A stretch of DNA of 34,351 bases, taken from NCBI GenBank assembly GCA_021106765.1, contig JAIOTO010000057.1, positions 1-34,351 on the forward strand, in the 5' to 3' direction. The DNA is from Methanosarcinaceae archaeon (lineage in GTDB: Archaea; Halobacteriota; Methanosarcinia; Methanosarcinales; Methanosarcinaceae). Position 1 is the first letter of the stretch. Every line of letters starts with the position of its first letter. Under the pieces are notes generated by a model that had not been told where the DNA came from, did not search any database, and was given only the letters and a program-made list of their open reading frames with translations. The translations under genes and the position numbers were made by a program. Positions 1-34,351 of this stretch are shown here, piece by piece.

Positions 1-2278
1 CATCAGGCAAAAAATGCATCTCGATTGTGATGATACCGTCACCTGCGCACGTTTCGCAGCGGCCGCCACGGACATTGAAACTGAACCTTCCAGGTTTATA
101 ACCACGTGATCTGGATAGTTTTGTCTGTGAGAACAGTTCACGTATCGGGGTGAACAGGTTCGTATAGGTGGCAGGATTGGAACGAGGTGTTCGGCCAATA
201 GGGGACTGGTCTATGTTGATCACCTTGTCCACATTATCAAGACCGATAATGTCCTCGTACTTTCCGGGCCGCGCATGTGCACGGTTTAATTTCTGTGCAA
301 GCACCTTGTTCAGCGTCTCATTAATCAGTGTGCTTTTACCGGATCCGGATACACCTGTAACACAGATCATCACACCCAGAGGAAATTCCACATCAATGGT
401 CTTCAGATTGTTTGAGGATGCTCCTTCCAGTTTCAGATAACCATGGGGTTCACGTCGGCTTGAGGGTACCTCGATCTCCATCTGCTGACTGAGGTATTTG
501 CCTGTGAGCGAAGCAGGATCTGACATGATGGCATCAGGAGGTCCCTGTGCAACGATGTCTCCTCCATGAATGCCAGCACCCGGTCCCATATCGACCACAT
601 GATCTGCATTCATGATCGTTTCTTCGTCGTGTTCCACAACGATCACCGTGTTGCCGATATCCCTGAGATGCTTGAGGGTGTTGATCAGGCGCAGGTTGTC
701 TCTCTGATGCAGGCCGATGCTCGGCTCGTCCAGGATATAGAGTACCCCCATCAAACTGGACCCGATCTGGGTGGCCAGTCTTATCCGCTGGGCCTCACCA
801 CCTGAAAGAGTGGCAGCCGTCCTGCTCATGGACAGATAATCTAGCCCAACGTCCACAAGGAAGCCCAGTCGTGACTTGATCTCTTTTAATATCATGCGGG
901 CGATGGTATATTCCCGATCATCCAGTTTCATTTCAAGTTCTTCGAAAAAATGCAGAGCTGCCTCAATGGACAGTTGAGTGACCTGCATTATATTGTGATC
1001 ATCAATGATGACCGCAAGACTTGCAGGCTTCAGGCGTTTGCTATTGCAGGTCTGACAGGGAGTGGTATTGATATATCGGCGCACCCTGTCCTTTGAACTC
1101 TCGGAATCGGTACGATCGTATATCTTTGAGAGATGGGCAATTACACCACGAAAGTGACCGGTGTGCTTCCAAAGTCCACCGTCTCTGCCCGTATGGACGA
1201 ACGGAATACGTTCACTGATACCATGGAGTATGATGTCCTGAGACTTAGTATCAAGGTCTTTATAAGGCACATTCATCGGGAATCCAAAATGTTTTGCCGC
1301 CGATCTCAACGATTGCATATAATATCCATCACCAGTTTTGGTATACCATGGTTCCACGGCACCTTCATTCAGTGACAGGGATGGGTCCGGAATGATCAGG
1401 TCAGGGTCAAATTCCATGGAGGTGCCCAGTCCGTGACACACCTCACACGCACCCTGCGGGCTGTTGAAAGAGAATGCGGCCGGTTCCAGTTCCTCAAATC
1501 CAATTCCGCAATTCGGGCAGGCCAAATTTTCGCTGAACACCATTTCCTCATCGTCAATGACGTGTACGATCAACGTTCCATCCCCCTTCACGAGTGCTGT
1601 TTCCACGGAATCCGTGAGCCGGTCTTCGATCCCTTCCTTAATTACGAGCCGGTCCACAACGATCTCTATATTGTGCTTCTGGTAACGTCCCAGTTCCACA
1701 GATTCAACATCGTCCAGAGATATGATCTCATTATCGATGCGCACACGGGAAAATCCTTCACTCCGAATGTCCTGAAGGAGTTTCTTATACTCTCCTTTGC
1801 GCTCACGTATCAGTGGTGCAAGGACATGGACCTTTGAACTCTCAGGTATTTGCATGATACTGTCCACGATCTGGTCCACACTTTGTGGCTCTATCACACG
1901 CCCGCAATCCGGACAGTGCCGGATGCCGATCCTGGCATACAGCAGGCGCAGATAATCGTAGATCTCCGTGACGGTTCCCACGGTAGAACGTGGGTTCTTG
2001 CTGGTCGTCTTCTGCTCAATGGAGATGGCAGGTGAGAGTCCTTCGATGTATTCTACATCGGGTTTTTCCATCTGACCCAGGAACTGACGGGCATAGGCAG
2101 AGAGCGATTCAACATACCGGCGCTGTCCTTCTGCATAGATAGTGTCAAAGGCCAGGGAGGATTTCCCTGAACCGCTCAGACCGGTGATGACAATGAGATT
2201 ATCACGCGGCAGGGTCAGGTCGATGTTCTTGAGGTTGTGTTCCTTTGCTCCTTTGATGATGATACTGGTCAGGGACAT
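1..2278 (-). CDS. uvrA: Excinuclease ABC subunit A (UvrA), 3' end outside window
   Basis: UvrA is the DNA-damage-sensing ABC ATPase of nucleotide excision repair; it loads UvrB at lesions. The reverse strand is open from ATG at 2278 to the window edge (759 codons; I checked the frame line by line for stops). Visible are the first Walker A (GLSGSGKSS, residues 33-41), an ABC signature with the [11 protein letters not shown] pattern encoded near 785-812, and, at the window edge, the start of the C-terminal zinc-finger module (RCETCAGDG). About 180 C-terminal residues of a normal ~940-residue UvrA lie outside. The family in archaea is a bacterial-type system found in mesophilic methanogens. Its gene lies downstream of the AGCS symporter on the same strand with a ~90-bp gap, so it may have its own promoter. 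Identity is very secure. Confidence 0.97.
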
Positions 2279-2371
2279 GATCGTTATCTCGACGATGGAT
2301 TATTAAGTAAACCTTGTGGTGTGAAGAACCTCTGTACGGGATGTTATGGTGGATTTTCATACATTTGCAGA

Positions 2372-3778
2372 TCATGGATCAGTCTTTAGATTCTCCTGTG
2401 AACCAAAAAATTTCTGTGTTTCTGATACAATGACCTTCCTGAGTCCGATCAATGCGATCAGGTTCGGGATAATCATCAGTCCGTTGAATATATCCGCAAG
2501 GACCCAGATCACGTCAATGGTCAGGAACGCCCCTGATGCTACCATCATAATGTAGATGATCCTGTATGGCAGTATCCCTTTCACTCCCACAAGAAACTCG
2601 GTGCATCGTTCTCCATAATAGTTCCATCCGAGAATGGTGGTGAATGCAAAGAATATCAGTCCGATACCAACAAGATAACTGCCCATATCGCCGAGAACAC
2701 TGGAGAATGCATAATCTGTCATGTATGCACCAGCAAGTTCACCTTTCCATGAACCGGTCATGATCAGTACTATACCGGTCATGGTACAGATGATGATGGT
2801 GTCAAAGAAGGTGCCTGTCATGGATATCAGCCCCTGCAGTGCAGGTTCCTTCACTCTGGCGGCAGCTGCGGCGATGGGTGCGCTTCCAAGGCCCGATTCA
2901 TTGGAAAATACACCTCTGGCGATCCCCATCTGCATGGCAAGGATCATGGTCGAACCCAGAAAACCACCGGCTGCAGCCGTAGGATTGAATGCGGACCTTA
3001 CGATGAGAATTACGGTTGGCCACAGGCTGTTTATGTTCATTGCAATGACCAGCACACATCCGAACACATAGGCAACTGCCATGAACGGCACGATGATCAT
3101 GGCGACCCGTGCGATACTTCTGATCCCTCCAATAATGACCAGGGCCACAAGGGTGGTAACAATGACAGCAGTATAGGGCACAGGTATGTGGAAGGTAAAG
3201 GATGCCGAATCCACAATGGCATTGATCTGTGGAAAGGTCCCTATCCCAAAAAAGGCCACGCCTATCCCGGAGATGGCAAAGAATCGAGCAAGAGGTTCAC
3301 TGTAAGGTTTGTGGGCAAGCCCGTTCCTGATGTAGTACATGGGGCCGCCGGACATATATCCGTTCTCGTCCACAGTCCGGTACTTTACGGCCAGCAGGCA
3401 TTCGGAATACTTGGTAGCCATTCCGAAAAAGGCGGCTATCCACATCCAGAAAAGTGCTCCTGGCCCTCCTATCTGGATAGCGGTTGCCACTCCTACAATG
3501 TTCCCGGTCCCGATGGTCGCAGCCAGTGCGGTGGTCAGGGCAGCAAGGCTCGAGATGTCGCCCTCTATGCCGTCGTCCTTATGTCCTCGGCGGAGCACAT
3601 ATCGCAGGGCTGTGGGGAGTTTGAGGATCTGGATAAAACGGAGTCGATAGGTCAGGTACAGGCCGGTGCCAACTAGCAGCATCAACAGTGGCGGGCCCCA
3701 GATAAGCCGATCGATGTGTGTGAGTATGGCTAATACGTCAACTGAATGAATGTTTCCAAATATGTTCAGTAGATCCAT
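2372..3778 (-). CDS. AGCS-family sodium:alanine/glycine symporter
   Basis: This is a 468-residue polytopic membrane protein of the alanine/glycine:cation symporter family, expected to import small neutral amino acids with Na+ across the cytoplasmic membrane. Family hallmarks are visible: an N-terminal hydrophobic segment, the conserved stretch around residues 80-110 (AATIGTGNIVGVATAIQIGG), a GGPMYYI motif near residue 148 and FSNESGLGSAPIAAAAA near 293. Length matches the family. The frame could open at a GTG at 3784, but ATG at 3778 is the more ordinary start; neither has a clear Shine-Dalgarno sequence. It precedes uvrA on the same strand, with no functional link evident. D- versus L-alanine or glycine preference cannot be read from the sequence. 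Confidence 0.93.
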   Translation of the reverse strand: MDLLNIFGNIHSVDVLAILTHIDRLIWGPPLLMLLVGTGLYLTYRLRFIQILKLPTALRYVLRRGHKDDGIEGDISSLAALTTALAATIGTGNIVGVATAIQIGGPGALFWMWIAAFFGMATKYSECLLAVKYRTVDENGYMSGGPMYYIRNGLAHKPYSEPLARFFAISGIGVAFFGIGTFPQINAIVDSASFTFHIPVPYTAVIVTTLVALVIIGGIRSIARVAMIIVPFMAVAYVFGCVLVIAMNINSLWPTVILIVRSAFNPTAAAGGFLGSTMILAMQMGIARGVFSNESGLGSAPIAAAAARVKEPALQGLISMTGTFFDTIIICTMTGIVLIMTGSWKGELAGAYMTDYAFSSVLGDMGSYLVGIGLIFFAFTTILGWNYYGERCTEFLVGVKGILPYRIIYIMMVASGAFLTIDVIWVLADIFNGLMIIPNLIALIGLRKVIVSETQKFFGSQENLKTDP

Positions 3779-3919
3779 GGTCACAGTATTCCAGTATTCC
3801 GTTTCATCCCTTGTAATGATCGAGTATGTTCTATTATTCAGTCCTACTGGTCGGCCATATTAAGTAGTTCCTATTAAAATACGATCAATTATGTGATTTT
3901 CAATGGTGGATTGAAAACG

Positions 3920-3926
3920 TTTATAT
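3920..3926 (+). promoter_or_regulatory. TATA box of nth; leaderless transcript likely
   Basis: A purine-rich BRE-like stretch (GAAAAC, 3913-3918) is followed by TTTATAT. The box sits about 25-28 nt before the nth ATG at 3951, and no Shine-Dalgarno sequence is present, so transcription probably begins at or just before the start codon. Confidence 0.6.
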
Positions 3927-3950
3927 CCCATTCCTGAAAAATACTGCCAT

Positions 3951-4595
3951 ATGATAGATAATACCTACAACTTCAACAGGATCTGGTCGATTCTGCAAAA
4001 GGAATATCCTCATCCCGATCCAGCTCTCCACTACAATAATGTCCTGGAACTCCTTGTGGCAACTATCCTTTCGGCACAGTGTACCGATGCACATGTGAAC
4101 AAGGTGACGGAATCCCTGTTCAGGAAATACAGGAATGTGGAAGAATTTGCCGGCGCTGATCCCGATGAGCTCGAAAAAGAGGTATATTCCACAGGGTTTT
4201 ACCGCAACAAGGCAAAGAACATCAGGAAGAGTTCACAGATAATCATCTCCGATTTTAATTCCCGGGTGCCTGATACCATGGAGGACTTGCTCACACTACC
4301 GGGGGTTGCCAGGAAGACCGCGAACATCGTCCTTGCCAGAGGGTATGGTGTGATGGGTGGTATTGCCGTTGATACTCATGTTAAAAGACTATCCAAACGG
4401 CTCGGTCTCACAGAGCATACCGATCCTGTGAAGATCGAGAGGGATCTCATGGCCCTTTCCAGACAGGAGGACTGGGAAGACCTGTCAATGACACTGATCC
4501 TGCACGGCAGGAGGGTTTGCCCGGCACGGAGACCCAGATGCACGGAGTGTATGGTGAACGAACTGTGTCCGTCCAATTCTAACGAAAGTTCGTAA
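3951..4595 (+). CDS. nth: Endonuclease III (DNA glycosylase/AP lyase)
   Basis: Endonuclease III removes oxidised pyrimidines and cleaves the resulting abasic site in base excision repair. The 214-residue protein has the complete HhH-GPD fold signature: helix-hairpin-helix LPGVARKTANIVL (residues 116-128) with catalytic Lys122, and catalytic Asp141 in VDTHVKRL. The 4Fe-4S loop is intact, with Cys190, 197, 200 and 206 in the canonical C-X6-C-X2-C-X5-C spacing. Length is typical. It is preceded by a TATA box close enough to imply a leaderless mRNA, and is divergent from the AGCS symporter. Confidence in function is high. Confidence 0.97.
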   Translation: MIDNTYNFNRIWSILQKEYPHPDPALHYNNVLELLVATILSAQCTDAHVNKVTESLFRKYRNVEEFAGADPDELEKEVYSTGFYRNKAKNIRKSSQIIISDFNSRVPDTMEDLLTLPGVARKTANIVLARGYGVMGGIAVDTHVKRLSKRLGLTEHTDPVKIERDLMALSRQEDWEDLSMTLILHGRRVCPARRPRCTECMVNELCPSNSNESS

Positions 4596-4655
4596 GGTTC
4601 ACTGTAATATCTGATGGTGTCAATATAATATTCTGTAGGGAGAACTGCAAAAATG

Positions 4656-4662
4656 TTTATAC
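4656..4662 (+). promoter_or_regulatory. TATA box of the PAP2 gene; leaderless transcript likely
   Basis: A TTTATAC box preceded by an A-rich BRE-like run (CAAAAATG) lies about 25 nt upstream of the ATG at 4684. There is no Shine-Dalgarno sequence, so a leaderless mRNA is inferred. Confidence 0.5.
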
Positions 4663-4683
4663 TTACCTGTCGTCTGTTTATCC

Positions 4684-5205
4684 ATGCCTCTTTGTGATAT
4701 GGATGTCCAGATCCTGCAGGTATTGAACTCCTGTTCGTTGCTTGATCCACTAATGATCGCCCTGTCTGTAGCAGGGGACCTATATCTGTGGGTGGTGATC
4801 GGAGTACTGGTGTTCTGGTTCAAAGGGAAGAAGGTTGCTATATCGTATGGTGCTGTCCTTTTCATTACATGGCTGATCGTGATATACCTCAAGTCATATC
4901 TCATGTTCCCCCGGCCTGAGGACGTACGTGTTCTGGTCGAAGCATCCGGGTATTCTATGCCAAGTGGGCATGCGGCTCTCTCGTTTGCATCAGCAATGTT
5001 CCTGCATCCACTGGCCAGTGGAAAACTCAGTCCCATCATATGGATCATTGCGATCCTTATCAGCATAAGCCGCATGTTCGTAGGAGTACACTATCCATGC
5101 GATGTGGCTGCAGGAGCACTTATTGGCTTGGCGATCGGTTATGGTGGGATACGTGTTGGACGGTATGCAGAAAAATATATGGAAATGGATGCAAAAAAGC
5201 GTTAA
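4684..5205 (+). CDS. PAP2-family membrane phosphatase
   Basis: A 173-residue integral membrane phosphatase of the PAP2/vanadium-haloperoxidase superfamily, likely acting on a lipid phosphate or polyprenyl pyrophosphate at the outer membrane face. All three catalytic motifs are present: K-X6-RP (Lys70, Arg77, Pro78), PSGH (93-96) and SR-X5-H-X3-D (Ser129, Arg130, His136, Asp140). Several hydrophobic segments separate them. The substrate cannot be assigned; undecaprenyl-/dolichyl-pyrophosphatase or archaeal lipid phosphatase roles are both possible. Its stop codon overlaps that of convergent purF: the TTAA at 5202-5205 supplies TAA to both strands. Confidence 0.9.
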
Positions 5206-6614
5206 AAATCGTTCAATTTAAGCTGACGACATTGGCATTCTTCACCAGGTATTTCTACAGGATAGATGCCTGTCAGGCACCCAAGACACAGGTTGTCTCT
5301 ATCGATCCCAATGGCTTTGATAAGTCCGTCGATACTGAGATATTCGATGGAGTCGGCATTGATCATTTCTTTGATCTCGTCATTGGTCTTATTGGCTGCG
5401 ATAAGTTCCTCGCGTGTAGCCATGTCGATGCCAAGGTAACAGGGTGCTTTGATGGGTGGGCTTCCAATACGTGCATGTACTTCCAGCGCACCGGCATTGC
5501 GTACCATGTTTATGATCTTCCGGGAAGTAGTACCACGCACGATACTGTCATCAACAAGGATCACCTTCTTTCCCTTGAGGTTAGCGGATATGGTGTTCAT
5601 CTTGAGACGCACGGCAGTCTCTCGCATTTCCTGACCCGGAAGGATAAATGTACGTCCGATGTAACGGTTCTTCATCAATCCTTCTCGATATTTGATATCT
5701 GACTCGTTGGAATATCCTATGGCAGAAGTGATTCCGGAGTCGGGTACAGGAGAGACGATATCCGCATCGATAGGATGTTCACGGGAGAGCTCTTTCCCGA
5801 TCCTCTCTCGAACCTTATAGACCAGCTTTCCATCTATGGTTGAATCTGGTCAGGCAAAATATATATATTCAAAGACGCAATGTGCGGTTTTTTTATTTTT
5901 GTATATCTGATAACTTTCTATCCCTTTGCTGCCAAAGACCACAATTTCTCCAGGATTGACATCTCGTATCAGTTTGCCGTTCAACGTATCGATGGCGACG
6001 CTTTCAGAGGCAACAACGTACCCTCCATCTATTTCCCCGATACAGAGCGGTTTGAACCCCAGGGGGTCCCGGACTGCGATCATGAGGTCATCGATCAGTA
6101 TGGTAAGCGAGTAAGAGCCGACAAGCCGTTTCATCACTGCTTTTATCGATTCTACAGGGTCATGCCGCAACAGCTTTTTTACGAGAAGATGAGCTATGAC
6201 CTCAGTATCGGATTCAGTGACGAATATATGGCCATCGATCTCAAGCTCATCACGAAGTTCCTTCCCGTTCACGAGATTCCCGTTATGTGCTATGGCTACA
6301 GTCCCGTTCTTGTAGTTCACTGTCATTGGTTGACAGTTCTCGATCTTGGATTCTCCAGTCGTGGAATAGCGAACGTGTCCGATCCCAACATTACCGACAA
6401 GTTTCAACAGGTCATCCTTAGAATAGACTTCAGGGACCAGTCCCATCCCCTTAATGGACTGTAGCTGGTTCCCATCGTTAATGGTTATACCCGTAGATTC
6501 CTGACCTCTATGCTGCAATGTGTGCAATGCGTAGTATATCTGAAGGGCGACATTATTTGACCGTGGCTCTGCATCGGGTATCACCACACCCACAACACCG
6601 CATTCTTCCTTCAT
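5202..6614 (-). pseudogene. purF: Amidophosphoribosyltransferase PurF, interrupted by an in-frame TGA
   Basis: PurF commits PRPP to purine synthesis by making 5-phosphoribosylamine with glutamine-derived ammonia. The start (MKEECGVVGV) gives a short propeptide before nucleophile Cys5, followed by the Ntn-hydrolase glutaminase domain. The phosphoribosyltransferase domain has the PRPP loop [14 protein letters not shown], and the C-terminus has the cysteine-rich Fe-S region ([10 protein letters not shown]). The frame is continuous over 470 codons except codon 255, a TGA at 5852-5850. There the family has Arg in the near-invariant YFARPDS motif, so a single CGA-to-TGA change explains it. The upstream product would be 254 residues and lack the transferase domain. 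It is third in an lsm-rpl37e-purF group. It could be a true nonsense mutation, a strain variant or a base-call error; other genes here use TGA as a normal stop. Confidence 0.9.
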
Positions 6615-6647
6615 TTATATCCCAGTTGAGGAAAGGCCTTTGTGTCT

Positions 6648-6818
6648 TTACAATTTACACTTGTTCTGCCACTTATAGCTTCTCATGCGTGGTGTTCTAC
6701 CAAATCCGCATGATGTACATTGTTTTGTATGGATATTGAGTGAAACATTGCCGCAGCGTCTGCATTTAGCATGTGTACGTTTCTGCCTCTTACCCCTTGA
6801 TGGTGTACCTTTTGACAT
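6648..6818 (-). CDS. rpl37e: 50S ribosomal protein L37e
   Basis: A 56-residue basic zinc-ribbon protein of the large ribosomal subunit. The reverse strand encodes [20 protein letters not shown] at the N-terminus and ends in YKWQNKCKL. Four zinc-binding cysteines appear as CRRCG (19, 22) and CTSCG (34, 37), exactly as in archaeal L37e. The ATG at 6818 is preceded by a good Shine-Dalgarno sequence (GAGGTGA, about 8 nt away). A TATA-like CTTAATATATAC lies near 6855-6866, so it may have its own promoter inside the lsm-rpl37e-purF group. The gap to purF is 33 bp. Confidence 0.96.
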
Positions 6819-6901
6819 TATTTATCACCTCTAATTTTAACTATATGATCTTTGTATATATTAAGCGGAGTTACCTGTGATGCATCTATCGTTCATATAG
6901 G

Positions 6902-7189
<288 letters not shown>

Positions 7190-7410
7190 TTATATCATTG
7201 TGTGTCTTGGTTTGCACATGTTGTTAGGACGATATATAAACCTATCGAGAACTGTTTGTTTCCTTGCCTGAATTTGCACATTTTATTGGCATATGTCCAA
7301 TTTCCTACGTTTCATATGTCATGTTCCAACGTATGTGTTCTATATTTACCATATGGCTTATATCAGACAATGACGATCTTTTGAGGTGGCAGCATAATAA
7401 TTCTTAATAT

Positions 7411-7429
7411 AGATCAATGCCATTGATCT
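7411..7429. promoter_or_regulatory. 19-bp perfect palindrome in the thiDN promoter
   Basis: Arms AGATCAATG (7411-7419) and CATTGATCT (7421-7429) flank one central base. The palindrome lies just downstream of a TATA-like CTTAATATAG and about 40 nt before the thiDN ATG, around the expected transcription start. This is where an archaeal repressor would block initiation. A thiamine-responsive HTH-ThiN regulator (ThiR type) is a reasonable candidate by function, but I cannot match the site to a known consensus. Confidence 0.5.
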
Positions 7430-7467
7430 TATGTATATATGGTCATGACCTCGCAGGTGAATATAAA

Positions 7468-8799
7468 ATGAATACAATTCCCATAGTAATGACGATCGCA
7501 GGTTCCGATTCCGGTGGAGGTGCCGGAATAGAGGCAGACATTAAGACATTTGCAGTATTGGGTGTACATGGTACGTGTGCCATCACATCGATCACATCAC
7601 AGAATACTACCGGTGTACTCAGTGCGTTCGACATTCCTCCTTCAAATGTGGCTTCCCAGATCGATGCCGTATGTACTGATATGGACATATCATGGGCAAA
7701 GGCCGGTATGCTATCCTCTCCTGATATTGTGCGATCTGTGGTGGGGTCGATAAAGAAGTACGACCTGAATGTGGTTGTGGATCCCGTCATGGCCGCTGAG
7801 GCAGGTGGCGACCTGTTGAGCAGCGAAGCCCTTGCTGTAATGCGGGACGAACTGATGCCTGTCAGTAAACTGGTGACCCCGAACATCAGCGAGGCTGAGG
7901 CATTGTCCGGTATGCGCATCCAGACACGGCAGGACTGCGAAATGGCTGCACGTACTATTGCTGAACTGGGTGTTGACAATGTAGTGATCACCGGTGGCCA
8001 TTTCGATGCATCGGACCTGATCTACGTGGCTGCTACGGACACCTTTTACCTGATAGAAGGCGATTTCGTTAACGGAGGTACCCATGGTTCGGGATGTACC
8101 TATTCTGCAGCTCTGGTGGCCTATCTTGCCAGAGACCTGCCGGTCGTAGATGCTGCCAGGCGCGCGAAACGATTCGTTGAGCGTGCGATCGGGGCAAGTG
8201 TACCAATCGGAGAAGGGGTTTCGCCTGTGAATCAGTTCCTTCCTTTGCTACGGGACGCTTCCAGGGCAGAGGTGCTGGAGAACACCACTCGCGCGGTGGA
8301 TGTACTCGTTGGTAGTACCTCATTTGCAGACCTGATACCTGAGGTTGGCTGCAACATCGCCATGTCCATTCCGGATGCACGGGATATTGCGGACATCGCG
8401 GCGGTCAATGGCAGGATCGTCAGGGTCAGGGACCATTCCTCAGTAGCGGGATGTGTGGGTTTTGGGGCCAGCAGTCATGTTGCCGGGACCATTCTTGCAG
8501 CCATGCAGTTCGATGGACAGACCCGGGCATGTGTTAACATCCGATACTCTCCACAGGTCCTTAAGACATGTGCGGACCTGGGTCTTACCATATCCTCATT
8601 TGATCGGGTGGAAGAGCCGGCAGATAGCACTACCATGGATTGGGGAGTGACCTCTGCAATAGAGGAATACGGCAGTGTTTCGGACATTATCTACGATAAA
8701 GGTGGTATGGGAAAGGAACCGATGGTCCGTGTGCTGGGCAGGAGTGCTCTGGACGTTGCCGAACTGGCTGAGAAGATCGCAGGTTCGTTCGTTCGATAA
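7468..8799 (+). CDS. thiDN: Bifunctional HMP-P kinase / thiamine-phosphate synthase (ThiD-ThiN)
   Basis: The enzyme phosphorylates hydroxymethylpyrimidine (phosphate) and then joins HMP-PP to thiazole phosphate to give thiamine phosphate. Residues 1 to about 260 are a ribokinase-fold ThiD domain (AGSDSGGGAGIEADIKTF near the N-terminus; GTHGSGCTYSAAL as the anion-hole/catalytic segment). Residues about 275-443 are a ThiN domain ending with the GGMGKEPMVRVLG signature. The ThiD-ThiN fusion is a known archaeal alternative to ThiE. I chose ATG 7468 (443 residues) over the ATG 51 nt upstream because AGGTGA sits 7 nt before it and the extra 17 residues fall in the promoter region. It stands alone behind a palindrome that is probably its operator. 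Confidence 0.93.
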   Translation: MNTIPIVMTIAGSDSGGGAGIEADIKTFAVLGVHGTCAITSITSQNTTGVLSAFDIPPSNVASQIDAVCTDMDISWAKAGMLSSPDIVRSVVGSIKKYDLNVVVDPVMAAEAGGDLLSSEALAVMRDELMPVSKLVTPNISEAEALSGMRIQTRQDCEMAARTIAELGVDNVVITGGHFDASDLIYVAATDTFYLIEGDFVNGGTHGSGCTYSAALVAYLARDLPVVDAARRAKRFVERAIGASVPIGEGVSPVNQFLPLLRDASRAEVLENTTRAVDVLVGSTSFADLIPEVGCNIAMSIPDARDIADIAAVNGRIVRVRDHSSVAGCVGFGASSHVAGTILAAMQFDGQTRACVNIRYSPQVLKTCADLGLTISSFDRVEEPADSTTMDWGVTSAIEEYGSVSDIIYDKGGMGKEPMVRVLGRSALDVAELAEKIAGSFVR

Positions 8800-8920
8800 T
8801 ATTCGGCGACCCTATGTTGCGGTTGCTAATGTTGTCGTTGCTGCTGTTTGTATTGTAACCAGTATTGTGATCTGTGTCAATATGGTCGGGATGGGGACAA
8901 GTTATATATATCTAATTTTA

Positions 8921-8946
8921 CCATTTTTAATAATGATTAAAAATGG
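8921..8946. promoter_or_regulatory. Palindromic operator 1, upstream of the GbsR/MarR-like regulator
   Basis: Perfect 11-bp arms CCATTTTTAAT (8921-8931) and ATTAAAAATGG (8936-8946) flank AATG. A TATA box (GTTATATATA, 8901-8910) lies just upstream, so the site covers the expected transcription start and ends 12 nt before the GTG start codon. The inner 20 bp recur before the exporter gene (9506-9525), differing only in one spacer base. This implies a shared regulator, most simply the product of the adjacent gene. Confidence 0.75.
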
Positions 8947-8958
8947 AGTTGGGGAATT

Positions 8959-9462
8959 GTGAACGATACTGAGATGGAAATTATCAAGGTTGGAGTGGAG
9001 GTGTACAAGGGATATGGCATGGATGACCTGTCTGCCAACATACTGTCCCTTCTTTATTTTGAACCGGGTGAACTGACCATGGAAGAACTTGCGGAATTCA
9101 CCGGATATAGCCTTGCTTCCATAAGTCTGAAGATGAAATGGCTTGAAAGTTTTTGGGGAGTGCATAGACGAAAAAAAGCCGGATCACGGAAGATATATTT
9201 TCGCATGGGGAATGACTATCTGGACTGTCTGGAGGAAACCATGCGGAGGGCTTATGAGATGGAATCACATCTCATAAAAAGTTTAATGCCAGAACTGATC
9301 CGGAAATATAGGGGGCAAGCTACCTCAGAATCCCAGTTGGAACGCCTTCGCATTGCTGAGAAATACTGCCAGCAGATCGATGATGCTGGCAGGGTACTCG
9401 AATTATTCTATGAAAAGATCGATGAGATCAGGTCTGAACAAAAAGACAACGGGATTGATTGA
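8959..9462 (+). CDS. GbsR/MarR-like winged-helix transcriptional regulator
   Basis: A 167-residue DNA-binding protein, most like the GbsR branch of the MarR superfamily. Residues about 20-85 form a winged helix: the helix pair MEELAEFTGYSLASISLKMK, then WLESFWGVHRRKKAGSRKIY as recognition helix and wing. A C-terminal helical part (about residues 95-167) should mediate dimerisation. The start is GTG at 8959; no in-frame ATG is nearby. It sits directly upstream of an RND exporter, and both genes are preceded by the same palindrome. Autoregulation and control of the exporter follow as the natural inference. In osmoadapting microbes GbsR proteins respond to choline or osmotic signals; the ligand here is unknown. 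Confidence 0.85.
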   Translation: MNDTEMEIIKVGVEVYKGYGMDDLSANILSLLYFEPGELTMEELAEFTGYSLASISLKMKWLESFWGVHRRKKAGSRKIYFRMGNDYLDCLEETMRRAYEMESHLIKSLMPELIRKYRGQATSESQLERLRIAEKYCQQIDDAGRVLELFYEKIDEIRSEQKDNGID

Positions 9463-9505
9463 GGTCGGATGTCGAAAAGTATATATGTATTGAATATATT
9501 TACTA

Positions 9506-9525
9506 TTTTTAATAATCATTAAAAA
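9506..9525. promoter_or_regulatory. Palindromic operator 2, upstream of the RND exporter
   Basis: Arms TTTTTAAT (9506-9513) and ATTAAAAA (9518-9525) flank AATC. This is the same 8-bp core as operator 1. A BRE/TATA pair (CGAAAA then GTATATATGT, 9473-9488) lies about 20-26 nt upstream, so the site again sits at the probable transcription start. The exporter start codon is 43 nt further on. Confidence 0.75.
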
Positions 9526-9568
9526 CACAGGATATTCATAACTTACTTCCAACTAATTCTCTGAGGAG

Positions 9569-11899
9569 ATGGTGGCAATAAAGAATACTTTTGAAAAAAT
9601 AGGGAAGTTCATCGAAGATAATCCCGTCCCTCTCCTTATTCTTTCCATACTCCTGATCTTCATCGCATTCGAAGGAGCTGCGATGATCACGATGGCCTCT
9701 GATACGGATACCTTTGTTAATAAAGATTCAAAGCTGTATCAGGATTATGATCACCTTTATCTCAACATGTTCTACACACAATCCATCGTTGTAATGATCG
9801 AGGACGGTGATGTCACAAACCCCGAACTTGTGCAGGCGATAGATCGGTTTGAGCAACTGGTAGCCTCTGTAGATGGTGTTGTGGAAACCAATAGTCTGGC
9901 CTCCGTTCTGAAGCAGACGAACTATGATGAGAATAGTAAACGTGTGTTACCGTCCAATGAGAAGGACATCGAACAACTTCTTTCCATATATACACCGAAA
10001 TCAGTTGTTCCTGATGAAACCCACACTTTTATTTATATTGATGTAAGCGGTGATGTAAATTATGATAAACTCAGAGAGATCCTTCGCATTGTCGATGAGT
10101 CAGTGATATTTGCGGAATTCCCTGTAGGTTACAATGTGATCGTTACAGGCGATGCTGATTTCAATATTGAGATGGAAGATGAGATGAATGCCAGCATGTC
10201 ACTGTTGTTGCTGATCTCCATCGGTCTCATGCTTATTGTCCTTTATCTAGTATTCCGACATGTAAGATGGCGTTTGCTCCCGCTTGGTGTCGTTATGTTC
10301 GGAGTGATCTACACATTCGGAGCAATGGGTTTTCTGGATATACCCATGACCATGGTATCAATGTCAGCATTCCCCATTCTTATTGGTCTGGGAATCGATT
10401 ATGCCATCCAGTTCCATAATCGTATCGAAGAGGAACTTGAGAAAGGTGAATCAGAAGCTGAGGCAGTGATCGAAACTGTTAAACACACAGGACCTGCTGT
10501 TCTTATTGCTGTTCTTATTACTTCAATGGGTTTTGTTTCACTGTTCAAATCCAGTGTTCCTATGATACGTGATTTTGGTAAACTTCTTATGATCGGGGTT
10601 GCAATGTGCTTCCTTGCTTCTTTATTTGTGGGTGTTACCAGTATTTATCTCTTTGACACCCTGAGTAAAAATACGATCATTTGCAAACTCACATCATTCA
10701 TTCCAAAGAAAAAAGAAGCGAATGAGAAAGATCCTTCTGACAGGTTTGAAACCTTCCTGAAAAATTCCACACGATTCACACTCAGGCATCCCATACCGGT
10801 TATTTTAATTGCAGGTTTATTCTGTGTTGCCGGTATCTATACGGATTCAATGATCCCCATAGAGGCAGATACGAAAACGTTTGTTCCTATGGATATGGAT
10901 GCTTTGATCGAATGGGAGCATATGGGTCAAGTGATGGAAGGTGGGACCACTCACGTGGATCTCATCATTAAGGTAGAGGATGCATCGGATCCGGCTGTGA
11001 TACAATGGATGGATGAATTTGGTGAACATGAAGTCGAACACCGTGCCAATATTTACGGCACGGAAGGAATGCATACCATCTTACGATCATACAATGATGG
11101 TGTATTACCAACCAATAAAGGCGAAATTGAATCCCTTTATGCCACGATACCAGATGCACATAAAAGATGGTATTTGCATGACAACAGCTTTCTCCTGATG
11201 CAGATGGATACGGGAAATGCCTGGGCCGAACTTGGTCTTGAAGGTATGGATGAGCTGGTATCTGTTATCAAAAAAGACATTTTCTGGATGCCACCACCTC
11301 CGGGTGTAGCTGTTACTGTCACCGGTGATATTGTTGTAATGACTGCACTGATAGATGCATTGACATCCGGACGTGTGATGATGACCATGACAGGATTGTT
11401 CATGGTCCTGGGAGGTTTGCTTCTCATTTATCGTGACTGGCTCAAAGCGCTTGTACCGGTCGCAACCATGTTTGCAGTTATCGGTTGGGCAGGCGGGGTC
11501 ATGTATTTCACAGGAGTGCCATACACTCCCATGACCGCTACCCTGGGTGCACTCATCCTTGGGGTTGGCTCTGAATATGCTGTCCTCATGATGGAACGCT
11601 ACTTTGAAGAGAAAGATAAAGGGGCCACTCCTCACGAGGCAATGGTAATAGCAAGTGGCAAGATCGGAAAAGCCATTATCGCATCGGGACTAACAACATT
11701 GTTTGGTTTCTCTGCCCTGATCGCCTCACCATTTGGTATAAACAGCAATTTTGGTCTTGTAACTGTTATCATGGTTGCGCTGGCACTCTTTGCCACTTTT
11801 GTAGTTTTCCCGCCCCTGCTAGTCAATCTTGATATATGGCGTGAAAAAAGGAAGGGAATATCAATCCCATCCGGACAGGAGGTAATATCCTATGAATAA
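9569..11899 (+). CDS. RND-superfamily exporter (HAE3/MMPL-like)
   Basis: A 776-residue proton-driven exporter with the RND two-fold repeat: one membrane helix (residues about 20-40), a large extracytoplasmic loop, a five-helix bundle (about 207-365), then the same pattern again. The proton-relay motif of the first half is GLGIDYAIQFHNR with Asp277; the second half has GVGSEYAVLMMERY, with Glu669 at the equivalent place. Length and the absence of bacterial-type docking domains fit the archaeal/bacterial HAE3 group rather than AcrB. GAGGAG (9563-9568) abuts the ATG at 9569 and is only 3 nt from the following GTG at 9572, so the true start may be either. Its 3' end overlaps the next gene by 8 nt, giving a coupled operon with two surface proteins. 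Likely cargo is hydrophobic (lipids, pigments, drugs), but none is shown. Confidence 0.9.
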   Translation: MVAIKNTFEKIGKFIEDNPVPLLILSILLIFIAFEGAAMITMASDTDTFVNKDSKLYQDYDHLYLNMFYTQSIVVMIEDGDVTNPELVQAIDRFEQLVASVDGVVETNSLASVLKQTNYDENSKRVLPSNEKDIEQLLSIYTPKSVVPDETHTFIYIDVSGDVNYDKLREILRIVDESVIFAEFPVGYNVIVTGDADFNIEMEDEMNASMSLLLLISIGLMLIVLYLVFRHVRWRLLPLGVVMFGVIYTFGAMGFLDIPMTMVSMSAFPILIGLGIDYAIQFHNRIEEELEKGESEAEAVIETVKHTGPAVLIAVLITSMGFVSLFKSSVPMIRDFGKLLMIGVAMCFLASLFVGVTSIYLFDTLSKNTIICKLTSFIPKKKEANEKDPSDRFETFLKNSTRFTLRHPIPVILIAGLFCVAGIYTDSMIPIEADTKTFVPMDMDALIEWEHMGQVMEGGTTHVDLIIKVEDASDPAVIQWMDEFGEHEVEHRANIYGTEGMHTILRSYNDGVLPTNKGEIESLYATIPDAHKRWYLHDNSFLLMQMDTGNAWAELGLEGMDELVSVIKKDIFWMPPPPGVAVTVTGDIVVMTALIDALTSGRVMMTMTGLFMVLGGLLLIYRDWLKALVPVATMFAVIGWAGGVMYFTGVPYTPMTATLGALILGVGSEYAVLMMERYFEEKDKGATPHEAMVIASGKIGKAIIASGLTTLFGFSALIASPFGINSNFGLVTVIMVALALFATFVVFPPLLVNLDIWREKRKGISIPSGQEVISYE

Positions 11900-12956
11900 T
11901 TTCCTGAAAAAATATCCCTCAATTATTGTGATCGGCCTGATTGTGCTTTTATGCATAGCTCCTACTGTCCAGTCCAAGGAACTCATCCCACCAGTTCATG
12001 AATTCTCTACCAACTATTACGATGCCTACGGAGAACCAGACCTGTACGTTTCTGTCATTGGTGATGTTGAACTTGAACGCGGCGAAGAACATTTGCTCAA
12101 GATCGTTCTATCCAACAGGGGTGTTCTGCACGGTGTGAAATATGATACACGCATTGGTACGGATGAAATGGATCATGAAATATCATTGCAGGAGCTTGAA
12201 TATGAAAAGTACAGGACAACTGCTATTGGTATAAAAGCAGAACTCAGATCTACATCAGATCTCATAGAAATATATCCCGAGACCAGTATCCAAACTCTGG
12301 ATGAATTGATGCCAGGAGTACTTCCCGATGAACCGTTCGTGTTCACTCTTAAGATCTCGGAAAATGCTCCTGCAGGTGAATATACCCTTCTTTTCCCACT
12401 GGAATACCAGTATCAGAATGAAGTGGAGATGTCTGATGGAAGTACGGTCAGGTTGGGTCTTCCCGAATTGGATCATACGACCTATTACAAGAATACCAAC
12501 CAGGTCCTCACAATTCCGATTTACATCAAACCCACGGTCGTATTTGAAATTGTGGATGTGGATGGTGAATTGACTGCAGGTTCTACGTCTACTGTGAATG
12601 TAACCTATGCAAATATAGGTGAACTGCCGGCCAATAATGCTGTGGCCAGGCTTGTTGTGATGAAGCCCCTTTCTTCTTCAAGAAGTGAACTATCTCTGGG
12701 AACAATATATCCCGGAGATACGAAGACGATTTCCTTTGAGATTAGTGCTGATGGTAATGCAATTCCCAAAGAGTATGCAATATCCAGCGAGATCAAATAC
12801 ATTGATGATGAGGATGAAACCAGTCTATCGGATGCATTGCTTGTACGAATGCCTCTTCAGAAGTCTGAAGACACGATCCCCCTCGGGACATTTATGATCG
12901 CTGGTGTTTTTCTGATATTATTATACATGTTTGGTAAATATGCACGAAAACGGTGA
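11892..12956 (+). CDS. Membrane-anchored COG1361-type surface protein, exporter partner 1
   Basis: A 354-residue secreted protein with an N-terminal signal peptide (hydrophobic core about residues 12-24, cleavage probably after VQS), a beta-rich extracytoplasmic body and a C-terminal membrane helix followed by KYARKR. Two Ig/CARDB-like segments are suggested: residues about 45-195, with NRGVLHG and TTAIGIKAELRS, and about 215-325, with YANIGELPANNAVARLV. This matches the COG1361 'S-layer domain' family. The ATG at 11892 overlaps the exporter stop (TAA 11897-11899) and has AGGAGGT 8 nt upstream, indicating translational coupling. With its paralogue downstream it is a plausible external adaptor of the RND pump; this is inferred from operon context only. 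Confidence 0.85.
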   Translation: MNNFLKKYPSIIVIGLIVLLCIAPTVQSKELIPPVHEFSTNYYDAYGEPDLYVSVIGDVELERGEEHLLKIVLSNRGVLHGVKYDTRIGTDEMDHEISLQELEYEKYRTTAIGIKAELRSTSDLIEIYPETSIQTLDELMPGVLPDEPFVFTLKISENAPAGEYTLLFPLEYQYQNEVEMSDGSTVRLGLPELDHTTYYKNTNQVLTIPIYIKPTVVFEIVDVDGELTAGSTSTVNVTYANIGELPANNAVARLVVMKPLSSSRSELSLGTIYPGDTKTISFEISADGNAIPKEYAISSEIKYIDDEDETSLSDALLVRMPLQKSEDTIPLGTFMIAGVFLILLYMFGKYARKR

Positions 12957-12983
12957 TGAAACTGTGATATTTAAGGGAGGTAA

Positions 12984-14087
12984 ATGATGCGAACCTTACA
13001 AAATTATATGAAACAAATTACCATTACATTATTGGTTCTGGCTTTGCTTTTTGTAATGCCAGCCCATGCCGGATTTGAGGCGATAAACGAAGGTTTACCG
13101 GATCATTTCAGTTTCGATGAGAATTATTATACTGTTTATGGCGGCCCTGATATCTCAGCAACTGTGATAGGGGACTGCGAGTTTTCACGTGGTGATAGTG
13201 TCACCCTGAATATCGACCTGATGAACAAGGGAATGATCTCCGGTTTCCGCAGCGATACAGATGATGATCCTGTCAGTGAGCTGGACCAGAAACTACAGCA
13301 GACGGAAATGTCCTATGAGTCCCAGCGCACTACGGCTATTGGTATCGTTGCTGTGTTAACGTCCCTTGATCCGGACGTGAAGGTCAAGTCCGGTCCACAA
13401 GAAGCAGGTACTCTGGCATCAGGCGAGCAGATAGAATATCCCATCCAATTTGATATAGATATATCAAAGAATGCGGATGCAGGGGAGTATCCTCTTGTAC
13501 TGAATATGTACTATGGTTACCAGAAGAACGTCCAGATCAACGGTGACAATGAGACCGATCTGGGTATTACGAACATGGAAGTGGGACTGTGGTACGATGT
13601 AGGCACCCAGAACACCACTTTTCCTCTTCATGTCGAGGAGGAGGCAGAGTTCGCTGTTACAAATGTGAGCGGGGAGCTGGTCCCTAACAATGAGGGCATG
13701 TTGTATGTTACCTATACCAATGTGGGCGAGTTGCTTGCTGAGGATGCCACTGTCCGGATCAGTGCTGCTGATCCATTCAGTACCACCGATGATCAGGCAT
13801 ATCTGGGTGATCTGGCTCCGGGTGAGAATGCAGTCGCCATCTTCAAACTGAAAGTGGACGAACTTGCTGTTCCCAAGATGTACGCCATCAATAGTGAGAT
13901 CAAGTATGAGGATACTAACGGGCATGACCAGATATCGGATTCCGTGAAGATCACCACCGAGGTGCTGCCTTCCGCATCGTCATCCGGAAGCGGAGGGTAC
14001 ACATGGATCGCTGTGGGCATTGTACTGGTGGCCTTTATGGGTTTCGTAGTGTACAGAAAAATATCTGGCAAAAAAAGGGAAAGCTGA
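12984..14087 (+). CDS. Membrane-anchored COG1361-type surface protein, exporter partner 2
   Basis: A 367-residue paralogue of the preceding protein with the same plan: signal peptide (cleavage probably after AHA), beta-rich body, a serine/glycine linker (SASSSGSGG), a C-terminal membrane helix and a basic tail. Shared landmarks are the early YxxYG-PD segment, SYESQRTTAIGI versus KYRTTAIGI, NADAGEY versus NAPAGEY, YTNVGELLAEDATVR versus YANIGELPANNAVAR, and VPKMYAINSEIKYED versus IPKEYAISSEIKYID. A tandem duplication is clear. GGGAGGT (12975-12981) better suits the second ATG at 12987. The gap from the first paralogue is 27 bp, so it belongs to the same operon. Its third positions look more G/C-rich than those of the exporter. 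A terminator follows immediately. Confidence 0.85.
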   Translation: MMRTLQNYMKQITITLLVLALLFVMPAHAGFEAINEGLPDHFSFDENYYTVYGGPDISATVIGDCEFSRGDSVTLNIDLMNKGMISGFRSDTDDDPVSELDQKLQQTEMSYESQRTTAIGIVAVLTSLDPDVKVKSGPQEAGTLASGEQIEYPIQFDIDISKNADAGEYPLVLNMYYGYQKNVQINGDNETDLGITNMEVGLWYDVGTQNTTFPLHVEEEAEFAVTNVSGELVPNNEGMLYVTYTNVGELLAEDATVRISAADPFSTTDDQAYLGDLAPGENAVAIFKLKVDELAVPKMYAINSEIKYEDTNGHDQISDSVKITTEVLPSASSSGSGGYTWIAVGIVLVAFMGFVVYRKISGKKRES

Positions 14088-14112
14088 GCTTTTCCTGTTT
14101 TTTTCTTTTTTT
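14077..14112 (+). terminator. Hairpin plus T-run ending the exporter operon
   Basis: GGAAAGCT and AGCTTTTCC form a short stem (one bulged T) that overlaps the stop codon of the last surface-protein gene. It is followed by a long T-rich tract (14098-14112). It fits an intrinsic, T-rich archaeal terminator. Confidence 0.6.
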
Positions 14113-14138
14113 GGTTTGGTACGCCAAACATGAAAAAG

Positions 14139-14373
14139 TTATATTGATGAGATATGTCGGAATCCTAAATACGGAACTTCTAACGGGAAGTTGCAGATCA
14201 CTGTATCAGCAATACTTCCCATCAGGTATCGACCATCAGCGCTCTTTTTCAGAGCTCCGATGATCACCATATCCACATTTCTTGTTCTTGCATGACCATA
14301 ATCTACCATGCGCAATTCTTACCACTGTTGTGGTTGCAATATATCCCTCATCAGGAGTCACATATTTGACAAT
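14139..14373 (-). pseudogene. Truncated, frameshifted UspA-like remnant
   Basis: The reverse strand encodes the C-terminal third of a universal stress protein: NVDMVIIGALKKSADGRYLM followed by GSIADTVICNFPLEVPYLG and a TAA at 14139. This aligns with the Usp nucleotide-loop pattern G-x2-G-x9-G-S, with the second Gly replaced by Lys. In a different frame just upstream lies TPDEGYIATTTVVRIA, which resembles the preceding Usp segment, so a frameshift near 14300 separates the parts. The valS stop at 14374 leaves no room for the N-terminal half. It is best read as a decayed gene downstream of valS; the family assignment rests on motif reading only. Confidence 0.45.
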
Positions 14374-16974
14374 TTAATGAACGATTACTACCAGCGTATC
14401 GGCCACTTCCAGGACATCTACAGACCGTCCGGCAGATCTGACTTCTTTTATGATCTTCACACTTTCAGGTTCAAGTTCTATGTCCTGATCGTCCACTGTT
14501 AGATGGATGCATCCGTTCCTGACCATTTCTGCCACGTTTTCCGGGGCCATGGCGTTCAAAGCTTTTATGATCACACCTGCTGTTTTCCTGAACTTTGGAC
14601 CGATTATACCCATGTCCGGCTTAATTCCCACAGGTACATGCTCGAACTCGGGTTCCCCTTCAATGATCTCCACCTGGGAATTGGTGGCACCTGTTATGTC
14701 ACTCGACTCGTTCAACGCACCGTAGATCTCTATCTTCTTGAGCGGAGCGTTCAGTGCGATACCTGCTTCGGATTTATAGTGGCGGACGCTACTGGTGATA
14801 TCCTTAATCAGTTCACCCTGACGTTCCACGTCCTCATCAATGAGTGCTTCGTTGACATCTGGCCAGTTCTGTTGGTGTATGCTGCCTGTACCAATATGGG
14901 AGTATATTTCCTCTGCAAAGAACGGGGCAAAAGGTGCTAGCATGTGCAACAGCGAATCGATGGTCACATATAGTGTATATCGGGCGGAAGCACGTGCCCT
15001 CTCATCATCACCATATAACCTTGATTTGGCCAGTTCGATATAATTATCAGCCAGCGTCTCCCATGCAAATCCGCGGATAGACTTGTAAGCCTCATCGAAT
15101 TGATAGTTGTCCATATCCCGGGTAACCGAGTTCACAAGACGGTTCAATTTACTGAGCAGCCAGCGATCGATAACCGGGAGTTCCTTCACAGGGATCTCTT
15201 CGATGCCTTCAACAAGGCTGTCTTCCAGATGTGACAGGGTAAAGCGGCATATACTCCACATCTTGTTGAAGAAACGTGATGCTGACACCACATCCTTCCA
15301 TCTGAACATGATGTCAGATCCAGGTGATCCACCAATGGCAGACCACTGGCGGAGCGCATCGGCACTGTATTGTTGGATGACCTCTTCTGGTGCTATGATA
15401 TTGCCGCGGGACTTACTCATCTTGTGTCCGTCCTCACCCAGTACCATACCATTGACAAGTATCGAGTCCCAGGGTCTCATATTCATCAGGGCTTTTGCCC
15501 GGAGGATGGAATAGAACGTCCACGTGCGTATAATATCATGGCCCTGTGGCCGTAGTTGTGTCGGAAGCTTTAAGTCGTGTTCGCTCAACCAACCGGACAC
15601 GTGCAGGGCTGTTAAGGATGAATCCATCCAGGTATCCAGCACATCCTCCTCCGGATCGAACTCTGTTGATCCACATTCACATGCTTCTCTGGGTGATTGC
15701 TGGGTAGGGTCCAGAGGTAGCCATTCTTCCTTTGCCACCATGGGCTTGCCGCACTTCTTGCAGTACCAGACGGGGATCGGGGTTGCAAATATCCGCTGGC
15801 GGGATATACACCAGTCCCATTCCATAGTATTTGTCCAGTTCTCCAGTCGTATTTTCATATACTCGGGTAGCCACTGGATCTCCTCGGCAGTGGACAGTAT
15901 ATCATCATTAACGATCTTCACGAACCACTGGCGTTCGGACAGGATCTCTATCGGGGTATTGCATCTCCAGCACATACCGACGTTCTGATCAAGTGGTTTC
16001 TGGTCATACAGGTAGCCTTCTTTCTTAAGATCCTCAGTGATGGCTATCTTACATTCGGGCACGGTCATACCTGCATATTTGCCGGCGATCTCGGTAATAC
16101 GTCCGCTCCTGTCGATAGCTTTTCGCAGGGGCAGGTCATGCTCTACCCACCAGCGTACATCCTGTTTATCCCCGAAGGTACAGATCATCACCACGCCTGT
16201 ACCAAAGGATGGGTCCACCTCACTGTCACCAATGATCTCTACCTCATGACCAAAGAGGGGTACCTTGACCATCCCTCCGATATATTTGCTGTAGCGTTCA
16301 TCCTCAGGATTGATAGCAACTGCCACGCAGGCAGCAAGGAGTTCCGGTCTTGTTGTTGCGATCTCAACCTTGTCAAAATGAAGGAAGTTCAATGTGGTAT
16401 CCCTGGATTCATATTCCACTTCCGCAAAGGCAATGGCAGTTTCACATCTGGGACACCAGTTCACTGGGTGATCGGACTGGTATATACGGTCCATATCCTT
16501 CATTTTTACAAAGGATCGTTGGGTCTTGACATAATAGTCAGGTTCCATTGTGATGAACTCATTGCTCCAATCGGTGGAAAATCCAAGGCGGTGCATTGTA
16601 GCACGCATCTTCTCGATATTCCCAACGGTCAGTTCCTCGCACATTCTCCTGAATTCAGATCTTGGTACCTGGTTCTTGGTTATATTGTTTATTTCCTCGA
16701 CCTTTACCTCGGTAGGAAGCCCATGACAGTCCCATCCCTGTGGGAACATGACGTTAAATCCACACATGCGTTTATATCGTGCCACAAAGTCGATATAGCA
16801 CCAGTTGAGCGAATTACCGATATGGAAGTTACCTGTAGGATATGGTGGTGGTGTATCTATGATATACTGGGGTCTTGTCTCATCGTTCCAGTCAAAGTGG
16901 TACATGGCCATGTTCCACGATCGCTGCCATTTGTCTTCTATTTCGCTGGGAATATATTCTTTCGGGATGGGCAT
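14374..16974 (-). CDS. valS: Valyl-tRNA synthetase
   Basis: This class I enzyme charges tRNA-Val. It has 866 residues, normal for archaeal ValRS. The HIGH motif appears as HIGN (residues 51-54) after PPPYPTGNF, and the KMSKS loop as KMSKS (518-522). The CP1 editing domain lies between them, with a zinc-ribbon-like segment ([12 protein letters not shown]) early and another Cys pair region (CKKCG and CECGS) before KMSKS. The anticodon-binding helical domain follows, ending [20 protein letters not shown] precedes the ATG by 6 nt. It is transcribed away from the exporter operon, with a UspA-like remnant between. Identity is secure. Confidence 0.97.
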
Positions 16975-17028
16975 CAGAACACTCCAATTATCGTTATACA
17001 GTAGTCATGCGTCATGCTACATTGAGAG

Positions 17029-17046
17029 GTTTAAAAATATTTAAAC
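17029..17046. repeat. 18-bp AT-rich palindrome upstream of valS
   Basis: Arms GTTTAAA (17029-17035) and TTTAAAC (17040-17046) flank AATA, about 55 nt upstream of the valS ATG. It may simply be the valS TATA region, with the start site about 25 nt downstream and a ~35-nt leader carrying the Shine-Dalgarno sequence. It may also bind a regulator. Confidence 0.35.
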
Positions 17047-17197
17047 ATATCTGGTTTGTCTATGACCTGAAGCTCTATTTGGACAAGGTTCCTATAAAGC
17101 ATTTTTCTCAAATGTTACGATCTTCAAGTATGCAAAAAAGTAGTAGTGATAGATATTTGGATCAATTAACAACGATTTCCCGTAAGACAGTATCTAT

Positions 17198-18274
17198 TCA
17201 TTCACCATTGGTCTCTTCAGGTGGCTTCCACCCAAAGCGTTTCATGACCATCTTGATACGGGCGTCAACCTCCCGTTTGTCGAAGGGTTTGGAGATGTAG
17301 TCATCAATACCAAGTTCCATCCCTTTGATCTTATCGTCGACCTTCGTTTTGGCAGAGACCATAATAATGGCTATGTTGCGCCCATCCTTATCTCTTTTCA
17401 ATTTTTCAACGACATCATAGCCATCCATATCCGGCATCATGATATCAAGAAGAATGAGGTCCGGCAATTCCTCAAGAGCGGTATCAACGGCTTCCTGTCC
17501 ACCGTAGGCCTCAATGAAATCATATGGTCCGCTGGCAAGAGATAGCTTTATCAGCTCGGGGATATCCGGTTCGTCATCAACGACCAGTATCTTCAGTCGT
17601 TTTCGCATTACCTTCTTTGGTATATATGTCAGGTGGATCTGTCCCTTTTTGATCTTGTACTGTACATCCATACTTTTGAGACCGATCTCTGTGTGCATCT
17701 CTCCACTTTCTGTGATATCCACGATCACATCAAAGAATGATCTCATCACACCTTCTCTATCAGAAGGCACAACCCCCTTCTCAAGCATGGAGATCATGCT
17801 TCCTTTGCTTTCCCGAACAGTCTTGACAAGGACACTGATGAAATTCTCAACTACCTGAGAATTATCCTGTGATATTATGCCTATGCCGTCGATGACAAGT
17901 ATCGAGTCAGGATGCTGACCAAATAGTTTAGAGGTATGTGTACCGATCTTTATATAATCGGTTGGTGAGCTGCAATAGAAAGTGTTCTTGGTGGGTTCTT
18001 GTCCGGATCCAACATCTATGAACCATATTCTATCACTAAATTCTTCGATGTCAAACCCATATTCGGAGAACGTTCCCAGAACATCATTTCTCGATCTTTT
18101 CAGACACATCCACACGATATTTTTTTCAGTCTCGTTCTTCAGCACCGAATAGATATAGAAATATGTAAAACGCTCACTGAATACATTGAGTGGTGTAAGG
18201 AGTAAGGCATTCTTATTCGCCAGACTTCCACGTAGTGAAGCCATTATTTCGTGTGTTTGATCTTCAGACATCAT
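17198..18274 (-). CDS. Degenerate KaiC/RecA-like domain fused to a C-terminal response-regulator receiver
   Basis: A 358-residue two-part signalling protein. Residues about 15-220 look like a KaiC/RecA-type fold: a first strand ALLLTP where a P-loop would be, later strands, and a Walker-B-like ILVIDGIGII (125-134). The glycine-rich Walker A loop is missing, so ATP hydrolysis is unlikely. Residues about 228-345 are a canonical receiver domain with acidic pair Asp233/Asp234, phospho-acceptor Asp277 in LLDIMMPDMDGYD, switch Ser307 and Lys329 in ISKPF. There is no DNA-binding output domain. Of two adjacent ATGs (18274, 18271) the second is better spaced from GAGGA. No kinase is adjacent, so its partner is unknown; the output is probably protein interaction. 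Confidence 0.8.
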   Translation of the reverse strand: MMSEDQTHEIMASLRGSLANKNALLLTPLNVFSERFTYFYIYSVLKNETEKNIVWMCLKRSRNDVLGTFSEYGFDIEEFSDRIWFIDVGSGQEPTKNTFYCSSPTDYIKIGTHTSKLFGQHPDSILVIDGIGIISQDNSQVVENFISVLVKTVRESKGSMISMLEKGVVPSDREGVMRSFFDVIVDITESGEMHTEIGLKSMDVQYKIKKGQIHLTYIPKKVMRKRLKILVVDDEPDIPELIKLSLASGPYDFIEAYGGQEAVDTALEELPDLILLDIMMPDMDGYDVVEKLKRDKDGRNIAIIMVSAKTKVDDKIKGMELGIDDYISKPFDKREVDARIKMVMKRFGWKPPEETNGE

Positions 18275-18417
18275 TTCCTCGGAATCAGATATGTTCTCTA
18301 TTTGTTTTTTTACAATATTAATCTTTGGTAATGGAGATGTATCACAGGTGTCCCCGCAGGATCATTTCTGAACTGAACTCTTTTACTTCTGCGGATATTG
18401 CCCTATCACTATCCAAC

Positions 18418-21192
18418 TTACGAGCGTATCTGTTCTTTCAACATTTGTTGACCTGAGTTCAGGGCATCCGGGATACGGGAAGGATCAGAACCTCCGCCTC
18501 TGGCCATGTTTGCTCGTCCACCTCCCCCTCCTCCTACGGTATTAGACATGTCCTTTACGATCTTGCCAACATCCACACCTTTTGAGACTGCATCTTTTCC
18601 AGCAGCTGCCACTATCTTTACTCCATCCACATCGCTCACCAGCAGGGCAACCATGTCTGTTTGCTCGGCAAGTTCGCCTGCGATCTTGGTGAGTTCATCA
18701 CTATCCGCATTTGGGATCGAGCATGGGACTATCCTTATACCCTCAACGTCAATAGCATCTTCTATTAGCTGATGCACCCGGGCACGTGCAAGTTCTTCCT
18801 TGAGTTTCTCATTCTCTTTCTTGAGAGCTTTCCATTCAACAAAGAACCTATTTATGGTGGATGGCAGATGTTCCGGGGAAACACTCAGTATGTCAGCCGA
18901 TCTGTCAAGTAGCGATCCTGTTTGCTGCATAGCACGAACCGCAGCCTCACCAGCTGCATATTCTATGCGCTCCACCCCGTCCTGTACACGTTCACTTTTC
19001 AGTATCTTTATAGGTCCCACTGGGCCGGTATGCGTACAGTGTGTACCAGCACATGCTTCGATATCGTTGCCCACCTGCAACACACGGATCCTTTTTCCAG
19101 GCGGCACGCCTCCCTGGTACAGTCCAAAACCATACTTTTGCTCGGCTTCTGTCCGGTCCATCCACTCACTCAGGATCCGTCTGTTCTGCATTACGGTCTG
19201 GTTTGCAAGCATTTCTATATGATCGAGTTCTTCCGAAGTAATTCGTTTGTAGTGCGAAATATCCAGTCGCGCGCGGTCAATGAACTTCTGTGCACCGGCC
19301 TGCCAGATATGATCACCAAGTACCACCCTGGCTGCATCATTGATAATATGGGTGGCTGTGTGGTGTCGTGTAATGGCAACACGTCTATCCTCGTCTACCT
19401 CACCGAACACCATATCACCTTTCCTGATATGAAGTTCATCTTCCAGATCTTCGACAGTGTGTACAACTACTCCATTGTACATCTGCACGTCCACTACTTT
19501 CAACACCTCATTTTCTACCGTGAAAGTACCGTGGTCGGCAGGCTGTCCACCACCCTCTGGATACAGCAATGTACTATCAAGTACTACATGCTTGTCAAAG
19601 ATATCCAGCACGATAGCCTCGAATTCCATTCTGTTTGGTTCGTCATAAAATAACCGTTTTGTGGCTGGCAGTTTTGAGATACGTTCCGCGTATGGCAACT
19701 CCTTTTCATCCTTTTCCACGGCCTGGCTATGTTTCTCGGCAACCAGCGAATAGAAATTATCGGGGAGATCCACCTCTACACCCACTTCTGCAGCTGCATC
19801 CTTTGATATCTCAGGAGGGATACCATGGCTATCGTACATGTCGATAAGTGTCTCCAGGGGTATCTTTTCACCACTTTTCTTATGGTGTTTTGCCAATTTT
19901 TGGATCATTTTCCGGCCACGTTGGAGTGTTTCTGTGAACTTTTTATCCTCGTTGTCCAGTATGTCCTCAATGACATCGAACTTCTTTGCGAACTCCGGGT
20001 ACTCAGGGAGATCCTTGATATGCATCCTTATGATCTCTGAGAGGGAGATCTTGATATCCAGCTCCTTCATCATACGGAGGGTTCGTCGTATCACCAGACG
20101 TGCAAGGTATCCTGCTTTCACGTTCGAAGGTATGATCCCATCCCCCAGCATGAATGTCAGGCATCGGCTATGATCGGTAATGGCATAGATGTTCTCCACG
20201 GGTTCCATGATCTCAGAAAGTTGTTCAACAGTGGTACCGATGGTGGATGCAACCTGTTTTCGAAGTTCGAACAGGTTCGCTTTTTCACTTATGTCCATAA
20301 GTCCTGAAAGACGTGCATTCTGTGCTAGTATGTCGGAGTATCTGGAATCATCCAGTTCATGCTCGATCCCGACAAGGTCCATGAGTTCACTTACAATATT
20401 GGGGAATATGGCATCATATATCGTTGGAGACCCCTTGGATGCCCATACGAGCCTTTCCAGTCCATATCCGGTGTCTACAATGTAATTGTCCATCTTTGAA
20501 TATGTGTCACCTTTGATCGTTATGTCGCCGGTCTTTGAGCGCTGTAGGTTCATGAATACAAGGGTAGCAACCTCAAGTCCTCCCACAAGGACCTCCACAC
20601 ATGCTCCGGCATTGCCGCCGCCCGCCCAAGGTTCTTCCTTATATGTGACTGCCATGGGGTCCACTCCCAGAGAGTTGAGGAAACCATCACAAAGTTCCAT
20701 GGTCCTCTCTTTCCAGTAGATCTCCTCATCCTTTGTATTGAACACATGGTGTGCCATCATCTCGAATGTTGTCAGATGGCGCCCACTTTTGCCTACGGCA
20801 TCCAGATCAGATAATCTGATACATGGTTGTGAGATGGTGAGGGGATTGGCAGGAGGAGGTACCTGTCCTGACGTAACAAAGGGTTGAAAATCAGCTATGG
20901 ATGCGATCGTCAGATATATATCATCTCTCCAGCGAGCGACCACAGGGTACCGGTCAATTCTGGTATGTCCGTTCTCTTCGAAATAGCTCAGGTAGAACTC
21001 TCGCATTTCGGCAAGTTCGAATTTTTCCTTGAACACAGGCCTTCCGATAAATGAATACGGGTCGCACGGTGCATCTCCACATGTTGATCGTTCCATCTCA
21101 CGTGTCCAGAAAAAGCTCCCACATTCTGAACACTGCTTTCTGATAAATCCATTATCAGAGAAGAAATCGATCTGATATTCCTCTTCCAGCAT
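18418..21192 (-). CDS. alaS: Alanyl-tRNA synthetase, archaeal type
   Basis: This class II enzyme charges tRNA-Ala. It has 924 residues, with the archaeal N-terminal extension carrying a zinc-like cluster (CSECG ... CGDAPC, residues about 21-43). The aminoacylation domain follows (FVTSGQVPPPANPLTISQPC region). The editing domain has HHTATH and CAGTHCTHTGPVG zinc-binding motifs (HXXXH and CXXXH). The C-terminal C-Ala/DHHA1 domain has its glycine-rich stretch GGGGGGRANMARGGGSDP. All domains of a full-length, editing-competent enzyme are present. It is followed on the same strand by the KaiC-receiver gene after about 140 bp. Confidence 0.97.
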   Translation of the reverse strand: MLEEEYQIDFFSDNGFIRKQCSECGSFFWTREMERSTCGDAPCDPYSFIGRPVFKEKFELAEMREFYLSYFEENGHTRIDRYPVVARWRDDIYLTIASIADFQPFVTSGQVPPPANPLTISQPCIRLSDLDAVGKSGRHLTTFEMMAHHVFNTKDEEIYWKERTMELCDGFLNSLGVDPMAVTYKEEPWAGGGNAGACVEVLVGGLEVATLVFMNLQRSKTGDITIKGDTYSKMDNYIVDTGYGLERLVWASKGSPTIYDAIFPNIVSELMDLVGIEHELDDSRYSDILAQNARLSGLMDISEKANLFELRKQVASTIGTTVEQLSEIMEPVENIYAITDHSRCLTFMLGDGIIPSNVKAGYLARLVIRRTLRMMKELDIKISLSEIIRMHIKDLPEYPEFAKKFDVIEDILDNEDKKFTETLQRGRKMIQKLAKHHKKSGEKIPLETLIDMYDSHGIPPEISKDAAAEVGVEVDLPDNFYSLVAEKHSQAVEKDEKELPYAERISKLPATKRLFYDEPNRMEFEAIVLDIFDKHVVLDSTLLYPEGGGQPADHGTFTVENEVLKVVDVQMYNGVVVHTVEDLEDELHIRKGDMVFGEVDEDRRVAITRHHTATHIINDAARVVLGDHIWQAGAQKFIDRARLDISHYKRITSEELDHIEMLANQTVMQNRRILSEWMDRTEAEQKYGFGLYQGGVPPGKRIRVLQVGNDIEACAGTHCTHTGPVGPIKILKSERVQDGVERIEYAAGEAAVRAMQQTGSLLDRSADILSVSPEHLPSTINRFFVEWKALKKENEKLKEELARARVHQLIEDAIDVEGIRIVPCSIPNADSDELTKIAGELAEQTDMVALLVSDVDGVKIVAAAGKDAVSKGVDVGKIVKDMSNTVGGGGGGRANMARGGGSDPSRIPDALNSGQQMLKEQIRS

Positions 21193-21448
21193 AATTATTC
21201 CCGCTACATGTTATTAGTTGCGATTATCATACGTCTGATGTCCTTCCACGTATTGCTCTAATGGTTAAAAACATTTCTAATACGAATTACTGGATCTTAA
21301 TATGAACAGGTATGGATATTTTGGTTACATGTGGTTGTATATATACGTATGCATCCAAATCATGGCGTAATTGTGACAATTCATGTACATGTATGCTATA
21401 TGCGTGTTCATCCAATGGTGTTATTATACAAGATAATTGGTGAATATA

Positions 21449-21721
21449 ATGAAAGATATGCGATACATGTCATTGGTCTTTAGGGGTGCAGTGGAAGATT
21501 ATGAAAGAATAGGTGTTCGTCCCTCTGTATTCATGGATTCAGGTGGAGACCTGAACATCTATCTCTGTGATCCGGTCATTGACGATCCGGAGGCTGAGAA
21601 TCATACAGAGGTTCCGGATTATGAAGCGAATGGAGGTCAGTTCACAACAATAACAGGCGTATCCAACATAGTAGATGACCCCAAGTTCAGGCAATCTGTC
21701 GAAGCTGAATATCTGGGTTGA
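21449..21721 (+). CDS. Small acidic protein of unknown function
   Basis: I do not recognise this 90-residue protein. ATG 21449 is preferred because GGTGA lies 5 nt upstream; in-frame TTG and GTG codons at 21437 and 21440 would overlap that site. The sequence is acidic, has no signal peptide or membrane segment, and contains one Cys. An N-terminal MSLVFRGAVEDYERIGVRP could be strand-helix, and the C-terminal half is rich in Asp/Glu/Pro (LCDPVIDDPEAENHTEVPDY). A TATA-like GTATATATAC lies near 21347-21356, about 95 nt upstream. It stands alone between alaS and surE with a possible terminator behind it. Confidence 0.65.
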   Translation: MKDMRYMSLVFRGAVEDYERIGVRPSVFMDSGGDLNIYLCDPVIDDPEAENHTEVPDYEANGGQFTTITGVSNIVDDPKFRQSVEAEYLG

Positions 21722-21734
21722 TATAACGATAATT

Positions 21735-21800
21735 GAATGGGTATGGGATCGTTTTTGAATATCTTCCCTTCAGTCCTTATCCCATTCTCTTTACTTTTCT
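21735..21800 (+). terminator. Possible terminator of the small-protein gene
   Basis: Overlapping inverted repeats (GAATGGG 21735-21741 with CCCATTC 21781-21787; ATGGGAT 21743-21749 with ATCCCAT 21779-21785) are followed by a T-rich tract. The two pairings are mutually exclusive because the right arms overlap. The loop is long, so support is moderate. Confidence 0.35.
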
Positions 21801-21962
21801 AATATTGTCTATTCTTCTTTTCATTTAGAAATTTGTTGACACTCTCATCATATGATGTTTCTTCTATTCCCTTCATATGTATGTATCAAATACTCTGTGT
21901 ATGTGCAAAGCTGATGTTTGCTGCCAATACCCTTAAGACAGTAAAGGACAAAGGGGATGCTA

Positions 21963-22751
21963 ATGTCCCACAAAATACTTCTTACCAATGATGATGGTGT
22001 CTATGCTGCCGGAATCCGCGCAGCTTACACAAGTGTGACCGATCTGGGTGAGGTTACAATTGTCGCGCCTGCTCTCCAGCAGAGCGGGGTTGGACGTTCC
22101 ATATCGATCTTTGAGCCTCTTCGTATAAACCGTACTACTTTGGATGGCGTGGAGGCCTATGCTGTAGGTGGCACACCTACCGATTCGGTTATACTTGGTC
22201 TGTTCACGATCATGAAGGATATGCCTGATCTTCTTGTATCCGGATTCAATATCGGTGAGAACATCAGTACCGACACGGTGACCACATCAGGGACCATTGG
22301 TGCGGCCCTGGAGGGCGCAAGTAATGGGATACCGGCGATCGCAGCATCGATCCAGGTGACCGAGGAGGGCCTGAAGTTCGATGACCTGCGGGACTACCAA
22401 CATGATTTTGAGGTGGGTATCCGGGTAGTGAACCGGGTAGCAAAGAAGGTACTGGAACATGGCCTTCCGGACAAAGTCGATGTGCTTAATATCAATATTC
22501 CTCATTTCGCTGAGGACGATACGCCCATCGAGATCACACGCCTTGCACGTAAATTCTTCAAAACTGGTGTAGAGGAACGCCATGATCCGCGCGGTCGTCC
22601 TTACTACTGGATATCAGGTGACCTGGTCAGTGAGGAAAAAGAGGGCACGGATGTCCATGCAGTCGCTGAGATGGGACACATCTCCATCACACCGCTGTCA
22701 CTCGATGCAACATCACCCATTGATCTATCCGAGATCGAGCACCTGATCTGA
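21963..22751 (+). CDS. surE: 5'-nucleotidase SurE
   Basis: SurE is a metal-dependent phosphatase acting on nucleoside 5'-monophosphates and some polyphosphates. The N-terminus has the metal-site signature ILLTNDDGVYAAGI. Further on come the conserved YAVGGTPTDSV, the VSGFNIGEN Asn motif and TSGTIGAALEG. At 262 residues it matches the family. ATG 21963 is chosen over ATG 21957 because AAGGGG (21951-21956) touches the latter but is 6 nt from the former. It converges with the moaA-coupled small gene, leaving 12 bp between stops. Confidence 0.95.
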   Translation: MSHKILLTNDDGVYAAGIRAAYTSVTDLGEVTIVAPALQQSGVGRSISIFEPLRINRTTLDGVEAYAVGGTPTDSVILGLFTIMKDMPDLLVSGFNIGENISTDTVTTSGTIGAALEGASNGIPAIAASIQVTEEGLKFDDLRDYQHDFEVGIRVVNRVAKKVLEHGLPDKVDVLNINIPHFAEDDTPIEITRLARKFFKTGVEERHDPRGRPYYWISGDLVSEEKEGTDVHAVAEMGHISITPLSLDATSPIDLSEIEHLI

Positions 22752-22763
22752 GAAGTTACTGTT

Positions 22764-22913
22764 TCATTGTTTGAGATCGATCGAGATATTTTTCCAGTCA
22801 CTGTCAACACCATGAAGTGTTTCGACTGAAGAAGCGGTAATGCTTCCAAGGATCCTCTGCACAAAATTGTTGATCTCTATCTCTTTTCCATCTACTGTTA
22901 GTTCTACTTTCAT
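22764..22913 (-). CDS. 49-residue protein coupled to moaA
   Basis: A small ORF starting 3 nt after the moaA stop (TAA at 22919-22917, ATG at 22913). It encodes MKVELTVDGKEIEINNFVQR at the N-terminus and ends in DWKNISIDLKQ. The pattern beta-strand, turn, beta-strand, helix, strand is compact and ordered, with no low-complexity sequence. I do not recognise the family. The tight spacing suggests co-translation with moaA, so a link to molybdopterin synthesis is possible, though it lacks the C-terminal GG of MoaD-like carriers. Being small and unsupported by homology, it is less certain than its neighbours. Confidence 0.65.
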   Translation of the reverse strand: MKVELTVDGKEIEINNFVQRILGSITASSVETLHGVDSDWKNISIDLKQ

Positions 22914-22916
22914 TGT

Positions 22917-23831
22917 TTACACTTCCCTGCAATAAGGTATACGTTTATGCACTGCGAGCTTAAATAGATCAGGTAGATCCTCAAGAGACGCATTGGACAC
23001 ATCAACAAGATCATCGTTCACCAGCAGGCATGGCTTGAGCTTTCCATCCGCAGTTACTCGCAGCCGGTTACAGTTGGCACAGAACTCCGTATTGTCGACG
23101 GGGCGTACAAACTCCACTTCTGCACCATCGATGATGTATTTCTTCCGATGATGCATCTGGCGGACCCTTACCTCATCAGCACGTTTCGCAAGTCCTTGCT
23201 CGATGGCATCGGCATCGACCTGATATTTTGAAATATCCTTAACGTCCATTAGCTGAATCAGCTGCAATATAACGTCGTCACTATACTCTTTTGTGAACTC
23301 GAGCATATCATCCAGTTTGGTGTCGTTTATTCCGTGTAGCATGACCATGTTCAGTTTGACCGGTATGAGGCCTGCATCAATGGCAGAGTGTATGCCATCC
23401 AGCACCTTATTCAAAAGCGAGGGTTTTTTGTTAGTGATCCATTGGTATTTTTCCGGATCCAGACTATCCAGGCTGATGTTGACGCGATCCAGTCCTGCAT
23501 CCTTGAGGTCCTGTGCACGACTGGATAGCAAGGTCCCATTGGTGGTAACTGAGATATCCTTCATGGACGGAAGCGAGGATATGATGTCTTCGAAATCCCT
23601 GCGTACCAGTGGCTCGCCACCCGAGAATTTGATCTTATTGACCCCAAACCCTGCGGCAACGTTCACTATGTTGGAAATGGTCTCAACGGACATCTCCTTT
23701 CCATTGCCAGTGTCCCCTTCGTTATGGCAGTATATACAGTCCAGATTACATCGGTTTGTTATCGACATTCTCAGGCTTTTAATTGTGCGCCCATATGTAT
23801 CTGTAAGGAGATCTTGATCTGTTTTGTTCAT
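22917..23831 (-). CDS. moaA: GTP 3',8-cyclase MoaA
   Basis: MoaA is the radical-SAM enzyme that converts GTP to 3',8-cyclo-GTP, the first step of molybdopterin cofactor synthesis. The N-terminal cluster motif is CNLDCIYC (Cys28, 32, 35), followed by the GGEPL SAM-binding motif. The second cluster has the MoaA-specific spacing C-X2-C-X13-C (Cys251, 254, 268) with NRLR between. At 304 residues it is slightly short and ends in YCREV instead of the terminal GG important in bacterial and human MoaA. I use ATG 23831; the frame extends to a TTG at 23858, but that segment looks non-conserved. A 49-residue gene follows within 3 nt. Molybdenum/tungsten formylmethanofuran dehydrogenase would need this cofactor in a methanogen. 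Confidence 0.93.
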   Translation of the reverse strand: MNKTDQDLLTDTYGRTIKSLRMSITNRCNLDCIYCHNEGDTGNGKEMSVETISNIVNVAAGFGVNKIKFSGGEPLVRRDFEDIISSLPSMKDISVTTNGTLLSSRAQDLKDAGLDRVNISLDSLDPEKYQWITNKKPSLLNKVLDGIHSAIDAGLIPVKLNMVMLHGINDTKLDDMLEFTKEYSDDVILQLIQLMDVKDISKYQVDADAIEQGLAKRADEVRVRQMHHRKKYIIDGAEVEFVRPVDNTEFCANCNRLRVTADGKLKPCLLVNDDLVDVSNASLEDLPDLFKLAVHKRIPYCREV

Positions 23832-23951
23832 GGTCGGGGCCCAGGTTCGTTGGATCAATTATTGAATATATTGATGATAATTACTGTTGAGAATTATTAT
23901 TGATTGTTAGGATAGTAATGGATATATATAAAATCAACTCAATTAGTTCTC

Positions 23952-25271
23952 ATGAAACGAACAGTGCTGATCGCGGGGACTCATAGTGGAGTAGGCAAGA
24001 CCACGGTTTCCATGGGAGTCATGGCAGCCTTCACAAGACGTGGGGAAGGGGTCCAGCCGTATAAGGTAGGACCAGACTATATTGATCCAACACATCATTC
24101 GATAATATGTGGTCGTCCATCACGAAACCTTGATACATTCATGATGAGCGTAAATGGCGTTCGCAATTCACTACAGAATAGCTATGGTGATGCAGATGTG
24201 GCTGTTATCGAAGGAGTGATGGGTCTTTTCGATGGGATGGATTCAACAGAGATCGCAAGCTCTGCGCATGTTGCAAAATCACTGGATGTGCCCGTGATAC
24301 TGGTTGTGAACGTGCATGGAATGTCCCGAAGCACTGCTGCTATCGTAAAAGGCTTCACCGATTTCGATCCGGATGTTGATATTGCGGGTGTGATCCTCAA
24401 TAAGGTCGGCAGTCCCAGGCATGCACAGATGATCAAGGATGTTCTTCCTGATGTTCCTGTGATCGGTACGCTTCCGCGCAACAATGACCTCACCGTTCCG
24501 TCAAGACATCTGGGGCTTCACATGGCATCAGAGCAGGATTATGATGTGAATGCACTGGGGCAGTTCATAGAAGAGAACGTTGACATGGATGCCATATTAT
24601 CCCTTGCCAGAACACCCACGGAACCGGAGATCATGGACGAGGTTGGTGATCCGGTGTCCGCTGACGTGACCATTGGTGTGGCAATGGATGAAGCTTTCTG
24701 TTTCTATTATCAGGAGATGTTCGATGCGTTCCGGCAATATGGGGCGAACATTGAGTTCTTCAGCCCGTTGAACGGGGATGTGCCTGATGTGGATGGTATG
24801 TACTTTGGCGGCGGCTATCCGGAACTGCATATCAGTGAACTGGAACGCTCGCGTACCACACGTTCACTCAGAGATATCTCTGCGGACGGGATGCCCATAT
24901 ATGGTGAATGTGGTGGTCTCCAATATCTTTGTACGTCGTACGAGGTCGATGGCACGGTGTATAAGATGGCGGATATATTCTCTGCAGAGACCGTACAGAC
25001 CAAACGACTGCAGGCCCTGGGATATACGGAAGGTGTTTCTAGTGGCAAATCCATTAAGGGGACGATCAGGGGCCATGAATTCCATTATTCGGTTACGCAA
25101 TGTGACAGTGATGCCCGTTTGGCATATCAGATGAAGCGTGGAAAAGGTATCGTGGATGGTAGGGATGGCATCTATGAGCACAATTCCCTTGCAAGTTATA
25201 TGCACGCGCATCCGAGGGCGTTCCCGGTAGAGGCGTTCGTGGAGGAATGTCGTCAGTATCGCCGTAGTTGA
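23952..25271 (+). CDS. Cobyrinate a,c-diamide synthase family (CbiA or CfbB)
   Basis: A 439-residue ATP-dependent, glutamine-using amidase that converts the a and c acetate side chains of a corrinoid (CbiA) or Ni-sirohydrochlorin (CfbB, coenzyme F430 route). The N-terminal ATPase half has a P-loop-like AGTHSGVGKTT (residues 8-18) and KVGPDYIDPTHH. The C-terminal class I glutaminase half has Cys320 in YGECGGLQYLC, with FGGGYPELH before it and a late EFHYS/HAHP region. Nothing nearby belongs to either pathway, so the choice between CbiA and CfbB cannot be made from context. It is divergent from moaA and ends 8 nt from convergent priL. Confidence 0.9.
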   Translation: MKRTVLIAGTHSGVGKTTVSMGVMAAFTRRGEGVQPYKVGPDYIDPTHHSIICGRPSRNLDTFMMSVNGVRNSLQNSYGDADVAVIEGVMGLFDGMDSTEIASSAHVAKSLDVPVILVVNVHGMSRSTAAIVKGFTDFDPDVDIAGVILNKVGSPRHAQMIKDVLPDVPVIGTLPRNNDLTVPSRHLGLHMASEQDYDVNALGQFIEENVDMDAILSLARTPTEPEIMDEVGDPVSADVTIGVAMDEAFCFYYQEMFDAFRQYGANIEFFSPLNGDVPDVDGMYFGGGYPELHISELERSRTTRSLRDISADGMPIYGECGGLQYLCTSYEVDGTVYKMADIFSAETVQTKRLQALGYTEGVSSGKSIKGTIRGHEFHYSVTQCDSDARLAYQMKRGKGIVDGRDGIYEHNSLASYMHAHPRAFPVEAFVEECRQYRRS

Positions 25272-25279
25272 TACGGCCC

Positions 25280-26326
25280 TTAGGCGTCTTTCTTTATCGT
25301 ATTTCTGGATCCATCTCGTTTCTTGAACCAGACCTTTCTCCGGTAATATGTCAGTGGATGCTGGATACGCTTGCAGAGCTCATCAGCCCCCTGGCAGTTC
25401 CCATAGGTTTTCATAGTGCTGCATGAGGGGGGGGTGTATTGGGTGCCTGATGAACCGGCGATGTGCTCTATCTGGTAGCGTGTCTTTTCTTCATCAAAAT
25501 CAGGGGATACATTGAAGAGATCGACGACCTCATTGACCGACATTCCTACTGCGACCAGGAACGAGGTCTTTGCGAACCTCATTGAATGAGCAAGGTTGAT
25601 GCCGTTCCTGACGTTTCCTATCGCATGAACTATACAGGGCGGGAACAGTTCATTGTCCACTTCCCTGAATCCACCAATATCAAAATCGTCCTTCTGTTTC
25701 TGGAGTATGTCCCGGATCACTGTGAGATTGTCCTCACACTGCCCGCACATATGTGGCGGGACGTTAATTGGTAGTCCGTTCAGTATGCGTTTTCGTATGG
25801 CTTCCTGTAGAAGACGTGCATAGTTCTCCTTTGCTATGCGCACGTGGCCATGGTCCATTCTCCGATTCACGAGTTTCCATTCAAGTTCTTTTAAGGGACT
25901 TGCAAGTTTCAGGTAATCGGTGAAGTGAAGGTTGAGATGAGTATCGTCGGTTGTTGCTGAGATAGAGAAGTCCTCTCCGAGATATCGTAAAAGATCTAAA
26001 CTTTCTTTCTTGAGCAGTTCATAGGACGCCTTTGCCTCAGCAAGAGCATAGCGGCGCGTCAGATACTGATCGTCGATACAGGATACCAGGATCCGTGCAA
26101 AGGGATATGATAAGAGTTCTGTCAGTACCTTGCCTTCGTCAGAAGCTACAAATGATGGTTTCTCGATGTTCCCTGCGAGGGATTGTATTACACGATCCGT
26201 ACCTCTGATACGTGCGGATTCCAGTGCACGTGAAGTGATCAATCTATCTGGAGAAAAGTTGAGGCTATCCACATACCGGGATGCCTCGGATACAAATGGA
26301 TATAATGCAAGTTCTATGTTCTCCAT
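25280..26326 (-). CDS. priL: DNA primase large subunit PriL
   Basis: PriL partners the catalytic small primase subunit to make RNA/DNA primers at replication forks. The 348-residue protein has a helical N-terminal domain. Its C-terminal 4Fe-4S domain carries four widely spaced cysteines (Cys231 in FPPCIVHAI, Cys302 and Cys311 in PPSCSTMKTYGNC, and Cys318), as in archaeal/eukaryotic PriL. It starts 5 nt after the PCNA stop on the same strand, so the two replication genes form an operon. The tail after residue 330 is basic. Function is secure. Confidence 0.93.
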   Translation of the reverse strand: MENIELALYPFVSEASRYVDSLNFSPDRLITSRALESARIRGTDRVIQSLAGNIEKPSFVASDEGKVLTELLSYPFARILVSCIDDQYLTRRYALAEAKASYELLKKESLDLLRYLGEDFSISATTDDTHLNLHFTDYLKLASPLKELEWKLVNRRMDHGHVRIAKENYARLLQEAIRKRILNGLPINVPPHMCGQCEDNLTVIRDILQKQKDDFDIGGFREVDNELFPPCIVHAIGNVRNGINLAHSMRFAKTSFLVAVGMSVNEVVDLFNVSPDFDEEKTRYQIEHIAGSSGTQYTPPSCSTMKTYGNCQGADELCKRIQHPLTYYRRKVWFKKRDGSRNTIKKDA

Positions 26327-26331
26327 ATATC

Positions 26332-27069
26332 TTAGTCAGATTCTATCCTTGGAGCAAGGAGATATCCGATCTTTCCTTCACCGTTGGCAATGTTAAAGTT
26401 TAACTTGAGGGGCAGATCACTACCAAGATGAAGGGTCACTTCGTTGGATTTTGAGGCAGGTTTGACCATGTCCGTCAGGTAGTCAAGTGAAAAGAGTGAG
26501 TGGACATCTCCCGTTTTCAGGTCGATCAACTGTTCACGTGTCATTTCCTGACGCATATTATCAGTATCTCCCTTTGCTTCTATGAAGAAGGTCTCTCCTT
26601 CAACTCCCAGTGACATATGATCACTTATCTTTTCTGCGGCTTTCACGGATTTCATGAGATCTTTGCCGTTGATAACGATCTCTGCAGCCAGATCCAGCTG
26701 TGGTATCCGTGGTTCTGCCCGGATGGTCGAAGGATCCAGCAGAGCCAGGGTATAGGATATCTGTCCGATCCCGATGGACAGTTTTTTGGATTGTTCATCA
26801 AGTTCTATGATCACCTTGTCGGATCTTTCTGCCACACCAAGTATGTCTGTGATCTTGGTGAGGTCAAGTCCGATCTCGCAATCACTGGCACTGAAGTCAT
26901 CAAAGGCATTGGGTGTCAGATCAAAACTGACCATGGCAACATTCGCGGGATCCACGGCCCTTACAGCAATACCTTCTGGAGATATCCTGAACCGGGCTTC
27001 GTCCACCAGTACAGTTAATGTTTCGATCGAATCTTTTAGAAGAGCTGCATCAATTGTTGCTGTAAACAT
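26332..27069 (-). CDS. pcn: DNA polymerase sliding clamp (PCNA)
   Basis: PCNA forms a trimeric ring that tethers polymerases, ligase and nucleases to DNA. The 245-residue protein is full length and shows the two-domain clamp repeat: SIETLTVLVDEARFRISPEG early, the VAMVSFDLTPNAFDDF segment, the interdomain loop region near residues 115-130, and the C-terminal APRIESD tail that helps dock PIP-box partners. Shine-Dalgarno GGAG lies just before the ATG at 27069, and a TATA-like CCTATATAAC (reverse strand, 27121-27130) lies about 55 nt upstream. It heads a pcn-priL operon. Confidence 0.97.
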   Translation of the reverse strand: MFTATIDAALLKDSIETLTVLVDEARFRISPEGIAVRAVDPANVAMVSFDLTPNAFDDFSASDCEIGLDLTKITDILGVAERSDKVIIELDEQSKKLSIGIGQISYTLALLDPSTIRAEPRIPQLDLAAEIVINGKDLMKSVKAAEKISDHMSLGVEGETFFIEAKGDTDNMRQEMTREQLIDLKTGDVHSLFSLDYLTDMVKPASKSNEVTLHLGSDLPLKLNFNIANGEGKIGYLLAPRIESD

Positions 27070-27148
27070 GTTATTTCTCCATCGAATGATTTGATTTTGA
27101 ACCAGATTATATCCATTATGTTATATAGGTTTCCATATTTGGTGTGCT

Positions 27149-27168
27149 ATAGATCAATGCTGATCTAT
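27149..27168. repeat. 20-bp palindrome upstream of pcn
   Basis: Perfect 8-bp arms ATAGATCA (27149-27156) and TGATCTAT (27161-27168) flank ATGC, about 20 bp beyond the pcn TATA box. It shares the ten bases AGATCAATGC with the thiDN palindrome (7411-7420). It might be a regulator site for pcn-priL. Confidence 0.4.
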
Positions 27169-27329
27169 TGAAGTATGATATTTAACAGGGCAATCTCTGT
27201 AATTACTTTCATACCTGCTTATTCTCCGTTACCGCAGGTCATGCAAATCCAGATAACCTATCAATGGTATCTGCCTGATCTTTGGATCTTACAGGCACTC
27301 AATTCCAGAGACACGGAGTATATCTGTGG

Positions 27330-27644
27330 TCAGTCGTACTCTCTCCATGTCGAGTTACATTTTGTACATCTGAAGAAACGTGTCTCAGACTCATCGGCAG
27401 AACGCAATTGTCGCAGCCACCAGTATGCAACGTTGTGACCACAGTCGGGGCATCTTGCTGAGGTGGTAGGCAGTCCCTGATCAGTATCTTCTTCCAGTAT
27501 AGTAACCTCTCTTTCCTCTCTTTTTATTGTTGAGGACAGTTCCCTGGAGACATCTTCTTTCTTTTTGATATAACCGCATTTCCTACATTCAAGTTCCTTT
27601 TCACGAGGAATCATCATGCTCTTACATTTTGGACAGAATTCCAT
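27330..27644 (-). CDS. tfs: Transcription factor S (TFS), RNA polymerase cleavage factor
   Basis: TFS rescues backtracked RNA polymerase by stimulating transcript cleavage, like TFIIS. The 104-residue protein has an N-terminal zinc ribbon (Cys4, 7, 20, 23) like RPB9 and a C-terminal zinc ribbon (Cys65, 68, 93, 96). The latter contains the catalytic acidic hairpin RSADE (Asp84, Glu85). ATG 27644 is chosen because GGAG lies about 9 nt before it and the protein then begins MEFCPKC as in the family; the frame opens 18 nt earlier. The start lies inside the 3' end of the upstream nudix gene (23-nt overlap), implying coupled translation. Confidence 0.95.
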
Positions 27645-28038
27645 GTATATACTCTCCTGCATCTTTCATTATTTTGTTGTGGTCGAACGCCAGTTCTGGT
27701 ATGTTCTCTATATCGAACAACTGTACGTCCTCCGCATCAGAATCTGCCCGGGGTTCACCCTCTCCCATCGCAAGATAGCACACTGTGACAGTATGCCCTC
27801 TGGGGTCGCGTGTGGGTTGCGAATAGACTCCTATTAACTTTATTATCTCGATAGACAATCCGGTTTCTTCTGCGGACTCGCGTGCGGCAGCGTCTTCGGT
27901 CGTCTCACCTATCTCTACAAAACCACCCGGCAGTGCAAACTTGCCCTGGTAGGGGGGATTTCTTCTTTTTACAAGTACGATCTTACCATTTAAGATGATT
28001 ACGGCATCCACAGTTAGTTTCGGGGTATTGGGGGACAT
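27622..28038 (-). CDS. Nudix hydrolase, ADP-ribose pyrophosphatase-like
   Basis: A 138-residue Nudix enzyme that hydrolyses a nucleoside diphosphate linked to another group. The Nudix box is complete: G39-x5-E45-x7-R53-E54-x2-E57-E58-x-G60, preceded by [13 protein letters not shown]. Downstream, [19 protein letters not shown] resembles archaeal ADP-ribose pyrophosphatases, in which a Pro/Gly-rich segment shapes the ribose pocket. Its 3' end overlaps tfs by 23 nt. It is divergent from artA across a 65-bp shared promoter region. Exact substrate is not established. Confidence 0.9.
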
Positions 28039-28103
28039 TTCTGATAAAACCTTAATACAATCAGTAACATAGATATAGTGGGATACCTATTAAAAGGTGT
28101 TTA

Positions 28104-28934
28104 ATGATGATAGAGAATATGCTCTGGATAGCTGTAGCGTTATTTGTTGTATCTGCGATCATTCCTAGGTCATACCATATCAAAAAGGTCATTGGGGGTA
28201 TGGGTTGGATCGCTTTTTCACTGCATTGGGCATATCAACCTTTACATTATATTGAGATCAATGATTATTTCAATGTGATTCTGACCTTAACAATAGCAGT
28301 ATTCTGCCTTTTCATAGCATATGCTGCATTCAAAGAATACAGTTCTAAATCGTTTAGTAGTTTTTCTGATAATGTTGATGTCATCTCTATGACCACCACT
28401 GCCACGGCAATAGGTTCACTGTTCTATTTTCCCTTCGCACAGATGCCTGCTTTGAACAGGTGGATCATCTCTCAGGTAACGGAGAACATCGTGTGGGTGT
28501 TTGGTCTGCTGGACCTGCCTGTACAGATGCCCTCCTGGAATATGATATCCTACAATGGTTATAGTGTGGAGATCATTCTGGCCTGTACTGCAATCGAGAG
28601 TATTGCATTGTTCATCGGACTGATCACTGCGGTCAATGCTCCTGCAAAACGGCTCATAGCTGCTTTCATGGTGTCTGTTCCTGTGATTTATGTACTCAAT
28701 ATAGTAAGGGATGTTTTTGTTGTGATCGCATATGGACAGCAATTGTTCGGTCCCAATAGCTTTGAGATATCTCATAATATCATTGCGAAGATAGGTTCCG
28801 GCATTGCTCTTTTTGTGATCGGGTATGCTGTAATGCGTATACTCCCGGAGCTCCTGGACCTGATCGATGGATTGTGGGTATTGACTACGAATATGCTAAA
28901 GGATATTGTACAGAATATTCCAGGGTTCCGGTAA
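28104..28934 (+). CDS. artA: Archaeosortase A-like membrane transpeptidase
   Basis: Archaeosortases cleave C-terminal PGF-CTERM-type signals of surface proteins and attach the proteins to membrane lipid. The 276-residue protein has about eight hydrophobic segments and the exosortase-fold catalytic residues: Cys161 in LACTAIES, Arg202 in LNIVRDV and His224 in FEISHN. The 41-residue Cys-to-Arg spacing agrees with what I recall for haloarchaeal ArtA (Cys173/Arg214). Two ATGs (28104, 28107) follow AGGTG at 28095. Its stop is directly followed by the ATG of pssD, then pssA 3 nt later, an artA-pssD-pssA operon. Which CTERM signal it reads cannot be decided here, because no substrate with such a tail is in the window. 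Confidence 0.88.
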   Translation: MMIENMLWIAVALFVVSAIIPRSYHIKKVIGGMGWIAFSLHWAYQPLHYIEINDYFNVILTLTIAVFCLFIAYAAFKEYSSKSFSSFSDNVDVISMTTTATAIGSLFYFPFAQMPALNRWIISQVTENIVWVFGLLDLPVQMPSWNMISYNGYSVEIILACTAIESIALFIGLITAVNAPAKRLIAAFMVSVPVIYVLNIVRDVFVVIAYGQQLFGPNSFEISHNIIAKIGSGIALFVIGYAVMRILPELLDLIDGLWVLTTNMLKDIVQNIPGFR

Positions 28935-29555
28935 ATGATCGCAAAAGGATCTTTTACCTGGCTGGCCATTGTCTTCACATTCACTACTTGCTGTGCAGTA
29001 GCATCATACATTACCAGCGTAGCATATCTATGGCCGGTGTCGTATGTGGGTGCAGCACTGTTCATCTTCTTTTTATGGTTCTTCCGGGATCCGGAACGGG
29101 ATACAAAGGTGTGCAGGCACTGTGTAGTAGCACCGGCTGATGGGAAAGTGGTTGACATTCGTGACAGGAAGGTATGTATTTTCATGAACCTGCACAATGT
29201 CCATGTGAACCGTGCTCCCGTATCTGGACAAGTACGGACCATCACGCACATTAAAGGAGGTTACATCCCTGCATTCTATAAGGATTCTGATCGGAACGAA
29301 CGAACTGTGATGCTGATCGATACGGATGTGGGAGAGGTCCAGCTGACGCAGATAGCCGGGGCTCTGGTCAGAAGGATAGTTTCTTATGTCAGGGAGGGGG
29401 ACAATATAGTGCAGGGTCAGAGGATAGGAATGATCCGACTCGGCTCAAGGGTGGATGTGACCATTCCACCACAATTCGATATATTGTGCTCGGAAGGAGA
29501 TCGGGTATATGCCGGAGAGACAATAATCGCAAAAACGGAAATCTCTACGAGGTAA
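28935..29555 (+). CDS. pssD: Archaetidylserine decarboxylase proenzyme
   Basis: The enzyme decarboxylates archaetidylserine to archaetidylethanolamine. The 206-residue membrane-associated protein is of the short (archaeal/PSD-A) class. An N-terminal hydrophobic hairpin (residues about 8-50) ends in WFFRDPER. It is followed by VAPADGKVVDI (around Asp69) and MNLHNVHVNRAPVSG with His90. The self-cleavage site lies in RLGSRVD; cutting between Gly170 and Ser171 would create the pyruvoyl group. It abuts artA (TAA then ATG with no gap) and precedes the synthase that makes its substrate. In haloarchaea the same pair is needed for archaeosortase-dependent anchoring. Confidence 0.93.
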   Translation: MIAKGSFTWLAIVFTFTTCCAVASYITSVAYLWPVSYVGAALFIFFLWFFRDPERDTKVCRHCVVAPADGKVVDIRDRKVCIFMNLHNVHVNRAPVSGQVRTITHIKGGYIPAFYKDSDRNERTVMLIDTDVGEVQLTQIAGALVRRIVSYVREGDNIVQGQRIGMIRLGSRVDVTIPPQFDILCSEGDRVYAGETIIAKTEISTR

Positions 29556-29558
29556 CAG

Positions 29559-30242
29559 ATGAATTTTCTTCATACACTGAAAGTGCCGGACATTGTGACA
29601 CTTTCAAATGCGCTTTTTGGACTAATTTCCATCTTTATAGCCCATATCGGATATCCGGATATGGCATTCGTTCTTATACTGATGGCTGCCGTTGCTGATG
29701 GTGTTGACGGTTATCTTGCGCGTATTTATTCAGGCAGTGAGATAGGGGAGTTCCTGGATTCGCTTGCAGATGTCATCTCCTTTGGTGTAGCACCAGCGGT
29801 AGTTGTATTTATTGCATGTGGCAGTTCGATGCCATTCCTGGTTGGTGCAGTGGTCTGCATCTACCTTGTCTGTGGTATTTTAAGGCTCGCGAGGTTTAGT
29901 ATCAAACAAAAGAGCATCCCTGATTTTGAGGGGCTTCCTATCACTGCAGCCGCAGTGGTGATTTCATCATATATGCTGATCGATGAAAAGTATATCTATA
30001 CATATGTTGTACTCGCGATCCTTGTCCTGCTTGCGTACCTGATGGTCAGCGAACATCCATATCCTAAATTGAGAGGTCCCCGGGCCATGGGTCTCATATC
30101 GCTTATCTTCATCCTGACGATCGGATCGTATTTCCTGGTCGAGCAATATACGCACATATTCTCAACGATACTCTTCCTTTTGATGATGCTTTATCTCGAA
30201 TCACCTATTATGAAGGTACCCAGACGATATTATGAGGATTGA
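29559..30242 (+). CDS. pssA: Archaetidylserine synthase (CDP-alcohol phosphatidyltransferase)
   Basis: An integral membrane enzyme that transfers serine onto CDP-archaeol. The 227-residue protein has the CDP-alcohol phosphotransferase signature D47-x2-D50-G51-x2-A54-R55-x7-G63-x3-D67-x3-D71, with multiple hydrophobic segments as in the family. Weak identity to PgsA-type glycerol enzymes is possible, but pairing with an adjacent decarboxylase supports serine as substrate. It starts 3 nt after the pssD stop with GAGGT within the upstream gene's end. It converges with clpB. Confidence 0.92.
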   Translation: MNFLHTLKVPDIVTLSNALFGLISIFIAHIGYPDMAFVLILMAAVADGVDGYLARIYSGSEIGEFLDSLADVISFGVAPAVVVFIACGSSMPFLVGAVVCIYLVCGILRLARFSIKQKSIPDFEGLPITAAAVVISSYMLIDEKYIYTYVVLAILVLLAYLMVSEHPYPKLRGPRAMGLISLIFILTIGSYFLVEQYTHIFSTILFLLMMLYLESPIMKVPRRYYED

Positions 30243-30325
30243 ACTTCTCATTTGTTGTTCCTCACAGAAAAAGATGTGATCCCGAATCATCTTTGATCCG
30301 GGATACAATTGTCCCTATCGATACA

Positions 30326-30421
30326 TCACTGGCTCTCATCCATTTCCTTTTTACTGGTATTGACTACGATACCACGTTCATTTGCATCAACAACCACAGA
30401 GTCCCCCTCAATGATATCTCC
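30326..30421 (-). other. Out-of-frame C-terminal coding tail of clpB
   Basis: In the frame shifted by one base relative to clpB, the reverse strand encodes [20 protein letters not shown] and then NTSKKEMDESQ before a TGA at 30328-30326. This matches the beta-strand end expected of ClpB (an I-x-x-G-D-x-V-x-V pattern after the VIQNEVE helix). A single missing base near 30421-30427 would reconnect it and give an 865-residue protein. Confidence 0.75.
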
Positions 30422-32922
30422 GGAGCGGTCTCGACCTCGTTCTGTATCACACGCTTCAGTGGCCGTGCCCCATATGTCTCACTATAACCTGCTACTGCAA
30501 GGTAGTGTTTTGCCTTAGATGTGAGGTCCATTTTGATCCTCTTTTCCTTCAGCCTATGGACAAGATCCTTTACCTTGATGTCTACAATATCCACAAGCTG
30601 TTCCCGGGTAAGCTGATGGAATATGGCAACTTCGTCGATACGGTTCAGGAACTCCGGTCTGAAATGCTTGCTGAGTTCGTTCAATGATACTTCCTGCATC
30701 TTGCTGTAGTCCTCACCTTCTTCAAGCTTTGAGACGGCGTAATCTACACAGATGTTGGATGTCATGATCACCAATGTGTTCTTGAAGTTCACTGTGCGAC
30801 CGTGCGAGTCGGTAAGGCGACCATCGTCCAGTAGCTGGAGCAAGATGTTAAGCACGTCATGGTGAGCCTTTTCGATCTCGTCGAACAGCACCACCGAATA
30901 CGGACGGCGACGAACTGCTTCGGTGAGTTGTCCTCCTTCCTCGTGTCCCACATAGCCCGGGGGTGCACCGATCAGTCTGGATACGGTATGTTTTTCCATG
31001 TACTCGGACATGTCGATGCGTATCATATTGTTCTCGTCATCGAATAGTTCTGCTGCCAGTGCCTTGGCGAGCTCGGTCTTTCCCACACCGGTGGGTCCCA
31101 GGAATATGAAACTACCTATGGGACGTTTCGGGTCCTTGATACCGGCATAGGCACGTATCACTGCATCGGACACGGCCGTCACAGCCTCATTCTGTCCGAT
31201 GAGCCGCTGGTGCAGTTCGTCTTCCAGATGGACAAGTTTCTCCCGTTCGCCTTCCATGAGCTTGTTCACAGGGATGCTCGTCCATTCACTGACGACCTCT
31301 GCTATATCGTCCTCTGCAACCTCTTCTTTGAGGAGCATGCTCGTCTGCTTCTCCTTGAGATTGTTCTCCTCCTCTTCATATTGATGTTGCATGGGTATGA
31401 GTGTGCCGTATTTGAGTTTGGACGCCAGCTCGAAGTCTCCTTCGTTCTCTGCTAACTCGAGGCGTATCTTTGCATCCTCGATCTGTTCCTTGAGCGAACC
31501 CAGGTTTGCGATCATGTTCTTCTCGCTTTCCCAGCGCGCGCGCACGGCATCAGACTCTGAGCGGATATCAGCCAGTTCTTTCGTCAGGTTCTCCAGCCTT
31601 TCCTTTGATGCGGCATCCTTCTCTTTCTTGAGTGCCTCACGTTCGATCTCAAGCTGCATGAGCTTTCGATCGGCTTCATCCAGTTCCGAGGGTTTGCTGT
31701 CAATGGCTGTCCTGACCATGGCTGCTGCCTCGTCCACCAGGTCGATGGCCTTGTCCGGCAGGAAGCGGTCTGCGATATAGCGGTCGCTCAATATAGCTGC
31801 GGCGACCAGGGCGGTATCCTTGAGCCTGACGCCGTGGTGTACTTCATACCGTTCCTTGAGTCCACGCAGGATAGAAATGGTGGCCTCCACATCCGGTTGT
31901 TTTATCAGTACAGGCAGGAACCGTCTTTCAAGGGCGGCATCCTTTTCGATGTATTTGCGGTATTCATTAAGGGTGGTTGCTCCGATACAATGCAATTCTC
32001 CCCTGGCTAGCATGGGTTTGAGCAGATTGCCTGCATCCATGGCACCTTCGGTAGCTCCGGCTCCCACGATGGTGTGGAGTTCGTCGATGAACAGGATGAT
32101 CTCGCCGTCGGACTCGGCCACTTCCCCGAGGACAGCCTTGAGCCGTTCCTCAAATTCTCCCCTGAACTTGGCGCCGGCGATGAGTGCTCCCATGTCAAGG
32201 CCAACGATGCGGCGGTTCTTCATTGAATCGGGAACATCGCGTTTGGCGATACGTTGTGCCAGTCCCTCTACGATAGCTGTCTTGCCTACACCGGCTTCCC
32301 CTATCAATACGGGGTTGTTCTTGCGTCTGCGGGACAGGATCTCAATGGTGTGCCTGATCTCATGGTCCCTGCCGATAACAGGGTCCAGTTTTCCCTGGGT
32401 AGCCAGTTCGGTAAAGTCAATACCATATTTCTTCAATGGTTCAAGTGTATCTTCCGGATTTTCTGATGTCACGCGCCGGTTCCCCCTTATTTCTCTGATC
32501 GTCTGGAGCAGCCGCTCCTCGGTGATGCCTGCATTTTCCAAAAGCTTCTTACTGAAACTGTCCTTTTCCTTCAGCAGCGCCAACAGGATGTGTTCGACAC
32601 TGGTATACTCGTCATTCATTTCCTTTGCCTGAGAATTTGCAGTGTCCACCACCCGATTGAACTTCTGGGTCACATAGACCTGCTCACTTCCGGGTCCCGA
32701 TACCCGTGGCAGCTCCGAAAGGTGTTGTTCAAGTTCATCAGCGACAGTGGCTGGGGCAACATCCATCATTTCAAGCAACGTCGGAACGAGTCCCCCCGTC
32801 TGTTCCATCAGGGCGAGTAGTAGGTGTTCACAATCCGTTTGTTGATGATAGTACCTGGCTGCGATGGTAAATGAGTTCTGTATCCCTTCCTGTGCTTTCT
32901 GGGTAAAACGATTCAAGTCCAT
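30364..32922 (-). CDS. clpB: ATP-dependent disaggregase ClpB, C-terminus frameshifted
   Basis: ClpB (Hsp104 family) threads aggregated proteins through a hexameric ring with DnaK help. As read it has 852 residues: N-terminal Clp repeat domain (about 1-145), AAA1 with Walker A GEAGVGKT (208-215), a long charged coiled-coil middle domain (about 410-520), AAA2 with Walker A GPTGVGKT (609-616), and the D2 small domain ([16 protein letters not shown]). The last ~20 residues (from about APEISLRG) are abnormal; the family-like ending continues in another frame to 30326. Shine-Dalgarno GGAGG lies 7 nt before ATG 32922. It is divergent from a winged-helix gene that may be its heat-shock repressor. The lesion removes only the last beta strands, but these help hexamer packing, so activity is uncertain. 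Confidence 0.93.
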
Positions 32923-32941
32923 TGTTAGCCTCCTATATCAA

Positions 32942-32974
32942 AATTCGTTCGTTGTTCCGTTAGTCAATTCGTTC
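32942..32974. promoter_or_regulatory. Direct repeat AATTCGTTC upstream of clpB
   Basis: Two exact copies (32942-32950 and 32966-32974; GAACGAATT on the clpB strand) are spaced 24 bp apart within the clpB leader/promoter, with further GTTC words between and after them. The same-face spacing, little over two helical turns, suggests paired binding sites of a regulator, perhaps the divergent winged-helix protein. Confidence 0.4.
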
Positions 32975-33136
32975 ATTAATTTGTTCACGCATTATATGTC
33001 CTGACCGGCTATTTTTCTATAAGTTGTTTTAATGAGTAATAATATGTCATAATGTTCTATAGTATATTTAAATCTTATGCATAATCTACATATCATATAC
33101 ATTATATCGAAATCATATCAACACAATCAGGGAACA

Positions 33137-33146
33137 CTTATATATG
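33137..33146 (+). promoter_or_regulatory. TATA box of the winged-helix gene; leaderless transcript likely
   Basis: CTTATATATG lies about 25-30 nt before ATG 33169, after a purine-rich GGGAACA. No Shine-Dalgarno sequence is present, so the mRNA probably starts at the ATG. Confidence 0.5.
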
Positions 33147-33168
33147 TTCATTCCATATATTGTACATA

Positions 33169-33576
33169 ATGACTCGACAGATCATTCTGATCAATCTTGA
33201 GAAACCCCGGATGAAGGATCTGGATGATGATCTCTTATGGTTCTGTAACAGCTTCGGCCTTTCATCTGGGCGGGATGTGGAGAATACATCCACAAGGATC
33301 GTCATGAGCATGCTGGATCGGATATCTGAGGACGAGGAGGTCACCTCCAAGATGATAGCAGATGCTCTTGGGATCAACTTGTCGAGAGTGAACCATCATC
33401 TCAGGAGCCTGATAGATTCAGGACTGGTGTATCGAAAGAAACGGACGCTTTGTCTGCGTGGCGGCAGTCTAAGAGCAGCTGTCCAGGAAATGAGACGTGA
33501 TTCCGATCGCATATTCGATGATCTTGAAAAATTTGCTGCGGATATCGACAGGAACATGGGTATAAAGAATCGCTGA
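33169..33576 (+). CDS. Winged-helix transcriptional regulator divergent from clpB
   Basis: A 135-residue regulator with an ArsR/MarR-like winged helix in the middle: EVTSKMIADALGINLSRVNH followed by HLRSLIDSGLVYRKKRTLCLRGG (about residues 60-105). It ends in a helical tail of the kind used for dimerisation (about 106-135). The frame opens at a TTG nine bases earlier, but ATG 33169 fits the TATA spacing. Position next to clpB suggests a heat-shock regulator in the functional class of Phr/HSR1; this is inference from context, since I cannot show the DNA target. The 246-bp intergenic region is unusually AT-rich near this gene. Confidence 0.8.
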   Translation: MTRQIILINLEKPRMKDLDDDLLWFCNSFGLSSGRDVENTSTRIVMSMLDRISEDEEVTSKMIADALGINLSRVNHHLRSLIDSGLVYRKKRTLCLRGGSLRAAVQEMRRDSDRIFDDLEKFAADIDRNMGIKNR

Positions 33577-33771
33577 TGGAACAGTCAGTAACTTTGTGGC
33601 ATGTATTTGCATATAACACCCAAAGGTTTCAGAATATCATGTCCCATTGTTTTTCAACAGGGTAAGTTATTTATAATAATTCTCTAGTATTTTAAATAGA
33701 AATTGGACTCGAAGATTTCTTTGGGTTATACGATATGATCTTATATATTTTTCACTGTGGGGGTGTAGAGT

Positions 33772-34351
33772 TTGGAAAATGAGCTCAAGGGGAGGATTAA
33801 GGAACGTGGGGAAATAATCAATGCCATCACCACCGCTGCCAAGGATGCCATTATTTTCATGGACCACGATGGTCATGTCTCCTATTGGAATAATGCAGCA
33901 GAGGAGATATTTGGATATAAGACCAATGAAATAATAGGTAAGGACTTACATCATATCCTTGCACCAGAGCGGTTTCGTGAACAATACGAAAAGGGTATCA
34001 GTAGCTTTAAAGGCACTGGCAAAGGGGATGGTGTCGATAAGGTCACAGAATATATCGCAGTAAGGAAGAATGGGGACGAATTTCCGATCGAGTTGTCTCT
34101 CTCTTCGGTAAAGCTCCATGGGAAATGGAATGCTATTGGGATATTGCGTGATATCTCCAAACACAAACAGGCGGAGCAGGCGCTTTATCGCAAACAGGAA
34201 CAACTTCTTTCAATTTTTGGAAACATGGAGGAGGCAATATACGTTGCTGATCCGGAGACCTACGAGCTGCTGTATGTGAACGACGTTCTTAAACGGATAT
34301 GGGGGGATGGTGTTGGTCGGAAGTGCTATTCAGTACTACAGGGTCAGGATA
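33772..34351 (+). CDS. PAS-domain sensor protein (probable histidine kinase), 3' end outside window
   Basis: The frame is open to the window edge (193 codons). Residues about 15-135 form a PAS domain with PAC motif: DAIIFMDHDGHVSYWNNAAE, then the EIFGYKTNEIIGKDLHHIL region, KNGDEFPIELSLS and GILRDISKHKQAE. A second PAS-like domain begins near residue 145 (LLSIFGNMEEAIYVADPETY). No membrane segment is seen, so sensing is probably cytoplasmic. A TTG start at 33772 is inferred: an in-frame TAG lies at 33766-33768, GGGGGTG is about 6 nt upstream, and no early in-frame ATG exists. TATA-like CTTATATATT lies at 33740-33749. Methanosarcinales carry many such multi-PAS histidine kinases, but the kinase part is not in view. 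Confidence 0.85.
   Translation, partial: MENELKGRIKERGEIINAITTAAKDAIIFMDHDGHVSYWNNAAEEIFGYKTNEIIGKDLHHILAPERFREQYEKGISSFKGTGKGDGVDKVTEYIAVRKNGDEFPIELSLSSVKLHGKWNAIGILRDISKHKQAEQALYRKQEQLLSIFGNMEEAIYVADPETYELLYVNDVLKRIWGDGVGRKCYSVLQGQD

Follow-up and report, generated by a model that had tools for sequence, protein, structure and literature searches.

A putative GbsR-like-regulated HAE3 export operon encoding two anchored Ig-like proteins in a Methanosarcinaceae archaeon

Tripartite RND and MacAB exporters are encoded together with an extracytoplasmic, membrane-anchored partner that is drawn from one protein family, the MFP/HlyD adaptors. The HAE3 family of RND pumps (TIGR00921) is described by the pump only. 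The lipid exporters MmpL3 and HpnN share a common pump layout with it, with short extracytoplasmic loops and acidic-Tyr relay pairs, and have partner proteins of a different kind from those reported below. On the regulatory side, the closest described proteins are the choline-responsive repressors GbsR and CudC, which have a winged-helix architecture. Here, we compare these systems with a locus in which an HAE3 pump is encoded with a GbsR-like regulator and two membrane-anchored proteins, S1 and S2.

The window (the whole stretch of 34 351 nucleotides that was analysed) comes from contig C83 of the genome bin of a methanogenic archaeon, 1.74 Mb in size and 95% complete. The initial annotation placed a regulator, an RND pump and two paralogous proteins at positions 8921–14087. 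Open reading frames and profile matches confirm these four genes, all on the plus strand. The features of the locus are as follows.

8902–8911, plus strand: TATA-like box of the regulator promoter, TTATATATAT, read directly from the sequence
8924–8943, no strand assigned: putative operator 1, palindrome TTTTTAATAATGATTAAAAA, 18 of 20 positions self-complementary, with homologous palindromes near the regulators of relatives
8959–9462, plus strand: GbsR/MarR-like winged-helix regulator, 167 amino acids, GTG start, from the ORF, profiles and relatives
9480–9487, plus strand: TATA-like box of the pump promoter, TATATATG, read directly from the sequence
9506–9525, no strand assigned: putative operator 2, palindrome TTTTTAATAATCATTAAAAA, inside a promoter that is a homologous copy of the regulator's
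9569–11899, plus strand: RND pump of the HAE3 family, 776 amino acids, from TIGR00921, PF03176 and invariant residues
11892–12956, plus strand: S1, signal peptide, β-rich ectodomain and C-terminal transmembrane anchor, 354 amino acids, from the ORF, AlphaFold2 and pump-adjacent orthologs
12984–14087, plus strand: S2, a paralog of S1 with the same architecture, 367 amino acids, from the ORF and AlphaFold2

The pump and S1 genes overlap by 8 nt, with a Shine–Dalgarno-like GGAGG 5′ of S1, and S2 follows S1 after 27 nt with GGGAGGT on its 5′ side. Pump, S1 and S2 are read as one operon; as a correction to the initial annotation, the regulator has a promoter that is separate from that of the pump.

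The pump belongs to the HAE3 family over its full length: it matches positions 8–732 of the 733 in TIGR00921 with 694.8 bits (curated cut-off 351.9) and the MMPL family (PF03176) with 203 bits. Hydropathy points to about 12 transmembrane helices and two extracytoplasmic (porter) loops, one of about 170 residues and the other of about 150. The conserved acidic residues expected of an RND pump appear in the predicted TM4 and TM10, and the acidic-Tyr motifs Asp277-Tyr278 and Glu669-Tyr670 are invariant across 54 aligned pumps. The comparison for such pairs is the proton relay of MmpL3, by analogy with which they suggest a working relay here; Glu669-Tyr670 stands where MmpL3 and HpnN have a second Asp-Tyr pair. 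Named relatives of the pump are found chiefly in Methanosarcinaceae and ANME-2, and the laboratory archaeon Methanosarcina acetivorans also has a TIGR00921 pump. Among proteins of solved structure, SecDF and MmpL transporters are the best relatives of the window's pump, and a profile search finds a sterol-sensing-like segment. Both features would suit a pump for a lipid or another envelope precursor, on the pattern of HpnN and MmpL3, with S1 and S2 as cargo carriers, instead of one that expels toxicants. So would the loops, which appear to be of the short MmpL type and not of the long AcrB type, and a long β-hairpin predicted in the S1 and S2 ectodomains, which could bind a hydrophobe. However, the pump is not found in several relatives, which argues against an essential envelope role, and the regulator family is elsewhere tied to SMR and MacB-type exporters (see below). 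We regard an envelope-building pump as quite improbable.

S1 and S2 are about 32% identical and have a common plan of signal peptide, β-rich ectodomain and C-terminal membrane helix followed by basic residues. The AlphaFold2 models (pLDDT 84.5 for S1 and 83.2 for S2, from 56 and 65 aligned sequences) agree with the signal peptides and anchors assigned in the initial annotation: both have an N-terminal signal helix, and C-terminal transmembrane helices are predicted at residues 331–353 of S1 and 340–361 of S2. Between these, the predicted fold consists of an N-terminal β-domain, with one helix and the long hairpin of two strands of about 20 residues, followed by an Ig-like domain. Matches to the NPCBM_assoc and CARDB families fall just below threshold (24.0 versus 24.4 and 22.0 versus 22.7 bits for S1, 23.8 versus 24.4 bits for S2), and an ABC-linked relative in locus L128 scores above the cut-off with 31.9 bits. 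The Foldseek hits (integrin legs, transglutaminase, RbmA and Fusexin1) are all generic Ig-like sandwiches, with TM-scores normalized by query length below 0.3. No MFP adaptor is present among the listed Foldseek matches and neither Pfam nor NCBIfam gives an RND_mfp or HlyD profile match. Homology of the S proteins to MFP adaptors was rejected on both the predicted Ig-like fold and the profiles. The S-layer families of Pfam are likewise unmatched and the PACE-CTERM S-layer model scores 19.8 bits against a cut-off of 110; the earlier suggestion that cargo is handed to the S-layer finds no supporting evidence.

Co-conservation of the genes in relatives had been named as one of two points on which the initial proposal would stand or fall, and on this point it survives. 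Downstream regions were surveyed at 80 named loci, a paralogous locus on contig C71 of the same genome and the window. Two S-family genes (or a split second one) follow 61 of the 71 pumps with at least 2.6 kb of downstream sequence, one S gene follows two (one of these N-masked) and none follows eight. In the relatives' cassettes the start of S1 commonly overlaps the pump stop codon by 1 or 4 nt. A profile survey of the same loci and 40 further ones finds that 85 of 109 pumps have an S-family gene on their own strand no more than 200 nt away. Among other genes encoding at least 250 residues the figure is 24 of 664, and all 24 are neighbours of pump-linked S genes. In a sample of 40 pumps from other lineages of the phylum, 25 have an adjacent S gene on either side and 15 have none; in 20 of the 25 it lies upstream of the pump, and the pairing has thus survived an inversion of gene order. 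All of these counts are without phylogenetic weighting. An export machine confined to this locus, as first envisaged, is not what they describe: the pairing is phylum-wide, so that in most of the phylum dedicated anchored Ig-like proteins are added to the HAE3 family. We found no description of it in the literature searched, which included few subscription journals. An apparent fusion of pump and S1 in a single ORF (L072), a Rosetta-stone candidate, was rejected as an artefact of a run of N. In one genome two small ArsP_1-like membrane proteins follow pump–S1–S2 (L153:9263–10287). Cassettes of the Methanosarcina type also occur in bins labelled Bacteroidales and Firmicutes (L069 and L070), which are most likely misbinned contigs.

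Mirror-tree correlations are high (r = 0.93 for pump and S1, 0.83 for pump and S2) but are confounded by the species tree, and were replaced by a paralog test in Methanosarcina genomes that carry two cassettes. The pump of locus L071 is 84–87% identical to pumps of the same type in other species and 62% identical to that of the other cassette in its own genome; for S1 the corresponding values are 72–77% and 53%. S1 is thus co-inherited with its pump. The nearest copies of S2 (75–80%) belong to the other cassette type, own genome included. In the genome of the window, S2 is 69% identical to its counterpart on C71 and the pumps are 55% identical. Since S1 and the pump group by cassette type and S2 does not, S1 is most likely pump-specific, and S2 may be read as exchangeable between cassettes. 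The C71 cassette itself (L006:7730–12977, G000:C71) consists of a MarR regulator, the pump, S1′ and S2′; its pump is split by a frameshift near the end, which may reflect either a fault in the assembly or decay of the gene.

Not every pump has an S gene beside it. The two pumps closest to that of the window (L136:6027–8240 and L137:6261–8501; 62–63% identity, grouping support 100/99) stand without adjacent S genes, and their genomes contain another full cassette elsewhere. This counts against a strict dependence of the pump on the S proteins: either these act in trans, or the pump works alone, or the cassette of the window is a mosaic. A second Methanosarcina HAE3 subfamily (L085, L086, L088 and L089) also has no S genes; its neighbours are a permease, an ABC system and regulators of other kinds, among them one of FilR1 type.

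Conversely, 19 S-family loci (L116–L134) lie away from HAE3 pumps, and 13 of them directly adjoin an ABC-2 exporter (ATPase and permease); Pfam checks at four of the 13 covered three ATPases and three permeases (ABC2_membrane_3). At the remaining six, which include the single S genes L117–L120, no exporter lies alongside. In a twentieth locus (L135) a distant, split RND protein is overlapped by 4 nt by a CARDB/NPCBM protein. Some of the genomes behind L116–L135 are near kin, and the counts are not independent. RND_mfp adaptors scoring above the cut-off are absent from all 60 relatives and from the genome of the window; the sub-threshold hits are short matches in long frames. The most interesting result of this analysis is that one family of anchored Ig-like proteins stands beside both RND and ABC exporters, a pattern that we did not find described in the literature searched. 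Together with the absence of RND_mfp it fits an adaptor-like role.

Solo pumps, exporter-free single S genes and the S-layer-like annotation of the S family (the weak PACE-CTERM match) can also be accommodated if S1 and S2 are anchored surface proteins of an envelope-stress regulon, which reinforce or protect the envelope and have only their co-expression in common with an efflux pump that they never contact. Yet the short gene overlaps seen in most lineages imply a tighter coupling than shared regulation needs, and the same holds for the persistence of the pairing under inverted gene order, the linkage of the S family to further exporter classes and the co-inheritance of S1 with its own pump paralog. 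We consider such a regulon unlikely, and prefer an export operon in which S1 and S2 are partners of the pump.

The regulator matches MarR_2/HTH_24 weakly (19.3 bits, below the cut-off). Its closest family is GbsR-type CudC, with 30.8 bits (45.8 for an SMR-linked homolog) against an equivalog cut-off of 218, a score that places it outside the family proper and likely makes it a distant relative of GbsR/CudC. Its neighbours differ as well, being exporters and not genes for choline uptake or conversion. The palindrome TTTTTAATAATSATTAAAAA occurs in two near-perfect copies, at 8924–8943 and 9506–9525, which begin 22 nt (regulator) and 26 nt (pump) past the starts of the TATA-like boxes. In archaea transcription is expected to start about 25 nt downstream of the box, and the palindrome therefore covers both expected start sites. 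The number of matches expected by chance in the window is 0.01, and in the whole 1.74 Mb genome only these two sites are found at up to two mismatches (control matches, 0). The promoters of the regulator and the pump share an alignable stretch of about 60 nt, which indicates that one is a copy of the other. These two palindromes, over the regulator's own promoter and that of the pump, support the description of the locus as self-regulated; we infer that the regulator represses the pump operon and its own gene.

Homologous regulators were found in 18 of the 60 relatives. Those at 42–45% identity lie 38–54 nt behind a gene for a SugE-type SMR exporter of 105–107 amino acids (105 bits for PF00893; 119.6 bits for the SugE model, slightly under its cut-off of 126), and in these eight cases the palindrome is found 5′ of the SMR gene, which precedes the regulator. 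Five of those at about 35% identity adjoin a MacB/FtsX-type ABC exporter and an anchored protein of 408–424 amino acids that contains CARDB-like stretches; four of these five have the palindrome 37–46 nt before the regulator. Over the window and these four cases the distance from palindrome to regulator is −35 to −46. Shuffled-sequence controls give a probability of at most 0.015 in every case but L181. The palindrome thus belongs to this family of regulators, whose members in turn accompany exporters; on these sequence grounds they are probably exporter-linked repressors. The weak kinship with CudC/GbsR and the SMR link offer a lead, and only that, towards cationic amphiphiles as the ligand class. 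The SMR loci (L168:5335–6195 and likewise L169–L175), in which this palindrome stands ahead of the SMR gene, represent an archaeal small-cation exporter with what is likely a dedicated repressor.

The regulators of the HAE3 cassettes vary between MarR, TrmB and GbsR-like types. The regulator of the window was for this reason rejected as a general part of the cassette, and the inducer logic of the window is not transferable to the pump family. In Methanolobus and Methanomethylovorans a TrmB-type regulator is the third cassette gene after S2 (L044:14636–15433, L047:7308–8120 and L050:14709–15524).

On balance we lean towards an inducible export operon made up of a GbsR-like repressor, an HAE3 pump and two adaptor-like partner proteins. 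The repressor would occupy the palindrome over the start sites of the pump operon and its own gene until it senses an inducer, probably some cationic or amphiphilic toxicant. The pump, driven by a proton (or sodium) gradient, would then expel an amphiphile, taken either from within the membrane or from its outer face. S1 and S2 would be type I membrane proteins with their Ig-like ectodomains beside the pump, S1 most likely as the pump-specific partner subunit and S2 as a more exchangeable one. Together they may fill the role that MFP/HlyD adaptors have in two-membrane bacteria, and hold, gate or lead away the cargo in a system with no outer-membrane channel. An archaeal counterpart of RND adaptors, as first proposed, is thus supported by gene linkage to RND and ABC exporters and by the absence of RND_mfp, as an analogy and not as homology: the partner is predicted to be Ig-like and its anchor is C-terminal. 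In these terms the adaptor idea serves well as a working model.

Archaea commonly encode COG1361-type proteins, for which the usual annotation is S-layer family or unknown. We tentatively entertain, at somewhat less than even odds, that C-terminally anchored Ig-like exporter partners (COG1361/NEW3/CARDB) form a general class in one-membrane archaea that serves RND, ABC-2 and MacB-type exporters, as a convergent counterpart of MFP/HlyD. The operator offers a simple handle, with one palindrome and one regulator family across three exporter classes. Proteins usually filed under 'S-layer family' may be working exporter parts. If COG1361-type proteins are exporter subunits, many orphan surface proteins would gain a testable function, and one could ask what purpose an adaptor has where no outer membrane needs to be crossed.
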